DNA from: Lachnospiraceae bacterium
GTDB taxonomy: Bacteria > Bacillota > Clostridia > Lachnospirales > Lachnospiraceae
Direction of reading: 5' to 3'
DNA length: 53,344 nucleotides
Assembly (NCBI GenBank): GCA_024696005.1
Contig: JAILHF010000040.1
Location: 1-53,344, forward strand
This document shows positions 1 to 53,344 of this stretch, one piece after another. The first letter of the stretch is position 1. Each line of letters begins with the position of its first letter. The translations under genes and the position numbers were made by a program. The notes below the pieces were generated by a model. That model was given only the letters and a program-made list of their open reading frames with translations. It searched no databases and had not been told where the DNA came from.

Positions 1-1
1 A

Positions 2-232
2 TATCTGCAGATCTTAAACGGTGTTATCATAGGAAAGATGAAACGACCGGAGAGTTTTGATACATACGCGGAGCGTATCCGCTCTGTAGTCACGGATAAA
101 TACAATTGCCCGGATCTGCCGGTTATGAGTGATCTTAACTTCGGACACACATCGCCCATCTGCATACTGCCTTATGGTGCGGAGGCAGAGCTTAACATAG
201 ATAAGATGCAACTCAGTATACTTGAGAGTTAG
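2..232 (+). CDS. S66 family peptidase (LD-carboxypeptidase/MccF type), C-terminal fragment
   Basis: Only the last 76 codons are visible; the reading frame is open to the left edge, so the start lies outside the window. The tail contains DLNFGHTSP followed by PYGAEAEL, which matches the C-terminal part of S66 serine peptidases, where the FGH histidine belongs to the catalytic triad. Family members either cleave the L,D bond of peptidoglycan tetrapeptides or degrade microcin C-like compounds; the fragment cannot tell these apart. A REP-like inverted repeat begins eight bases after the stop codon. Confidence 0.75.
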   Translation, partial: YLQILNGVIIGKMKRPESFDTYAERIRSVVTDKYNCPDLPVMSDLNFGHTSPICILPYGAEAELNIDKMQLSILES

Positions 233-239
233 ACCAACC

Positions 240-352
240 GGGGGACGGTTCTGTGATCGGCCCGGAAAATGGGTTTTTTTAAGCAACAGAAGGGTCATTT
301 TATACTGAAATCAACCGCAGAACCGTCCCCCTGATTGCCCCATGATTGCCCC
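240..352. repeat. REP-like inverted repeat pair plus 10-bp direct repeat
   Basis: GGGGGACGGTTCTG at 240-253 is repeated as its exact reverse complement at 318-331, 64 bp apart. Right after the second arm, TGATTGCCCC occurs twice (332-341 and 343-352) separated by one base. The GGGGACGGTTCTG word resembles dispersed REP sequences linked to Y1 (RAYT-type) transposases in many bacteria; no such transposase is in the window. It fills most of the gap between the S66 and S51 genes. Confidence 0.65.
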
Positions 353-396
353 TTGAAAGATAGATCAATTGTTTGGTGGTTTAGAAGGGAATACAT

Positions 397-1149
397 ATGA
401 TAACTATACTTACAAGTCATTTAGGCGGTTCGTATAAAGTTGACGGAAAGCGTCTGCCGGGACCGATAGCAGATAAAAATGGGCTGCTGGAGAAATTAAA
501 AAATATATGGCCGCAGGATGCGCGGGTTCTCATGATATGTGCAGATTCGGAAGATTATGAAAAGAATGACGCTGTTTTATATTGTTATAAAGAAGCGCTT
601 CCCATGAGCGGGCTAAAGGTTTCATCGATCGGGATGTGTGACGCCAGAACAGAAACTCTGGCAGAGAATATAAGTAAAACGGATGTGATCATCCTTACGG
701 GAGGACATGTACCTACCCAGAATGCTTTTTTCAGAAAGATAGGATTACGGGAGAAGCTGAAAGAATACAAAGGGATAGTGATCGCATGGAGTGCGGGATC
801 CATGAACTGTGCCGATACGGTTTATGCAGGGCCTGAACTTCCCGGTGAAGCGCTTGATCCTGACTTCAAACGCTGGATACCGGGCCTGGGGTTGACGGAG
901 GTTAATATTTTCCCCCACTTCGAGATCTTAAGGGATGATATCCTGGACGGGCTCAGGTTGATCGAAGACATAACATATGCAGACAGCATGGGACATGAGA
1001 TACTGGCACTGAATGACGGAAGCTATATTGTGATCGAAGACGGAAAAACTGAGCTTTTCGGTGAAGCTTACAGTATACTTGATGGAGAGACAGAGCTCAT
1101 CTGCAGGGATGGAGAAAAGTGTATCATAAGCGAGATCACGACTGACTGA
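397..1149 (+). CDS. Peptidase S51 (dipeptidase E-like) family protein
   Basis: A 250-residue protein of the type 1 glutamine amidotransferase-like fold. The nucleophile elbow AWSAGSM (Ser132) is preceded by IILTGGHVPTQ, as in S51 peptidases, which cleave Asp-X dipeptides or cyanophycin-type substrates in the cytoplasm. The C-terminal 50 residues carry a small beta-rich extension (LNDGSYIVIEDG) typical of the PepE-like group. The start is supported by AGAAGGGA at about 383-390. The deacetylase follows after 12 bp, so the two are probably co-transcribed. The exact substrate is unknown. Confidence 0.85.
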   Translation: MITILTSHLGGSYKVDGKRLPGPIADKNGLLEKLKNIWPQDARVLMICADSEDYEKNDAVLYCYKEALPMSGLKVSSIGMCDARTETLAENISKTDVIILTGGHVPTQNAFFRKIGLREKLKEYKGIVIAWSAGSMNCADTVYAGPELPGEALDPDFKRWIPGLGLTEVNIFPHFEILRDDILDGLRLIEDITYADSMGHEILALNDGSYIVIEDGKTELFGEAYSILDGETELICRDGEKCIISEITTD

Positions 1150-1161
1150 AAGGAGAGAAAA

Positions 1162-1857
1162 ATGATAAGAGCATTGTTGACGATTGATGATGTGTCATCA
1201 GAGAATACCCCGGCGATAGTGGATTATCTGAATGAGAAGAAGATAAGGCCGGTCATGTTCGCAGTGGGACAGTGGGCGGAGAAACATCCGGAGCAACTGA
1301 TCTATGCCTTGAAAAGCGGCATCATTGTCGGAAATCACAGTTATACCCATCCGCAGTTTTCCCGCTTGAGCTTTGAAGAGGCCCGGCAGGAGATCGAAAA
1401 GAATGAGGAATTTCTGGACCGCTTTTACGAAAAGGCCGGGGTGGAAAGAAAGTACAGACCCTTCCGCTTCCCTTACGGCGACAAAGGCGGAGAAAACAAA
1501 GAGAGACTGCAGGAGTACCTGCGCGAAAAGAGCTTTGACAAAGTTGATGATACGCAGCTTAAATATCCCTGGTGGAAAGAAAGAGGGCTGGATCAGGATA
1601 TCGATACATTCTGGACGTTTGATTTCGCGGAGTACATGATCCGTCCCGGCAGCGGATTTACCCGGGAAGATGTCATGAAAAGGATCCATGCGACGGAAGC
1701 GGGAGACGGTGCGGTATTGTTGAAAGAAGACAGCGATCATATCCTGCTTTTGCATGCGCATGACGAGACAGAGGAACTGGTACCGGGTTATTACAGGATA
1801 TTTATCGATGAGCTGCTGAAAAACGGTGTGGAGTTCGTGGAACCGCATTTCCTGTAG
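1162..1857 (+). CDS. Polysaccharide deacetylase (NodB homology) family protein
   Basis: A 231-residue protein consisting of little more than a NodB/CE4 domain. Visible motifs are TIDD (Asp9-Asp10), the metal-binding HSYTH (His59, His63) and RPFRFPYGD, with a later LLLHAHD. CE4 enzymes remove N- or O-acetyl groups from chitin, peptidoglycan or xylan. No signal peptide or membrane segment is seen, so the protein appears cytoplasmic, which would suit small oligosaccharides rather than polymer. It sits 12 bp after the S51 gene with a good AAGGAGAG site. Substrate unresolved. Confidence 0.85.
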   Translation: MIRALLTIDDVSSENTPAIVDYLNEKKIRPVMFAVGQWAEKHPEQLIYALKSGIIVGNHSYTHPQFSRLSFEEARQEIEKNEEFLDRFYEKAGVERKYRPFRFPYGDKGGENKERLQEYLREKSFDKVDDTQLKYPWWKERGLDQDIDTFWTFDFAEYMIRPGSGFTREDVMKRIHATEAGDGAVLLKEDSDHILLLHAHDETEELVPGYYRIFIDELLKNGVEFVEPHFL

Positions 1858-1883
1858 ATCAGTTTGCATTATATGGAGGAAGC

Positions 1884-1913
1884 ATGGAAATCTGGTATGC
1901 GATATACTGGTAA
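1884..1913 (+). other. Possible 9-codon leader ORF
   Basis: An ATG with GGAGG four to five bases upstream opens a nine-codon frame (MEIWYAIYW) ending in TAA, just before the TIM-barrel gene. The ribosome site is better than many in the window. It could be a translated leader, or the remnant of an older gene start; nothing else supports it. Confidence 0.15.
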
Positions 1914-1952
1914 AGCATGAGGACGGTACTTTTCTTTTGCGAAGGGAGTAGG

Positions 1953-2789
1953 ATGATGAAGAATCGCATTCTTTGCTCAACGGGAGCTTTGATCGGAAAG
2001 CCGAATGGCCGGGATTTCCGCCTGCTGAAGGAGCTGGCGGGAAAACTGGACTGTGACGGTTTTGAATTCATGATGTACAGCGACTGGTATGACAAAATAG
2101 AGGAGATCATATCCTTTCTGCGGGATAATGGGATCGTCACACCGGCCTATCACTGTCAGAAAAGCATAGGGGAAGGGATCAGCAAGGGCGGAGAAGAGTT
2201 GGAAGATGCCGTGAAACGCTTCCGTGAGAATGCGGAAATGGCCCGTGCCATGGGGGCGGAAAAGATGGTGATGCATCTTTGGGACGGGATCACCTCGGAT
2301 GCGTTTTTTGCGAATAATCTGGCTGCGTATAAAGAACTCCGGCAGATCGCTGATGAATGCGGGGAGCTGCTGCTGGTGGAAAACGTGGTCTGCAATCAAA
2401 TGACACCGATGGAGCATTGGTGCGAACTGGCGGCGGAATACCCGGACATCGTTTTTGTTTTTGACACCAAAATGGCCGCATTTCACGGTCAATTGGAGCT
2501 TCTGTACGAAAAGGAATATGAATGGTTATGGAAGGAGAAACATATCCGCCATTACCATGTGAACGATTACGGCGGAGGGATCAAGGACTGGAGCAATCTG
2601 AAAACGCTCCCCATCGGAAAAGGACATATCGATTTTGAACGCTTTTTGGATTTTGTAAAGAACACGGGCTATGAAGGGGATTTTACGCTGGAGTCGACCG
2701 CATTTGACGCATCCGGGGCGGTGGATACGGAAATGCTGAACCGGCAGATCCGCTATGTAAGAGAGCGCCTGATCCGAAAGGAGGGATAA
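1953..2789 (+). CDS. Sugar phosphate isomerase/epimerase-like TIM-barrel protein
   Basis: About 278 residues of the AP-endonuclease-2/xylose isomerase-like TIM-barrel superfamily. Typical strands and metal-ligand positions are visible: LLVENV (Glu), FVFDTKMAAFHGQ (Asp, His), HYHVNDYGG and a final FTLEST (Glu). Such enzymes isomerise or epimerise sugars or polyols using a divalent metal. A start at 1953 or 1956 is preferred because GAAGGGAG at 1941-1948 lies just upstream; a frame extension back to 1917 lacks a ribosome site. Four bases separate its stop from the GH31 gene, so it likely processes a sugar released by that locus. The specific sugar is unknown. Confidence 0.75.
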   Translation: MMKNRILCSTGALIGKPNGRDFRLLKELAGKLDCDGFEFMMYSDWYDKIEEIISFLRDNGIVTPAYHCQKSIGEGISKGGEELEDAVKRFRENAEMARAMGAEKMVMHLWDGITSDAFFANNLAAYKELRQIADECGELLLVENVVCNQMTPMEHWCELAAEYPDIVFVFDTKMAAFHGQLELLYEKEYEWLWKEKHIRHYHVNDYGGGIKDWSNLKTLPIGKGHIDFERFLDFVKNTGYEGDFTLESTAFDASGAVDTEMLNRQIRYVRERLIRKEG

Positions 2790-2793
2790 TGAC

Positions 2794-5058
2794 ATGCTGA
2801 CAGCAATGCCGCCGAAAAGCCGGACGATAAAAAGCATTGAGCGAAAAGAGGACTGTCTGTACCTGTGCTCTGAATACGGTATGTTATGCCTGGAGCCGAA
2901 AAGCGGGTCCATTGTGCGCATCCGTTTTGCCGTTTCGAAAGAGTTTTCGGGAAAAGAAAAGCCGGGGATCGTTTGTCATGAAGCTTTTTCGGAATGGGAA
3001 TACAGCGAGGAAGAGGATCGTGTGATGCTGACAATGCCTTCCCTGAAGGTGGCTGTAAACAGGTCTTCCTCTGCGCTTTCCTTTTTTGACGGGAATGACC
3101 GCCTGCTTTTTTCACAGGATCCCGAACAGCCCGTCGAGTTTGAAGCTTTCGACAGCTATCATCTGGCAGATGCGGAGCAGAAGACAAAGCAGATCGAGAC
3201 GGCGGACGGAAAGAAGGATGTGATCGAAGAACCGTTAAAAACATTCACGGGACGAAGTTACCATATCCGCATTCACTTTGCGTTGGGAGATGAGGCGATA
3301 TACGGCTTCGGACAACAGGAGAAAGGCTGTGCATCCCTGCGTGGGAAGCATCTGTATCTGCATCAGGCCAACCGGAAGATCGCCATCCCGATGTTTGTTT
3401 CCACGAACGGATACGGCATCCTTACGGATACCTATGCGCCGATGATCTTTCATGACGGTGCGGACGGCACTTATCTGTATCTGGAGGCGGATCAGGAACT
3501 GGATCAGTATTTCATTGCGGGAAACATGAATGAAGTGATCATGGGATATCGTTTGCTCAGCGGGAAAGCGGCATTATTGCCCAAATGGGCTTTCGGATAT
3601 GTGCAGTCGCAGGAAAGATACGAGTCTCAGGAAGAGATCCTTGGGACGGTGGCAAAGTCACGTGAGCTGGGGATCGGCATGGACTGCATCGTGCTGGACT
3701 GGCTCAGCTGGGGAGATAACCAGTGGGGGCAGAAGTCCTATGACGAAAAACGTTTTCCGGATCCGGCGGCGATGATCGGAAAGCTGCATGAAGAACATGT
3801 TCATTTCATGATCTCCATCTGGCCCAACATGGGCGACGGAACGGAAAACCATGAGGAATTTGCCGCAAAGAGATTATTGCTTCCGGGTTCCGGCGTTTAT
3901 GATGCCCTGAAGAAAGAGGCGAGAGATCTGTATTTCGAGCAGCTGAAGCGCACGCATTTTTCATATGGCACGGATGCATGGTGGTGCGACAGCAGCGAGC
4001 CATACACGCCGGAATGGGGGCATGGGATGAGGCCTGAGGAAGGACAGGTCTATCAGGAATACCTGAAGGAGGCAGGGCTGCGGCTTCCGTATGAATACAG
4101 CAACAGCTTTGCGCTCTATCATGCGCTGGGGATCTGGGAGAACCAGCGTGAAGCAATGAAAGACGGAGCGGAAAAACGTGTGTGTAACCTGACCAGGAGT
4201 GCCTATACCGGACAACAGAGATACGGCACGGTCATGTGGAGCGGCGATACCGCCGCTTCCTGGGAAACCCTGCGGGATCAGATCGCGATAGGGCTTCATT
4301 TTTCTGTCAGCGGTCTGCCGTTCTGGACTACGGACATCGGAGCGTTTTTTGTGAAGCGCGGGAATGTCTGGTATTGGAACGGGGAATATGATGAGACAAC
4401 GGATTCCAAAGCCTATTGCGAGCTTTATGTCCGCTGGTACCAGTTTGCGGCCTTCCTGCCGATGTTTCGGGCTCACGGAACGGACTGCCGCAGGGAACTG
4501 TGGAATTTCAGGGATGAATTTTATGACGCCCTGCTGAAGGCGAACCGGCTGCGTTACCGGCTGATGCCATATATTTACTCCGAGGCCGGAAAGGTGTGGC
4601 TCAAGGACCGCTCCATGATCCGCTGGCTTGCGTTTGATTTTGCGGAGGATAAGAATACCTGGGAGATCCGGGACCAGTTCCTGTTTGGTGAATCCCTGAT
4701 GGTGTGTCCGGTTACGGAAGCAATGTATTATGAAAAGGACGGCAGCGGACGAAAAGACGTTTTGAAGAGCAGAAGCGTTTATTTCCCGGCGGGCTGTGAC
4801 TGGTACGATCTGCTGAGCGGGGAGCGCTACGCCGGAGGAAGCCGTCAGGAAGTGCCGGCTCCTTTGGATGTGATCCCGGTATTTGCCAGAGAGGGCAGTG
4901 TGATCCCGATGGCGCAGCCTGCGCGTTCCACGGAGGAACAGGGAGAAGACTATGAGGCAAAGCGTTTCCCGGGAAAAGCCCGGCCTTATGAATTCTATTC
5001 CGATGCCGGGGACGGGTACGGTTATGAGCGCGGTGAATATAAACTGGTCATTTTGTAG
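2794..5058 (+). CDS. Glycoside hydrolase family 31 (alpha-glucosidase/alpha-xylosidase type)
   Basis: A 754-residue GH31 enzyme: an N-terminal beta-sandwich to about residue 250, the (beta/alpha)8 barrel, then C-terminal beta domains. The barrel shows the nucleophile in DAWWCDSSEP (Asp399) and the acid/base in WSGDTAASWE (Asp485). The WWCDSSEP form is nearer to alpha-xylosidase-like and related GH31 subgroups than to starch-type alpha-glucosidases, but specificity cannot be fixed by eye. No signal peptide, so it probably acts on imported oligosaccharides. AAAGGAGG precedes the start. It lies between the TIM-barrel and the nucleoside hydrolase-like gene in a tight run, consistent with one operon. 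Confidence 0.92.
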   Translation: MLTAMPPKSRTIKSIERKEDCLYLCSEYGMLCLEPKSGSIVRIRFAVSKEFSGKEKPGIVCHEAFSEWEYSEEEDRVMLTMPSLKVAVNRSSSALSFFDGNDRLLFSQDPEQPVEFEAFDSYHLADAEQKTKQIETADGKKDVIEEPLKTFTGRSYHIRIHFALGDEAIYGFGQQEKGCASLRGKHLYLHQANRKIAIPMFVSTNGYGILTDTYAPMIFHDGADGTYLYLEADQELDQYFIAGNMNEVIMGYRLLSGKAALLPKWAFGYVQSQERYESQEEILGTVAKSRELGIGMDCIVLDWLSWGDNQWGQKSYDEKRFPDPAAMIGKLHEEHVHFMISIWPNMGDGTENHEEFAAKRLLLPGSGVYDALKKEARDLYFEQLKRTHFSYGTDAWWCDSSEPYTPEWGHGMRPEEGQVYQEYLKEAGLRLPYEYSNSFALYHALGIWENQREAMKDGAEKRVCNLTRSAYTGQQRYGTVMWSGDTAASWETLRDQIAIGLHFSVSGLPFWTTDIGAFFVKRGNVWYWNGEYDETTDSKAYCELYVRWYQFAAFLPMFRAHGTDCRRELWNFRDEFYDALLKANRLRYRLMPYIYSEAGKVWLKDRSMIRWLAFDFAEDKNTWEIRDQFLFGESLMVCPVTEAMYYEKDGSGRKDVLKSRSVYFPAGCDWYDLLSGERYAGGSRQEVPAPLDVIPVFAREGSVIPMAQPARSTEEQGEDYEAKRFPGKARPYEFYSDAGDGYGYERGEYKLVIL

Positions 5059-5074
5059 AGGGAGGAAGCTTATC

Positions 5075-5959
5075 ATGTTTGATGTGCCGGAATACAAGAA
5101 GATAAGAGTGATAGTCGATACCGATGCCGCATGCGAGGCAGACGATCCCTATGCCATCGTACATGCGCTGTTAAGCCCTAAGCTGATCGTCAAAGGGATA
5201 TGTGCGGAGCATTTTGCACAGCCGGGTTCCATGGAGCGCAGCTATGATGAGGTGATCACCATCCTAAAAGCCATGGACATGGAAGTTCCCGTGCTGAAAG
5301 GCCAGAGGGGACCGCTGTCAGAGGACGGAGAACTGTCAGAGGCTTCCGAATTCATCATCAGCGAAGCGTTGAAGGAAGATGACAAGCCCTTGTACCTGCT
5401 CTGTCAGGGGGCGATAAGCAATGTTGCAATGGCAGTCCGGAGCAGGCCGGAGATAGCAGGCCGCATGACGATCATCTGGATCGGTACCCACGGAACGAAT
5501 TACGGAGCTGTGCCTTTCCGTGAGTTTAACGCCGGAAATGATGTGGAAGCGGCAAACCTCATCCTTGAAGAGGATACACAGCTTTGGCTGGTGCCGTCGT
5601 ATGTTTATGCAACGATCAATATCGGGATCGCGGAAATAAAGAGGAGGATCGAGCCCTGCGGAAAGATCGGAGAGCATCTGTACAATAACCTCATGGAATA
5701 CAACCATTCGGAAGGCGCGGGATGGACGCAGGGAGAAAGCTGGTCTCTGGGAGATTCGCCGGCAATAGCCCTTGCCATTAATCCGGGGTGCGGAAGGTTC
5801 GAGATTGCCCCGGCGCCGCATATCGAGGATGACACGGCTTCGACCGAGTGCCCGGATCACCGGAAGATCAGGATCTATAAGGATGTGGATTCCAGATACA
5901 TACTGGAAGATTTCATAGCCAAACTGGAACTTTTTGCCGGAAAGACATCCGGGGCCTGA
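5075..5959 (+). CDS. Nucleoside hydrolase-like (IUNH superfamily) protein
   Basis: 294 residues starting at ATG 5075, with GGGAGGAAG just upstream; a longer in-frame extension overlaps GH31 and is unlikely. The N-terminus RVIVDTDAACEADDPYAI is the calcium-binding motif of inosine/uridine-preferring hydrolases, in the variant DTDAANEADD-like spacing rather than the classic DTDPGIDD. LGDSPAIAL near residue 230 matches the family's late Asp motif. Members cleave N-ribosides, but this subgroup often sits in glycan loci, and its substrate here may be another glycoside. It ends three bases from the convergent AraC gene. Confidence 0.75.
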   Translation: MFDVPEYKKIRVIVDTDAACEADDPYAIVHALLSPKLIVKGICAEHFAQPGSMERSYDEVITILKAMDMEVPVLKGQRGPLSEDGELSEASEFIISEALKEDDKPLYLLCQGAISNVAMAVRSRPEIAGRMTIIWIGTHGTNYGAVPFREFNAGNDVEAANLILEEDTQLWLVPSYVYATINIGIAEIKRRIEPCGKIGEHLYNNLMEYNHSEGAGWTQGESWSLGDSPAIALAINPGCGRFEIAPAPHIEDDTASTECPDHRKIRIYKDVDSRYILEDFIAKLELFAGKTSGA

Positions 5960-5962
5960 CTT

Positions 5963-6760
5963 TCATGCTTTTCGTTTTGGGGAATAGCCGTATTTTTTCT
6001 TGAAGGTCTTCCCCAGGTGAAATTCATCGTAAAAGCCGTAATTTCTGGCGACGTTGGCAAGGATCTCGTCGGGGTGGTCCGAAAGGTACTGACGGACCAT
6101 CTCCAGCTTCATGTTCATCTGATATTGATAGAAACTGACACCGAAGGCCTGGCGGAACAGATCGGAAAGCGTGCGGCTGCAGATGAAGAAGCGGGAGGCC
6201 ATCTCCCCGCAGCTGTACATGTGGCTTGAATTGGTCTGCAGGAGCTCCACGATCGCTTCGACCACTTCCGGATGACGGATCTCTTTTTGCCTTGCGCTGT
6301 TAAGGGATTTGATCTCACACAAAAGCAGACCGAAGAGGAGGGAAAGCTTTTCTTCGCGCAGGGGAGTGTCGCTCCAGTAGGTCGCGATGACCTCTTTGAA
6401 ATACTGCCGTATCCGGGGAACAGACGCGCAATGAAAGAGAGGGGAGCTGCCCCCGGACAGAAGCGGGACATCCGGGGCGGAAGCCCCGTTTTCGGGATAA
6501 AGGTGGATGTACATGTGCCGGTTTCCCGGGGAACTGTTCTTCCGGCCATAGTGGTGATGGCCCGCGCTTAAGATCAGCAGATCATCTTTTTCCATCTGAT
6601 ATGGAATGTCATCTTCATAAATCTCCCAGTCTCCATCCAAAATATACAAAAAATCATGTACAGGAAGAACCCGGTCCGGATGCGGGACGGGCATGACATT
6701 TGTTACGTAATTGGCACTTTCTATCCGATGGCTGGCATTCGTATCAAGGGAAACGGACAT
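5963..6760 (-). CDS. AraC family transcriptional regulator
   Basis: 265 residues: an N-terminal cupin-like sensing domain (VHDFLYILDGDWEIYEDD, then LILSAGHHHYG) and a C-terminal pair of helix-turn-helices ending RNYGFYDEFHLGKTFKKKYGY (split motif of the AraC signature). The start at 6760 is set by GGAGG five bases upstream; earlier in-frame codons would lie inside the promoter -35. The gene is divergent from GH127 and convergent with the glycan operon, so it most likely activates one or both in response to a sugar. The inducer is not known. Confidence 0.9.
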   Translation of the reverse strand: MSVSLDTNASHRIESANYVTNVMPVPHPDRVLPVHDFLYILDGDWEIYEDDIPYQMEKDDLLILSAGHHHYGRKNSSPGNRHMYIHLYPENGASAPDVPLLSGGSSPLFHCASVPRIRQYFKEVIATYWSDTPLREEKLSLLFGLLLCEIKSLNSARQKEIRHPEVVEAIVELLQTNSSHMYSCGEMASRFFICSRTLSDLFRQAFGVSFYQYQMNMKLEMVRQYLSDHPDEILANVARNYGFYDEFHLGKTFKKKYGYSPKRKA

Positions 6761-6785
6761 GTGGACCTCCGACCGGTTTTTCCAT

Positions 6786-6814
6786 ATTATACATTTTCTT
6801 CTCGCTATTATCAA
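6786..6814 (-). promoter_or_regulatory. Promoter of the AraC gene
   Basis: On the minus strand TTGATA (6809-6814) and TATAAT (6786-6791) are separated by exactly 17 bp, with TG one base before the -10. This gives a short leader before the start at 6760. Confidence 0.8.
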
Positions 6815-6918
6815 TGGTCAGCGGGATCATACGATGATAAGCTGACAGTAGTTCAGACCCGATGCACAGACAGCATTAACCAGGCATATAAGGCATGTCA
6901 GCCGGAAAAGAGGAGAAG

Positions 6919-8937
6919 ATGACAGAAGCAGCAGGAAGACCCATTGATCTGAAAAAAGCAAAGATTACAGACCCTTTCTGGAAAGGGGAGATGGAACTGG
7001 TACGAAAGGAAGTGATCCCCTACCAGTGGGATGCGATCAACGACCGCGTGGAAGGGGCGGAGCCGAGTTTTGCCATGCGCAATTTCAAGGTGGCGGGCCG
7101 CATCCAGGCCAAACGCCGCGAACTGGGAAGCGCTTATCAGGAAGTGATCTGGCCCACGGATATCTTCCGGCCGTTTCCGGAGGACATGGATCATCTGGAA
7201 GAACGTTTCTACGGATTTCTGTTCCAGGATACCGATTTCTCGAAATGGATCGAGGCGGTGGGATATTCCCTTACCCAACATCCCGACCCCGAGCTGGAAA
7301 AGACGGCGGATGAAGCGATCGACATCGTCTGCGCGGCCCAGCAGGATAACGGTTATCTGGATACCTATTACATCATCAACGACATGTCGCGCATCTTTAC
7401 CAACCTGCGTGATCACCACGAGCTTTACTGCCTCGGCCATCTGACGGAAGGCGCCGTGGCCTATTACCGGGCGACCGGAAAGGACAAGCTTTTGAACGCA
7501 GCGAAGCGTTTCGCGGACTATGTATATTCCCGCTTCGGAAAAGGAGAGGGACAGATCAACGGCTATCCCGGGCATGAGATCGCCGAGATGGCACTGGTGC
7601 GTCTGTACGAAGTGAGCGGGGAGAGAAAATATCTGGAGCTGAGCAGGTATTTCATTGACGAGCGCGGCACCAGGCCTTATTACTTTGACAAGGAACATCC
7701 CGGCGAGGAGGAAAAGCGCGGCGGCAAGCCCGGTTATCATTATCATCAGGCACATCTTCCGGTGCGGCAGCAGGACGAAGCGGTGGGACATGCGGTGCGC
7801 GCGGTCTATCTGTATTCCGGCATGGCGGATGTGGCGAGACTGACCGGGGATGAGGAGCTCAAACAGGCCTGCCGGCGTCTTTGGGACAATATCGTGAACA
7901 AAAAGATGTACATAACCGGCGGCATCGGAGGCACGCATATCGGGGAAGCCTTCAGCTTCAATTACGATCTGCCCAATGATCTGGCGTATTCCGAGACCTG
8001 CGCGGCGATCGGGCTGGTGTTTTTTGCCAGAAGGATGCTGCAGATGGAAGCGGACAGCCGCTATGCGGATGTGATGGAGCGCGCGCTTTACAACACCGTC
8101 CTGGCCGGCATGGCACTGGACGGGAAGAGCTTCTTTTACGTGAATCCCCTGGAGGTGAGCCCCGAAGCCTGCCGGGAGGATGCGAGAAAAGCGCATGTGA
8201 AACCCGTCCGCCAGAAATGGTTCGGCTGCGCGTGCTGCCCTCCCAATATCGCAAGGCTTTTGAGTTCTGTGGCGGCTTATGCCTATACGGAGAGCGACGA
8301 TACCCTCTTCATGCATCTGTACATGGGAGGAACGGTGGAAAAGGATTATCCGTCGGGCAGGCTGGTCTGGGAGGTGGACGCGGATGTCATTGACGGCAGC
8401 AGGATCCGGGTCAGCTGCAAAGAAGCTTCGGCGGACGGGACCGAAGCGGCGATCGCGATCCGAATCCCGGACTGGTGCGACGGCTATGAGCTTGCGTGCG
8501 GGGAGCATGCACACGAAGCCCGAAAAGGATATGAATACATTAAGGGTGTTTTCCGCCAGGGAGATGTGATCGAGCTGACATTCGATAAAAAGCTCCGGGT
8601 CATGGAGGCGGCATCCGCTGTGGTCGAGGACCAGGGAAAAGTGTCGTTTTCCTGGGGGCCTTTTGTGTACTGCATCGAGGAGAAGGATAACGGAAAGGAC
8701 CTTCATCTGCTCACCGCGGATACGGATGCGTCCAAAGCTGTTTTCGAAAAGACGGAGATCGCGGGAAATACGATGACGAGGATCCTCATGCCCGGAAAAC
8801 GGGAAAAGGCAAAGGAAGGGGCTTTGTATTCGGCATACAGGGAAGCGGAATACGAGGATGCCCGTCTGGTCCTGATCCCTTATTATGCCTGGGCTAACCG
8901 CGGAGAAGGCGAGATGCGGGTTTGGATCCGGCACTGA
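6919..8937 (+). CDS. GH127 family beta-L-arabinofuranosidase-like protein
   Basis: 672 residues from ATG 6919, preceded by AGAGGAG. It matches the beta-L-AFase-like family in length and motifs. In the characterised Bifidobacterium enzyme HypBA1 a zinc site is built from Glu338, Cys340, Cys417 and Cys418, with one cysteine acting as nucleophile; the same set is visible here as ETC (Glu359, Cys361) and GCACCPPN (Cys439, Cys440), with nearly the same spacing. GH127 enzymes release beta-linked L-arabinofuranose from plant hydroxyproline-rich glycoproteins or pectin side chains; some family relatives act on other sugars. No signal peptide is seen. It is divergent from the AraC gene, its likely regulator. 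Confidence 0.9.
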   Translation: MTEAAGRPIDLKKAKITDPFWKGEMELVRKEVIPYQWDAINDRVEGAEPSFAMRNFKVAGRIQAKRRELGSAYQEVIWPTDIFRPFPEDMDHLEERFYGFLFQDTDFSKWIEAVGYSLTQHPDPELEKTADEAIDIVCAAQQDNGYLDTYYIINDMSRIFTNLRDHHELYCLGHLTEGAVAYYRATGKDKLLNAAKRFADYVYSRFGKGEGQINGYPGHEIAEMALVRLYEVSGERKYLELSRYFIDERGTRPYYFDKEHPGEEEKRGGKPGYHYHQAHLPVRQQDEAVGHAVRAVYLYSGMADVARLTGDEELKQACRRLWDNIVNKKMYITGGIGGTHIGEAFSFNYDLPNDLAYSETCAAIGLVFFARRMLQMEADSRYADVMERALYNTVLAGMALDGKSFFYVNPLEVSPEACREDARKAHVKPVRQKWFGCACCPPNIARLLSSVAAYAYTESDDTLFMHLYMGGTVEKDYPSGRLVWEVDADVIDGSRIRVSCKEASADGTEAAIAIRIPDWCDGYELACGEHAHEARKGYEYIKGVFRQGDVIELTFDKKLRVMEAASAVVEDQGKVSFSWGPFVYCIEEKDNGKDLHLLTADTDASKAVFEKTEIAGNTMTRILMPGKREKAKEGALYSAYREAEYEDARLVLIPYYAWANRGEGEMRVWIRH

Positions 8938-8988
8938 GGCAGACGGAATCTGATCGCTGCACTCTATCCCCAAGCCGATTGTTACCAG

Positions 8989-9203
8989 CAGGCAGAATAT
9001 AGGACGTGGCCGCCTATGGAGGAGCTTAGCCACTCCCGAAACTGCATGAAAAATCAGAAATGCGAAGCCCGGATGGCTGAGCAAGGGAAACATGAGGCAT
9101 GGATGCCGAATGTCGACCGGTTTCGTGCGGATTGAATAATGTTTGGGCAGTTTCGCAGAGTGGCTTAGCGACGGAATCGAGCGCCACGGACTATTTCTGC
9201 CTG
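8989..9203. repeat. 215-bp structured dispersed element, copy 1
   Basis: Very similar (roughly 90 percent or more by eye) to 34848-35061. The ends CAGGCAG and CTGCCTG pair, continued by ATAG/CTAT, a GA/GA internal mismatch and CGTGG/CCACG. Further in, AGCCACTC (9028-9035) pairs with GAGTGGCT (9158-9165), flanked by CGAAACTGC/GCAGTTTCG. Invariant small hairpins lie between (AGCCcggatGGCT and GGCATggATGCC). It fills most of the 329-bp gap between GH127 and the next gene and ends 63 nt before that gene's start. No credible protein is encoded. A structured RNA or a miniature mobile element is the likeliest explanation. Confidence 0.8.
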
Positions 9204-9229
9204 CAGAACGACAAGAAATATGGTAAAAT
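9201..9229 (+). promoter_or_regulatory. Possible promoter of the glycosidase-like gene
   Basis: TAAAAT at 9224-9229 is a fair -10 box; the hexamer 17 bp upstream (CTGCAG, 9201-9206) is a poor -35 and overlaps the end of the repeat element. If real, the dispersed element would supply part of the promoter. Confidence 0.3.
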
Positions 9230-9266
9230 AATACCCGCGAAGAGATGTTCAGAAGGAGGGATTCAA

Positions 9267-11003
9267 ATGGGGCATTTCCGGAATTTTAAGACGGTCGTAT
9301 ATATCCCGGCATGGACTGCCATGGGATTGACGAAGGAAAAACTGGATTACGATTTTGCGTATCTGGAAAAATACATCGGCCTGGACAAGGTCTATCTGGA
9401 AACCCACCGGGATGAGAAGGATGTGGACAGGGAACAGATCCTGATGATCCGGGACTTCCTGGAGCAGAAGGGTGTGGAGGTGTCCGGCGGGATCACGACG
9501 ACCATTGACGATTTTGAAGGAACCGAAGCCGGAAAACAGAGGCTTTTCAATACCTTCTGCTATACCGATCCCGCGATGCGGCAAAGGCTGCGGGAGATCT
9601 CGGAATACGCGGCCGGACTCTTCGATGAGGTGATCCTCGATGATTTTTATTTCACCAATTGCAGCTGTGAGCGCTGCATCCGGGAAAAAGGCGATCAGGA
9701 CTGGGTGAGTTTCCGCAAAAAACTCATGACGGATGTATCCGAAAACCTGATCGTGGGGCCTGCCAGAGCGGTGAACCCGAAGGTGAAGATGATCATCAAG
9801 TATCCGAACTGGCGCGAATCCTATCATTTTACGGGTTATCTTCCCGGAGAGCAGGGCAGGATCTTTGACGGGACCTATACGGGTACCGAGACCAGAAGCC
9901 CGGCTTACACCGACCAGCATCTGCCGGAATATCTGAGCTACAGCCTGATGCGCTACATGGACAACGCCTGGCCCGGACGCAACGGCGGCGGCTGGTTTGA
10001 TACATACCAGTGCTGGTCGATCGACCGTTATCTGGAGCAGGCTTATCTGACCGCTTTTTCCGGTGCGAAGGAGCTGATGCATTTTCAGTGGAGCGATCTG
10101 ATCGACAATCCGTTCACGGCTCCCATGGGCCTGATGCTTTCCAGGATCGACCGCCTGTTGGAAGGGATTGGCAGCCCGACGGGCGTTCCTGTCTGCATTC
10201 CCCACGAATCCTGCGGTGAAAACCATCTGGAGATGCGCTTCGGCATGGTCGGAGCCGCGATGGACCCCACGCCGCATTTTGATCCGGATGCTAAAAAGAT
10301 ATTCCTGACCGAAAGCGCCTGCGCGGACAGCGGGATCGTCTCCAAGCTGGAGGCGTTTGTCCGGAAAGGCGGCGATGCGGTGATCACGAGCGGCTTTTTG
10401 CGCAGGGCCGGAGACGAGCTGCGAAAGGCAGGCCTGACCCAGGCATGGCTTACGGGCAGCAGCATCGCTGTGACGCGTTACCAGGTGACCGGGGATTACA
10501 GCGGATATGAGGAACATGAAAAGGCCGTTCTCTTCCCCGAGATCTGTCACGGCAACAACAACGAGTGGTCTCTGCTGAACGGGGGAGACGGGGATTTCCA
10601 CGCGTCCCTTCTGCTGCGCTGCAGTTACGGAAAAGGGAGGCTGTATGTCATGGCTGTTCCCGAAAACCAGGCCGGACTCTATGATATCCCGCCGGCCGCT
10701 CTCGATGTTTACAAGCGCATCCTCTCTGACGGGATCTATGCGACAGGCAGGGGATTTTCGATGTTTACCTATGATGACGGCAGCCTGATCCTCTACCGTT
10801 ACGTAAAAGGCAATCTGCGTCCGGAACGTGTCACGATCCACACGGGCACGGAGGTGAGTGCCCTCAGGGATGTTTCTTCCGGCCGCCGTTTCGAGCCGGT
10901 CGAAGAAGTCGCATGGGAGGATTTTGAACGTCGGAAAGCGCATGCTTATACCCTGCTTTTGGAGCCGGGACGATTCGTGCGCCTGAAGTGCGAAAAAGAG
11001 TAG
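9267..11003 (+). CDS. Putative TIM-barrel glycoside hydrolase-like protein of unassigned family
   Basis: 578 residues from ATG 9267, with AAGGAGGG six bases upstream. I do not recognise a named family. The first 350 residues read like a TIM barrel: VYIPAWTAMG, VILDDFYFTNCSCERC (a candidate catalytic acidic pair plus a CxxC) and ELMHFQWSDL. From about residue 350 there is a Rossmann-like part (SKLEAFVRKGGDAVITSGF) like the trimerisation domain of GH42-type enzymes, then a small beta domain. No signal peptide. Its place after GH127 suggests it acts on the same arabinose-containing glycans. It could equally be a non-catalytic relative. Confidence 0.5.
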   Translation: MGHFRNFKTVVYIPAWTAMGLTKEKLDYDFAYLEKYIGLDKVYLETHRDEKDVDREQILMIRDFLEQKGVEVSGGITTTIDDFEGTEAGKQRLFNTFCYTDPAMRQRLREISEYAAGLFDEVILDDFYFTNCSCERCIREKGDQDWVSFRKKLMTDVSENLIVGPARAVNPKVKMIIKYPNWRESYHFTGYLPGEQGRIFDGTYTGTETRSPAYTDQHLPEYLSYSLMRYMDNAWPGRNGGGWFDTYQCWSIDRYLEQAYLTAFSGAKELMHFQWSDLIDNPFTAPMGLMLSRIDRLLEGIGSPTGVPVCIPHESCGENHLEMRFGMVGAAMDPTPHFDPDAKKIFLTESACADSGIVSKLEAFVRKGGDAVITSGFLRRAGDELRKAGLTQAWLTGSSIAVTRYQVTGDYSGYEEHEKAVLFPEICHGNNNEWSLLNGGDGDFHASLLLRCSYGKGRLYVMAVPENQAGLYDIPPAALDVYKRILSDGIYATGRGFSMFTYDDGSLILYRYVKGNLRPERVTIHTGTEVSALRDVSSGRRFEPVEEVAWEDFERRKAHAYTLLLEPGRFVRLKCEKE

Positions 11004-11037
11004 CGTATCCGGCAACTTGCGCAGCGAAAACGGCAGG

Positions 11038-11108
11038 ATGCGTTTCGACGCATTGCATGCGGCATCTCCTTTTGGTAGTTTGAGATCATCAAACAGACCA
11101 AAAGGAGG
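11038..11108 (+). promoter_or_regulatory. Leader hairpins, the second burying the ABC gene ribosome site
   Basis: ATGCGT-TTCG-ACGCAT (11038-11053) is a perfect UUCG-capped hairpin. It is followed by CTCCTTTTGGT (11066-11076) pairing with ACCAAAAGGAG (11097-11107), with an inner TTTGA/TCAAA helix (11079-11083 with 11089-11093). The AAAGGAGG ribosome site of the gene at 11115 is entirely inside the second stem. There is no T-run after it, so it is not a terminator. It may block translation until opened, or be a palindromic operator. Confidence 0.7.
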
Positions 11109-11114
11109 CAGACA

Positions 11115-11963
11115 ATGATACAATGTAGCGGAGTACGCAAGAAATACGCAGACAAAGAAGTGCTCAAAGGGATCGACCTGGATATCCCTTCCGGCCGGAT
11201 CTTCGGGCTGCTCGGTCCTTCCGGAGCGGGCAAGACCACGCTGATCCGGATCATCACCGGCCAGCAGGGAGCCGACAGCGGACGCGTCCGTGTGCTGGAC
11301 AAGGAAGTGGGCGAACTGAGCGGGAAGGATAAGAAGCAGTTCGGGATCATGATGGACCAGTTCGGCCTGTATGAGCGCCTTTCCTGCATCGACAACCTGA
11401 AGATCTTTGCGGACGTTTACGGCGTGCCTTACCGCAGGATCAAAGACATCCTGGAACTGGTGGGGCTGGCTGATGCGGCAAAGAAGCCGGCATCGGCCCT
11501 TTCAAAGGGGATGCGTGCCAGACTCTGTCTGGCGAGGGTGTTCATGCATGCGCCCGGCATCATCTTTCTGGACGAGCCGACGAGCGGACTGGATCCGCAG
11601 ACGGCAAGATCCGTTCACAAGCTTATCCTGGAAAAGAAAGAGAGCGGTTGCACGATCTTTCTTACCACGCACAACATGGAAGAAGCGTCTTCGCTTTGCG
11701 ACACGGTTGCGCTGCTGAATGAAGGCACGATCGTTGAGGAGGGAACGCCCGGGGAGATCTGCAGGAAATACAATCATCAGAAAAAGATAAAACTTCATCT
11801 GGCATCCGGAGAAGACATGGAGCTGGAGCATGAAAAGAGCTCGGCGGAAGAGATCGCCCGACTTCTGGAAGAGGGCAGGATCGAAACGATCCATTCGTCG
11901 GAACCCAATCTGGAAACGGTTTTTCTGGAGCTTACGGGAAGAAAATTAGAGGAGGATGCCTGA
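11115..11963 (+). CDS. ABC transporter ATP-binding protein
   Basis: 282 residues of the BcrA/drug-export type. Walker A is GPSGAGKTT, the signature is a variant LSKGMRARL, Walker B is IIFLDEP and the switch histidine lies in TTHNMEEA. The last 75 residues form the usual C-terminal extension of this subgroup. It pairs with the permease that begins one base after its stop, then with a LytTR regulator and a DUF3021 protein. Such four-gene sets in Firmicutes export peptides, antibiotics or lipids; the substrate here is unknown. Translation may be gated by the hairpin that covers its ribosome site. Confidence 0.93.
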   Translation: MIQCSGVRKKYADKEVLKGIDLDIPSGRIFGLLGPSGAGKTTLIRIITGQQGADSGRVRVLDKEVGELSGKDKKQFGIMMDQFGLYERLSCIDNLKIFADVYGVPYRRIKDILELVGLADAAKKPASALSKGMRARLCLARVFMHAPGIIFLDEPTSGLDPQTARSVHKLILEKKESGCTIFLTTHNMEEASSLCDTVALLNEGTIVEEGTPGEICRKYNHQKKIKLHLASGEDMELEHEKSSAEEIARLLEEGRIETIHSSEPNLETVFLELTGRKLEEDA

Positions 11964-12650
11964 ATGAAGAATATACTGACCATCATCAAAAAACAGCTGA
12001 AAGATACGTTAAAGAACAAAACGGTACTGATACAGTTCGTGCTTTTTCCGATCATCACGCTGGTCATGGAGAATGCCGTCCACATAGAGAGCATGCCGGA
12101 GCACTTTTTCAGCAAGCTGTTTTCGGTAATGTACATCGGTATGGCACCGCTTTCGGTTGCGGCTTCGATCATCGCGGAAGAGAAGGAGAAGAACACGCTC
12201 AGGGTCCTGGTCATGGCCGACATCAAGCCGCATCAGTATCTGATCGGCGTCGGGATCTACATCTGGATGATCTGCATGATCGGTGCGGGAGTGATCGCCA
12301 CGGGGCTTGATCCGAAAGATATTCCGTTTTACCTGCTGGTCATGGGAGTGGGTTTCCTGATCTCGATCCTGGCCGGAGCCTGTGTCGGAGTGTGCGCGAG
12401 GGACCAGATGATGGCGACTTCCCTGTACATGCCGGTCATGATGGCCTGCTCGTTCATGCCTATGCTGGCAATGTTTAACGAGAAGATCAAAAGCGTTGCC
12501 GGGATCTTCTACACGCAGCAGCTGCGGGAGCTTCTGGACAGGATGAGCTTTGAGGGAATGGAGACGCGTGGGGCGGCAATCCTCATGGTAAACATGCTGC
12601 TTGTGATCGTTCTGTTCTTCGTGATGTTCAAAAGAAAAGGACTGGAGTAA
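11964..12650 (+). CDS. ABC-2 type transporter permease
   Basis: 228 residues with about six hydrophobic segments: FVLFPIITLVM, then VMYIGMAPLSVAASII, IWMICMIGAGVIA, LLVMGVGFLISILAGACVGV, LYMPVMMACSFMP and a C-terminal MVNMLLVIVLFFVMF. This layout is typical of ABC-2 membrane subunits. AGGAGG lies inside the end of the ATPase gene, so the two genes are translationally coupled. It forms the channel for the preceding ATPase; no substrate can be named. Confidence 0.88.
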   Translation: MKNILTIIKKQLKDTLKNKTVLIQFVLFPIITLVMENAVHIESMPEHFFSKLFSVMYIGMAPLSVAASIIAEEKEKNTLRVLVMADIKPHQYLIGVGIYIWMICMIGAGVIATGLDPKDIPFYLLVMGVGFLISILAGACVGVCARDQMMATSLYMPVMMACSFMPMLAMFNEKIKSVAGIFYTQQLRELLDRMSFEGMETRGAAILMVNMLLVIVLFFVMFKRKGLE

Positions 12651-13091
12651 ATGAAGATCGAGATAGACATCGATGATAAATATGCGGACACGGAAGTGCT
12701 GATCCGGGCAAAGCATCTGACCCAGGATGTGGAAAAGATGATCGCGATGCTCCGCATGGTCAACATGCAGATCGGCGTGAAGCAGAACGACGAGACCTAT
12801 CTTCTGGATACGGACAGGATCGTCTATATCGAGACCGTGGATCGCAAGACCTTTGTCTACACGGAAAACGAGGTATACGAGTCGGAACTGAAGCTTTATG
12901 AGATCGAGCAGGAGCTTTTGGAACATGATTTCCTGCGGATCAGCAAGCAGAGCATTGTTAACCTGCGCATGATCCGCAGCCTGCGATCGGAGATCAACCG
13001 AAAGATCAGGGTGACTTTGAAAAACGGGGAGCAGATCGTGGTTTCACGCATGTATTCCGAGGAATTGAGAAGAAAGCTGGGGCTGAAATGA
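12651..13091 (+). CDS. LytTR-family DNA-binding regulator
   Basis: 146 residues with a LytTR domain in the C-terminal two thirds (RIVYIETVDRKTFVYT, then FLRISKQSIVNLRMI and VVSRMYSEELR). There is no receiver domain, so it is not a classical response regulator; it belongs to the small LytTR proteins encoded with DUF3021 membrane partners. In studied LytTR systems the membrane partner restrains the regulator, which activates its own operon. It starts immediately after the permease stop and overlaps the DUF3021 gene by four bases. Confidence 0.9.
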   Translation: MKIEIDIDDKYADTEVLIRAKHLTQDVEKMIAMLRMVNMQIGVKQNDETYLLDTDRIVYIETVDRKTFVYTENEVYESELKLYEIEQELLEHDFLRISKQSIVNLRMIRSLRSEINRKIRVTLKNGEQIVVSRMYSEELRRKLGLK

Positions 13092-13555
13092 TGGAAGAGA
13101 AAAAAACGGTTTTTGATTATTTTGCCGAGTTGATGACTACTTACGGCGTGATGGTAATGGTTTTCCTGATCCTGAATCTGCTGATCGGAAAGAAGATCGG
13201 CGATTTTTCCTCGCTGTTCCGCCTGGGCGGGGAAGGGATCGGTCTGGATACGCTGCTGCAGCTTTTCCTCCTGGCGGCGGTCATCACGGTTGCGCGCATT
13301 GTTTTCCTTACGGACCGCCTGATCAAAAGCATGCCGATCCTTTTGCGGAATGCGATCTTTTTCATTCTGATCCTGCTGACCATGGCTGTGATGGTGATCG
13401 CCTTTCACTGGTTCCCGCTTACGGAGATCCGTGCATGGATCGGCTTCGGCATCAGCTATACCATCAGCATGCTGGCCAGCCTTTTCCTGATCCGCGCGGA
13501 AGAAAGAGCGGAGAACAAAAAGCTGCAGGAAGCGCTGGAACGTTTTAACCGATAA
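13088..13555 (+). CDS. DUF3021 family membrane protein, likely LytTR partner
   Basis: 155 residues with four clear membrane segments (residues about 20-38, 57-78, 87-107 and 114-134) and a charged cytoplasmic tail rich in EERAENKKLQEALERF. This fits DUF3021, which is found next to LytTR regulators and is thought to inhibit them at the membrane. It overlaps the LytTR gene by four bases (ATGA), giving tight coupling. It is the last gene of this operon; the following promoter serves the RelA/SpoT-type gene. Confidence 0.85.
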   Translation: MMEEKKTVFDYFAELMTTYGVMVMVFLILNLLIGKKIGDFSSLFRLGGEGIGLDTLLQLFLLAAVITVARIVFLTDRLIKSMPILLRNAIFFILILLTMAVMVIAFHWFPLTEIRAWIGFGISYTISMLASLFLIRAEERAENKKLQEALERFNR

Positions 13556-13572
13556 GGCGGGGCAAAAAACAG

Positions 13573-13601
13573 TAGCATTATCCGAAGGGATGGGGTATAA
13601 T
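13573..13601 (+). promoter_or_regulatory. Promoter before the RelA/SpoT-domain gene
   Basis: A perfect TATAAT (13596-13601) follows a weak TAGCAT (13573-13578) by 17 bp. Transcription would begin near 13608 and pass a small hairpin (CCGGAA/TTCCGG, 13615-13630) and a terminator before the gene. Confidence 0.65.
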
Positions 13602-13661
13602 GTCTGTAAAGCATCCGGAACGTTTTCCGGCTGTCAGAAAGAATGATGGTAGCAGAGACAA

Positions 13662-13690
13662 AGGAGTCCTGAACGGACTCCTTTTTTTTC
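13662..13690 (+). terminator. Intrinsic terminator in the leader (attenuator candidate)
   Basis: AGGAGTCC-tgaac-GGACTCC with a run of eight T follows the promoter at 13573-13601 and precedes the start codon by 21 bases. Transcripts starting at that promoter must read through it to reach the gene, so it may be an attenuator; alternatively it ends a small RNA of about 80 nt. Confidence 0.85.
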
Positions 13691-13711
13691 TGCCCGGAAG
13701 GAGAGAGGAAG

Positions 13712-14695
13712 ATGATCAGCTTAAACGATTACCTGTATTCCGGAGATACGGTATTGAAGATCCTGCTCCGCTATTCCGATGACCTGAAAAAGGAAGCGAT
13801 CGGAAAGGGAAATCCCATCGATCTTGCCCACAGCAACTTCCTTGCGCAGATCATCGAGCTTTTGGAGCACACGGATTTTCTGACTTCACAGTCCCAGCGG
13901 ATCAAGGAATTCTATCTGTACATGACAAAGAAATATCCGTTTCTGGCGTTTACCTTCAAGGGCAGGATCAAATCACTGATCCGCGCGGAAGAGAAGTTCA
14001 ATGCGTATATCCTGGAATATATATATGAGCGTTATCGGGAAACGGGTATTTTTCCGGATGATGCCGAGATCAAGAACAATCTCAACTGTTTCCGGGACCT
14101 GATCGCGTACCGGATCGTCATCTCGCTGCCTTTATGCCATGTATCGGAGGGGGAAAGCCAGGAGGAACAGGAATTGCGATACCTTTACGAGATCGCCGAT
14201 GTCCTGCCGTCTTTCCTGGAGGAGCGTGGCTTTTCGCCGGAAATGTCGGGGCATCCGGAGCTGACCTGTTCCGGGGCGCTGAGCGCGAACAATCACTGCT
14301 ACTACCGGGATTATATCACGAGTCCGCGGCCCTCCGGTTACCGCTCGCTCCATATCACCTTTTACGACAATCCGGCCCGCTGCTATACGGAGCTTCAGCT
14401 TCGCACAAAGGACATGGACGACTTTGCCGAGATCGGGGAAGCCAATCATTTCGGTTATGAAAAAAGGCAGGAGGAGCATCGAAGCAAGCGTGACATCATC
14501 TTGCCGGGGGAGTGCAGGGCATTTGACGAAGCCTATGAACGTCTGCGTCTGCTGCGGGAGCTCGATCTGAGCGCTGTCAGCGTCAACATGTTCAAGGCGA
14601 TCAACAACCAGCTGATCAACGACGGCTGCGGTCTGTTCAGAGGGCGGCAGATCCTGCCGTTTGAGCATTTGTCAAGGTTTCAGTTTGACCCGTAA
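13712..14695 (+). CDS. RelA/SpoT-domain protein, putative (p)ppGpp synthetase
   Basis: 327 residues. The synthetase core motifs are all visible: GRIKS followed by EEK (residues 84-95), FRDLIAYRIV (127-136), SPRPSGYRSLHI (204-215) and TELQLRTKDMDDFAEIGEA (226-244). There is no HD hydrolase domain, TGS or ACT domain, and the 80-residue N-terminus is unlike RelQ/RelP, so this is a distinct small-alarmone-synthetase type. It would make ppGpp or a related nucleotide in the cytoplasm. It is followed after 15 bp by the KaiC-like/PEP-synthase-N gene, a probable partner. AAGGAG precedes the start. Confidence 0.8.
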   Translation: MISLNDYLYSGDTVLKILLRYSDDLKKEAIGKGNPIDLAHSNFLAQIIELLEHTDFLTSQSQRIKEFYLYMTKKYPFLAFTFKGRIKSLIRAEEKFNAYILEYIYERYRETGIFPDDAEIKNNLNCFRDLIAYRIVISLPLCHVSEGESQEEQELRYLYEIADVLPSFLEERGFSPEMSGHPELTCSGALSANNHCYYRDYITSPRPSGYRSLHITFYDNPARCYTELQLRTKDMDDFAEIGEANHFGYEKRQEEHRSKRDIILPGECRAFDEAYERLRLLRELDLSAVSVNMFKAINNQLINDGCGLFRGRQILPFEHLSRFQFDP

Positions 14696-14710
14696 CGAAA
14701 GGAGGGAGTC

Positions 14711-17302
14711 ATGGCGGCATTTGACAGGGTAAAGAGCGGCATTCCGGAGATGGACGCGGCGATCGACAACATCCGTCTCGGAGACAATGTGGTGTGGCGT
14801 GTTACGGACCTTTCCGAATTCAGGCTGTTCATGGAGCCTTATGTCAGGCAGGCGATCGAGGATAAGCGGAATATCATCTATTTCCGCTTTGCGAGTCATG
14901 AGCCTTTGATCGAAGACTGCCCGGAAGTAAAGCGCATCGATGTGCCGCTGTCACACAGGTTTGAAAATTTTACCGTCGACATCCACAACTTCATTGAACG
15001 GGAAGGCAGGGATGCGTTCTATGTCTTTGACTGTCTTTCGGAACTGCAGACTGCGTGGGCGACGGATCTGATGATGGGAAACTTTTTCCGTGTCACCTGT
15101 CCTTTTCTCTTTATTCTGGACACGGTAGCATTCTTCCCGATCATCCGCGGGAAGCATTCCGTGCAGGCGATCAAGAAAATGCACGATACCACGCAGCTCT
15201 TCTTTGACGTGTATTCGGACAAAAAGAATCATTATGTGCGTCCGGTCAAGGTATGGAGACGTTCTTCCGATACGATGTTCCTGCCGCATACCTACGAGCC
15301 GGAGAGCGGACAGTTCAGGCCCATATTGGACGGCGTGAAGTCCAGCCGCTTTTACCAGGCCCTCGGACAGGCGCAGCGTTCCGCCGATGAGCAGTATGCC
15401 GATTCCTGGGACCGTTTTTTCATGCATGCCAAGGTGCAGCATGAAAACGGTGCCGACATCACGGAGTCCTGCGCCAGGATGTGCAACATCATGATGACGC
15501 GTGACGAAAAGATGCGTGAGATGGTCAAAAAGCATTTTACGCCCGAGGATTATTTCGCGGTGCGCGATCACATGGTGGGAACGGGAATGATCGGCGGCAA
15601 GGCCTGCGGCATGCTTTTGGCCAGGGCCATCATCCGCAACCGGGAACCGGATATCGCGGAAGTGCTTGAGCCGCACGATTCCTTTTATGTCGGATCGGAC
15701 ATGTATTATACCTATATCGTTGACAATAACCTTTGGGACATGAGGATAAAGCAGCGCACGGAGAAAGGCTATTTTTCGCTGGCAGAGGAATTTGCGAAAA
15801 AGATCATGGAAGGCGTTTTCTCCGATGCCATGCAGGAGCAGTTTAAGCGGATCATAGATTATTACGGGCAGGATCCCTACATCATCCGCTCGAGCAGCAT
15901 TCTGGAGGACGGTTTCGGGAATGCCTTTGCCGGAAAATATGAGTCGGTATTCTGCGTCAACCGCGGCAGCCTGGAGGAGCGCATCGCGGAATTTGAGCAC
16001 GCGATCAAGGTTGTATACGCTTCCTCGATGAGCCTGTCGGCGCTGGATTACCGAAAGCGCCGCGGGCTGGATAAGCGTGATGAGCAGATGGCGCTTCTGA
16101 TCCAGCGCGTATCGGGATCCTATTACGGTTCGAGTTACATGCCCTGTGCAGCAGGAGTGGGGTATTCCTACAGTCCTTACCGCGTGATGAAGGATATCGA
16201 TCCGAAGGCGGGGATGCTCAGGCTGGTCATGGGGCTTGGAACCTCCGCGGTTGACCGGACGGAAGGCTCTTATCCCCGCATCGTCAATCTGGATAAGCCG
16301 CAAAAGACTTCCTATTCCTCGTCGGCCGACAAGCACAAGTTCTCCCAGGGAAAAGCCGAAGTGATCGACATGGCGGAACACATGCTCAAGAAGCTCTCGC
16401 TCGAAGAGCTTGCGCCGGTCTTTCCGAAGTATCTGGACAGGATCCTTCTGGAGCATGATCTGGACGCGGAATCGAGGCTGCAGGAGATGGGAAGATGGCG
16501 CGAGGTGAAGTTCATCTCCTGCAAAGGGCTTGTTGAAAACAAGCTGCTGATGGAACAGATGAAACGCATGCTCCTGTGCATCCAGGAAGAGTATGATTAT
16601 CCCGTTGATACGGAGTTTACGATCAACATTTCCGAAAACGGCGAATACTCGGTGGATCTTTTGCAGTGCAGGCCGCTGCAGGTGCAGAAGGGAAAGGGCG
16701 GAACGGTGGTGCCCCCGGATCTTCCGGAGGAGGCGATCTTTCTGGAAAGCAGGGGAGCGTCCATGGGCCTGTCCCGGACGACAACACTCGATATCATCGT
16801 CTATGTCGATCCGGTAAAGTATTACAACATGCCTTACAGGGAAAAAGACCTGGTGGCGAAGCTGATATCCGGGATCAACCGGCATTATTGCGATCAGGGC
16901 AGGCACATGATGCTGATCGTGCCCGGGCGGGTGGGAACCACGTCGCCGGAACTGGGTGTGCCCACGAGCTTTTATGATATCAGCGCCTTCGAGCTCATAT
17001 GCGAGACGGAGGAGACGAAAGCCGGCTATAATCCCGAGCTTTCCTACGGGAGCCATATCTTCCAGGATCTGGTCGAGGCGGAGATCCTGTATACAGCGGT
17101 ATTCCACAATGCCAAGACCATTCACTATCATCCGGAAAAACTGGAAGAATACCCGGATCTCATCGGGGAATTCGAGCAGAAGGAGGAGCTTCGGGACATC
17201 GTGCATGTTTATGATGTGAGCAGCGGCGGCTGTTCGGTATACAACGATGTGGCCGATGAGCATCTGGTGATCGCTTTTGCAAAGGGCTCGAAAAGCCTGT
17301 AA
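14711..17302 (+). CDS. KaiC-like domain fused to PEP synthase/PPDK N-terminal ATP-grasp domain
   Basis: 863 residues. The first 270 resemble a RecA/KaiC fold: SGIPEMDAAIDNIRLGDNVVW at the start (its P-loop glycines are missing) and a Walker-B-like FYVFDCLSELQ. From about 280 to 660 there is a PEP-synthase-type nucleotide-binding region: GGKACGMLLAR, then RSSSILEDGFGNAFAGKYES, MGLGTSAVDRTEG and LLQCRPLQ. The swivelling phosphohistidine domain and PEP-binding barrel of true PEP synthases are absent; the last 200 residues are unassigned. So it is unlikely to make PEP and may phosphorylate or bind another partner. It is paired with the RelA/SpoT gene, 15 bp away. Confidence 0.75.
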   Translation: MAAFDRVKSGIPEMDAAIDNIRLGDNVVWRVTDLSEFRLFMEPYVRQAIEDKRNIIYFRFASHEPLIEDCPEVKRIDVPLSHRFENFTVDIHNFIEREGRDAFYVFDCLSELQTAWATDLMMGNFFRVTCPFLFILDTVAFFPIIRGKHSVQAIKKMHDTTQLFFDVYSDKKNHYVRPVKVWRRSSDTMFLPHTYEPESGQFRPILDGVKSSRFYQALGQAQRSADEQYADSWDRFFMHAKVQHENGADITESCARMCNIMMTRDEKMREMVKKHFTPEDYFAVRDHMVGTGMIGGKACGMLLARAIIRNREPDIAEVLEPHDSFYVGSDMYYTYIVDNNLWDMRIKQRTEKGYFSLAEEFAKKIMEGVFSDAMQEQFKRIIDYYGQDPYIIRSSSILEDGFGNAFAGKYESVFCVNRGSLEERIAEFEHAIKVVYASSMSLSALDYRKRRGLDKRDEQMALLIQRVSGSYYGSSYMPCAAGVGYSYSPYRVMKDIDPKAGMLRLVMGLGTSAVDRTEGSYPRIVNLDKPQKTSYSSSADKHKFSQGKAEVIDMAEHMLKKLSLEELAPVFPKYLDRILLEHDLDAESRLQEMGRWREVKFISCKGLVENKLLMEQMKRMLLCIQEEYDYPVDTEFTINISENGEYSVDLLQCRPLQVQKGKGGTVVPPDLPEEAIFLESRGASMGLSRTTTLDIIVYVDPVKYYNMPYREKDLVAKLISGINRHYCDQGRHMMLIVPGRVGTTSPELGVPTSFYDISAFELICETEETKAGYNPELSYGSHIFQDLVEAEILYTAVFHNAKTIHYHPEKLEEYPDLIGEFEQKEELRDIVHVYDVSSGGCSVYNDVADEHLVIAFAKGSKSL

Positions 17303-17311
17303 ATACAGGCT
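17294..17311 (+). terminator. Hairpin spanning the stop codon, weak terminator candidate
   Basis: AGCCTGT-AAAT-ACAGGCT is a perfect 7-bp stem that includes the TAA stop codon of the preceding gene. Only CTTC follows, not a proper T-run, so termination may be inefficient. Confidence 0.35.
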
Positions 17312-17342
17312 CTTCGGAGTTCACAAAAGCTTCACAGAATAA

Positions 17343-17369
17343 TTAGCACTCACCACTTGACAGTGCTAA
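17343..17369 (+). promoter_or_regulatory. CIRCE operator (HrcA site)
   Basis: TTAGCACTC-N9-CAGTGCTAA matches the CIRCE consensus TTAGCACTC-N9-GAGTGCTAA at 17 of 18 positions. HrcA binds this palindrome and represses chaperone genes. It overlaps the -35 box of the Hsp20 promoter. Confidence 0.93.
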
Positions 17370-17385
17370 CAAACAGTGCTATAAC
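17357..17385 (+). promoter_or_regulatory. Promoter of the Hsp20 gene
   Basis: TTGACA (17357-17362) and TATAAC (17380-17385) with a 17-bp spacer form a near-consensus vegetative promoter. The -35 straddles the spacer and right arm of CIRCE, so HrcA binding would exclude RNA polymerase. A leader of about 100 nt follows. Confidence 0.9.
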
Positions 17386-17489
17386 GTAGTCAGAACAAAG
17401 GAAAAGAGAGGATCCGCAAGAAGATCTGAACACTCCTTCCTCTGCTCAGGAACTAAAGTTACCAGTATCTTGAGAAGGAGGCGAGTACT

Positions 17490-17939
17490 ATGTTGTTACC
17501 GAGACTTTTTGGAGAGGATCTGTTGGATGAGCTGGTTGATTTTCCGGATCCGAGAACGTTTTCGAAGATCGACCGCAAGCTGTACGGAAAGCACGCAGCA
17601 CAGATGATGCGTACGGACGTGCATGAGAGCGAAGAGGGCTACGAGGTCGACATCGATCTGCCCGGTTTCAAAAAGGACGAGATCAGCCTCAGCCTGGAGG
17701 ACGGTTACCTTACCGTCAGCGCGGCCAAGGGCCTGGATCAGGACAAAAAGGACCGCAAAGGCAGGATGATACGTCAGGAGCGTTATGCGGGCTCCATGCA
17801 GAGAAGCTTCTATGTTGGCGAGGCAGTCACCGAGGAAGATGTGAAGGCCGGATTTGAGGACGGCGTGCTGAAGATCAGCCTGCCCAAGAAAGATCCGAAG
17901 GAACCGGCAGGACAGCACCTGATCGCGATCGCCGGATAA
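17490..17939 (+). CDS. Hsp20/alpha-crystallin family small heat-shock protein
   Basis: 149 residues with the alpha-crystallin domain in the middle (RTDVHESEEGYEVDIDLPGF at the start and AGFEDGVLKISLPK at the end, which holds the GVLxIxLPK signature). Small heat-shock proteins form oligomers that hold unfolding proteins in the cytoplasm without using ATP. AGAAGGAGG precedes the ATG. The CIRCE site makes HrcA control very likely. A strong terminator follows, so it is probably monocistronic. Confidence 0.95.
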   Translation: MLLPRLFGEDLLDELVDFPDPRTFSKIDRKLYGKHAAQMMRTDVHESEEGYEVDIDLPGFKKDEISLSLEDGYLTVSAAKGLDQDKKDRKGRMIRQERYAGSMQRSFYVGEAVTEEDVKAGFEDGVLKISLPKKDPKEPAGQHLIAIAG

Positions 17940-17957
17940 AAAGAAAATGTTTTTCAG

Positions 17958-17989
17958 GGCAGCCCCGGGTGACCGGGGCTGTCTTTTTT
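17958..17989 (+). terminator. Intrinsic terminator after Hsp20
   Basis: CAGCCCCGG-GTGA-CCGGGGCTG stem with one or two further outer pairs and a run of six T. Confidence 0.93.
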
Positions 17990-18063
17990 GTGCTTATGGA
18001 AAAAGAAGCAGCGATATGATAAGATAAACGGGAGATTTTTGAGAATCCGGAGAAAACGGCTGC

Positions 18064-18753
18064 ATGGAAAGTCTGCGATACGAAACAGCCGGAAAAGAGA
18101 TCGTCTTGTTTCCGGCCGAAAAGGAGAACAGTCCGCTTCTGGTCCTGAACAGTTTTACGGATGATGCGGACAGTCTGAGAGGGGAGCTGAAGAAGCTTTC
18201 GCTTCGGGAGCATAACCTTCTTTGCATCTCAAAGCTGGAATGGGAGAATGATCTTTCTCCCTGGGAGGCGCCGCCTGCGTTTGCGAAAGAAGCGCCCTTT
18301 GGCGGGGGAGCGGATGCGTATCTTGCGCTTCTGCTCGATGTGATACTGCCCGGGGCAGAGGAACGGATCAAGGGAAAGCCCGCATTTACGGCGCTGGCAG
18401 GCTATTCCATGGCCGGGCTTTTTGCCCTGTACGCCGCTCATGAAACGGAGCGTTTTGACCGCCTGGCGTCCGTGTCCGGCTCACTCTGGTTTCCGGGCTT
18501 TAAGGATCATGTGTTTTCCCATCCGATGAAGAAGAAGCCGGATAAAGTCTATCTTTCTCTCGGAGACAGGGAGGACCGCTCCGGCAGTGCCCTTCTTCGC
18601 AGTGTACGGGAGAACACCGAAGCGATAGCGGCGCATTACAAAGAACAGGGGCTTAATGTCACGATGGAACTGAATCCGGGAAATCATTTCAAAGATCCCG
18701 GATGGAGGATCGCAAAAGGACTGGCCTGTCTTCTTGCAGATAAAGATTCTTGA
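18064..18753 (+). CDS. Alpha/beta-hydrolase, putative esterase
   Basis: 229 residues of the alpha/beta-hydrolase fold, closest in pattern to small esterases of the enterochelin-esterase/EstD kind. The nucleophile elbow is GYSMAG, an acidic residue is offered by LSLGDRED, and the histidine lies in NPGNHF. The first 40 residues lack a signal peptide. The ribosome site is weak (CGGAGAA well upstream), so the start is less certain. The next gene begins 46 bp downstream and may be co-transcribed. Substrate unknown. Confidence 0.7.
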   Translation: MESLRYETAGKEIVLFPAEKENSPLLVLNSFTDDADSLRGELKKLSLREHNLLCISKLEWENDLSPWEAPPAFAKEAPFGGGADAYLALLLDVILPGAEERIKGKPAFTALAGYSMAGLFALYAAHETERFDRLASVSGSLWFPGFKDHVFSHPMKKKPDKVYLSLGDREDRSGSALLRSVRENTEAIAAHYKEQGLNVTMELNPGNHFKDPGWRIAKGLACLLADKDS

Positions 18754-18799
18754 GATGAAGCAGAAAATCCCCGAAGGAAGAAAAAAGGAGAATGGCAAA

Positions 18800-19750
18800 A
18801 TGGTTGGATTGATCGTGGCACGTTCCAAAAACAATGTGATCGGGAAGAACGGGCAGATACCCTGGAGGATAAAAGGTGAGCAGAAACAGTTCAAGGAACT
18901 GACGACCGGAAATGTAGTGGTCATGGGACGCAGGTCCTATGAAGAGATCGGGCATCCCCTGCCGAACCGCATGAACATCATTGTGTCGAGAACAAAGAAG
19001 TTTGAGGGCGAGAACCTGCGCACGGCATCTTCCGTGCAGGAGGCGATCGAGCTGGCCGGCGATGCGGATGTGTATATCTCGGGCGGATACGGCCTGTATA
19101 AAGAGGCAATGCCTTTTGTGGACAAGATGTACATTACCGAGGTGGACACCGTGGTCGAGGACGGCGATGTGTTCTTTCCGGAATTTGACGAGAACGATTT
19201 TGAAAAAGAGATCGGCGAGACCGGAGGGGACGAGATACGCTACACCCGCACGGTCTATACGAGACGGGGGAGCGCAGCTGCGATCCGTTACCGCAGACTT
19301 GGGGAGGCAGATCTGGAGCGCTTTATCGACTTGCGGATCTCGCAGCTGACGGAAGAATACGTTTCGGAAGGGCGCAAGCTTCCGGAAGGCGTGGACCTGA
19401 AAGCGGCGCTTTTTGACTATTACCACAGGCACATGGCTGACGGGACGTTTGTTTCCTGGCTTGCGCTGGACGGCACGAAGATCGTGGGAACGAGCGGCAT
19501 GTCCTTTGTCGAGAAGCCGCCCTATTTCAGCTGCCCGAGCGGGAGGCTGGGGCTTTTGTCCAGCATGTATACGGATCCGGACTACCGCCGCAAGGGGATC
19601 GCGAAAACCCTGCTGCATAACGTGGTGGAAGAAGCGCGGGCCTACGGCTGCGGCGCGGTGCAGATCACGGCATCGGACATGGGTGTGAAGCTTTATACTG
19701 CCTATGGATTCAAGCATAACGGGAATTTCATGCAGTTCAATCTGGTGTGA
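18800..19750 (+). CDS. Dihydrofolate reductase fused to a GNAT acetyltransferase
   Basis: 316 residues. Residues 1-160 are a dihydrofolate reductase: MVGLIVARSKNNVIGKNGQI, PWRI, VVMGRRSYEEIG and YISGGYGLYKEA are the standard substrate and NADPH motifs. Residues about 168-316 are a GNAT domain with RLGLLSSMYTDPDYRRKGIA holding the acetyl-CoA motif. ATG 18800 is chosen because AAGGAG lies nine bases upstream and DHFRs begin at this point; a longer TTG-initiated frame overlaps the esterase. The DHFR part makes tetrahydrofolate; the acetyl acceptor of the GNAT part is unknown. No stop or frameshift separates the domains. Confidence 0.88.
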   Translation: MVGLIVARSKNNVIGKNGQIPWRIKGEQKQFKELTTGNVVVMGRRSYEEIGHPLPNRMNIIVSRTKKFEGENLRTASSVQEAIELAGDADVYISGGYGLYKEAMPFVDKMYITEVDTVVEDGDVFFPEFDENDFEKEIGETGGDEIRYTRTVYTRRGSAAAIRYRRLGEADLERFIDLRISQLTEEYVSEGRKLPEGVDLKAALFDYYHRHMADGTFVSWLALDGTKIVGTSGMSFVEKPPYFSCPSGRLGLLSSMYTDPDYRRKGIAKTLLHNVVEEARAYGCGAVQITASDMGVKLYTAYGFKHNGNFMQFNLV

Positions 19751-19774
19751 CAGCCGCCACGGAGGAGGAAGATC

Positions 19775-21334
19775 ATGATCAAAGCGCTTATTTTCGACAT
19801 GTACGAAACGCTGGTAAGCCTGATGGGGATGGGGAAGGAGTATTACGGCAGCGCACGCATGGCGGAAGATGCCTGCATTCCGGTGAAGGACTTTCAGAAA
19901 GTCTGGTGGGAGAGTGAAGAAGCCCGGAGCGTGGGAAAGCATTCGACGCAGGATGCGCTGGCGGAAACACTGCGGGCTTTCGGACGTTATTCGGATGAAC
20001 TGTTTGAGAGGATGATGAAAAAGCGCCTGGCTGCGCATCATGCGGCGTTCGCAAACGGATACATCCACCCGGAGATCTTCCCGATGCTGGACGCTCTGAA
20101 GGAGCGCGGATGTAAGATCGCCCTGATCAGCAACTGCTATAAGGAAGAAGCGGATGAGATACGGGAAAGCCGTTTCTTCCCTTATCTGGATGTGGCCATG
20201 CTTTCGAACGAACAGGGCTGCCGCAAGCCCGGGAAAGAGATCTATGAACGATGCCTGAAGGAGCTTGGGCTTTCGGCCGGCGAGTGTCTTTACGTCGGGG
20301 ACGGGGGCGCGCACGAGCTGGAAACGGCCGGGGAACTGGGAATGCATCCGGTACAGGCGACGTGGTACATCACGGAGAAAGAGGATCAGCCCTGCAGAAG
20401 GATGCCGGGCTTTGTCTGCGCGGAGACGCCCATGGAGGTCCTTCGTTGTGTGGAGGAGGGAGAGCTCATCGGTTATGCCTCCTGGTATCCGGAGGTCCCG
20501 GAGGGGGATTTCGTGTCAAGGCAGCCGACGTACGAACCCGGGAAATACTTTCCGCTGTTCCATGAAGGGGAATTCCGCCATGGAGAACAGAGCATGAAGT
20601 ATTACTGGTACGACCCGCGTGAGCACGGCCGGCAGGATAGCGGCAAGATGCCGCTTCTGACTTTCCTGCACGGAAAGAGCAATTCGCTGGTCGGGGAGCT
20701 GTGCATCAATTATACGGGGGCGGAATTCTATGCCTCGGAAAAATACCAGAAAACTCTGGGCGGAGCATATCTGCTGGTGCCGATCGCGAATGAATACCGC
20801 GATGAAGACGGCGTTCAGGGCACCTGGTCAGACGAATACTGTGAGATCCTGCATGCGCTGCAGGAGGAGTTTGTGAGGACGCATACGGAAGGTGTCGGAC
20901 TGCGCGTGCTGTATGGAAATTCGGCGGGGGCGTCGATGACATTTCGCATGATGGCCCGCTTCATGGATGACATCGATGTGGCGATACCGGTTGGCAGCAG
21001 CGCCTTTCCGGAGGATGCGGTTCTGGAAGAATTCGATGCGAAGGGGAAGCATCTTTTCCTGGCGATCGGAAAGCGGGACGAGTTCAATTCCTATGCGGAA
21101 TATGTCGAGCCGAAGCTTCCTCTGCTTCAAAAGATGAAAGGATGCTTCATCTTCACGCCGGAATGGGTATACAACGGCGATCATGGGATCGCATCGATCT
21201 ATGTCGGGGTGGAAATGGGGCAGCATTGCCTGGTCAACGCGATGCATGTTGATCTGATGTTTGACGACGGGACGCCGATGGAGGAAAGCCTCCCGGAAGG
21301 TGTCACCGGCTGGTTGAGGAGCCTCTATGGCTGA
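19775..21334 (+). CDS. HAD-superfamily hydrolase fused to an alpha/beta-hydrolase (esterase) domain
   Basis: 519 residues. The first 220 form a HAD phosphatase: LIFDMYETL (nucleophile Asp with a YET variant), LISNCY, KPGKEIYERCL and YVGDGGAHEL. Residues about 225-519 are an esterase-like alpha/beta-hydrolase: LLTFLHGKSNS, the nucleophile elbow YGNSAGASM and NGDHGI near the C-terminus as a possible catalytic His. Both catalytic sets look intact, so the protein may be bifunctional. It starts 24 bp after the DHFR-GNAT gene with GGAGGAAG upstream. The substrates of either half are unknown. Confidence 0.75.
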   Translation: MIKALIFDMYETLVSLMGMGKEYYGSARMAEDACIPVKDFQKVWWESEEARSVGKHSTQDALAETLRAFGRYSDELFERMMKKRLAAHHAAFANGYIHPEIFPMLDALKERGCKIALISNCYKEEADEIRESRFFPYLDVAMLSNEQGCRKPGKEIYERCLKELGLSAGECLYVGDGGAHELETAGELGMHPVQATWYITEKEDQPCRRMPGFVCAETPMEVLRCVEEGELIGYASWYPEVPEGDFVSRQPTYEPGKYFPLFHEGEFRHGEQSMKYYWYDPREHGRQDSGKMPLLTFLHGKSNSLVGELCINYTGAEFYASEKYQKTLGGAYLLVPIANEYRDEDGVQGTWSDEYCEILHALQEEFVRTHTEGVGLRVLYGNSAGASMTFRMMARFMDDIDVAIPVGSSAFPEDAVLEEFDAKGKHLFLAIGKRDEFNSYAEYVEPKLPLLQKMKGCFIFTPEWVYNGDHGIASIYVGVEMGQHCLVNAMHVDLMFDDGTPMEESLPEGVTGWLRSLYG

Positions 21335-21383
21335 GGCCCGAACGGAGCCTTTGGGGAAGAAAAACTTTGGATGGAGAGAAAGA

Positions 21384-21815
21384 ATGAGTGATATCAGAAC
21401 GATCCTGGTCATTGATGCCCAGGGAGGCGGGCTCGGCAGACAGCTGATCACAACGATCAAAAAGGATTTGCCGGAGCTTCATATCCTGGCGGTGGGAACC
21501 AATTCCAGCGCGACAGCGGCCATGCTGAAAGCAGGTGCGGATGAGGCAGCCACGGGAGAAAACGCCGTCAGGGTAGCCTGCCGGAAGGCGGATGTCATCA
21601 TGGGGCCTGTCGGAATGGTGATCGCGGATGCCATGCTCGGAGAGATCACGCCGGCCATGGCCTGCACGATCGCCCAGGCCGGGGCTAAGCGCATCATGAT
21701 CCCGTTTTCCAATTGCGACAACTATATCGCGGGAGTTTCCGATTTCAGCACAGGGCACCTGATCGAGGATGCGCTGAAACAGCTGCACAGCTGCTTCGCT
21801 TCCTCAGGCTGTTAG
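21384..21815 (+). CDS. DUF3842 family protein
   Basis: 143 residues from ATG 21384 (GGAGAGAAAG upstream); a longer frame overlaps the HAD-esterase gene. It starts IRTILVIDAQGGGLGRQL, the glycine-rich Rossmann-like N-terminus that marks DUF3842, and continues with LAVGTNSSATAAMLKAGAD and a conserved PFSNCDNYIAG. The family is of unknown function and common in Clostridia. It is followed after 21 bp by the AEC transporter and is probably part of the same transcript. Confidence 0.8.
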   Translation: MSDIRTILVIDAQGGGLGRQLITTIKKDLPELHILAVGTNSSATAAMLKAGADEAATGENAVRVACRKADVIMGPVGMVIADAMLGEITPAMACTIAQAGAKRIMIPFSNCDNYIAGVSDFSTGHLIEDALKQLHSCFASSGC

Positions 21816-21836
21816 GGCGGGAGCGTTCGGAGAAAG

Positions 21837-22799
21837 ATGGAAAATCTCTTATTCAGCATAAATGCGACCGCACCGGTCTTTGCGCTCATGGTGCTGGGCT
21901 ATCTGTTCCGCAAAATCGGCCTGATCGATGAGAAGGCGGCTTCGTGGATGAACAGCTTCGTTTTCAAGGCGGCTCTGCCGGTCCTGGTATTCAAGGACCT
22001 GGCGGGACAGGATTTCGCCGGAACATGGAACGGGAAATACGTGTTATTCTGCACGCTTGTGACAGCTGCCAGCATTGCAGGCATCGCGCTTCTTTCCAAA
22101 TGGATCGTGCATGACAGGGCAAAGCGCGGGGAGTTCATCCAGAGTTCCTATCGCAGCAGTGCCGCGCTTCTGGGGATTGCCTTCATTCATAACATCTACG
22201 GGGACACAGCCGTCGGCATGGGACCGCTCATGATACTCGGAAGTGTTCCGCTTTACAATATCTTTGCGGTGATCGTGCTGATGCTCACGGCTGAGGGAAG
22301 GGAGGATGCCGCGAAAGACAGGTCCGCGCTGCTTCGGTCGACGCTCCGGGGGATCGTCACCAATCCGATCATCATCGGGATCGCGGTCGGCCTTTTGTGG
22401 TCGCTGCTTGGCATCCCGCAGCCGAAGATCTTTCAGACCGTCGTCACGGACCTGTCCGTGCTGGCCACGCCTCTCGGCCTGATGTCGATGGGTGCGACGT
22501 TTGACTTCAAAAAGGCGCTCGGGGATGTGAAACCGGCGCTGATCGCTGCCTTCATCAAGCTCTTTGCCCTGGCAGCGATCTTTCTGCCCCTTGCAGTGGC
22601 ACTGGGCTTTGCCGGGGAACAGATCGTCGCCGTTCTGGTGATGCTCGGCTCCGCGACGACCGTAAGCTGTTATATCATGGCAAAGAGCATGGGGCATGAA
22701 GGGACGCTCAGCAGCAGCGTGATCATGCTGACGACCTTCGGCTGCTCGTTTTCCCTCACACTCTGGCTGTATGTGCTCAGATGCCTGGGTGTGATCTGA
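21837..22799 (+). CDS. AEC (auxin efflux carrier) family transporter
   Basis: 320 residues, almost wholly hydrophobic, with about ten membrane segments in two five-helix bundles. The first repeat begins VFALMVLGYLFRKIGLID and the second around GIVTNPIIIGIAVGLLW. The NPIIIGIAVGL helix and the SSAALLGIAF segment are common in this family. AEC carriers move small organic acids such as malate or malonate in bacteria; the cargo here cannot be read. CGGAGAAAG precedes the ATG. Confidence 0.9.
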   Translation: MENLLFSINATAPVFALMVLGYLFRKIGLIDEKAASWMNSFVFKAALPVLVFKDLAGQDFAGTWNGKYVLFCTLVTAASIAGIALLSKWIVHDRAKRGEFIQSSYRSSAALLGIAFIHNIYGDTAVGMGPLMILGSVPLYNIFAVIVLMLTAEGREDAAKDRSALLRSTLRGIVTNPIIIGIAVGLLWSLLGIPQPKIFQTVVTDLSVLATPLGLMSMGATFDFKKALGDVKPALIAAFIKLFALAAIFLPLAVALGFAGEQIVAVLVMLGSATTVSCYIMAKSMGHEGTLSSSVIMLTTFGCSFSLTLWLYVLRCLGVI

Positions 22800-22824
22800 T
22801 CTCACAAGAAAAAGGAGGAGTGAC

Positions 22825-23517
22825 ATGGCAGAGGTGATACGGATCAATGAAAACACATGGCGCATCGAGGACGGGATGGTGCGTTTTTTTGTTCTGGAGG
22901 GCAGCGACAGGGCGCTGATGATCGACAGCGGGATGAACACACCCGATGCACGCAGTATCGCGGAGGGCATCACGGACAAGCCGCTTGAGCTGCTTAACAC
23001 GCACGCGGACCGGGATCACATTTCCGGAAACGCGGCGTTTGAAAGCTGCTACATGAGTCCCGCAGAAGAGGGGAATTTCAGCGTCAAAGGGGAAGCCATG
23101 GCGATCAGGCCCATAAAGGACGGAGATGTGATCGATCTCGGGAACAGACCGCTTCGGATCATCGACATCCCGGGGCATACGCCGGGAAGCGTGGCGATCC
23201 TGGATGTGAACGCACGCGTGCTGATCTCGGGAGATTCCGTGCAGAACGGCACGATCTTCATGTTCGGGCCGTTTAGGGATCTGAAGACCTACATTTCCAG
23301 CATGGAAAAGCTTCGCACTTACGAGGAGAGCTTTGATGTCATTTACCCTTCGCACGGAAGCTTTCCGGTGGAGAAGGAGCTTACGCGGAAACTGATCGAA
23401 GGAGCGAAAGAGATCCTTGCGGGCAGTGCGCAGGGGAAAGAGGAAGATCTCTTCGGCAACAGGGTCATGCACTACAGCTTTCCTTATGCGGGCTTTTTCT
23501 GTGAGCTTCCCGGGTGA
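22825..23517 (+). CDS. MBL-fold metallo-hydrolase
   Basis: 230 residues with a metallo-beta-lactamase fold. The metal motif reads NTHADRDHISGN, with Asp where most members have the second His of HxHxDH. Other motifs are DIPGHTPGSVAIL, LISGDSV and YPSHGSFPV. The variant is seen in a Clostridial subgroup of unknown substrate; a hydrolase of thioesters or lactones is possible. AAAGGAGGAG precedes the start. It is the last gene of the run and ends 93 bp from the convergent anti-sigma gene. Confidence 0.85.
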   Translation: MAEVIRINENTWRIEDGMVRFFVLEGSDRALMIDSGMNTPDARSIAEGITDKPLELLNTHADRDHISGNAAFESCYMSPAEEGNFSVKGEAMAIRPIKDGDVIDLGNRPLRIIDIPGHTPGSVAILDVNARVLISGDSVQNGTIFMFGPFRDLKTYISSMEKLRTYEESFDVIYPSHGSFPVEKELTRKLIEGAKEILAGSAQGKEEDLFGNRVMHYSFPYAGFFCELPG

Positions 23518-23594
23518 CGCTGTGCAGGTTTCATTTCGTGAGTTTTCCGGCCGCACCCCTTGACCCGGCGCTTTTTTGCGAGCTTCCCGGGTGA
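23491..23594 (+). repeat. Imperfect direct repeat at the end of the MBL gene
   Basis: The last nine codons of the MBL gene (23491-23517) reappear imperfectly at 23567-23594, sharing GAGCTTCCCGGGTGA. The second copy is non-coding. It may be a small duplication; no T-rich terminator is evident in this convergent gap. Confidence 0.4.
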
Positions 23595-23610
23595 TGAGGC
23601 GGAAAGGCGC

Positions 23611-24588
23611 TCAGAAGCCGGTCTTCTCGATCAGTTCGCTGAGCACCCGGGCACTCCGGCCGCAGTCCTTGATGTCCCGGCCCAGAAAGTCGCTCGCGTC
23701 TGCGGCGGAAAAAGTGAGGGAACGTGAGCTTCCGTCCACGGTGTATTCAAAGCAGACATGGTCCAGATTGGAGATCACGCCGATCAGCACATAGGCGGAA
23801 GATTCCATGTCGCTTTCCCGGAGCACGGCATCGGCGGAAGAGATGTCGTTTTTCAGGCGGATCGTCCAGCCGTAGGGCTCCTGCGCGGTCTCGAGCTCGT
23901 TTTCATACTCGCCGATGCGCGTGGACAGGCTGAGTGCATTTGCACTTTTCTGGTTTGCCGGCATGTCCCCGATGTAATCATGACGGCTGGCATATACCGT
24001 GGAAGCGAGTGCGGGTATGCTTTCGCCTTCTTCCCAGATCAGCTGCTTGCCGATCCTTACCTCTTTCAGGGCAGAGGGATCGGAGACGGCATAGCGGAAT
24101 TCCTTGCCGGGACGGGCGAAGATGCCGGCCGGGACCACGTTTACCCGGATGCTGACCGTTCCGTTTTCCTCGGTAAAGCGCATGCGGGAGATGACGTTGA
24201 TGCTGTCCATGGTAGAGGCTTTCAGCCGCAGTTCGCCGTTTTCGACCGAGATCTCATCGATCATGCAGAAGGCACCGTCATAGGAGCTTCCTACCACAAA
24301 GATGCGCAGGAGCACAAAGAGAGCCGCAAGAACGATCGCCGCCATGCTGCTGAAGAAGGCGATCTTCTGCATGGTCCTGGTCTTTTTCAGAAAGTCGATC
24401 TCTTTTTTGTCAAGGGCATTCGTGGGCGGTTCCATACCGGCTTCGCCGCGCATTGCCGCCAGCGCTTTCGCACAGGCCGGACAGCCTTCGGTGTGTTCTT
24501 CGATCAGCCCGTTGGTCGTGGGGCTGGTCAGCCCGTCAATGTAGGACGGGAGGAGGTCCTGTATCGTTTCACATGGGATCTTATTCAT
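23611..24588 (-). CDS. Anti-sigma factor with zinc-finger HC2 domain
   Basis: 325 residues. The N-terminus has a zf-HC2 motif (EEHTEGCPACAKAL: His32, Cys36, Cys39, with Cys6 possible), which in RsiW-like proteins holds the ECF sigma factor. One membrane helix follows at about residues 74-96, then a 220-residue extracytoplasmic domain of unknown type that may sense envelope stress. Its start overlaps the sigma gene's stop by eight bases (24581-24588), so synthesis of the two is coupled. Release of sigma probably involves proteolysis, as in the family. Confidence 0.88.
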   Translation of the reverse strand: MNKIPCETIQDLLPSYIDGLTSPTTNGLIEEHTEGCPACAKALAAMRGEAGMEPPTNALDKKEIDFLKKTRTMQKIAFFSSMAAIVLAALFVLLRIFVVGSSYDGAFCMIDEISVENGELRLKASTMDSINVISRMRFTEENGTVSIRVNVVPAGIFARPGKEFRYAVSDPSALKEVRIGKQLIWEEGESIPALASTVYASRHDYIGDMPANQKSANALSLSTRIGEYENELETAQEPYGWTIRLKNDISSADAVLRESDMESSAYVLIGVISNLDHVCFEYTVDGSSRSLTFSAADASDFLGRDIKDCGRSARVLSELIEKTGF

Positions 24589-25060
24589 TTTCTTCCACTT
24601 CCTTTCTTAATCTTTCCTTGCTCCGATAGAAGCTTACCCTTGCCCAGTTCTCCGTTTTGCCGAGGATTTCGCCGATCTCCGCAAAGGAGAGGCCGCCGAA
24701 GGCTCGCAGATATGCAACTTCCCGGTAGGGCTCCGGCAAAGCGTGAAGCTTTTTCAGAAGTTCCATTTTTCCGAGGGAATCGATCGCGCTGCTTTCCGCG
24801 GAAGCGATCGCGATCTCCTGCTCATCGATGTCTTCGTGCTCCGGATTTTTCCTCCGGTAGCTTAAGAAGAGGTTTTTCGCTATGGCGCAGAGCCAGGTGG
24901 AAAGCCTGCATTTTCCGTCGAAGCCGTCGATCGAGCGTATGGCCTGGAAAAAGGTTTCCTGGGTGAGTTCTTCCGCCAGTTCTTCCTTGTGTGTCAGGGA
25001 CAGCAGATATTTATATACCGTCCGTGCATATTGCTGATAGATCTCGTCCATGGACTGCAA
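24581..25060 (-). CDS. ECF-type RNA polymerase sigma factor
   Basis: 159 residues with sigma region 2 (YLLSLTHKEELAEELTQETF and CRLSTWLCAIAKNL) and region 4 (LPEPYREVAYLRAFGGLSF, EIGEILGKTENWARV). The best start is TTG at 25060, with AAAGGAGGTGAG ideally placed; an ATG three codons later would be too far from that site. The gene is the first of a two-gene sigma/anti-sigma operon. GTTACA on the + strand at 25117-25122 reads TGTAAC on the minus strand, like an ECF -35, but no matching -10 was found at proper spacing. Confidence 0.9.
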   Translation of the reverse strand: MQSMDEIYQQYARTVYKYLLSLTHKEELAEELTQETFFQAIRSIDGFDGKCRLSTWLCAIAKNLFLSYRRKNPEHEDIDEQEIAIASAESSAIDSLGKMELLKKLHALPEPYREVAYLRAFGGLSFAEIGEILGKTENWARVSFYRSKERLRKEVEENE

Positions 25061-25190
25061 GAGCTCACCTCCTTTCCCGGGCCTTCTGTATCGTTAGTGC
25101 AGAAAAAGAACGATCCGTTACAAACTTTTTCAAAAAAATTTTCACTGGGCACTATCATACCACAAACGGTGCCGGGGAAGGACCCTCTTT

Positions 25191-25219
25191 TTCCGGCGCG
25201 GTGATTCTTATGGTATAAT
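25191..25219 (+). promoter_or_regulatory. Promoter of the LRR protein gene
   Basis: A perfect TATAAT (25214-25219) follows a poor -35 (TTCCGG, 25191-25196) by 17 bp. An ATG at 25218 overlaps the -10 and cannot be the true start; translation begins at 25245. Confidence 0.55.
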
Positions 25220-25244
25220 GAAATCCGGGAAGAAGACAGAAGCC

Positions 25245-26009
25245 ATGAGTGTCATAAAACGAAAACAGCATTTTGCGGACAGAAAACTGAACAGCGTGAC
25301 CGTGCCGGAAGATACCGTTTCCATCGGGGAATGGGCCTATGCGTTCTGCGGGGGGCTCCGGGAGATCCGGATCCCGGTCGGGTGTGAGGTCGCGGACAAG
25401 GCGTTTCAGGGCTCGGAGGAGCTTGCCCGGATCTTTCTTTATGAAAAGTCCGGCGAGGGCGTGCATGACGTGAACGGGGCCCCGGAGCTTCTGGCGCTTG
25501 CCGTTCTGGCCTGGCCGGAGCACACGCGGAGTGCGATTGCGGAGGCTGCTGAGGACGAGGGCTTTCTTTCCCGCTTCGATTCGAAAATGAAGACCTATCT
25601 TTCGGAGGACGACGCAGACGCTTACAGCCCGTTCCTGGCCGGAGGCGAAGAAGATTACGCCGATGAAGGGGAGGAGAAGGAACGCTTCATCTTTTCCGTA
25701 AGACTGAAAAAGGCGAAAATGATCTTTGAACGCCTGTTATGCGCCGGCGGTCCGGATGAGGAGACAAAAGCCGCCTATCTTAAGTGGCTTGGGCTTCATA
25801 ATCCCGAGATCCCCTTTGCGCTGATCCGAAGTGCCGGAGAGAGGCGGCCGGACTATGAAAGGCTGTATTTTCAATGCCGCCTGCAGGAGGCTGCGGATGC
25901 GGAAACGCTTTTGCGCTGTGCGGATGATGATGTGGAACTGCGCTCGGCGATCCTGCGGCATACCGGTGAAAACAGCGGCGGAGATATCCTGAACGGTCTG
26001 CGTTTGTGA
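25245..26009 (+). CDS. BspA-type leucine-rich repeat protein, small
   Basis: 254 residues from ATG 25245. The first 70 contain a BspA/LRR_5-like stretch: LNSVTVPEDTVSIGEWAYAF and LREIRIPVGCEVADKAFQG. The remainder is acidic and probably helical (an EDDADAYSPF region, then KKAKMIFERLL) and resembles nothing I can name. No signal peptide, so it is likely cytoplasmic, unlike surface BspA proteins. Similar proteins in gut Clostridia occur in many copies with unknown function. It has its own promoter and is followed by the promoter of the reductase gene. Confidence 0.65.
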   Translation: MSVIKRKQHFADRKLNSVTVPEDTVSIGEWAYAFCGGLREIRIPVGCEVADKAFQGSEELARIFLYEKSGEGVHDVNGAPELLALAVLAWPEHTRSAIAEAAEDEGFLSRFDSKMKTYLSEDDADAYSPFLAGGEEDYADEGEEKERFIFSVRLKKAKMIFERLLCAGGPDEETKAAYLKWLGLHNPEIPFALIRSAGERRPDYERLYFQCRLQEAADAETLLRCADDDVELRSAILRHTGENSGGDILNGLRL

Positions 26010-26028
26010 ACAACAACAACTTTTACGG

Positions 26029-26057
26029 TTGAAAAAGCCTGTTTCCGCCCCTATAAT
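26029..26057 (+). promoter_or_regulatory. Promoter of the aldo/keto reductase operon
   Basis: TTGAAA (26029-26034) and TATAAT (26052-26057) are separated by exactly 17 bp, giving a leader of about 90 nt before the start at 26156. Confidence 0.88.
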
Positions 26058-26155
26058 GTCATTGTATGGCAGTATCATAACCGTTCACGCAAAAATCTGC
26101 ATGCATCCATGATATTTCTGCTTTTATGATTTCAAAATGAGAGGAGAAGGAAGAG

Positions 26156-27295
26156 ATGGAAACAAGAAGATTTGAGAAACTGGGGATCGATGTGTCTTTG
26201 CTGGGCTTCGGCTGCATGAGGTTTCCCGTCGGGGAAGACGGGAAGATCGACAGGCCTTTGGCGGAAAAGATGCTGGACAAGGCGATTGCTTCGGGAGTGA
26301 ATTACATTGATACCGCCTATCCGTATCATGACGGGGAGAGTGAGCTTTTTGTAGGGGAGGCCCTCAAAAAATACCCGCGCGATTCGTTCTATCTGGCGAC
26401 AAAGCTTCCGGTCTGGTTCGTGAACACGATCGAAGATGTGGATAAATACTTCAATGAGCAGCTTAAGAAGCTGCAGACGGATCATATCGATTTTTACCTC
26501 ATGCATGCCATGAACGCCGGCAGCTGGAAAAAGATGCTCGAAGTCGGTACCGTGGCGCGGCTCGAGGAACTGAAAGCGGAAGGCAAGATCCGCTTCCTCG
26601 GTTTTTCCTTCCATGACGGTTACGAGGCGTTTGAAGAGATCCTGGGCTACAGGGACTGGGATTTCTGCCAGATCCAGCTCAACTACATGGATACGGAAGA
26701 GCAGGCCGGCATGAAGGGATACAAGCTTGCGGAAGAAAAGGGCATCCCGCTGACCATCATGGAGCCGGTCAAGGGCGGTTCCCTTTCGAAGTTCTCCGAT
26801 GATATCATGGATGTGTTCGGCAGCGTGAGACCGGGAAAGAGCGCGGCGTCTTTCGCCCTGCGCTATGTGGCGAGCCTTCCGAACATCCTGACCGTGCTGA
26901 GCGGCATGTCTTCCATGGAACAGGTGGAGGACAATCTGGACACCTTTAACAATTTTGTTCCGATGGAAGAGAAGGAATATGAGGCGATCGAGAAGATCAA
27001 GGAGATCATGAACAGCAGGATACAGAACGGCTGTACCGGCTGCAGATATTGCATGCCCTGTCCGTTCGGCGTGGATATCCCGGGCAATTTCAGCGCCTGG
27101 AACCGTTACCACATGTACCAGAATTTCGGCGTGGTCAAGTGGGCGTGGGATAACATGGAAAAAGAAGGGAAACTCGGCGACAACTGCAAGGAGTGCGGAA
27201 AGTGCGAATCGGCCTGCCCTCAGCATTTAAGCATCCGTGAGGATCTGAAGAAGGCGATGTCCGATCTGCGTGAGGCGGCGGAAAAACAGGCATGA
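26156..27295 (+). CDS. Aldo/keto reductase with C-terminal 4Fe-4S domain
   Basis: 379 residues. Residues 1-280 are an AKR barrel: GFGCMRFPV, YIDTAYPYHDGESE (Asp and Tyr of the catalytic set) and LATKLPVW with its lysine. Residues about 285-379 carry iron-sulphur cysteines: CTGCRYCMPCPFGVDIP and CKECGKCESACPQHL. This is the Fe-S AKR group widespread in anaerobes; electron donor and substrate are not established. AGAGGAGAAGG precedes the ATG. Its stop overlaps the methyltransferase start by four bases. Confidence 0.93.
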   Translation: METRRFEKLGIDVSLLGFGCMRFPVGEDGKIDRPLAEKMLDKAIASGVNYIDTAYPYHDGESELFVGEALKKYPRDSFYLATKLPVWFVNTIEDVDKYFNEQLKKLQTDHIDFYLMHAMNAGSWKKMLEVGTVARLEELKAEGKIRFLGFSFHDGYEAFEEILGYRDWDFCQIQLNYMDTEEQAGMKGYKLAEEKGIPLTIMEPVKGGSLSKFSDDIMDVFGSVRPGKSAASFALRYVASLPNILTVLSGMSSMEQVEDNLDTFNNFVPMEEKEYEAIEKIKEIMNSRIQNGCTGCRYCMPCPFGVDIPGNFSAWNRYHMYQNFGVVKWAWDNMEKEGKLGDNCKECGKCESACPQHLSIREDLKKAMSDLREAAEKQA

Positions 27296-29319
27296 AAAAC
27301 AACATCCTCTACGGGAAAACTTACAGGAAATTCTTCAACGAAGACGACAGCATGAAGGAGGGCGTGGCAGCGGTCAATCCCTGGCTTGTGCTTCTGACGG
27401 ACACCGAGAATTCCTATGTGAACGTGGAGCGGCTTGCATCAACCGAAAACCGCACGCACCGGGAAACGCTCGAGTATGTCTGTCGTTCCCTGGATATTCT
27501 GGATGCCTTTCAGGATGAGCTTTCCCCCTACGAGGATTATCTGATCCGCACGACGCTGGCCTGGTCCGAGACCGCGAAAGGCGGTTCCGGGAAGCAGCGG
27601 AAGGCCTGGCGTGAAAAGGGCTATCCGCTCGAGATTCACAATCTGGCATCGGCATCGATCTATGAAGAGTATTATGGCTGCGGGGGCATCGATCACAGGA
27701 TCGTTGCACTCCTGATCCGCACGCACGGCCTGATCGGACAGAGCATTCGCGGCGAGGTTGCCCTGGCAGACAGTCTGGATCTGAGACAGCTGGTGACGAG
27801 CTGTCGTCTGGATGCGGAGCAGGCCGAAAAAGTGCTCCATGTCCTGAACGCCTGCGTCATCATGGCGGCATCGGAAGAGATCTGGAACAGGGTGGAAGGA
27901 CAGGTGCGTGCTTGCATCCGCGCCATATTGACGGAGAAGGAAGGCTGCCTTCGGGAAATGAGCCCGAGGGAGCGCCTGGAGGCTCTCCTGCCCGCTGCGG
28001 CCGACATTCCCGAAGAACTGGTCGGCTTCTTCCGCGATAAAGTGTTTCCCCGCTTCGACCTCTGGTATTTTGAATCGGCGCTGGGAAGTTTTTCGCCGTC
28101 CGAGGTCCTGCGGATCATGGAGATCGTGCTTTCTTTCTGTGAAGGGGATGAAGTACGTCATCTGAATTTCAAAGCACTTTCCGACAGCCTGTATTACGAT
28201 TACGAAGGACGCAGGCACGTCAATGTCTATAAAAAGCGCATCATCGAAAAATACCTGCGCGGCGGACAGATACGCGAGATCGAGCCGCAGGCTTCGGTAG
28301 AGGGCGGGATCTGTTCCTTCGGTTTTGCCTTTCTTCCGGTATGCCAAAAACTGATCGATTTCTGCGTGGAGGCCGAGCACAGCGGCCTGCTTACCTTCGA
28401 GAAGAGCATCATCGCGCTTTACGACATGTTCGGTTACCGCAGAGATGAGTTTGACCGGCTGAACAACGAAGACAAATATTTAAGGACCATGAACAGCGCG
28501 GAGGAGAGCACCAAATCCACCATCCTGGACTACGTGTGCGGGAAGAGTGCCGTGGATGTCGGTTCGGGGGGCGGCGTGCTCCTGGACCGGCTTGAGGAGA
28601 AGTATCCCGGACTGGAGATCGTGGGAACGGATATCTCGGCGAATGTGATCGATGCGCTCAGGAAAAAGAAAGAGGAGGAGGGGCATGGCTGGACGGTGCT
28701 CCGCCACAATTTCGTGGATGCCGTGCTGGAACGCAGGGCGGACAACATCATCTTTTCTTCGATCCTGCATGAAGTTTATTCCTATACCGAAACGGAAAAC
28801 GGGAAGTTTGACCTTTCTTCCGTAAAGAACGCGCTGAAGAACGCGGCACTGTCACTGAATCCCGGCGGCAGGATCATCATCAGGGACGGCATCAAGACCG
28901 ACAGCACGGAAGAGATCATGATACGCTTTAGGGATGAGAACGGCCCGGATTTCTTTGAAAACTACAGGCGTGATTTCAAGGGGCTGAAGGAGCTTTCGGA
29001 AGAGCAGAAGGTAAGCGCCTTTGATAAAGACAAACGGATCGTCAGGGGAAATGTCAATTTTCTCCGGGAATTCCTCTATACCTATACCTGGGGGAATGAG
29101 AGTTATGCCCATGAAGTACAGGAGCAGTTCGGATACATGACGCTCCGGGAATTCACGGATTGCCTGACGGGGATGGGGCTTAGGATCCTCAAAGCGATCG
29201 AATTTCTGGAGCCGGGGTATCCCGAACATCTGGACGCGAAGGTCGAGCTTTTGGACGCGGAAGGAAGGCCGGCTGCTTATCCGAACAGCAACTGCATCAT
29301 TGTCGCAGAGCTGCAATGA
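27292..29319 (+). CDS. Large protein with C-terminal SAM-dependent methyltransferase domain
   Basis: 675 residues. The first 400 are mostly helical and unassigned. Residues about 420-550 are a class I methyltransferase: AVDVGSGGGVLLDRL is motif I, IVGTDIS is the ribose-binding acidic strand and NPGGRIIIRDGI is the post-I region. A C-terminal part to 675 looks like a substrate cap. The start overlaps the reductase stop (ATGA), implying coupled translation and a shared pathway. The methyl acceptor is not known; a small metabolite or tailored product is an inference. Confidence 0.75.
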   Translation: MKNNILYGKTYRKFFNEDDSMKEGVAAVNPWLVLLTDTENSYVNVERLASTENRTHRETLEYVCRSLDILDAFQDELSPYEDYLIRTTLAWSETAKGGSGKQRKAWREKGYPLEIHNLASASIYEEYYGCGGIDHRIVALLIRTHGLIGQSIRGEVALADSLDLRQLVTSCRLDAEQAEKVLHVLNACVIMAASEEIWNRVEGQVRACIRAILTEKEGCLREMSPRERLEALLPAAADIPEELVGFFRDKVFPRFDLWYFESALGSFSPSEVLRIMEIVLSFCEGDEVRHLNFKALSDSLYYDYEGRRHVNVYKKRIIEKYLRGGQIREIEPQASVEGGICSFGFAFLPVCQKLIDFCVEAEHSGLLTFEKSIIALYDMFGYRRDEFDRLNNEDKYLRTMNSAEESTKSTILDYVCGKSAVDVGSGGGVLLDRLEEKYPGLEIVGTDISANVIDALRKKKEEEGHGWTVLRHNFVDAVLERRADNIIFSSILHEVYSYTETENGKFDLSSVKNALKNAALSLNPGGRIIIRDGIKTDSTEEIMIRFRDENGPDFFENYRRDFKGLKELSEEQKVSAFDKDKRIVRGNVNFLREFLYTYTWGNESYAHEVQEQFGYMTLREFTDCLTGMGLRILKAIEFLEPGYPEHLDAKVELLDAEGRPAAYPNSNCIIVAELQ

Positions 29320-29439
29320 CATGAGGGGATTTCCATGACGCTTTGAGCAGCCGGCCTGTTTACGGCAGCCCGTCGGGAAAGACCTTTCCCTGAAAAACGA
29401 TATCGCGAAAAATCAAACGACCGCGGAATGTCTTTTTTC

Positions 29440-29468
29440 TTGCCAATGCTCCCGGCATATCATACAAT
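29440..29468 (+). promoter_or_regulatory. Promoter of the DUF362 gene
   Basis: TTGCCA (29440-29445) and TACAAT (29463-29468) with a 17-bp spacer, about 68 bp before the start codon. Confidence 0.75.
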
Positions 29469-29536
29469 ATGGAACAGAGGACAGGATGGAGAAGACCAGC
29501 TTGTTACAATGAGAAAAAGAACAGGGAGGATCGGGA

Positions 29537-30658
29537 ATGGAAAAGGCCAAAGTATACTTTACCGATTTCAGGACGGTTCTGGGTGTGAGTCTTACCGCCA
29601 AGCTTCAGAAACTGATCCGCAGGGCCGGGATCGGCACGATCGACATGGACGGAAAGTTTGTGGCGATCAAGATGCATTTCGGAGAATTGGGAAATCTCGC
29701 CTATCTAAGGCCGAACTATGCGAAGGCTGTGGCGGACGTGGTCAAGGAGAACGGAGGCCTTCCGTTCCTCACGGATTGCAACACCCTTTATCCGGGCAGC
29801 AGAAAGCATGCCCTGGAGCATTTGGACTGCGCCAACATCAACGGCTTTAATACCGTGACGACCGGCTGCCAGATCATCATCGCGGACGGCCTGCGGGGAA
29901 CGGACGATATCGTGGTGCCGGTCCCGAACGGGGAATACTGCAAAGAAGCCTATATCGGACGTGCGGTGATGGATGCGGATATCGTGATCTCGCTCAATCA
30001 TTTCAAAGGTCATGAGCAGGCAGGCTTCGGAGGTGCCATCAAGAATATCGGCATGGGCTGCGGAAGCCGTGCCGGCAAGATGCAGCAGCATAACAGCGGA
30101 CAGCCTCATGTGAATGAGGAAAGATGCAGGGGCTGCAAAAGATGCGCGAAGGAATGCGGATCGAATGCGATCGTTTATAAAGAGAACAAGGCCTGGATCG
30201 ATCCTGAGCTGTGCAAAGGCTGCGGGCGCTGCATCGGCGCGTGCGCTTTTGATGCCATAGCCAATAACAACTGGAATGCGGCGGCACTGCTCGGCAGGAA
30301 GATGGCGGAATACACTGCGGCGGTCATCAGTGACAGACCGAATTTCCATATCAGCCTGATCACGGATGTATCCCCGAACTGTGACTGCCACGGCGAAAAC
30401 GATGCGCCCATCCTTCCGGACATCGGGATGCTCGCATCCTTCGATCCGGTCGCGCTGGATCAGGCCTGCGTGGATCTGTGCCAGAAGGCGGAACCGGTCA
30501 GAAACAGCCAGCTCGGTGATAACATGGCAAGCGAGCATTTCCACGATCACGGAAATGTCTGGCAGAACAGCAATCATAACGTGTCCTGGGTGGAGACACT
30601 GGAACATGCGGAAAAGATCGGGATCGGCACGCGGGAGTATGAGCTGGTCACGATGTAA
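29537..30658 (+). CDS. DUF362 protein with two 4Fe-4S ferredoxin motifs
   Basis: 373 residues. The DUF362 core is seen in VAIKMHFGELGNLAYLRPNY, VVKENGGLPFLTDCNTLYPG and NHFKGHEQAGFGGAIKNIGM. Between about residues 195 and 240 there are two ferredoxin clusters: CRGCKRCAKECGSNAI and CKGCGRCIGACAFDAI. The C-terminus has FDPVALDQACVDL and a late His-rich stretch. The family occurs in anaerobes and is thought to be redox-active; no reaction is assigned. AGGGAGGATC precedes the ATG. It has its own promoter and a good terminator, so it is probably monocistronic. Confidence 0.9.
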   Translation: MEKAKVYFTDFRTVLGVSLTAKLQKLIRRAGIGTIDMDGKFVAIKMHFGELGNLAYLRPNYAKAVADVVKENGGLPFLTDCNTLYPGSRKHALEHLDCANINGFNTVTTGCQIIIADGLRGTDDIVVPVPNGEYCKEAYIGRAVMDADIVISLNHFKGHEQAGFGGAIKNIGMGCGSRAGKMQQHNSGQPHVNEERCRGCKRCAKECGSNAIVYKENKAWIDPELCKGCGRCIGACAFDAIANNNWNAAALLGRKMAEYTAAVISDRPNFHISLITDVSPNCDCHGENDAPILPDIGMLASFDPVALDQACVDLCQKAEPVRNSQLGDNMASEHFHDHGNVWQNSNHNVSWVETLEHAEKIGIGTREYELVTM

Positions 30659-30705
30659 GCCGTTTCCGCCCGAAAAGAAGCAGGAATGTGAGGAAAGATG
30701 AGAAC

Positions 30706-30735
30706 AAAAGCGCGGCAAGCTCCGCGCTTTTGTTG
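30706..30735 (+). terminator. Intrinsic terminator after the DUF362 gene
   Basis: AAAAGCGCGG-CAAGCT-CCGCGCTTTT followed by GTTGT. The 10-bp stem includes its own T-run. Confidence 0.88.
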
Positions 30736-30748
30736 TGCTCAAAAAAAC

Positions 30749-30801
30749 ACAGTATAACAGTATAAAACAGTTGACAACAGTTATATACTGTTATATACTG
30801 T
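30749..30801 (+). promoter_or_regulatory. GntR operon promoter inside a large palindromic operator
   Basis: TTGACA (30771-30776) and TATACT (30794-30799) are 17 bp apart. Two half-sites face each other: ACAGTATAACAGTATA (30749-30764) and TATACTGTTATATACTGT (30784-30801), each a doubled TATACTGT word. The -35 lies in the spacer and the -10 in the right half, ideal for repression. Autoregulation by the downstream GntR protein is the likely role. Confidence 0.88.
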
Positions 30802-30890
30802 TCATAACCGAAGAGGAAAGCTTACTGCAGAAAGACTTTCGATCAACCGCAATGCGCAGGCGGGGGACTTCGGGGAAAGGAAAAAAGAAC

Positions 30891-31262
30891 ATGCAGATCG
30901 TGATCAATAATTCATCCATGGTGCCGGTATATGAACAGCTCATGGACAGGATAAAGCAGGAGATCATAGGAGGAGGTCTGGCGGAAGGTGAATCGCTTCC
31001 GTCCGTGAGAGGACTGGCAAACGAATTGAAGATCAGCGCCCTCACGGTCAAAAAAGCATACGACAGGCTGGAGGAAGAAGGATTCATCGTTACCGTGCAC
31101 GGAAAGGGCAGTTTTGTGGCTGCCACGGACATGGCACTGGCAGCGGAAGCCAGAAAGAAATCCGTGGAGGAAGCATTTGCTCTGGCAACGGAACGGGCCA
31201 GGGCACTGGGGCTCTCCGATGAGGAGATCCGTGAGATCCTGGAGATCATCCTGAATGAATGA
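30891..31262 (+). CDS. YtrA-type GntR family regulator
   Basis: 123 residues. A GntR winged helix-turn-helix fills the first 75 (VPVYEQLMDRIKQEIIGGGL, LPSVRGLANELKISALTVKK), followed by a short helical tail of about 40 residues without an effector domain, as in the YtrA subfamily. Such regulators repress operons that encode an ABC transporter responding to cell-envelope antibiotics or stress. ATG 30891 is preceded by GGGAAAGG. The ABC ATPase follows after 12 bp. The doubled TATACTGT operator upstream is its probable binding site. Confidence 0.92.
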   Translation: MQIVINNSSMVPVYEQLMDRIKQEIIGGGLAEGESLPSVRGLANELKISALTVKKAYDRLEEEGFIVTVHGKGSFVAATDMALAAEARKKSVEEAFALATERARALGLSDEEIREILEIILNE

Positions 31263-31274
31263 GAAGGAGAAAAG

Positions 31275-32114
31275 ATGATAAAGATCGATAAACTTCAGAA
31301 GAAGTATAAAGGATTTGAACTGAACATTTCCATGGAGGTCCGGGAAGGGACCGTGACGGGACTGATCGGGAAGAACGGTGCGGGGAAGAGCACCACGATC
31401 AAGTCCATCCTCGGACTGGTGCGTCCCGATAACGGAAGCATTGAGGTGCTGGGCAGCGAGCCCGGAAAAGAACTGGCGTCCATCGGAGTGGCACTTTCCG
31501 ATTCGGGATTCAGCATGATGCTCAACATCAAAGACGTGATCCGCATCATGCGCGCAAGCTATGCGGATTTTGAGGAGGATGTTTTTGCAAGACACTGCAA
31601 AGAGCAGAATCTTCCTTTTGACAAGCCGGTCAGAGAGTTCTCGAGCGGCATGAAAGCGAAGCTGCGGGTTCTTGCGGCGATCAGCCACAAGGCAAAGCTT
31701 CTTGTGATGGACGAGCCGACGACAGGCCTGGATGTGCTGGCCCGAAATGAAGTCCTGGATCTGCTGAGGGCATATATGGAAGAGGACAGCTCGCGCTCGA
31801 TCCTGATCAGTTCCCACATTTCGTCGGATCTGGAGGGGCTGTGCGATGACATTTACATGATCGACAGAGGGCAGATCGTCATGCATGAGGATACCGATAC
31901 GCTGCTCAGCCAGTATGGGATCCTGAAGATGTCGGAGAAGGAATTCGAGGAACTGGACAAACAGTACGTGACCGTGAGCAGGAAGGACCGCCTGAGCGTG
32001 ACCTGCCTTACAAAGGAAAAGCAGTATTATATCGAGAATTATCCGAACATGGTGGTTGAAAACAGCAGCATCGACGATATCATCGTCTTGACATTGGGAG
32101 GGAATGAGAGATGA
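31275..32114 (+). CDS. ABC transporter ATP-binding protein (YtrB-like)
   Basis: 279 residues. Walker A is GKNGAGKST, the signature is FSSGMKAKL, Walker B is LLVMDEPTTGLD and the switch His lies in ISSHISSD. The final 70 residues form a small C-terminal domain typical of exporters of this type. It begins 12 bp after the GntR gene and overlaps the permease gene by four bases (ATGA). By analogy with the Bacillus ytr system it may help the cell face wall-active compounds; that is inference from gene order. Confidence 0.93.
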   Translation: MIKIDKLQKKYKGFELNISMEVREGTVTGLIGKNGAGKSTTIKSILGLVRPDNGSIEVLGSEPGKELASIGVALSDSGFSMMLNIKDVIRIMRASYADFEEDVFARHCKEQNLPFDKPVREFSSGMKAKLRVLAAISHKAKLLVMDEPTTGLDVLARNEVLDLLRAYMEEDSSRSILISSHISSDLEGLCDDIYMIDRGQIVMHEDTDTLLSQYGILKMSEKEFEELDKQYVTVSRKDRLSVTCLTKEKQYYIENYPNMVVENSSIDDIIVLTLGGNER

Positions 32115-32776
32115 AGGGATTATTGGTAAAAGATCTTTCGATATTGGGACAGCAGAAAAAACTCGGAGTGCTTTATCTGTTCCTGGCGGTATTTCTGGGA
32201 TACAGCATGGAAAGCTCGTTTCTCGTAAGTTATTTCCCGATGATCGCAACGCTTCTGGCGTTTACGACGATCTCGTATGACAGCTTTGATAACGGCATGG
32301 CATTTCTCATGACAATGCCGGGGGCACGGAAAAACTATGCCGGGGAGAAATACCTGCTTTCCCTGATCGTTGTGACCGCAAGCTGGGTGTTTTCGGTCGT
32401 GCTGCAGATCGCTTCGCTGATGATCAAAAAAGAGAGCTTTGTCCCGGCGGAGCTTTTGGGACAGGATCTGCTTTACATCCCGATGTTTTTGGTCGTATGC
32501 AGCCTGATGATCCCGGTCGTGCTCAAGTTCGGATCGGAAAAGGGGCGCATCATTCTGTTTGCGATCTTCGGGGGGGTAGCCCTGATCCTCATCTTCGGGA
32601 AAAAGATCGCGGAATTCATGAATGTGCAGTTGGGTTGGGATGTGGCAGCCGTGATCGCCGGACTGGAACAGGTCCCTGCCGTGACGGTTGCCGGAGTCTG
32701 CGGCGCCGTGGCAGTCGTGCTGCTGCTGGTTTCCCTGCTGATCAGCAATGGGATCATGAAAAAGAAGGAATATTGA
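32111..32776 (+). CDS. ABC-2 type permease of the GntR operon
   Basis: 221 residues with six hydrophobic segments, for example LGVLYLFLAVFLGYSM, FLVSYFPMIATLLAFTTI, YLLSLIVVTASWVFSVVLQI, IPMFLVVCSLMIPVVL, IILFAIFGGVALILIF and AAVIAGLEQVPAVTVAGVCG. It is the membrane partner of the preceding ATPase. The start codon overlaps the ATPase stop. An AlkD-like gene follows after 17 bp and may share the transcript by read-through. Confidence 0.88.
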   Translation: MKGLLVKDLSILGQQKKLGVLYLFLAVFLGYSMESSFLVSYFPMIATLLAFTTISYDSFDNGMAFLMTMPGARKNYAGEKYLLSLIVVTASWVFSVVLQIASLMIKKESFVPAELLGQDLLYIPMFLVVCSLMIPVVLKFGSEKGRIILFAIFGGVALILIFGKKIAEFMNVQLGWDVAAVIAGLEQVPAVTVAGVCGAVAVVLLLVSLLISNGIMKKKEY

Positions 32777-32793
32777 GCGGAAAGGATGGGACA

Positions 32794-33477
32794 ATGATAC
32801 AGGATGAGGTGGTCAGAGAGCTGTTTGCTTCACAGGATGAGAAATACAGGGATTTTCAGGTAAAACTCATCCCCGGGAAAAGCGCGGACGACATGATAGG
32901 CGTGCGTACGCCGATCCTGCGGAAATTTGCCAAGACGCTGGCAAAGCGGGCGGATATCGGGGATTTTCTGGAAGCACTGCCGCACCGCTACTTTGATGAA
33001 GACCAGCTGCATGCCTTCATCATCTCCGAAATGAAGGATTATGACAGATGCATCCGGGAACTGACACGTTTTCTGCCCTATGTCGACAACTGGGCCACCT
33101 GCGACCAGATGTCTCCGGCGGTCTTTAAGAAGCATAAGAGCGAACTGCTGGCCTGCATACGTGAATGGATCCGTTCGGAAGAAACCTACACGGTGCGCTT
33201 TGCGATCGGCATGCTGATGGAGCACTTCCTCGACGGGGATTTTGATCCGGAATATCCGGAGATGGTTGCTAAAGTACGCAGTGAGGAATATTATATCAAC
33301 ATGATGGTCGCCTGGTACTTTGCAACGGCGCTCGCGAAACAGTATGATGCCGTTCTTCCGTATATCAAAGAGAAAAAGCTTGAGAAGTGGACACACAACA
33401 AGGCGATACAGAAGTCGGTCGAGAGCAGGCGCATCACGGAGGAACAGAAGGAATACTTAAAAAGTCTGAAGTATTGA
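32794..33477 (+). CDS. DNA alkylation repair (AlkD-like) protein
   Basis: 227 residues of HEAT-like helical repeats. The conserved core LPYVDNWATCDQMSPAVF (with the Trp and Asp that act in AlkD) and the IGVRTPILRKFAK segment are visible. AlkD enzymes remove bulky or positively charged alkyl bases by base excision in the cytoplasm. ATG 32794 is chosen because GAAAGGATGGG lies upstream; the same frame is open further upstream, inside the permease gene, but without a ribosome site. Confidence 0.9.
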   Translation: MIQDEVVRELFASQDEKYRDFQVKLIPGKSADDMIGVRTPILRKFAKTLAKRADIGDFLEALPHRYFDEDQLHAFIISEMKDYDRCIRELTRFLPYVDNWATCDQMSPAVFKKHKSELLACIREWIRSEETYTVRFAIGMLMEHFLDGDFDPEYPEMVAKVRSEEYYINMMVAWYFATALAKQYDAVLPYIKEKKLEKWTHNKAIQKSVESRRITEEQKEYLKSLKY

Positions 33478-33523
33478 TCCGGACAGAAAACGCCCCTCGG
33501 GCGGATATCCGAAAGGAAAAGCC

Positions 33524-34861
33524 ATGGAACTATGGGATCTGTATGACAGGGAAGGAAAGCGCACCGGGGAGACCTGGGAGCGCAAGCCGGGAAACTATGA
33601 GAAGATACCGGAGGGACGATATCATCTGGTAAGCGACATACTGATCCGGCACAAAGACGGGACCTATCTGCTCACAAAGAGGCATCCGGGAAAGGACGTC
33701 TATCCGGGCTTCTGGGAAGCCAGCGCGGGAGGCTCCGCCCTGGCGGGAGAAGAGCCGCTGCAGGCGGCAAAGCGGGAGATGTTTGAAGAGACGGGGCTTG
33801 TGTCCGATGACTTTACGCTCGTGAATGTGAGCTTCCGGGAACCCAGCCATAGCATGTTTTATTCCTATCTGGCCGTAGTGGATGCAGACAAGGATTCGGT
33901 CAGGCTTCAGGAAGGGGAGACGACCGAGTACCGATGGGTGGACAAGGCCGGGCTTCTGGAATACGCGGATTCCCCCGAGGCGATGAAGAATCACAATGCC
34001 AGATACCGGAAGATCTTCGATCTCTTCCGGACACTTTATGTGACGGATCTCGACGGTACCCTGATGCGTGGTGACAAGAGCATATCCGAAAACAGTGTGG
34101 CGACCATCAACAGACTGATCGAGATGGGGATGAACTTTACCGTGGCCACGGCCCGTTCGCTCTACAGCGTATTGCAGATCGTCAGGCCCTTCCATCTTGA
34201 AGTGCCGATGATCGTCCGGAACGGAACGGCGCTTGCCGATCCGCGCCGCATGGAGATCATGGAAAAAGCGCTCTTTACGGAGGCGGAAAAAGAAAAGCTG
34301 AAGGAGCTGCTGAAGGAGCTGCCGCAGTGCGGCTTTGTCAGCATCTGGCACGGCGGCGAAATGGAAAAGCGCTTTTGGAAGGGCGCTCACTGCGAGGGGA
34401 TCGAAAAATACCTTGAAGATCACGCAGACGGCAAAGGGATAGTCTTTGCGGAGGATCCCGGGGAACTGTTTGACGGCGAAGCGGGTTATGTAACGATGAT
34501 CGACCGGAAGGAAAAGCTCGATCCGATCTTCGAGAGGATCAGGGAAGCCGGCGGATGGGAGACCGTTTTGCAGAAGGACGCATACGGGGAGGAATACTGG
34601 CTGGAAGTCTGCCCCGAAAACAGCACCAAGGCGAAAGCGATCCTTGCGCTGAAGAAAAGGCTTCGTTGTGAGCGTGTAGTCGTATTCGGGGATTCCGTCA
34701 ATGACATCCCGATGTTTCGGATCGCGGATGAGGCGTATGCGGTGGAAAACGCGATCCCGGAACTCAAGGAATGCGCAACGGCAGTCATCGGCTCCAATGA
34801 GGAAGACGGTGTGGCAGAGTGCCTTGCGCGTACGATTGAGATACCAACAGGCAGGATATAG
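33524..34861 (+). CDS. NUDIX hydrolase fused to a Cof-type HAD phosphatase
   Basis: 445 residues. Residues 1-165 hold a NUDIX box (GGSALAGEEPLQAAKREMFE then ETG, matching GX5EX7REUXEEXGU). Residues about 180-440 are a HAD domain: VTDLDGTLMRG, VATARSLYS, a C2-type cap and VVFGDSVNDIPMF. The protein may hydrolyse a nucleoside diphosphate derivative and then dephosphorylate the product, an inference from the fusion. The last codons and the TAG stop lie inside the dispersed element at 34848-35061, so its natural C-terminus may have been altered by that element. Confidence 0.85.
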   Translation: MELWDLYDREGKRTGETWERKPGNYEKIPEGRYHLVSDILIRHKDGTYLLTKRHPGKDVYPGFWEASAGGSALAGEEPLQAAKREMFEETGLVSDDFTLVNVSFREPSHSMFYSYLAVVDADKDSVRLQEGETTEYRWVDKAGLLEYADSPEAMKNHNARYRKIFDLFRTLYVTDLDGTLMRGDKSISENSVATINRLIEMGMNFTVATARSLYSVLQIVRPFHLEVPMIVRNGTALADPRRMEIMEKALFTEAEKEKLKELLKELPQCGFVSIWHGGEMEKRFWKGAHCEGIEKYLEDHADGKGIVFAEDPGELFDGEAGYVTMIDRKEKLDPIFERIREAGGWETVLQKDAYGEEYWLEVCPENSTKAKAILALKKRLRCERVVVFGDSVNDIPMFRIADEAYAVENAIPELKECATAVIGSNEEDGVAECLARTIEIPTGRI

Positions 34862-35061
34862 GACGTGGCAGCCTATGGAGGAGCTTAGCCACTCTCGAAA
34901 CTGCATGAAAAATCAGGAACGCGAAGCCCGGATGGCTGAGCGAGGGAAACATGAGGCATGGATGCCGAATGTCGACCGGTTTCGTGCGGTTTGAATATGT
35001 AGAGGCAGTTTCGCAGAGTGGCTTAGCGACGGAATCGAGCTCCACGGACTATATCTGCCTG
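34848..35061. repeat. 214-bp structured dispersed element, copy 2
   Basis: Second copy of the element at 8989-9203. Ends CAGGCAG/CTGCCTG, ATATAG/CTATAT (better paired than in copy 1), tandem GA/GA mismatch, CGTGG/CCACG, and the inner stem AGCCACTCT/AGAGTGGCT plus CGAAACTGC/GCAGTTTCG. Differences from copy 1 are few and cluster in loops and at the stretch before the second inner-stem arm. It supplies the stop codon of the NUDIX-HAD gene and ends 63 nt before aroA. No flanking target duplication is clear. Confidence 0.8.
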
Positions 35062-35096
35062 TAGGGAGAAAAAATGGTATCCGCCGGAAAGGAGAA

Positions 35097-35144
35097 ATGC
35101 CCGCTTACGGGCGGGTGATGAGATATGAACAGGGAAAGATATGA
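35097..35144 (+). other. Possible upstream ORF overlapping the aroA start
   Basis: AAAGGAG at 35088-35094 precedes an ATG at 35097 that opens a 15-codon frame ending at 35144, overlapping the aroA start at 35125 in another frame. The aroA start itself has only GGTGAT as a ribosome site. The small frame could couple or modulate aroA translation. Confidence 0.3.
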
Positions 35145-36450
35145 GGTGAAGACGAAAGAGCTCCGGCCCGGGCGCTTTATCCGGGCGCACGTTCCGGGCT
35201 CGAAATCCATGACCAACAGGGCGCTTCTTCTGGCGGCCATGGCAGAGGGCGAAAGCGTCATCAAAAACTGCATGAGCAGTGAAGACGCGAGGGTATTCAT
35301 CGAAGCGCTGAAGGTCCTGGGTTTTGCGATTACGGAAACGGACAGCGAAGGAAGCCGCATCGTAAAGAACAGGGACATCGTCATAAAGGGCTGCGGAGGC
35401 AGGCTTCCGGTGAAGAAGGCGGACATCCACGTGGGCAGCGCGGGGACGGCGGCCCGCTTTTTGCTGGCGATGCTCGCGTTTTCGGACGGGGAGTATTTCA
35501 TGGATTCCTCGGAACAGATGAAGGCCAGGCCCATGGGGCCCCTGATCGAAGCGCTGACGGCGGCGGGGGCCGAAGTGGAATGCACCGGCAGACAGGGGCA
35601 TTTTCCCATGAGAGTGAAAGGCAACGGCGGGCAATTTCCCGCGGAGATCAGCGTAAACATCGAAGACAGTTCCCAGTTTTTGAGCGCGCTCCTGATCGCC
35701 GCGGCAGCGGCGGGGAAGGAGACGGCCATCCGGGCGGTGGGGACCCACGGCATGTCTTATGTGCTCATGACGGCTTCCATGATAGAGAGTTTCGGAGGGA
35801 AAGCGACGCTTGCCGGGAAGGATCCGTACTGCTGGCACTTTGACGGCAGCAGGCTTCTGGCCGGAAGGATCTACGAAGTGGAACCGGACATGTCTGCGGC
35901 TGCGTACTTTTACGCTGCAGGGGCGCTGCTCGGCTGCAGGGCGCAGGTGGCAGGCGTAAAGAGCGGGATGCTGCAGGGGGACATTGCGTTTCTGGACGTC
36001 CTGGAAAAGACGGGCTGCAGCCTTTCGCAGGATGAGGAAGGGATCGTGCTTGCGGGACCCGATGGCGGAATGCTCAAAAGCCCCGGCGTCACGGACATGT
36101 CGGCATTTTCCGACCAGGCGCTCACGCTGGCGGCACTGGCACCGTTTTGCGAAGGGGAAGTGGTCATTAAAGGCATAGCCCATATCCGGAAACAGGAGTG
36201 CGACCGCATAAGCGCCATGAGCAGCAATCTTTCGGCCCTCGGCATAGACTGTGAAGAGACGGAGGACGGGATACGGATCTGCGGGGGAACGCCCCGGGGG
36301 GCAGAGCTCGACAGCTTTGGCGACCACCGGGTGGCCATGTCCTTTGCGCTGTGCGGCCTGCGCTGCGAAGGGGTGGTGATCCGGGACCCGGATTGCTGCC
36401 GGAAGACCTTTGCCGAGTACTTTGAGGAACTGGAAGAAGCCTTGGCCTGA
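35125..36450 (+). CDS. aroA: 3-phosphoshikimate 1-carboxyvinyltransferase (EPSP synthase)
   Basis: 441 residues, full length for the family. It joins phosphoenolpyruvate to shikimate 3-phosphate in chorismate synthesis. Motifs: PGSKSMTNRALLLAA, VGSAGTAARFLLA (PEP-binding loop), ARPMGPLIEAL, IRKQECDRI and FGDHRVAMS near the end. The loop has Phe where the E. coli enzyme has Pro101, a position that varies among Gram-positive enzymes. No other shikimate gene is nearby. A UUCG-capped terminator follows. Confidence 0.96.
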   Translation: MNRERYEVKTKELRPGRFIRAHVPGSKSMTNRALLLAAMAEGESVIKNCMSSEDARVFIEALKVLGFAITETDSEGSRIVKNRDIVIKGCGGRLPVKKADIHVGSAGTAARFLLAMLAFSDGEYFMDSSEQMKARPMGPLIEALTAAGAEVECTGRQGHFPMRVKGNGGQFPAEISVNIEDSSQFLSALLIAAAAAGKETAIRAVGTHGMSYVLMTASMIESFGGKATLAGKDPYCWHFDGSRLLAGRIYEVEPDMSAAAYFYAAGALLGCRAQVAGVKSGMLQGDIAFLDVLEKTGCSLSQDEEGIVLAGPDGGMLKSPGVTDMSAFSDQALTLAALAPFCEGEVVIKGIAHIRKQECDRISAMSSNLSALGIDCEETEDGIRICGGTPRGAELDSFGDHRVAMSFALCGLRCEGVVIRDPDCCRKTFAEYFEELEEALA

Positions 36451-36480
36451 GACGCTTCTTTCGAAAGAAAACGATCTGTC

Positions 36481-36507
36481 CGGGGGCGTTCGCGCCCCCG
36501 TTTTTTT
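36481..36507 (+). terminator. Intrinsic terminator after aroA
   Basis: CGGGGGCG-TTCG-CGCCCCCG perfect 8-bp stem with a run of seven T. Confidence 0.95.
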
Positions 36508-36558
36508 GCGGGATCGCAGTCTTGTCCTTCCTTCGCTTCGTCATAAATTCTTAATCTT

Positions 36559-36595
36559 TTGTCATCTTTTATCTTCATATTTGGTATACTATAAT
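36559..36595 (+). promoter_or_regulatory. Promoter of the two-component operon
   Basis: Two -10 boxes overlap, TATACT (36585-36590) and TATAAT (36590-36595). Possible -35 boxes are TTGTCA (36559-36564) or TTTATC nearer the -10. The upstream strand is rich in TTAATCTTT/TCATCTTTTATC, which could hold direct repeats for an OmpR-type regulator. Confidence 0.6.
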
Positions 36596-36632
36596 GCGTT
36601 TCAAGAGCTCTTAAAGAAAGCAGGTAAACAGG

Positions 36633-37337
36633 ATGAACAGGATATTGGTTTGCGATGATGAAAAGGATATCGTCCGGGCGCTGGAGATCTATCTGAAGGC
36701 GGAAGGATATGAGGTGGTCACGGCCTATAACGGTGCGGATGCCCTGAAGCGCATGAAGGAAGACAAAGAGATCCGGCTGGTGCTTCTGGACATCATGATG
36801 CCGGAGATGGACGGGATCGAGACATTGACAAAGATCAGGGAGTTTTCAAACGTGCCGGTCATCTTTCTGACGGCCAAGTCGGAGGATACGGACAAGATCC
36901 TGGGGCTGAACCTCGGAGCCGATGATTACATCACGAAGCCCTTTCTGCCGGCGGAACTTACGGCAAGGGTGAGGTCGTCTCTCAGGCGCTATACGATGCT
37001 GGGGAGCCTGTCGCCGGAGAAGGATCTGCTCACGGTCGGCAGCATAAGCCTAAACGACACGGCCAAGGAGGTGCGTGTGGACGGCGATATCGTGAATCTC
37101 ACGAAGACCGAGTATGAGATCCTCAGGCTTCTGATGACGGAACCCGGACGCGTGTTTTCCCCGAACGAGATCTATGTCAAGGTGTGGGGGGAGGAACCCT
37201 ACGGCACCGAGAATACGGTGGCGGTGCATATCAGGCGCCTCCGGGAAAAGATCGAGATCGATCCGGCGAAACCGAGATATCTGAAGGTCATCTGGGGACA
37301 GGGATACCGGATGGATTCCGGTATCGGCCAGGAATAG
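36633..37337 (+). CDS. OmpR/PhoB-type response regulator
   Basis: 234 residues: a receiver domain with the acidic pair Asp8-Asp9, phospho-acceptor Asp53 in LLDIMMPEMDG and Lys in ITKPF, then a winged-helix output domain (LTKTEYEILRLLMTEPGRVF, HIRRLREKIE, IWGQGYRMD). It works with the histidine kinase that begins 15 bp later. AAGCAGGTAAACAGG precedes the ATG. Target genes unknown; AT-rich repeats in its own promoter suggest autoregulation. Confidence 0.95.
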   Translation: MNRILVCDDEKDIVRALEIYLKAEGYEVVTAYNGADALKRMKEDKEIRLVLLDIMMPEMDGIETLTKIREFSNVPVIFLTAKSEDTDKILGLNLGADDYITKPFLPAELTARVRSSLRRYTMLGSLSPEKDLLTVGSISLNDTAKEVRVDGDIVNLTKTEYEILRLLMTEPGRVFSPNEIYVKVWGEEPYGTENTVAVHIRRLREKIEIDPAKPRYLKVIWGQGYRMDSGIGQE

Positions 37338-37352
37338 ATTGCGGAGGATAAG

Positions 37353-39500
37353 ATGAAAAAGATACTGAATAACAGAGTGAGCAGGCTGCTGTGCGTGGTT
37401 TGCTGTGCGGCTGCCGGGACGGCGATGGCGCTGCTGATCGCCATGCTGCTGATCGTATTCTACGGACGCTTCCACGGCCTGTCAAGGACTGAGATGGAGC
37501 AGCTCGTCATGGAACGCATCAGCGGCGTGGAGCTGTGCGATATGGTGGAAGAGATGGCTTTCGGCTACCGGGATCTCCCCGGAGTGCTGCCGCTTACGGA
37601 TCCCGGAGCCGAAGCGGAAGACGGGGCCGCAGTGCTTCCGACGGAAGCGGATCAGAACAAAATGCTGGAGGAGCTGCGCCGGAGGATCCGGCAGACAGCC
37701 GAAAAGTACGCTGACAAGGTATCGGCGGAATATGCGGTGATCCTTTCCAAAGAGAGTTATCCGGGGCAGATCGAACTGACAGACGATGACGTCTATCTTT
37801 ACAGAACGCCGGGGTACGACGCTTATACCAACTACATGGAACTGGTCCCCTTTGCATCTTCCTATTACCGGCGTGACAACTTTCTGGATATCGTGACGGA
37901 AGGCCCCAGGAAGGTCTGGTACCACAGCGACGGACTGACGCTGAACGGGATGGAATGCCACATCCTCGTCCTGTATAAGACGTCGGCGCAGGCCTTGCAG
38001 GCAGGGCAGGGATCTGGGGAGGATCTGCATAACAACGGCGAGATCAGGGCCTTCCTTTCGGATATCTACAGGGCGGACCGTATGGGGATCCCCGGAGTCG
38101 TGATCCTGTTTCTGGTGGCGCTGGCCTTCCTGATCCTGTATTGCATAGGGGCCGGAAGAACGAACGGAGGCGAAGAGGTGAAGACCTCCTTCCTCGACAG
38201 GACCCCGCTGGAGATCCTTGGCGTAGGCGTGATCCTGGCCGAACTGGCCCTCGCAGCTACCCTCTACATGCTCCTGAAGCTCACGGCTTACGATTGGGGG
38301 AGCAATGCCTACGGTTTAAGCTATGCCGAACTTGTGTGGATGGGAGTGGGGGTGTTCTTTGTGATGATGATCCTGGCGGTGGCCACCCTCGGAAGCATTG
38401 TTGTCCGGATCAAAACCCGGACATTCCTGAAAAGCTCCCTTTGTTTCAGGCTGTCTGTCCTGTTTGGAAAAGCCGTAAAGAAGGCAGCCGTCTGGGCGGC
38501 CGAGCATTTCCCGCTGTTTGCCCGCGCGGCGGTGATCCTTCCGGTCTTTGGGATCGCGTCCATTGTGGAAGCGGCATATCTGGAGGATCATACCAGGAAA
38601 GGGGCGGTGCTGTTTGTGCTCCTGCGGGCGGGAGTGATCGCATTGATCATTTTCCTCCTGATCGGCTATTCCAAGCTCCGGGACGGAGCCATGCGCATCG
38701 CGGCCGGGAAGCTGGATGTGCCGGTGGATGAAAAATACCTTTTGCCCGATTACCGGATGTTTGCCCATAACCTGAACAGTGTGGGCGAGAGCATTCAGAT
38801 CGCGGTGGAAGAACGCATGAAGAGTGAGCATCTGAAAACCCAGCTGATCACGAATGTATCCCACGACATCAAAACTCCCCTGACCTCCATCATCAACTAT
38901 GTGGATCTGTTGCAGAAGGAGGACGTGAGCGAAGAGGAGAAAAAGGAATACCTTGCCATACTGGCGCGCCAGTCCGACCGGCTCAAAAAGCTGATCCAGG
39001 ATCTGATCGATGCCTCAAAGGCCTCGTCCGGAGCGGTGGAGGTGAAGCTTTCGGAGGCGGATCTGTGTACCATGGCCAAACAGGTATTGGGCGAATACCA
39101 GGATAAATTTGAAGAGGCGCATCTGACGACGGTCTGCAAAAACATGGACAGCGAGCTGAAGGTCAGCGCCGATTACAATCTGCTGTGGCGGGTCATGGAC
39201 AATCTGTTCGGGAACGTTTTGAAATACGCGATGCCGGGAACCCGTGTATATGCGGAGGTCCGGGAACTGGACGGGACGGCGTCCTTCAGCATCTCCAACA
39301 TCTCGAAAGACGAACTGGGCATTTCCGGTGACGAGCTCATGGAACGCTTTGTGCGGGGAGACAGATCCAGAAACACGGAAGGCTCCGGCCTGGGGCTGTC
39401 GATAGCGAAGAGCCTGATGGAACTCATGGGAGGCACGCTCGAGATCAACGTGGACGGAGACATGTTCAAGGCGGTCATCAAGATAAAAGCCCAAAGCTGA
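37353..39500 (+). CDS. Sensor histidine kinase
   Basis: 715 residues. A membrane helix near residues 18-38, an extracytoplasmic domain of about 200 residues, then five further hydrophobic segments (about 248-266, 288-312, 325-350, 388-405, 423-443) and a HAMP-like linker. The kinase core has VSHDIKTPLTSIINY (His504 as phosphorylation site), the N box DNLFGNVLKYA, and GSGLGLSIAKSL. The multi-helix sensor part with a large outer loop is common in Lachnospiraceae kinases of unknown ligand. It pairs with the preceding response regulator. A CCCAAAGC/GCTTTGGG hairpin spans its stop. Confidence 0.93.
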   Translation: MKKILNNRVSRLLCVVCCAAAGTAMALLIAMLLIVFYGRFHGLSRTEMEQLVMERISGVELCDMVEEMAFGYRDLPGVLPLTDPGAEAEDGAAVLPTEADQNKMLEELRRRIRQTAEKYADKVSAEYAVILSKESYPGQIELTDDDVYLYRTPGYDAYTNYMELVPFASSYYRRDNFLDIVTEGPRKVWYHSDGLTLNGMECHILVLYKTSAQALQAGQGSGEDLHNNGEIRAFLSDIYRADRMGIPGVVILFLVALAFLILYCIGAGRTNGGEEVKTSFLDRTPLEILGVGVILAELALAATLYMLLKLTAYDWGSNAYGLSYAELVWMGVGVFFVMMILAVATLGSIVVRIKTRTFLKSSLCFRLSVLFGKAVKKAAVWAAEHFPLFARAAVILPVFGIASIVEAAYLEDHTRKGAVLFVLLRAGVIALIIFLLIGYSKLRDGAMRIAAGKLDVPVDEKYLLPDYRMFAHNLNSVGESIQIAVEERMKSEHLKTQLITNVSHDIKTPLTSIINYVDLLQKEDVSEEEKKEYLAILARQSDRLKKLIQDLIDASKASSGAVEVKLSEADLCTMAKQVLGEYQDKFEEAHLTTVCKNMDSELKVSADYNLLWRVMDNLFGNVLKYAMPGTRVYAEVRELDGTASFSISNISKDELGISGDELMERFVRGDRSRNTEGSGLGLSIAKSLMELMGGTLEINVDGDMFKAVIKIKAQS

Positions 39501-39548
39501 AAACTCCGCTTTGGGAAGTGATAAGGCGAAAGGGGCTTCGGCCGGGGC

Positions 39549-40712
39549 TTATTCCCCGCCGGAGCGTTCTTTCTTTTTGAACAGTTTGCGAAGGCCGTCC
39601 TCCGAAAACTTGAGGAGCAGGGCACTGGCCAGTCCCAGGACGAAGACCAGGCCGACATACAGCAGGCTGTTTTTGATATAAAAGCTCTTCAGTTTTCCGT
39701 CGAAGGCAAAGCAGAACAGTTCGGAAAAGAGGCCGTGGATCAGATAAAAATGCAGGGTGATGCGGCTCATCAGCTTCAGGAACGGATTCCCGATCCGCAG
39801 CTTCATGCTCAGGAGGAAAGCCCAGAAGACCGTCGCCGAGGAAACAAGGATCTCGAAGAGCAGGCAGATCAGGCGGCGCTGCACCTTGTCGGGAGCGCCC
39901 CAGTTTTCCCCGTAATAGGAAAAGGCGGCTTTGGAAAACTCGCTCAGCCAGAAGAAGACAAAGACGCAGATAAGGCTGACGATGAAGTATCCGACATAAT
40001 GTTTCTTCAGGTGTGCAACGATCCCTTCCTCATGCATGGCAAAAAAGATGCCGACGACAAAGAGATGGATGGAATTGTACCACCACTCGCCGCGGATCCA
40101 CCAGTCATTGTGGTCCAGGGAGGCGCCCAAAAGCTGGTAGGCGATCGTAAACAGCAGAACGACCAGCAGGGCCTTTTCTTCGTTTTTGATGAAGCGGAAA
40201 GCCAGGAAGAAACAAAGATAAAAGAAGGGGATCACGATCACGTACCAGCCGTTCGGGTTGGCAAGCTTGAGCCCGCTCAGATACCAGAAGATCTGCTTCG
40301 GGTTCATCCGTTCTCCCAGCAGGAGACGGACGACAAAAAAGATCAGCGCCACGACGTAGCCGAGGACGATGATCGGCAGGATGCGGTGGGTCAGAAACTT
40401 TGAACTGAGATAATTCTTCTTGGTCTTGAAGCTCTTATACAGCCCGTAGCCCGCACAGAACGTGAAAAAGGAGACCAGGATGAAACCGATCGGGACAAAG
40501 AAGTCCAGACCACCCAGATAGTAGCGCTTATCGATCCAGGATGCGCTGGTTTTCTGACCGCAGTGGTGGAACATGATGAGCAGGGCGATAAAGCCCTGTA
40601 GTGCCTTGGTCTGGTCCAGTGAAAAAGCATCCTCGTTCCATTTGCCGCGCCCGTAAAAGCGGCATCCGATCAGCAGCACGCAAAGCAGCAGCGGATAAAC
40701 GATGTAGATCAT
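39549..40712 (-). CDS. Membrane acyltransferase (acyltransferase-3 family)
   Basis: 387 residues with about ten membrane helices. The early motif IALLIMFHHCGQKTSAS contains the conserved His of acyltransferase-3 enzymes, which O-acetylate peptidoglycan, capsule or teichoic sugars. Start at 40712 is fixed by GGAAGGAG seven bases upstream on the minus strand; longer frames have no ribosome site. There is no C-terminal SGNH domain. It converges with the kinase gene and is divergent from the GH25 gene, whose substrate it might modify; that link is inference. Confidence 0.85.
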   Translation of the reverse strand: MIYIVYPLLLCVLLIGCRFYGRGKWNEDAFSLDQTKALQGFIALLIMFHHCGQKTSASWIDKRYYLGGLDFFVPIGFILVSFFTFCAGYGLYKSFKTKKNYLSSKFLTHRILPIIVLGYVVALIFFVVRLLLGERMNPKQIFWYLSGLKLANPNGWYVIVIPFFYLCFFLAFRFIKNEEKALLVVLLFTIAYQLLGASLDHNDWWIRGEWWYNSIHLFVVGIFFAMHEEGIVAHLKKHYVGYFIVSLICVFVFFWLSEFSKAAFSYYGENWGAPDKVQRRLICLLFEILVSSATVFWAFLLSMKLRIGNPFLKLMSRITLHFYLIHGLFSELFCFAFDGKLKSFYIKNSLLYVGLVFVLGLASALLLKFSEDGLRKLFKKKERSGGE

Positions 40713-40782
40713 GATTTTTCTCCTTCCGGGAACGCGCCCCGTTTCAGACGGGGGATATTTGGAAATGCGCGGCCCGACGATA

Positions 40783-40811
40783 AATATAGCATTAATGCCG
40801 ACGGATTTCAA
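40783..40811 (-). promoter_or_regulatory. Promoter of the acyltransferase gene
   Basis: On the minus strand TTGAAA (40806-40811) and TATATT (40783-40788) are 17 bp apart. Confidence 0.75.
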
Positions 40812-40839
40812 TTGACCGGATGAACAGGCAAGATAGAAT
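40812..40839 (+). promoter_or_regulatory. Promoter of the GH25 gene
   Basis: TTGACC (40812-40817) and TAGAAT (40834-40839), 16-bp spacer. Its -35 directly abuts the -35 of the divergent acyltransferase promoter, so polymerases at the two may compete. Confidence 0.6.
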
Positions 40840-40943
40840 GGATATAACAGATCGGCTTTCGTTTATCCGATAGAAATCAGGACGCGTTCGTGGTAAGATA
40901 AGCATGGTCATTAAACAGGACGGGAAAGGAAAAGCATTTCATC

Positions 40944-42236
40944 ATGAAGTTCGCGAAAATTGCGCTTATATCAGGCGTGGCGGTGCTGATCGTGCTGCTG
41001 ATCTGCCTGGTCGCATCCGGTCTTCTGCACGGGGACAAGCCCGAAGAGAAGCCGGAGAAAGCCGCTGTGAGCGGAAACATTGTGGAGATTGGGGCGACAA
41101 CAGATTCGGTAAAGATCGTCGAAGTGGGACAGCTCAGTGAAAACACGGTGCTTTCGGAAAGTGAGAATAGCACGCTTTCCGAAAATGAGCCGGCAGAGGT
41201 ATCGGAAAACGAAGTTCCGGCGGTGGCGGAAGACGGGGAAGATGAGGAAGAGGATGACGAAAGTGCTCCCGCGGAGGAAAAAGAGGAGGACGACGCCGGT
41301 GCAAACACGGATCAGGAGGCGCTGCCCGAGGATCTGCGGGCACCGTTCTTCCTGTCCTTCAACGGCAATCCCGTGATCAAGCTCGGGGACGCTTTTGATG
41401 TGCATAAATATGTCGGGTATGCGGACGATTCGGACCGGCATGTGGATCTGGAGATCGCCGGTGAAGTAAATACCGGGGCGGAGGGCACATATCCCATCAC
41501 CCTTACCATCCGGGATGATGCGGGACGCACGGCTTCGCAGGGGATGAAGGTGACGGTCGTGACCGAGCTTCCCTCCGGCGGCGGCTATGTGGGAACGCCG
41601 GAGCCGTTTTCCGATTTCATCGCAAAATACAAGACGCCCGAGACAAGCGTGGGGATCGACATCTCGCGCTGGCAGGAGACCGTTGATTTTGAAAAGGTCC
41701 GTGCGGCAGGCTGTGAATTCGTATACATGCGGATCGGCGGCCGGGACGACGGCGAGCTGTACACGGACCGGTACTATAAGAACAACATCGCCGGCGCAAA
41801 AGCGGCAGGCTTGAAGATCGGTATCTACTGGCATGCGGAGGAGAGCACCCCGCAGGAGGTCCGGGAGAGCGTTTCCTATCTGATGGGCATTTTGGACGGC
41901 GAGAAGCTGGACTTTCCCATCGCCTATGACTGGGAAGACTTTCTGCATTTCGAGAATTACGGGATGAACATCAACGACCTGAACAGAAACCTCGACGTTT
42001 TTGTCGAGGAGGTGAAGGCAAGGGGCTACGGGGGCTGCCTGTACAACAGCAAGTATTACCTGGACACGGTATGGGCGAACCGCGGAAACCATCAGATCTG
42101 GCTTGCCCATTATGTTTCGTCCACGAATTACCAGGGGAATTATTTCATGTGGCAGCACGGCTGCACGGGAAGGATCGACGGCATCAACGGGGACGTGGAT
42201 CTGGACGTGCTGTATAACAACGCGCTGGGATGGTGA
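40944..42236 (+). CDS. GH25 lysozyme-like muramidase, membrane-anchored
   Basis: 430 residues. A membrane anchor at about 7-29, a low-complexity acidic linker with repeated SEN words (residues 65-130), an Ig-like domain of DUF5011 type (about 140-212) and the GH25 catalytic domain to the end. The catalytic acids are visible as GIDISRWQ (Asp239) and YDWEDF (Asp329, Glu331). GH25 enzymes cut the muramic acid-GlcNAc bond of peptidoglycan outside the membrane. The ribosome site GGAAAGGAAAAG lies somewhat upstream. It may take part in wall remodelling. Confidence 0.92.
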   Translation: MKFAKIALISGVAVLIVLLICLVASGLLHGDKPEEKPEKAAVSGNIVEIGATTDSVKIVEVGQLSENTVLSESENSTLSENEPAEVSENEVPAVAEDGEDEEEDDESAPAEEKEEDDAGANTDQEALPEDLRAPFFLSFNGNPVIKLGDAFDVHKYVGYADDSDRHVDLEIAGEVNTGAEGTYPITLTIRDDAGRTASQGMKVTVVTELPSGGGYVGTPEPFSDFIAKYKTPETSVGIDISRWQETVDFEKVRAAGCEFVYMRIGGRDDGELYTDRYYKNNIAGAKAAGLKIGIYWHAEESTPQEVRESVSYLMGILDGEKLDFPIAYDWEDFLHFENYGMNINDLNRNLDVFVEEVKARGYGGCLYNSKYYLDTVWANRGNHQIWLAHYVSSTNYQGNYFMWQHGCTGRIDGINGDVDLDVLYNNALGW

Positions 42237-42277
42237 GGAGGGGAGCAGCCCTTCCCGCGGACAGAGAGGCGAAAGAG

Positions 42278-43246
42278 TTGAAGGAATACGATATCATCTG
42301 CATCGGGACCGCACTGGTGGATTCCATCATCAAAGGTTTTGATCCCGAGCCGGTTTCCGCGACCGGCTACCGGGCCGATTCCGGCTCGCTGAACGTGGGA
42401 GGGGAAGCCGTAAACGCCGGCATGGCAGCGGCGAAGCTCGGTATGAAAACGGGGCTTCTGTGTTCCCTCGGAAAGGATGCCGCCGGCGACATGATCGTCT
42501 CGGCGCTTGAACGCTGCGGCGTGGATACGGAACTGATCCTGCGTTCGGAAGAGCATCCCACGCCGGTCACCACCATGTTCGTCCGGGAGGACGGCACGCG
42601 CAGGTCCATCACGAACGAAGCGCACCGTTACAATTTTCATCCGGAGCGCTATTCCGAGCGTTTTTCGGGTGCGCGGGCGCTGCTTCTGGGCTCCCTGTTC
42701 CGGGCGCCTTTTAATGACCCGGAGATCGTTCGTTCGGTGCTTTGCACCGCAAAGGAGGCCGGAGCCCTGGTCTTTGCCGATACCAAGCTTCCGAATTTCC
42801 GCGTTCTGTCTCTCGCGGATCTGGCGGATTCCCTGCCCCTGATCGACTATCTCACCCCCAACGAGGATGAGGCGCGCTACTATTCGGGGAAGGAAGAGCC
42901 GGAAGAGATGGCGGACCTGTTTCTGGAGCGCGGTGTGAAGAACGTGATCATCAAGCTGGGAGCTGCGGGCTGCCTGTTTAAGAACGCAGAGACCACGATA
43001 CGGCTGCCGGCCTTTTCGGTCAGAGCGGTGGACGCCACCGGCGCCGGGGATAATCTGATCGCCGGCTTTGCGGCAGAGATCCTGCGAGGAGCCGGTGTCA
43101 GGGAGGCGCTTTTGTTTGCAAATGCCTGCGGCGCGATCTGCACAACGGCGATCGGCGCGGGATCGGCCCTGAAGGATGCGGCGCAGGTGCGGGCTTTTCT
43201 GGAACGGGAAAAGGCCGGGACGGAAACGGAAAAAAAGACGGACTGA
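42278..43246 (+). CDS. PfkB family carbohydrate kinase
   Basis: 322 residues if begun at TTG 42278 (LKEYDIICIGTALVD), where family members usually start; an in-frame ATG at 42230 overlaps the GH25 stop and lacks a ribosome site. Motifs: GGEAVNAGMAAAKLG for sugar binding and DATGAGDNLIAGFA for the anion hole and catalytic Asp. It phosphorylates a sugar or nucleoside with ATP; which one is open (ribokinase/fructokinase type). Probably co-transcribed with GH25 and the deaminase gene. Confidence 0.88.
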   Translation: MKEYDIICIGTALVDSIIKGFDPEPVSATGYRADSGSLNVGGEAVNAGMAAAKLGMKTGLLCSLGKDAAGDMIVSALERCGVDTELILRSEEHPTPVTTMFVREDGTRRSITNEAHRYNFHPERYSERFSGARALLLGSLFRAPFNDPEIVRSVLCTAKEAGALVFADTKLPNFRVLSLADLADSLPLIDYLTPNEDEARYYSGKEEPEEMADLFLERGVKNVIIKLGAAGCLFKNAETTIRLPAFSVRAVDATGAGDNLIAGFAAEILRGAGVREALLFANACGAICTTAIGAGSALKDAAQVRAFLEREKAGTETEKKTD

Positions 43247-43279
43247 CATTAGATGCCGGTCCTGTAAGGGAGGTGTGGG

Positions 43280-43756
43280 ATGGATCCATTCATGCAGCTG
43301 GCCTGTGAACTGGCCGCGGAAAATCTGAAGACAAATGCGGGAGGGCCTTTCGGCTCCTGCGTCGTGAAAGACGGGAAGGTGGTCGGACGGGGTTCCAACC
43401 ACGTGCTTGCGCATCACGATCCCACAGCCCACGGTGAGGTGATGGCGATCCGGGATGCCTGCCGCAATCTGGGTACCCACGACCTGTCGGGCTGTGTGCT
43501 CTATACGAATGCCTATCCCTGCCCCATGTGTCTGTCCGCCATCATCTGGGCCAACATCGGGAAGGTTTATTACGGAAACACGAAGGAAGAGGCGGCCGAG
43601 ATCGGCTTTCGGGATGATTACATCTATAAGTTTATCGATACCCTTTTTGAAGGCGGGAGCGAGGAGGAAGTGCTATCCCTGGAACAGAAGGACCATGCGG
43701 AGACGATCAGGGTCTTTGGCGCTTTCCGGGATAAAACGGATAAAACCATTTATTGA
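43280..43756 (+). CDS. Guanine deaminase-like nucleoside/base deaminase
   Basis: 158 residues of the cytidine-deaminase fold, with the zinc set HGE (His51, Glu53) and PCPMC (Cys81, Cys84), and the GuaD-like DPTAHGEVMAIRDACRNLG. Bacillus GuaD-type enzymes turn guanine into xanthine; the family also contains other base deaminases. The usual HAE is HGE here, which is tolerated in the family. GGGAGGTG precedes the ATG. It starts 33 bp after pfkB; a joint nucleoside-salvage role is possible. Confidence 0.82.
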   Translation: MDPFMQLACELAAENLKTNAGGPFGSCVVKDGKVVGRGSNHVLAHHDPTAHGEVMAIRDACRNLGTHDLSGCVLYTNAYPCPMCLSAIIWANIGKVYYGNTKEEAAEIGFRDDYIYKFIDTLFEGGSEEEVLSLEQKDHAETIRVFGAFRDKTDKTIY

Positions 43757-43780
43757 GTGTTAAAGAAAGGAACGGATCGC

Positions 43781-44650
43781 ATGATCGAAACGAAAGAAAA
43801 ACTGACAGCGGAACTGGAGGAGAAGCTTTCGCGGCTGGAGGAGATCCTCCGCGGATATGCCTCGGTGGCGGTGGCCTTTTCAGGAGGCGTGGATTCCGCC
43901 ATCCTGCTGTGGGCTGCCCACGAGGCGCTGGGAGACAAAGCCATCGCCGTGACCAGCTCGGACCCGTCCCTTCCGGAGCGGGAGCGACAGGAGGCTGTGG
44001 AATTCTGCGAAAGCCGCGGGATCCGCCAGCTCTTTGTCCATCCGGACCTGATGCAGGTTGAGGAATACCGGAACAACCGGCCGGACCGCTGCTATTTCTG
44101 CAAGCACAACATCTTTTCCGAGATCGCGGCCGTTGCAGCGGAGAACGGCATCGGCTGTGTGGTGGAGGGCTCCAACCTTGATGACCTGGGGGATTACCGC
44201 CCGGGCATGCGGGCCATCGCCGAGCTGAAGGTGAACAGTCCCCTGAAAGAGGCGGGGCTTCACAAAGAGGACATCCGGCTGATCTCGAAGGCCGCGGGGC
44301 TGCCCACCTGGAACAAGCCTGCCATGGCCTGCCTGGCCTCGCGTTTTGCCTATGGGGAAGAGATCACCGAAGAGAAGCTCCGCATGCTGGATCAGGCGGA
44401 ACAGTTTCTTATTGAGAAGGGTTTTTTCCGGGAGCGCGTGCGCATTCACGGAAAGCTGGCCCGGATCGAGGTGTCGGAGGAGGATATCCCCAAACTGGCG
44501 GAAGAGGAGCTTCGCGAAGCGGTCTATGCCAGGTTCCGGGAACTGGGCTTTCTGTATGTGACCCTGGATCTGAAGGGATACCGGAGAGGAAGCATGAATG
44601 CGGTACTGTCCGAGACGCAGAAAAAGGAAGCTGCCGGAACGGGAATTTAG
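43781..44650 (+). CDS. larE: LarE-like ATP-dependent sulfur transferase
   Basis: 289 residues from ATG 43781 (AAAGGA upstream; a GTG at 43757 has no site). The PP-loop SGGVDSAILLW, RCYFCK (Cys104, Cys107) and NKPAMACLASR (Cys184) identify LarE, which sulphurates the nickel-pincer cofactor precursor of lactate racemase. The Cys184 position matches the sacrificial Cys of the Lactobacillus enzyme; the extra CxxC suggests the group in which three cysteines hold a 4Fe-4S cluster. larA, larB and larC are not in the window. Confidence 0.88.
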   Translation: MIETKEKLTAELEEKLSRLEEILRGYASVAVAFSGGVDSAILLWAAHEALGDKAIAVTSSDPSLPERERQEAVEFCESRGIRQLFVHPDLMQVEEYRNNRPDRCYFCKHNIFSEIAAVAAENGIGCVVEGSNLDDLGDYRPGMRAIAELKVNSPLKEAGLHKEDIRLISKAAGLPTWNKPAMACLASRFAYGEEITEEKLRMLDQAEQFLIEKGFFRERVRIHGKLARIEVSEEDIPKLAEEELREAVYARFRELGFLYVTLDLKGYRRGSMNAVLSETQKKEAAGTGI

Positions 44651-44673
44651 TAAAGGATAGGGATGAGAGCAAA

Positions 44674-45234
44674 ATGAAGGAAGGCAGATTGTATATCATG
44701 CGCCATGGGAAGACGGACTGGAACGAGCGGCACAAGCTGCAGGGCCGGACGGACATCCCTCTGAACGAGGAAGGCAGGCGCATGGCGGAGAAAGCGGCGG
44801 AGGAGTGCAGGGACATCACCTTTGATGTCTGTTTCTGTTCCCCCCTGATCCGGGCGAGGGAGACGGCGGAGATCGTGCTGCGGGGCAGGGATGTGCCGAT
44901 CATCACGGACAAACGGCTGGAGGAGATGTGCTTCGGCAGCTTTGAAGGACTGGAAAACAGTTTTCAGATCCCGGACTGTCCGGTCAACGTCCTCTTCTTC
45001 CATCCCGAGAGCTATGTGGCGGTGAACGGCGCCGAGAGCCTGGAAGCGCTCATGGCGCGCACGGGAGCGTTCCTGGAGGAAGTGGTGGAGCCCAGACGGC
45101 AGAAAGGGGAAGACGTCCTGATCATGGGACACGGAGCCATGAATTCCAGCATCGTCTGCCGGATACGCAAGCGCCCTCCGGAGGAATTCTGGAGCGAGGG
45201 GATCGAGAACTGCAGGCTGATGCGGCTTCTCTGA
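44674..45234 (+). CDS. Histidine phosphatase family protein (phosphoglycerate mutase-like)
   Basis: 186 residues with the RHG motif MRHGKTDWNERHKLQG (phospho-accepting His), SPLIRARETAEIVL and LIMGHGAMNSSI (second catalytic His). These small cytoplasmic members dephosphorylate sugar phosphates, cofactor precursors or other metabolites. A weak ribosome site (AAAGGAT, then GATGAGAG) lies upstream. It follows larE by 23 bp and probably ends that operon. Confidence 0.9.
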   Translation: MKEGRLYIMRHGKTDWNERHKLQGRTDIPLNEEGRRMAEKAAEECRDITFDVCFCSPLIRARETAEIVLRGRDVPIITDKRLEEMCFGSFEGLENSFQIPDCPVNVLFFHPESYVAVNGAESLEALMARTGAFLEEVVEPRRQKGEDVLIMGHGAMNSSIVCRIRKRPPEEFWSEGIENCRLMRLL

Positions 45235-45239
45235 GGGGC

Positions 45240-45268
45240 TTGTGATTTCGGGACAATGATGCGATAAT
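45240..45268 (+). promoter_or_regulatory. Promoter of the AAA ATPase gene
   Basis: TTGTGA (45240-45245) and GATAAT (45263-45268) with a 17-bp spacer, 83 bp before the start. Confidence 0.6.
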
Positions 45269-45351
45269 GGACAAAGGTCGGCGGACGCTGACATTAACGG
45301 AAAGCTGTCCGGGCGGAAAGCAGAGAAGAAGCCCGGGGTAGGAGGAAGAGA

Positions 45352-47574
45352 ATGAACGAAGATATCTTTAGCCTGACCGGCAGCAGCAGGGGAGTATCGG
45401 AATATACCCTTGAGGAGATCGAGAAAGCCGAAAAGAGAATGAAGAAAAAGGGCGGTTCCCTGCAGGATAATCTGAATGCCGTAACGGGCAGGTCACCGTC
45501 TTCCTTAAGCCTTCCCTTTTCCGGACTGTCGGGGACGCTCTCTTCGGAGATCGGTGCCGTGGCTAGGGCCACGGCCTCGCAGACGGCTTCCGCCGCAAAA
45601 GCAGCGGACGATGCCAATGCCCAGCTGGCGAAGAACAGGGCTGCCCTGGACCGGCAGCTGGCCGAGCTGAACAAGAACCTGGCAGCGGATTTCGGAACCG
45701 CCGGGGCTTCGGATGCGCGCCGCAAACGGATCGAAGAGGAAGTGGCGGCGGATTTCGGGCTGAGCACGAGCCTGACGGCCCGGAGCGGAGCGGTGGAGGT
45801 ATCGGAGCAGAAGGTATCCGAGCTTTCCGGGGAAGCGGCGCTGGATGCCTTTGACGGCGTGACGGACGAGCTGGAGAAGAGCGTCTTCGGGCAGAAGGAG
45901 TTTCTCAGAAAGCTTGTGATCGCTTTTAAGCGCCCTTATGTGATGCCGCCTGAGGGAAACAAGTCCCTCAACAGCATCTTCCTGATCGGAAAGGACGATA
46001 CCGGGAGGCATTTTGCGCTGAGCGAACTGGCGCGGGAACTATACAGGCGCGGGATCCTGAAGAGCTCGGCGATACGGGTGATGGATCTGGGCGTGTATAC
46101 GGATGCCTCGATGGACAAGATCTTTTTGCAGGACATGTATTCCGCGCTGGCGGATGAATCCCGCATTCTTTTGTTTGAAAACTTCGAGACCTGCCATCCG
46201 TCCTTCCTTGCGCAGATCTCCTCCCTGGTCACGGACGGGAGCTTCCTGCTCTCCGAACGCTACGTGATGCAGAAGGGGCAGCTCGTGAACGTGCAGAATT
46301 CGCTGGCAACGGATACGGTCAGCAGTTTTACGGCCAAGGGAAAATACCTGGTCTTTGTTTCGGAAAAGTCGCTGGACAAGGCGGCCGGGATCCTCGGCGC
46401 ACCCTTCATCGATTCCCTCGGAGATGTCTGTGAGACAAAGGCGCTGGAGGATGACGCGATCCGCAGCATCGCCGAAAAGGAACTGGAGGATCTGACGAAG
46501 AAGGCGGAGGAACGTTTTTCCTTCCGGCTTTCGTATGCGGACGGTTTTCTGGAGGAGGCGCTCCGTCATTCCGAGAAGCAGGCGGGCCTGAAGGGCGTGC
46601 AGCAGTTCTTTGACCGGGTGCTGCAGGCGCTGGCACAGGCCAGACTGGAAGGGGATTATCCCAAAGGGACGGAACTGTGCCTCAAGGCGCAGGACGGCCG
46701 TCTGATGGCGCAGAAGGAAGACGAGGAGCTGGATCTGTCGGCACTGCTTCCGGGTGCTTACCGCGGCGAGATCGACGAGATCCGCAAGGAAATGGACGAG
46801 ATCGTGGGCCTGGCCCAGGTAAAAGAGTATGTGTTCGGCCTGGAAGAGTACTACCGGGTGCAGAAGCGGCGTTCGGAGGCGGGCCTCAAGGCGGGAGAGC
46901 TCAGCAAGCACATGATCTTTACCGGGAACCCCGGTACCGGCAAGACCACCATCGCCCGCATCATCAGCAAATATCTGAAGTCCATCGGCGTGCTGAGCGG
47001 CGGACAGCTGGTGGAGGTTTCCCGTGCCGACCTGGTGGGGCGTTATGTGGGACACACGGCTCCGCTCACGAACAAGGTCATTTCCCAGGCCATCGGCGGC
47101 GTGCTCTTCATCGATGAGGCCTACAGCTTATACCGCGGCAAGGACGACAGCTTCGGCCTGGAGGCGATCGACACGCTGGTAAAGGGGATCGAGGACAACC
47201 GCGAGAACCTGATCGTGATCCTGGCCGGTTATTCCAACGAGATGGCGGAATTCCTCACGGCCAATTCCGGCCTGAAGAGCCGCTTCCCGAACGTGATCAA
47301 TTTCCCGGATTATACCGGAGAAGAGCTGCTCGCGATCTCGCGCTGCATCGCGAAGTCCAAGGGCTATGTGATCGACGAGGGGGCCGACGCGGCATTGACG
47401 CTTTTCTTTAACGGAATACAGATGACCGGGGCCGCTGATGCGGGGAACGGACGCCTGGCCCGCAATCTGGTGGAAGAGGCGATCCTGAACCAGTCGAGAC
47501 GTCTGGTGGCGGAACCGGAAGCCGAGCTGTCCACCCTTCTGCTCTCCGATTTTGAGCTGGAAGAAAAGGTCTGA
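45352..47574 (+). CDS. AAA family ATPase with C-terminal CbxX/CfxQ (SpoVK-like) domain
   Basis: 740 residues. The N-terminal 150 residues are Ala/Ser-rich with a helical stretch (QTASAAKAADDANAQLAKNR). Residues about 170-400 look like a Clp-type AAA domain whose P-loop is degenerate (LIGKDDTGRH, no GKT). Residues about 475-740 are a CbxX/CfxQ ATPase: Walker A FTGNPGTGKTT, Walker B VLFIDEAYS, an LVGRYVGHTA pore-loop-like segment and ILAGYSNEM. Relatives include SpoVK and rubisco activases; many remodel protein complexes. No partner can be named. GGAGGAAG precedes the ATG. Confidence 0.85.
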   Translation: MNEDIFSLTGSSRGVSEYTLEEIEKAEKRMKKKGGSLQDNLNAVTGRSPSSLSLPFSGLSGTLSSEIGAVARATASQTASAAKAADDANAQLAKNRAALDRQLAELNKNLAADFGTAGASDARRKRIEEEVAADFGLSTSLTARSGAVEVSEQKVSELSGEAALDAFDGVTDELEKSVFGQKEFLRKLVIAFKRPYVMPPEGNKSLNSIFLIGKDDTGRHFALSELARELYRRGILKSSAIRVMDLGVYTDASMDKIFLQDMYSALADESRILLFENFETCHPSFLAQISSLVTDGSFLLSERYVMQKGQLVNVQNSLATDTVSSFTAKGKYLVFVSEKSLDKAAGILGAPFIDSLGDVCETKALEDDAIRSIAEKELEDLTKKAEERFSFRLSYADGFLEEALRHSEKQAGLKGVQQFFDRVLQALAQARLEGDYPKGTELCLKAQDGRLMAQKEDEELDLSALLPGAYRGEIDEIRKEMDEIVGLAQVKEYVFGLEEYYRVQKRRSEAGLKAGELSKHMIFTGNPGTGKTTIARIISKYLKSIGVLSGGQLVEVSRADLVGRYVGHTAPLTNKVISQAIGGVLFIDEAYSLYRGKDDSFGLEAIDTLVKGIEDNRENLIVILAGYSNEMAEFLTANSGLKSRFPNVINFPDYTGEELLAISRCIAKSKGYVIDEGADAALTLFFNGIQMTGAADAGNGRLARNLVEEAILNQSRRLVAEPEAELSTLLLSDFELEEKV

Positions 47575-47595
47575 GGGCTTACTGATCAGACCCGG

Positions 47596-47616
47596 GCCAC
47601 GCACCGGCTGCGTGGC
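47596..47616 (+). terminator. Hairpin after the AAA gene, weak terminator candidate
   Basis: GCCACGCA-CCGGC-TGCGTGGC is a perfect 8-bp stem 22 bp after the stop codon, but no T-run follows. Confidence 0.3.
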
Positions 47617-47683
47617 TGCGGGCCGATACGTTCGTAACTCTGAAAGGCATTATGAACACTTTGTGAACTGTTGCCGCGATGCC

Positions 47684-47712
47684 TTGACGCGTTATGCGGC
47701 ATCCGATAAAAT
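47684..47712 (+). promoter_or_regulatory. Promoter of the rubrerythrin gene
   Basis: TTGACG (47684-47689) and TAAAAT (47707-47712) are separated by 17 bp; leader of about 55 nt. Confidence 0.85.
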
Positions 47713-47774
47713 GGGGGTTACGTGGGGTATGGGACTGAAAAGTCCTTCCAAATATTTTACAGGAGGTATTTGCT

Positions 47775-48314
47775 ATGAAGTTTGTCTGTACTGTTTGCGG
47801 TTACGTTCATGAGGGCGACAATCCGCCCGCCGAGTGCCCGGTTTGCCATGCTCCGGCCGAGAAGTTCAAGGTCCAGGAAGGCGAGAAGGTATGGGCATCG
47901 GAACACGTGGTAGGCGTGGCAAAGGGTGTGCCCGAGGATATCCTGAAGGATCTGCGTTCCAACTTTGAAGGGGAATGCTCCGAGGTGGGTATGTATCTGG
48001 CCATGGCACGTGTGGCGTTCCGCGAAGGTTATCCCGAAGTGGGACTGTATTATGAAAAGGCCGCTTATGAAGAGGCGGAGCATGCGGCAAAATTTGCCGA
48101 GCTTCTGGGGGAGGTTGTGACCGATTCCACCAAGAAGAACCTGGAGATGCGTGTGGATGCCGAGAACGGCGCGACCGCCGGCAAGACGGATCTGGCCAAG
48201 CGTGCAAAGGAACTGAACCTGGATGCGATCCATGATACCGTTCATGAGATGGCACGCGATGAAGCGCGCCACGGAAAGGCCTTTGAGGGATTGCTCAAGA
48301 GATATTTCGGATAA
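47775..48314 (+). CDS. Reverse rubrerythrin (rubredoxin domain N-terminal)
   Basis: 179 residues. The rubredoxin-like iron site comes first ([20 protein letters not shown]: Cys5, Cys8, Cys21, Cys24), followed by the ferritin-like diiron domain ([42 protein letters not shown]). This order is the reverse of classical rubrerythrin and is typical of anaerobic Clostridia, where the protein reduces hydrogen peroxide and oxygen using NADH-derived electrons. TACAGGAGG precedes the ATG. It has its own promoter and terminator. Confidence 0.95.
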
Positions 48315-48337
48315 GCATAAGCGTAACGGAAATGATC

Positions 48338-48364
48338 GGGGCGGCCTTCGGGCCGCCTCTTTTC
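48338..48364 (+). terminator. Intrinsic terminator after rubrerythrin
   Basis: GGCGGCC-TTCG-GGCCGCC stem, with outer G-T and G-C pairs, followed by TTTTCTT. Confidence 0.93.
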
Positions 48365-48400
48365 TTATGGCTGCGGCTTCCTTTTTTGTCGCCCCGTATA

Positions 48401-48429
48401 TTGCCAAACGGGCGGGTTTGCGTTATAGT
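48401..48429 (+). promoter_or_regulatory. Promoter of hisS
   Basis: TTGCCA (48401-48406) and TATAGT (48424-48429), 17-bp spacer, 32 bp before the start codon. The leader is too short for a T-box. Confidence 0.78.
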
Positions 48430-48461
48430 TATTTTTGGATTTTTGTGGGAGGAAATGAGAG

Positions 48462-49718
48462 ATGGCAATGATCAAAAAAGCCGTGAAAGGCATGAGGGAC
48501 GTACTGCCGGAGGAGATGCGGCTTCGCAATCATGTGATGGATGTTATCCGCAGGACCTATGAGAGCTACGGTTTTACACAGATCGAGACTCCGGGTGTGG
48601 AACATATAGAAAACCTGTGCAGCAAACAGGGCGGAGAAAACGAAAAGCTGATCTTCAAGATCCTGAAGCGGGGAAACAAGCTGGATCTTTCTGCAGCCTC
48701 GGATGAGGCGGATCTGGTGGATTCCGGTCTGCGTTATGACCTGACCGTTCCGCTGAGCCGTTTTTACGCGGAGCATTCTTCGGAGCTCCCTTCGCCGTTC
48801 AAGGCATTGCAGATGGGAAATGTATGGCGTGCGGATCAGCCGCAGAAAGGCCGTTTCCGCCAGTTCATGCAATGCGACATCGATATTTTCGGAGAGGCTT
48901 CGAACCTGGCCGAGATCGAACTGATCCTGGCGATGAGCACGCTGCTCGGAAAGCTGGATTTCAAGGATTTCCGCATCCGCATCAATGACCGGCGGATCCT
49001 GAAGGCCATGGCGGCTTATGCCGGCTTTGCGGAGCAGGATTACGATTCGGTGTTCATCATCCTCGACAAGATGGATAAGATCGGCATCGACGGCGTGCAG
49101 AAGGAACTGACGGAAGCGGGTTACGAGGCGGAAAAGGCGGAGCGTTATCTGAAACTGTTCCGCGAGATGGAAGGCAAAAGCGGTGCCGCTGCGATCGCGG
49201 CGCTTTCGGAATTGATGGGCGAGGCGCTTCCCGAAGAGGGGCGCAGGAACCTGGAGGAGATCCTCTCCGCCGTGGAAGAAGCAAAGACGGCGGATTTTGA
49301 ACCGGTCTTCGATCCCACGCTGGTGCGCGGGATGAGTTACTATACCGGGACGATCTTTGAAGTGGAGCTGAAGGAGTTTCATTCCTCCTGCGGCGGCGGC
49401 GGACGCTATGATGAGATGATCGGCCGCTTTACCGGACAGCCCACGCCGGCCTGCGGTTTTTCCGTCGGCTTCGAGCGCATCATCACGATCCTGATGGAGA
49501 ACGGCTACCGCATTCCGGAAGAGGAAGAAAAGGAAGCGATCCTTTTGGAGAAGGGACTGGCACCCGACGAGGTGAAAGCGGTCATGAAGGAAGCGGAAGC
49601 ACTCAGGGCGGAAGGAAGGAAAGTCCTGGTAGTGCGCATGGCCAAGAATAAGAAATTTCAGAAGGAACAGCTTGCGGCGCAGGGCTATGCCACGATCCGC
49701 GAAGTGTTCCGCAAATAG
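48462..49718 (+). CDS. hisS: Histidyl-tRNA synthetase
   Basis: 418 residues, a class II synthetase that charges tRNA-His. Motif 2 region GNVWRADQPQKGRFRQF, the histidine-site motifs GLRYDLTVPLSRF and LVRGMSYYTGTIFEV, and a C-terminal anticodon-binding domain (here rather short: the tail after RIITILMENGYRIP has about 75 residues). The start MAMIKKAVKGMRDVLPEE fits the family and has GGGAGGAAATGAGAG upstream. Next gene starts after 14 bp. Confidence 0.96.
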   Translation: MAMIKKAVKGMRDVLPEEMRLRNHVMDVIRRTYESYGFTQIETPGVEHIENLCSKQGGENEKLIFKILKRGNKLDLSAASDEADLVDSGLRYDLTVPLSRFYAEHSSELPSPFKALQMGNVWRADQPQKGRFRQFMQCDIDIFGEASNLAEIELILAMSTLLGKLDFKDFRIRINDRRILKAMAAYAGFAEQDYDSVFIILDKMDKIGIDGVQKELTEAGYEAEKAERYLKLFREMEGKSGAAAIAALSELMGEALPEEGRRNLEEILSAVEEAKTADFEPVFDPTLVRGMSYYTGTIFEVELKEFHSSCGGGGRYDEMIGRFTGQPTPACGFSVGFERIITILMENGYRIPEEEEKEAILLEKGLAPDEVKAVMKEAEALRAEGRKVLVVRMAKNKKFQKEQLAAQGYATIREVFRK

Positions 49719-49732
49719 ACGGAGGAAAGCAA

Positions 49733-50380
49733 ATGGCCGAGATCTACATGGCATCGACGAAGCTGCTGGAGGATGCAAAGAACGCCCGGGAGGCGCTGGA
49801 CGGCGTGGATCCGCTACGCCGGGAACAGGCGGGACGGGTTGCGGACGTGCGCAAGCGTGCGCAGATCCTTACGGCCGGGCTTTTGCTGCAGCACGGAGCC
49901 AGGGAGCATCTGGGAGATTCCGCACCGGAGGGGATCTACCGAGTGGAAAAGAACGGGGAGGGGCAGCCCTTCTTTCCGGATCTTCCCGAAGTGCATTTTT
50001 CCCTGTCCCATTCCGGAGACATGGCACTGGTTGCGGTTTCGGATGTGAAGGTAGGCGCGGACATCCAGGAATGGCGTGAATTGAAAGCTGATATCGCGGG
50101 ACGTTTCTTTCATCCCGCGGAGAAGGAATATCTGGAAAAGCTGGCGGTCGCGGAGTCGGAGAAGGATTTCTTCGCCCTCTGGTGCCTGAAGGAGAGCTAC
50201 ATCAAGTTTGCGGGCGGGAAGCCCCTGCTTTCGATCGATGAGCTGGACTTTACCCCTGTTCTGGAGGGAGGCTTTGCCGTCTTCGAGTTTACGGAGAACA
50301 ACAGCAGGATCCGCGCGGAGCTGCTGGAGGCTCCTCACGGATATTCCGCGGCGGTGATCGAGGAGATCACGCCGGTTTAA
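49733..50380 (+). CDS. 4'-phosphopantetheinyl transferase (Sfp/AcpT type)
   Basis: 215 residues. Motifs VHFSLSHSGDMALVAVSD, VGADIQEW (magnesium-binding Asp) and FFALWCLKESYIKFAGGK are those of the Sfp superfamily, which moves phosphopantetheine from CoA to a serine of a carrier protein. It may serve fatty-acid ACP or a secondary-metabolite carrier; no synthase is in the window. GGAGGAAAGC precedes the ATG and it is 14 bp from hisS, so likely co-transcribed. Confidence 0.88.
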   Translation: MAEIYMASTKLLEDAKNAREALDGVDPLRREQAGRVADVRKRAQILTAGLLLQHGAREHLGDSAPEGIYRVEKNGEGQPFFPDLPEVHFSLSHSGDMALVAVSDVKVGADIQEWRELKADIAGRFFHPAEKEYLEKLAVAESEKDFFALWCLKESYIKFAGGKPLLSIDELDFTPVLEGGFAVFEFTENNSRIRAELLEAPHGYSAAVIEEITPV

Positions 50381-50406
50381 TACTTCCGATAAGGAGAAAA
50401 GTTGGC

Positions 50407-50736
50407 ATGATCGATAATATGATGACAAAGGTACAGGTGAATAACGAGATCGACCTTTGTGAAGTGGTTCCCGGAAAGAGCAAGAGAATGGAAGAGATCC
50501 GCCACCGGATCGAAGCGGCTCTGCAATATGCCAGGATCTCTTATTTCCTGCGCTGGCAGGAACCGGGGCTTTTTGCGCGCATTTTCCTCAGGGAGAAGCC
50601 GCGTCTGGTCTTTTGCATCAATGCGGCTCAGCAGGAGGATGCGCTCCAGGTATTTGAAGAATTGCAGCTGACCGAATCCGAGGTTCGCATGTTGGGTGTG
50701 AAGTCCAAAAATAAATATATTTATGCGGGACATTAA
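50407..50736 (+). CDS. Small protein of unknown function
   Basis: 109 residues with an AAGGAG site ten bases before the ATG. The middle is alternating helix and strand (RMEEIRHRIEAALQYARISY, then PRLVFCINAAQQEDAL); there is no signal peptide or membrane segment. I do not recognise a family. It follows the phosphopantetheinyl transferase by 26 bp and is probably the end of the hisS operon. The tRNA promoter begins four bases after its stop. Confidence 0.6.
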   Translation: MIDNMMTKVQVNNEIDLCEVVPGKSKRMEEIRHRIEAALQYARISYFLRWQEPGLFARIFLREKPRLVFCINAAQQEDALQVFEELQLTESEVRMLGVKSKNKYIYAGH

Positions 50737-50739
50737 CAC

Positions 50740-50768
50740 TTGACAGATTTCTGTTTCTTTGATAATAT
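50740..50768 (+). promoter_or_regulatory. Promoter of the tRNA pair
   Basis: TTGACA (50740-50745) and TAATAT (50763-50768) with a 17-bp spacer, 20 bp before tRNA-Thr. Confidence 0.9.
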
Positions 50769-50788
50769 TAGTTCTCGGTGACAGAAAT

Positions 50789-50861
50789 GCTGCCTTGGCG
50801 CAGCCGGTAGCGCGCATCCTTGGTAAGGATGAGGTCGGCAGTTCAAATCTGCTAGGCAGCT
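50789..50861 (+). tRNA. tRNA-Thr (anticodon GGT)
   Basis: A complete cloverleaf: acceptor GCTGCCT/AGGCAGC, anticodon stem CATCC/GGATG with loop TTGGTAA (anticodon GGT), and T arm GGCAG-TTCAAAT-CTGCT. CCA is not encoded. It is nine bases from the tRNA-Pro gene and shares its promoter. Confidence 0.96.
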
Positions 50862-50869
50862 TTTCACCT

Positions 50870-50944
50870 CGAGGTGTGGCTCAGTTTGGCTAGAGCACCG
50901 TGTTAGGGACGCGGGGGCCGCTGGTTCGAATCCAGTCACCTCGA
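50870..50944 (+). tRNA. tRNA-Pro (anticodon AGG)
   Basis: Acceptor CGAGGTG/CACCTCG with discriminator A, D stem GCTC/GAGC, anticodon stem CCGTG/CGCGG with loop TTAGGGA (anticodon AGG, G37), T arm GCTGG-TTCGAAT-CCAGT. C1-G72, A73 and G37 are normal for bacterial tRNA-Pro. The A34 anticodon is unusual for a bacterium, where TGG, GGG or CGG are expected. The 3' end overlaps the end of the recombinase gene by nine bases. Confidence 0.93.
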
Positions 50945-50950
50945 CTCTAC
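50936..50950. other. Probable attachment site (attL or attR) in the tRNA-Pro 3' end
   Basis: The stop codon of the serine recombinase gene lies inside the last nine bases of tRNA-Pro (TCACCTCGA). Integrase genes at the very end of an element, abutting a tRNA 3' end, mark the junction of host and element. The exact core cannot be set with only one end visible. Confidence 0.6.
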
Positions 50951-52447
50951 TGTGTCAATTCGAACACCGTTAAAAGCCCCGTTTTGCGGGGCTTTTAATG
51001 TGTCCGCCATATCCTTCGTGAGGGTGGCGGACTTGCCCGAGTAGTTTAAGCTGATCACGATCCGATCCGGATAGATATAAGCCTTCTGCAGGAAAGTCTC
51101 CACAAGCCGCTCTTTATACTTCGGATCGTTGGCGTCCCCGGATCTCATTTTCTCCAGGAAAAAGATAATATGATCCCGATCTAAGTTAGGACGGGCCAGA
51201 AGCTCCTCTGCCAGCTCACGCTCTGCCCCGATCCGCTGCTCCTCCAGTTCCTTCAATCTGGCCCTTGTCGTGGGCGTAGAGAGGCCTTCTTCAATAGCGG
51301 TGGCCATATTATTGAGTCTTCGCTCTATGTCCGTCAGGCGGGCTTCCAGGGCCGGTATACGGGTCCCTTTTTCTTCTTCCTTCTGGTACTCGATCACAGC
51401 GTCGGCCACTTCTTCGATAAAATTATCATCCAGGAGAAGCTTCACCAGCTCGTCCGTGATAAACTTCTCCAGCTCGTCCTTGTTTAGCCTGGGAGCGTCG
51501 CATTTATGCCCCCGCTTTCCCATACAGGCATAGTAATAGTACCTGCTGCCGTTCTGTGAGGTGGCATACTCTCCGACATAATTACAGCCACACGCTCCGC
51601 AGAAGAGCTTTGTGGATAGCAGATATGCGGCCTGCTTGGCTGCTGGTGCCTTTGCGCGGTGTTTCATGATAATCTGTACCTCCTCAAAGTCTGAACGGCT
51701 TACAAGAGCCGGTATGCCGTCCTCTATGCGTATGTCCTCATACTCATACACCCCGACATATTTCTCATTTTTCAAGATATACTCCACGGAGCTCATAGTG
51801 AACTTGCCGCCACGGTATGTCCGGTACCCGGAAGAGTTTAGCCAGGTCACGATATCCTTAGTGGCCGTACCGCTTAAGATCTCCGAAAAGATCCGCTTCA
51901 CGATCTCACCCTTAACCGGATCCACCGCATAGCGGCCGTCATCGCCTTTAATATACCCGAAGCAGGGGCTGGTCAGTACCTTACAGGCCAGGGCGTTCTC
52001 ATAGTACCCGCGCTTGACGTTCTGGGCCAAGTTTTCACTGTAGTACTCCGCGTAGCCCTCCATAACGGACTCCAGGATGATACCTTCCGGGCCATCCGGG
52101 ACGCTTTCCTTCGCATAGACCACCCGCACACCGTTCTTCTTAAGACGGTGCTTATATGTGGCACTGTCGTATCGGTTTCGGGCGAAGCGGTCGATCTTCC
52201 AGCAGATCACGACATCGAAGAGACACTTCTCACTGTCTTTGACCATGCGCTGGAAGTCCGGGCGCTTATCTGTCCGGCCGGTAAGAGCGTGGTCGGTGTA
52301 CTCTCCTACCACGATCATATTATTCCTTTTCGCATAGGCCCGGCACTCCCTGATCTGGCCCTCTATCGACTCCTCGCGCTGGCCGGAGGAGCTGTAGCGG
52401 GCATAGATCACGGCCTTTTCCGTTGGTTTGTTATCCGTTTTCTTCAT
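50936..52447 (-). CDS. Large serine recombinase (site-specific integrase)
   Basis: 503 residues. Resolvase domain with YARYSSSGQ (catalytic Ser19) and FDVVICWKIDRFARN; a recombinase domain from about 155 (GYYENALACKVLTSPCFGYI); a zinc-ribbon (FCGACGCNYVG then KRGHKCDA); and a coiled coil from about 365 (LEARLTDIERRLNNMATAIE). Large serine recombinases integrate and excise phages and conjugative elements. The last 20 codons run through a terminator hairpin and into the tRNA-Pro gene, so the C-terminus was probably defined by integration. Its start overlaps the repressor gene's end by 17 bases. Confidence 0.95.
   Translation of the reverse strand: MKKTDNKPTEKAVIYARYSSSGQREESIEGQIRECRAYAKRNNMIVVGEYTDHALTGRTDKRPDFQRMVKDSEKCLFDVVICWKIDRFARNRYDSATYKHRLKKNGVRVVYAKESVPDGPEGIILESVMEGYAEYYSENLAQNVKRGYYENALACKVLTSPCFGYIKGDDGRYAVDPVKGEIVKRIFSEILSGTATKDIVTWLNSSGYRTYRGGKFTMSSVEYILKNEKYVGVYEYEDIRIEDGIPALVSRSDFEEVQIIMKHRAKAPAAKQAAYLLSTKLFCGACGCNYVGEYATSQNGSRYYYYACMGKRGHKCDAPRLNKDELEKFITDELVKLLLDDNFIEEVADAVIEYQKEEEKGTRIPALEARLTDIERRLNNMATAIEEGLSTPTTRARLKELEEQRIGAERELAEELLARPNLDRDHIIFFLEKMRSGDANDPKYKERLVETFLQKAYIYPDRIVISLNYSGKSATLTKDMADTLKAPQNGAFNGVRIDTVESR
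50971..50997. terminator. Bidirectional terminator between tRNAs and integrase
   Basis: TAAAAGCCCCG-TTTTG-CGGGGCTTTTA gives an 11-bp stem with A- and T-rich flanks usable on both strands. It ends the tRNA transcript on the + strand but also lies within the last codons of the recombinase gene. Confidence 0.8.
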
Positions 52448-52880
52448 CCTTTACTCCCAGTATGGTCTTTATAGCTTTTTTCATGTTATCATCTGCTGCC
52501 CGGTATGCAAAAAGTACGTCCTGCTCATCTTCGGAGAGCAGGCTCAGGAGATCATGCTCTCTACGGGCGTCCTCCTCAGCTGCTTTTTTAGCCTTTACCC
52601 ACTCCTCAAAAGTACCTTCCCAGTCTTTTGGCATTACATACTCACCTTCTGTAGCTAAACGATCGTAGTCTTCCGGATCGTCCGTCCAGCCCATAAGGTA
52701 ATCCCAGGAACAGTGCAGCGCTTCGGCAAAGCGTTTTACCTTCGTAGTCGTGACATTATCTCCATAGGTCTCCGCTTTACTTATACTTGTTTTACCTGCG
52801 TAGCCCATTCTCTCAGCCAGTTCAGATTGAGAAAGTCCGAGCCGTTCTCTCTGTAGCCTTATTCTATCTCCTACGGTCAT
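52431..52880 (-). CDS. XRE-family repressor (CI-like) of the integrated element
   Basis: 149 residues. An XRE helix-turn-helix at 1-65 (RIRLQRERLGLSQSELAERM, KTSISKAETYGDNV) followed by an acidic helical region (EDEQDVLFAYRAADDNMKKA) as in many phage and ICE repressors of Firmicutes; no peptidase cleavage domain. GGGAGG lies eight bases upstream of the ATG. It is divergent from the small Cro-like gene and probably represses it through repeated AAGTGTAY sites. Its end overlaps the recombinase start, suggesting one transcript. Confidence 0.9.
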   Translation of the reverse strand: MTVGDRIRLQRERLGLSQSELAERMGYAGKTSISKAETYGDNVTTTKVKRFAEALHCSWDYLMGWTDDPEDYDRLATEGEYVMPKDWEGTFEEWVKAKKAAEEDARREHDLLSLLSEDEQDVLFAYRAADDNMKKAIKTILGVKDEENG

Positions 52881-52904
52881 CTGCTCAGCCTCCCTTCTGT
52901 AGCC

Positions 52905-52933
52905 ATATTATCACAGATACACTTTTTTTTCTA
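52905..52933 (-). promoter_or_regulatory. Promoter of the repressor gene
   Basis: On the minus strand TAGAAA (52928-52933) and TAATAT (52905-52910) are 17 bp apart. An operator-like AAGTGTATC (52916-52924) lies in the spacer. Confidence 0.5.
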
Positions 52934-52940
52934 CTTTTAC

Positions 52941-52969
52941 TTGACAAAATTGTTTAGTAGTCGTATGAT
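52941..52969 (+). promoter_or_regulatory. Promoter of the Cro-like gene
   Basis: TTGACA (52941-52946) and TATGAT (52964-52969) with a 17-bp spacer. AAGTGTACAC lies 18 bp downstream at 52987-52996. Confidence 0.88.
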
Positions 52970-53026
52970 GAACGAGGTTGACAAAGAAGTGTACACCAAA
53001 ATATAGAGGGAAGGAGGTTAAAGCTG

Positions 53027-53248
53027 ATGGCAAATACACTATATGTAGACACGGAGCTTCTGGACGAGGCTATCGAAAAGAGCGGGCTTAAGATAGACTA
53101 TCTTGTAAGCACGCTGGGTATCTCCCGGGCCGGGTTTTATCAGAAGCGTAACGGCGCTATACCTTTTAAGGCCGCGGAAGTGTTTACCCTCTGCTCTTTG
53201 CTTAACATCACCGATGATAAGCATAAAATTTTTTACCCTAAAGGTTGA
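53027..53248 (+). CDS. Small Cro-like/HTH DNA-binding protein
   Basis: 73 residues with a probable helix-turn-helix in the middle (KIDYLVSTLGISRAGFYQKR) and a short tail. It is divergent from the CI-like repressor and directly behind a strong promoter, the usual place of a Cro or early regulator. GAAGGAGG precedes the ATG. Base composition around it is more AT-rich than the host part. Assignment as Cro rests on position and size. Confidence 0.75.
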   Translation: MANTLYVDTELLDEAIEKSGLKIDYLVSTLGISRAGFYQKRNGAIPFKAAEVFTLCSLLNITDDKHKIFYPKG

Positions 53249-53262
53249 AAAATAAGTGTACG

Positions 53263-53316
53263 CTGGTACCCTACGGGCACCAGATTAGATTGAGCCTTGA
53301 CAGTCTCAATCTAATC
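53263..53316 (+). other. Two consecutive hairpins before the next gene of the element
   Basis: CTGGT-a-CCC-tac-GGG-c-ACCAG (53263-53283) is immediately followed by GATTAGATTGAG (53283-53294) pairing with CTCAATCTAATC (53305-53316), a perfect 12-bp stem with a 10-nt loop. No T-run follows. AGAAAGGAG at the window's end looks like the ribosome site of the next gene, so this is its leader. Confidence 0.6.
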
Positions 53317-53344
53317 AAAACACCTGACTAACCAAAGAAAGGAG

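Follow-up and report, generated by a model that had tools for sequence, protein, structure and literature searches.

The window analysed here, 53,344 nucleotides of a contig of a Lachnospiraceae bacterium, carries a repeat at positions 8989-9203 and again, on the same strand, at 34848-35061. The two copies are 94% identical over 215 bases, which bears out the initial annotation in its description of two near-identical units in the same orientation. Copy 1 lies between genes for a GH127 enzyme and for a protein without a family match, and copy 2 between those for a NUDIX-HAD protein (upstream) and EPSP synthase; gene context here and below rests on a home-made gene caller based on codon scores. 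The flanking genes are codirectional at both copies, as had been stated, but copy 2 is not confined to a gap, since it overlaps the preceding reading frame: ORF 33524-34861 encodes a fusion of NUDIX and HAD-hydrolase domains, the last residues and stop codon of which lie inside the repeat. For the 578-amino-acid product of a gene at 9267-11003 of the window, tblastn gave matches in 14 genomes of the genus, and neither Pfam nor NCBIfam yielded one at E 0.001.

Folding reproduced the layout first proposed from the sequence, namely an outer stem, a GA/GA mismatch, an inner stem and two apical hairpins (Table 1). Copy 1 folds at -93.6 kcal/mol (z -6.96) and copy 2 at -98.0 kcal/mol (z -6.89), with none of 200 dinucleotide shuffles as low in either case. 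The original 215-bp limits proved too short, as alignment to complete elements of a relative (genome G011, described below) extends beyond them in both copies (Table 1); the local alignments of copy 2 are to elements L161 (220/250 identical, 34823-35083) and L162 (221/252, 34834-35093). No direct repeats can be recognised at the window copies, which retain only remnants of the inverted ends.

Table 1. Features of the two repeat copies in the window.
Feature	Position	Strand	Basis and remarks
Copy 1, stretch homologous to complete G011 MITE-like element	8959..9208	+	Local alignment to L161, 217/248 identical; outer inverted ends eroded
Copy 1, outer stem, left arm	8989..9011	+	Fold, end alignment; outside Rfam model, limits approximate
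Copy 1, TwoAYGGAY core (RF01731)	9015..9179	+	88.3 bits, cut-off 43
Copy 1, GGA of apical hairpin 1	9071..9073	+	Sequence, Rfam alignment; context CCCGGATGG, A of AYGGAY missing
Copy 1, GGA of apical hairpin 2	9101..9103	+	Sequence, Rfam alignment; context CATGGATG; 27 nt between GGAs
Copy 1, outer stem, right arm	9181..9203	+	Fold, end alignment; outside Rfam model, limits approximate
Copy 2, stretch homologous to complete G011 elements	34823..35093	+	Local alignments; ends uncertain
Stop codon of upstream NUDIX-HAD gene, in copy 2 left arm	34859..34861	+	ORF 33524-34861
Copy 2, TwoAYGGAY core (RF01731)	34874..35037	+	87.9 bits
Copy 2, GGA of apical hairpin 1	34930..34932	+	Sequence
Copy 2, GGA of apical hairpin 2	34960..34962	+	Sequence; 27 nt between GGAs

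The initial annotation knew of no named family with this layout and proposed a search with Rfam covariance models. That search did return a named family: the copies score 88.3 and 87.9 bits against TwoAYGGAY (RF01731), published in 2010 (PMC2864571, seen in excerpt), and both therefore belong to it at its gathering score of at least 43 bits. Both matches are full-length (model positions 1-168) and include the two hairpins; in the window type, hairpin 2 has the AYGGAY terminal loop (CATGGATG) and hairpin 1 (CCCGGATGG) is one base short of it. In its passages, PMC2864571 describes TwoAYGGAY as probably an RNA, with human gut, gamma-Proteobacteria and Clostridiales as its sources, and the motif figures there as an RNA candidate and not as a mobile element. 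Its helix was later lengthened through covariation analysis (PMC7657543; PMC11701678; excerpts), and in 2014 it was put forward as a CsrA-binding sRNA with two matches to the CsrA site (PMC4333381, excerpt). The copies described here reach past the Rfam model, through the outer stem and, in G011, through transposon ends.

The repeat had been described as present twice and, while both window copies are real, the genome from which the window derives (G000; 3.75 Mb, 99.94% complete) contains 24 TwoAYGGAY copies over the cut-off. By eye, 11 of these are of the window type (type A), 11 belong to a longer type B with a further outer stem, and two are neither. None of the 24 is contained in a predicted gene, although one overlaps the predicted start of a gene and copy 2 overlaps a stop codon. 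Two B-type copies (L051 and L052) stand at the starts of contigs C21 and C12, both of which begin inside such a copy; in each, another repeat (CCCTCCCTACGGTCGGC...GCGTAATGGCGCC, strand shown) breaks the second hairpin on its 3' side. Across the genus, copy numbers range from 1 to 24 in 26 of 35 genomes, including G000, and the other nine show no match at E 0.001; an order-wide sample gave a match in 8 of 146 genomes, seven of them over the cut-off. Seven stretches were found in a scan of named genomes, four of them in a single MAG ('Lachnospiraceae bacterium isolate Tb.RUG.225'), with matches also labelled Acidobacteria, Desulfobacterales and Clostridiales. Plasmid and phage collections yielded no match, and viral contigs no core pattern. 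For comparison we assembled 121 copies, made up of 97 of the 200 genus matches and 24 of the 44 matches from five other genera (copies of G069 and G132 being left out). The nearest neighbour on a FastTree tree sat in the same genome for 77 of the 121 (mean 8 and maximum 18 in 500 shuffles), from which it follows that the copies multiply within genomes.

In G011, three copies (L160-L162) aligned with the window-type ends run on outward until they reach inverted ends near GTTACTGTTCAG, with CCTTAGCCG coming next. The complete MITE-like elements of this genome are 293-294 bases long with a window-type TwoAYGGAY as core, and the terminal inverted repeats of L160-L162 show one or two mismatches. 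Exact 8-bp direct repeats (TTTTTATC and TTTTTTTG) flank L160 and L161; the right-hand repeat of L161 lies 10 bases past the aligned end, beyond a duplicate of the end sequence, and the repeats are exact if the right end takes in this short second copy. L162 has an imperfect T-rich direct repeat only. A relic in G000 that consists of the ends alone (L200) carries CTTTGGAT on both sides, again an exact 8-bp repeat, so that target-site duplications of the length noted are exact in L160, L161 and L200. The same ends-only relic with the same flanks is found in two species, as L233 on contig C124 of G011 and as L200 on contig C45 of G000, and at least one insertion therefore predates the species split. 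A scan of all 121 copies for exact 8-bp repeats beside inverted ends gave three matches (L160, L161 and L130), the one at L130 being probably due to chance.

Ends near GTTACTGTTCAG also bound a 147-bp repeat family of G000, the interior of which is unrelated to TwoAYGGAY. Among its five copies with both ends recognised, the 8-bp repeats are exact in two, carry one mismatch in two and are absent from one; MITE-like members include L204, L205, L211 and L213 (contigs C13, C18, C63 and C73). The end pattern, with up to three mismatches allowed, occurs 28 times in G000 and not at all in the reversed control, and the end GTTACTGTTCAGNCC is found exactly in only 3 of the 35 genomes. Three derivatives (L045, L046 and L047) keep both arms and have lost the middle, and are the usual debris of MITE-like elements. 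The scan of the 121 copies showed other ends and no clear direct repeats for the B-type copies and for the dimers of G014 and G020, the mobility of which rests on copy number and, for the dimers, on sharp boundaries. Inverted pairs of copies are present in G012, G014, G017, G020 and G028, two of those in G020 being one 679-bp unit (97.6% identity) with sharp ends. The units L120-L123 (G014, G020) are composites of two divergent TwoAYGGAY copies in inverted arrangement; they are bounded by inverted ends AAATTCATGTTTATCGA and lack a clear target duplication.

Because the G011 copies have inverted ends and 8-bp repeats, because copies cluster by genome and some have lost their middle, and because copy number runs from 0 to 24 within one genus, we regard it as highly probable that the window repeats are copies of a MITE-like non-autonomous DNA transposon. 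An 8-bp duplication is, we assume, suggestive of a DDE-type enzyme acting in trans. Searches of the window's genome, the genus and viral contigs found the ends shared with another small repeat family, and found neither an autonomous element with the same ends nor any transposase-bearing element with them; no transposase was seen near such ends among the families listed (25 of 73, matched by 59 reading frames). A single viral end match had no second end within 14 kb and looks like chance. Imperfect palindromes in intergenic gaps, and the inverted pairs of the five genomes named above, would also suit a REP/REPIN-like palindrome moved by a Y1 (IS200-like or RAYT) transposase. A match to this enzyme is present in 15 of the 35 genus genomes; G000 with its 24 copies (99.94% complete) and G002 with 17 (99%) have none, so that the Y1 transposase that defines a REP/RAYT system was not found in the window's genome and mobilisation by this route is disfavoured. 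Y1 transposition is not known to make a target duplication, and the 8-bp duplications observed here further reduce this reading to a very improbable one.

The genes downstream of L161 and L162 in G011 have counterparts in the window's genome (78% and 74% identity) with no TwoAYGGAY alongside; at the L161 locus the comparison covers only 170 bases upstream, and the left flank matches another contig. For the gene that follows copy 1, 12 of the 14 relative loci comprise ten without the element, one with it (G002) and one (L104) that is too short upstream. The G002 copy lies directly upstream of the ortholog in the same orientation and belongs to another subfamily: L103 (2393-2559) is 59% identical to window positions 9015-9179. 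A hot spot, a role in cis, or a shared site whose copies were homogenised genome by genome could each account for this coincidence. At the EPSP synthase loci of relatives, 0 of 18 had a match over the cut-off. The pairing of L027 with the G002 copy as an orthologous site was rejected, as the distance from the end of the shared gene to the core is about 640 bases in one case and about 90 in the other. The intergenic DNA of relatives is too divergent for empty sites to be resolved to the base.

The downstream gene is codirectional for 10 of the 11 window-type copies and for 5 of the 11 type B copies (5 to 6, no preference). A preference for certain targets, for example T-runs, or a function in leaders may lie behind the bias of the window type; taken with the G002 copy at the same ortholog, this non-random orientation counts against mobility of the window type and would suit a role in cis or a hot spot. 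Both observations would be at home with a stationary regulatory RNA, whether a CsrA-sequestering sRNA or a cis leader, that became multicopy by duplication, in keeping with the 2014 proposal of PMC4333381. The resemblance of the loops to the CsrA site and the presence of csrA in all eight TwoAYGGAY-positive genomes of the order sample point the same way. We nevertheless consider a stationary RNA improbable, given the inverted ends with 8-bp direct repeats, the range of 0-24 copies within a genus and their clustering by genome, the B-type copies that show no orientation preference, the absence of a csrA association within the genus (see below), and flanking genes that are common mainly to close species (as judged from flanks of 350-1000 bases only).

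The core of the element is conserved as a structure. Of the 121 cores, 52 were less than 80% identical, and 45 of these made up the covariation alignment, on which RNAalifold predicted 27 pairs, 26 of them with compensatory changes. A 45-pair structure taken from the Rfam alignment, in which pairs over 60% paired were kept, has 85.2% of its cells pairing and two-sided change in 41 of the 45 pairs, so that the covariation among homologues which the initial annotation had named as a check was indeed found. The covariation score was 0.576, against 0.184 for shuffled and at most 0.152 for slid alignments, and was reached by 0 of 500 shuffles, pair selection on the same alignment inflating it somewhat. 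Double changes in the helices amount to 469 cells. On the plus strand, G-U cells exceed A-C cells by 97 to 38 (63 to 38 minus two G-U-rich columns), the cells not being independent; this excess appears to favour a folded plus strand, although the figures are not decisive between DNA and RNA. G-U pairs make up 97 of 1681 standard pairs and are absent from pairs 58-75, 59-74 and 60-73; at 5.8% their share seems low for RNA.

These figures bear on the possibility that the palindrome acts at the level of DNA only, as a hairpin or cruciform needed for transposition, or through arms that correct each other, any RNA being incidental. Such a role is compatible with the transposon reading, and the inverted ends and mobility, the many double changes, the scarcity of G-U pairs and the persistence of GGA loops without csrA (16 of 18 copies in csrA-negative genomes have GGA in both loops) all speak for it. 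The surplus of G-U over A-C, on the other hand, is what folding of a plus-strand RNA would be expected to leave, and arm pairing does not account for the conservation of the loops. We give a purely DNA-level role serious weight, though rather less than an even chance, and think it likely that the repeat is a mobile element whose structured core serves some function. The initial annotation had offered a functional structured RNA or a miniature element; strong covariation and the MITE-like units of G011 support its two halves respectively, the RNA function being putative.

The loops themselves resemble the site of the regulator CsrA, for which the review PMC7652899 gives RUACARGGAUGU as the SELEX consensus and ANGGAN as a hexaloop, and reports that sites separated by 10-63 nt can be bridged. 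In a strict recount of hairpins, 100 of the 121 copies have GGA in both apical loops, with a spacing of 25-28 nt in all 100, which falls inside that bridging range. Hairpin 1 of the window type has the GGA and lacks the A of ANGGAN. Most of the copies that fall short belong to a subfamily of 12 copies from G007, G025, G033 and G034, in which the hairpin 1 loop is without GGA, and 10 of the 12 are in csrA-positive genomes (csrA being present in three of the four). The first loop of these copies (L136-L146) reads ACACGATG and the second keeps CATGGATG. Hairpin 2 reads CANGGANG in 72 of the 77 copies that come from csrA-positive genomes of the genus and in 11 of 18 from csrA-negative ones (p 0.0013, copies not independent), in neither of the two copies of G032, and in 15 of 24 copies from five other genera, all of which have csrA. 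The contrast within the genus fits relaxed selection without CsrA, and the figure from the csrA-positive other genera argues against reading much into it.

G000, from which the window derives, carries a single csrA. Of the 26 genus genomes with the motif 21 have csrA (one of the 21, G032, as a 20-residue match only), as do 8 of the 9 without, and hence there is no association between TwoAYGGAY and csrA among the 35 genomes. In the order sample it is present in 8 of 8 TwoAYGGAY-positive genomes against 98 of 146 overall (p 0.037, Fisher 0.053). Two genomes, G012 (11 copies, 100% complete) and G017 (9 copies, 99%), are without csrA yet carry closely similar copies. Together with G028, which also has no csrA match, they group on both gene trees and show GGA in both loops in 16 of the 16 copies seen; G032 joins these three on the EPSP synthase tree, not on the other. 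The distribution of csrA is thus equivocal, and binding of the core by CsrA, printed in 2014 (PMC4333381, excerpt), is a good but unproven idea that we hold only tentatively.

We conclude that the repeat is a known RNA family which here most probably forms the core of a non-autonomous transposon. The family was already known; its recognition as a transposon core appears to be new, a name-based literature search of partly accessible texts (most subscription papers and the 2010 supplement lying outside it) having returned no such reading of TwoAYGGAY. Searches combining CsrA with MITEs gave nothing on point in the passages retrieved (the Rfam 12.0 paper concerns other matters), and one for an RNA motif, MITE and Lachnospiraceae found no paper. 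Like bacterial MITEs, the elements are short, non-coding, intergenic and multicopy, with inverted ends, 8-bp duplications, deletion derivatives and ends common to another repeat family of the genome; unlike them, they have an interior that is conserved, covaries and occurs also in subfamilies with other ends. With the CsrA-sequestering RNAs CsrB/CsrC and RsmX/Y/Z they share ANGGAN-like GGA motifs in hairpin loops at a spacing suited to a CsrA dimer, but they differ in offering no more than two sites each, in being dispersed in many copies, in having some hosts without csrA, and in a hairpin 1 that deviates in several subfamilies, the window's included. IStrons, which join a group I intron to an IS (PMC4227781), are likewise structured RNAs riding on a DNA transposon, whereas the present elements have no Rfam-recognised intron and no transposase gene.

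We propose that the window repeats are ageing copies of this MITE-like transposon, with TwoAYGGAY as the conserved core, which would be moved in trans by a transposase of the kind that makes 8-bp duplications. With less certainty, the core, read in the plus direction within a neighbouring transcript, may fold and expose at most two GGA loops, which a CsrA dimer could bridge over their distance of about 27 nt. Transposition would then scatter binding sites for CsrA; any one of them could serve as a CsrA-responsive leader or trailer, and all of them together as a CsrA sink. That a DNA transposon with a selected structured-RNA payload rewires the CsrA network in this way, placing new genes under control and adding sponge with every copy, is a doubtful proposition.

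TwoAYGGAY has been a candidate RNA without an assigned function since 2010, and its patchy occurrence in many copies would be accounted for by a role as the core of a mobile element. The ends and target duplications described here make two points open to direct test, the identity of the transposase that moves it and its binding by CsrA. Should CsrA bind, a transposon would be distributing the sites of a global RNA-binding regulator.
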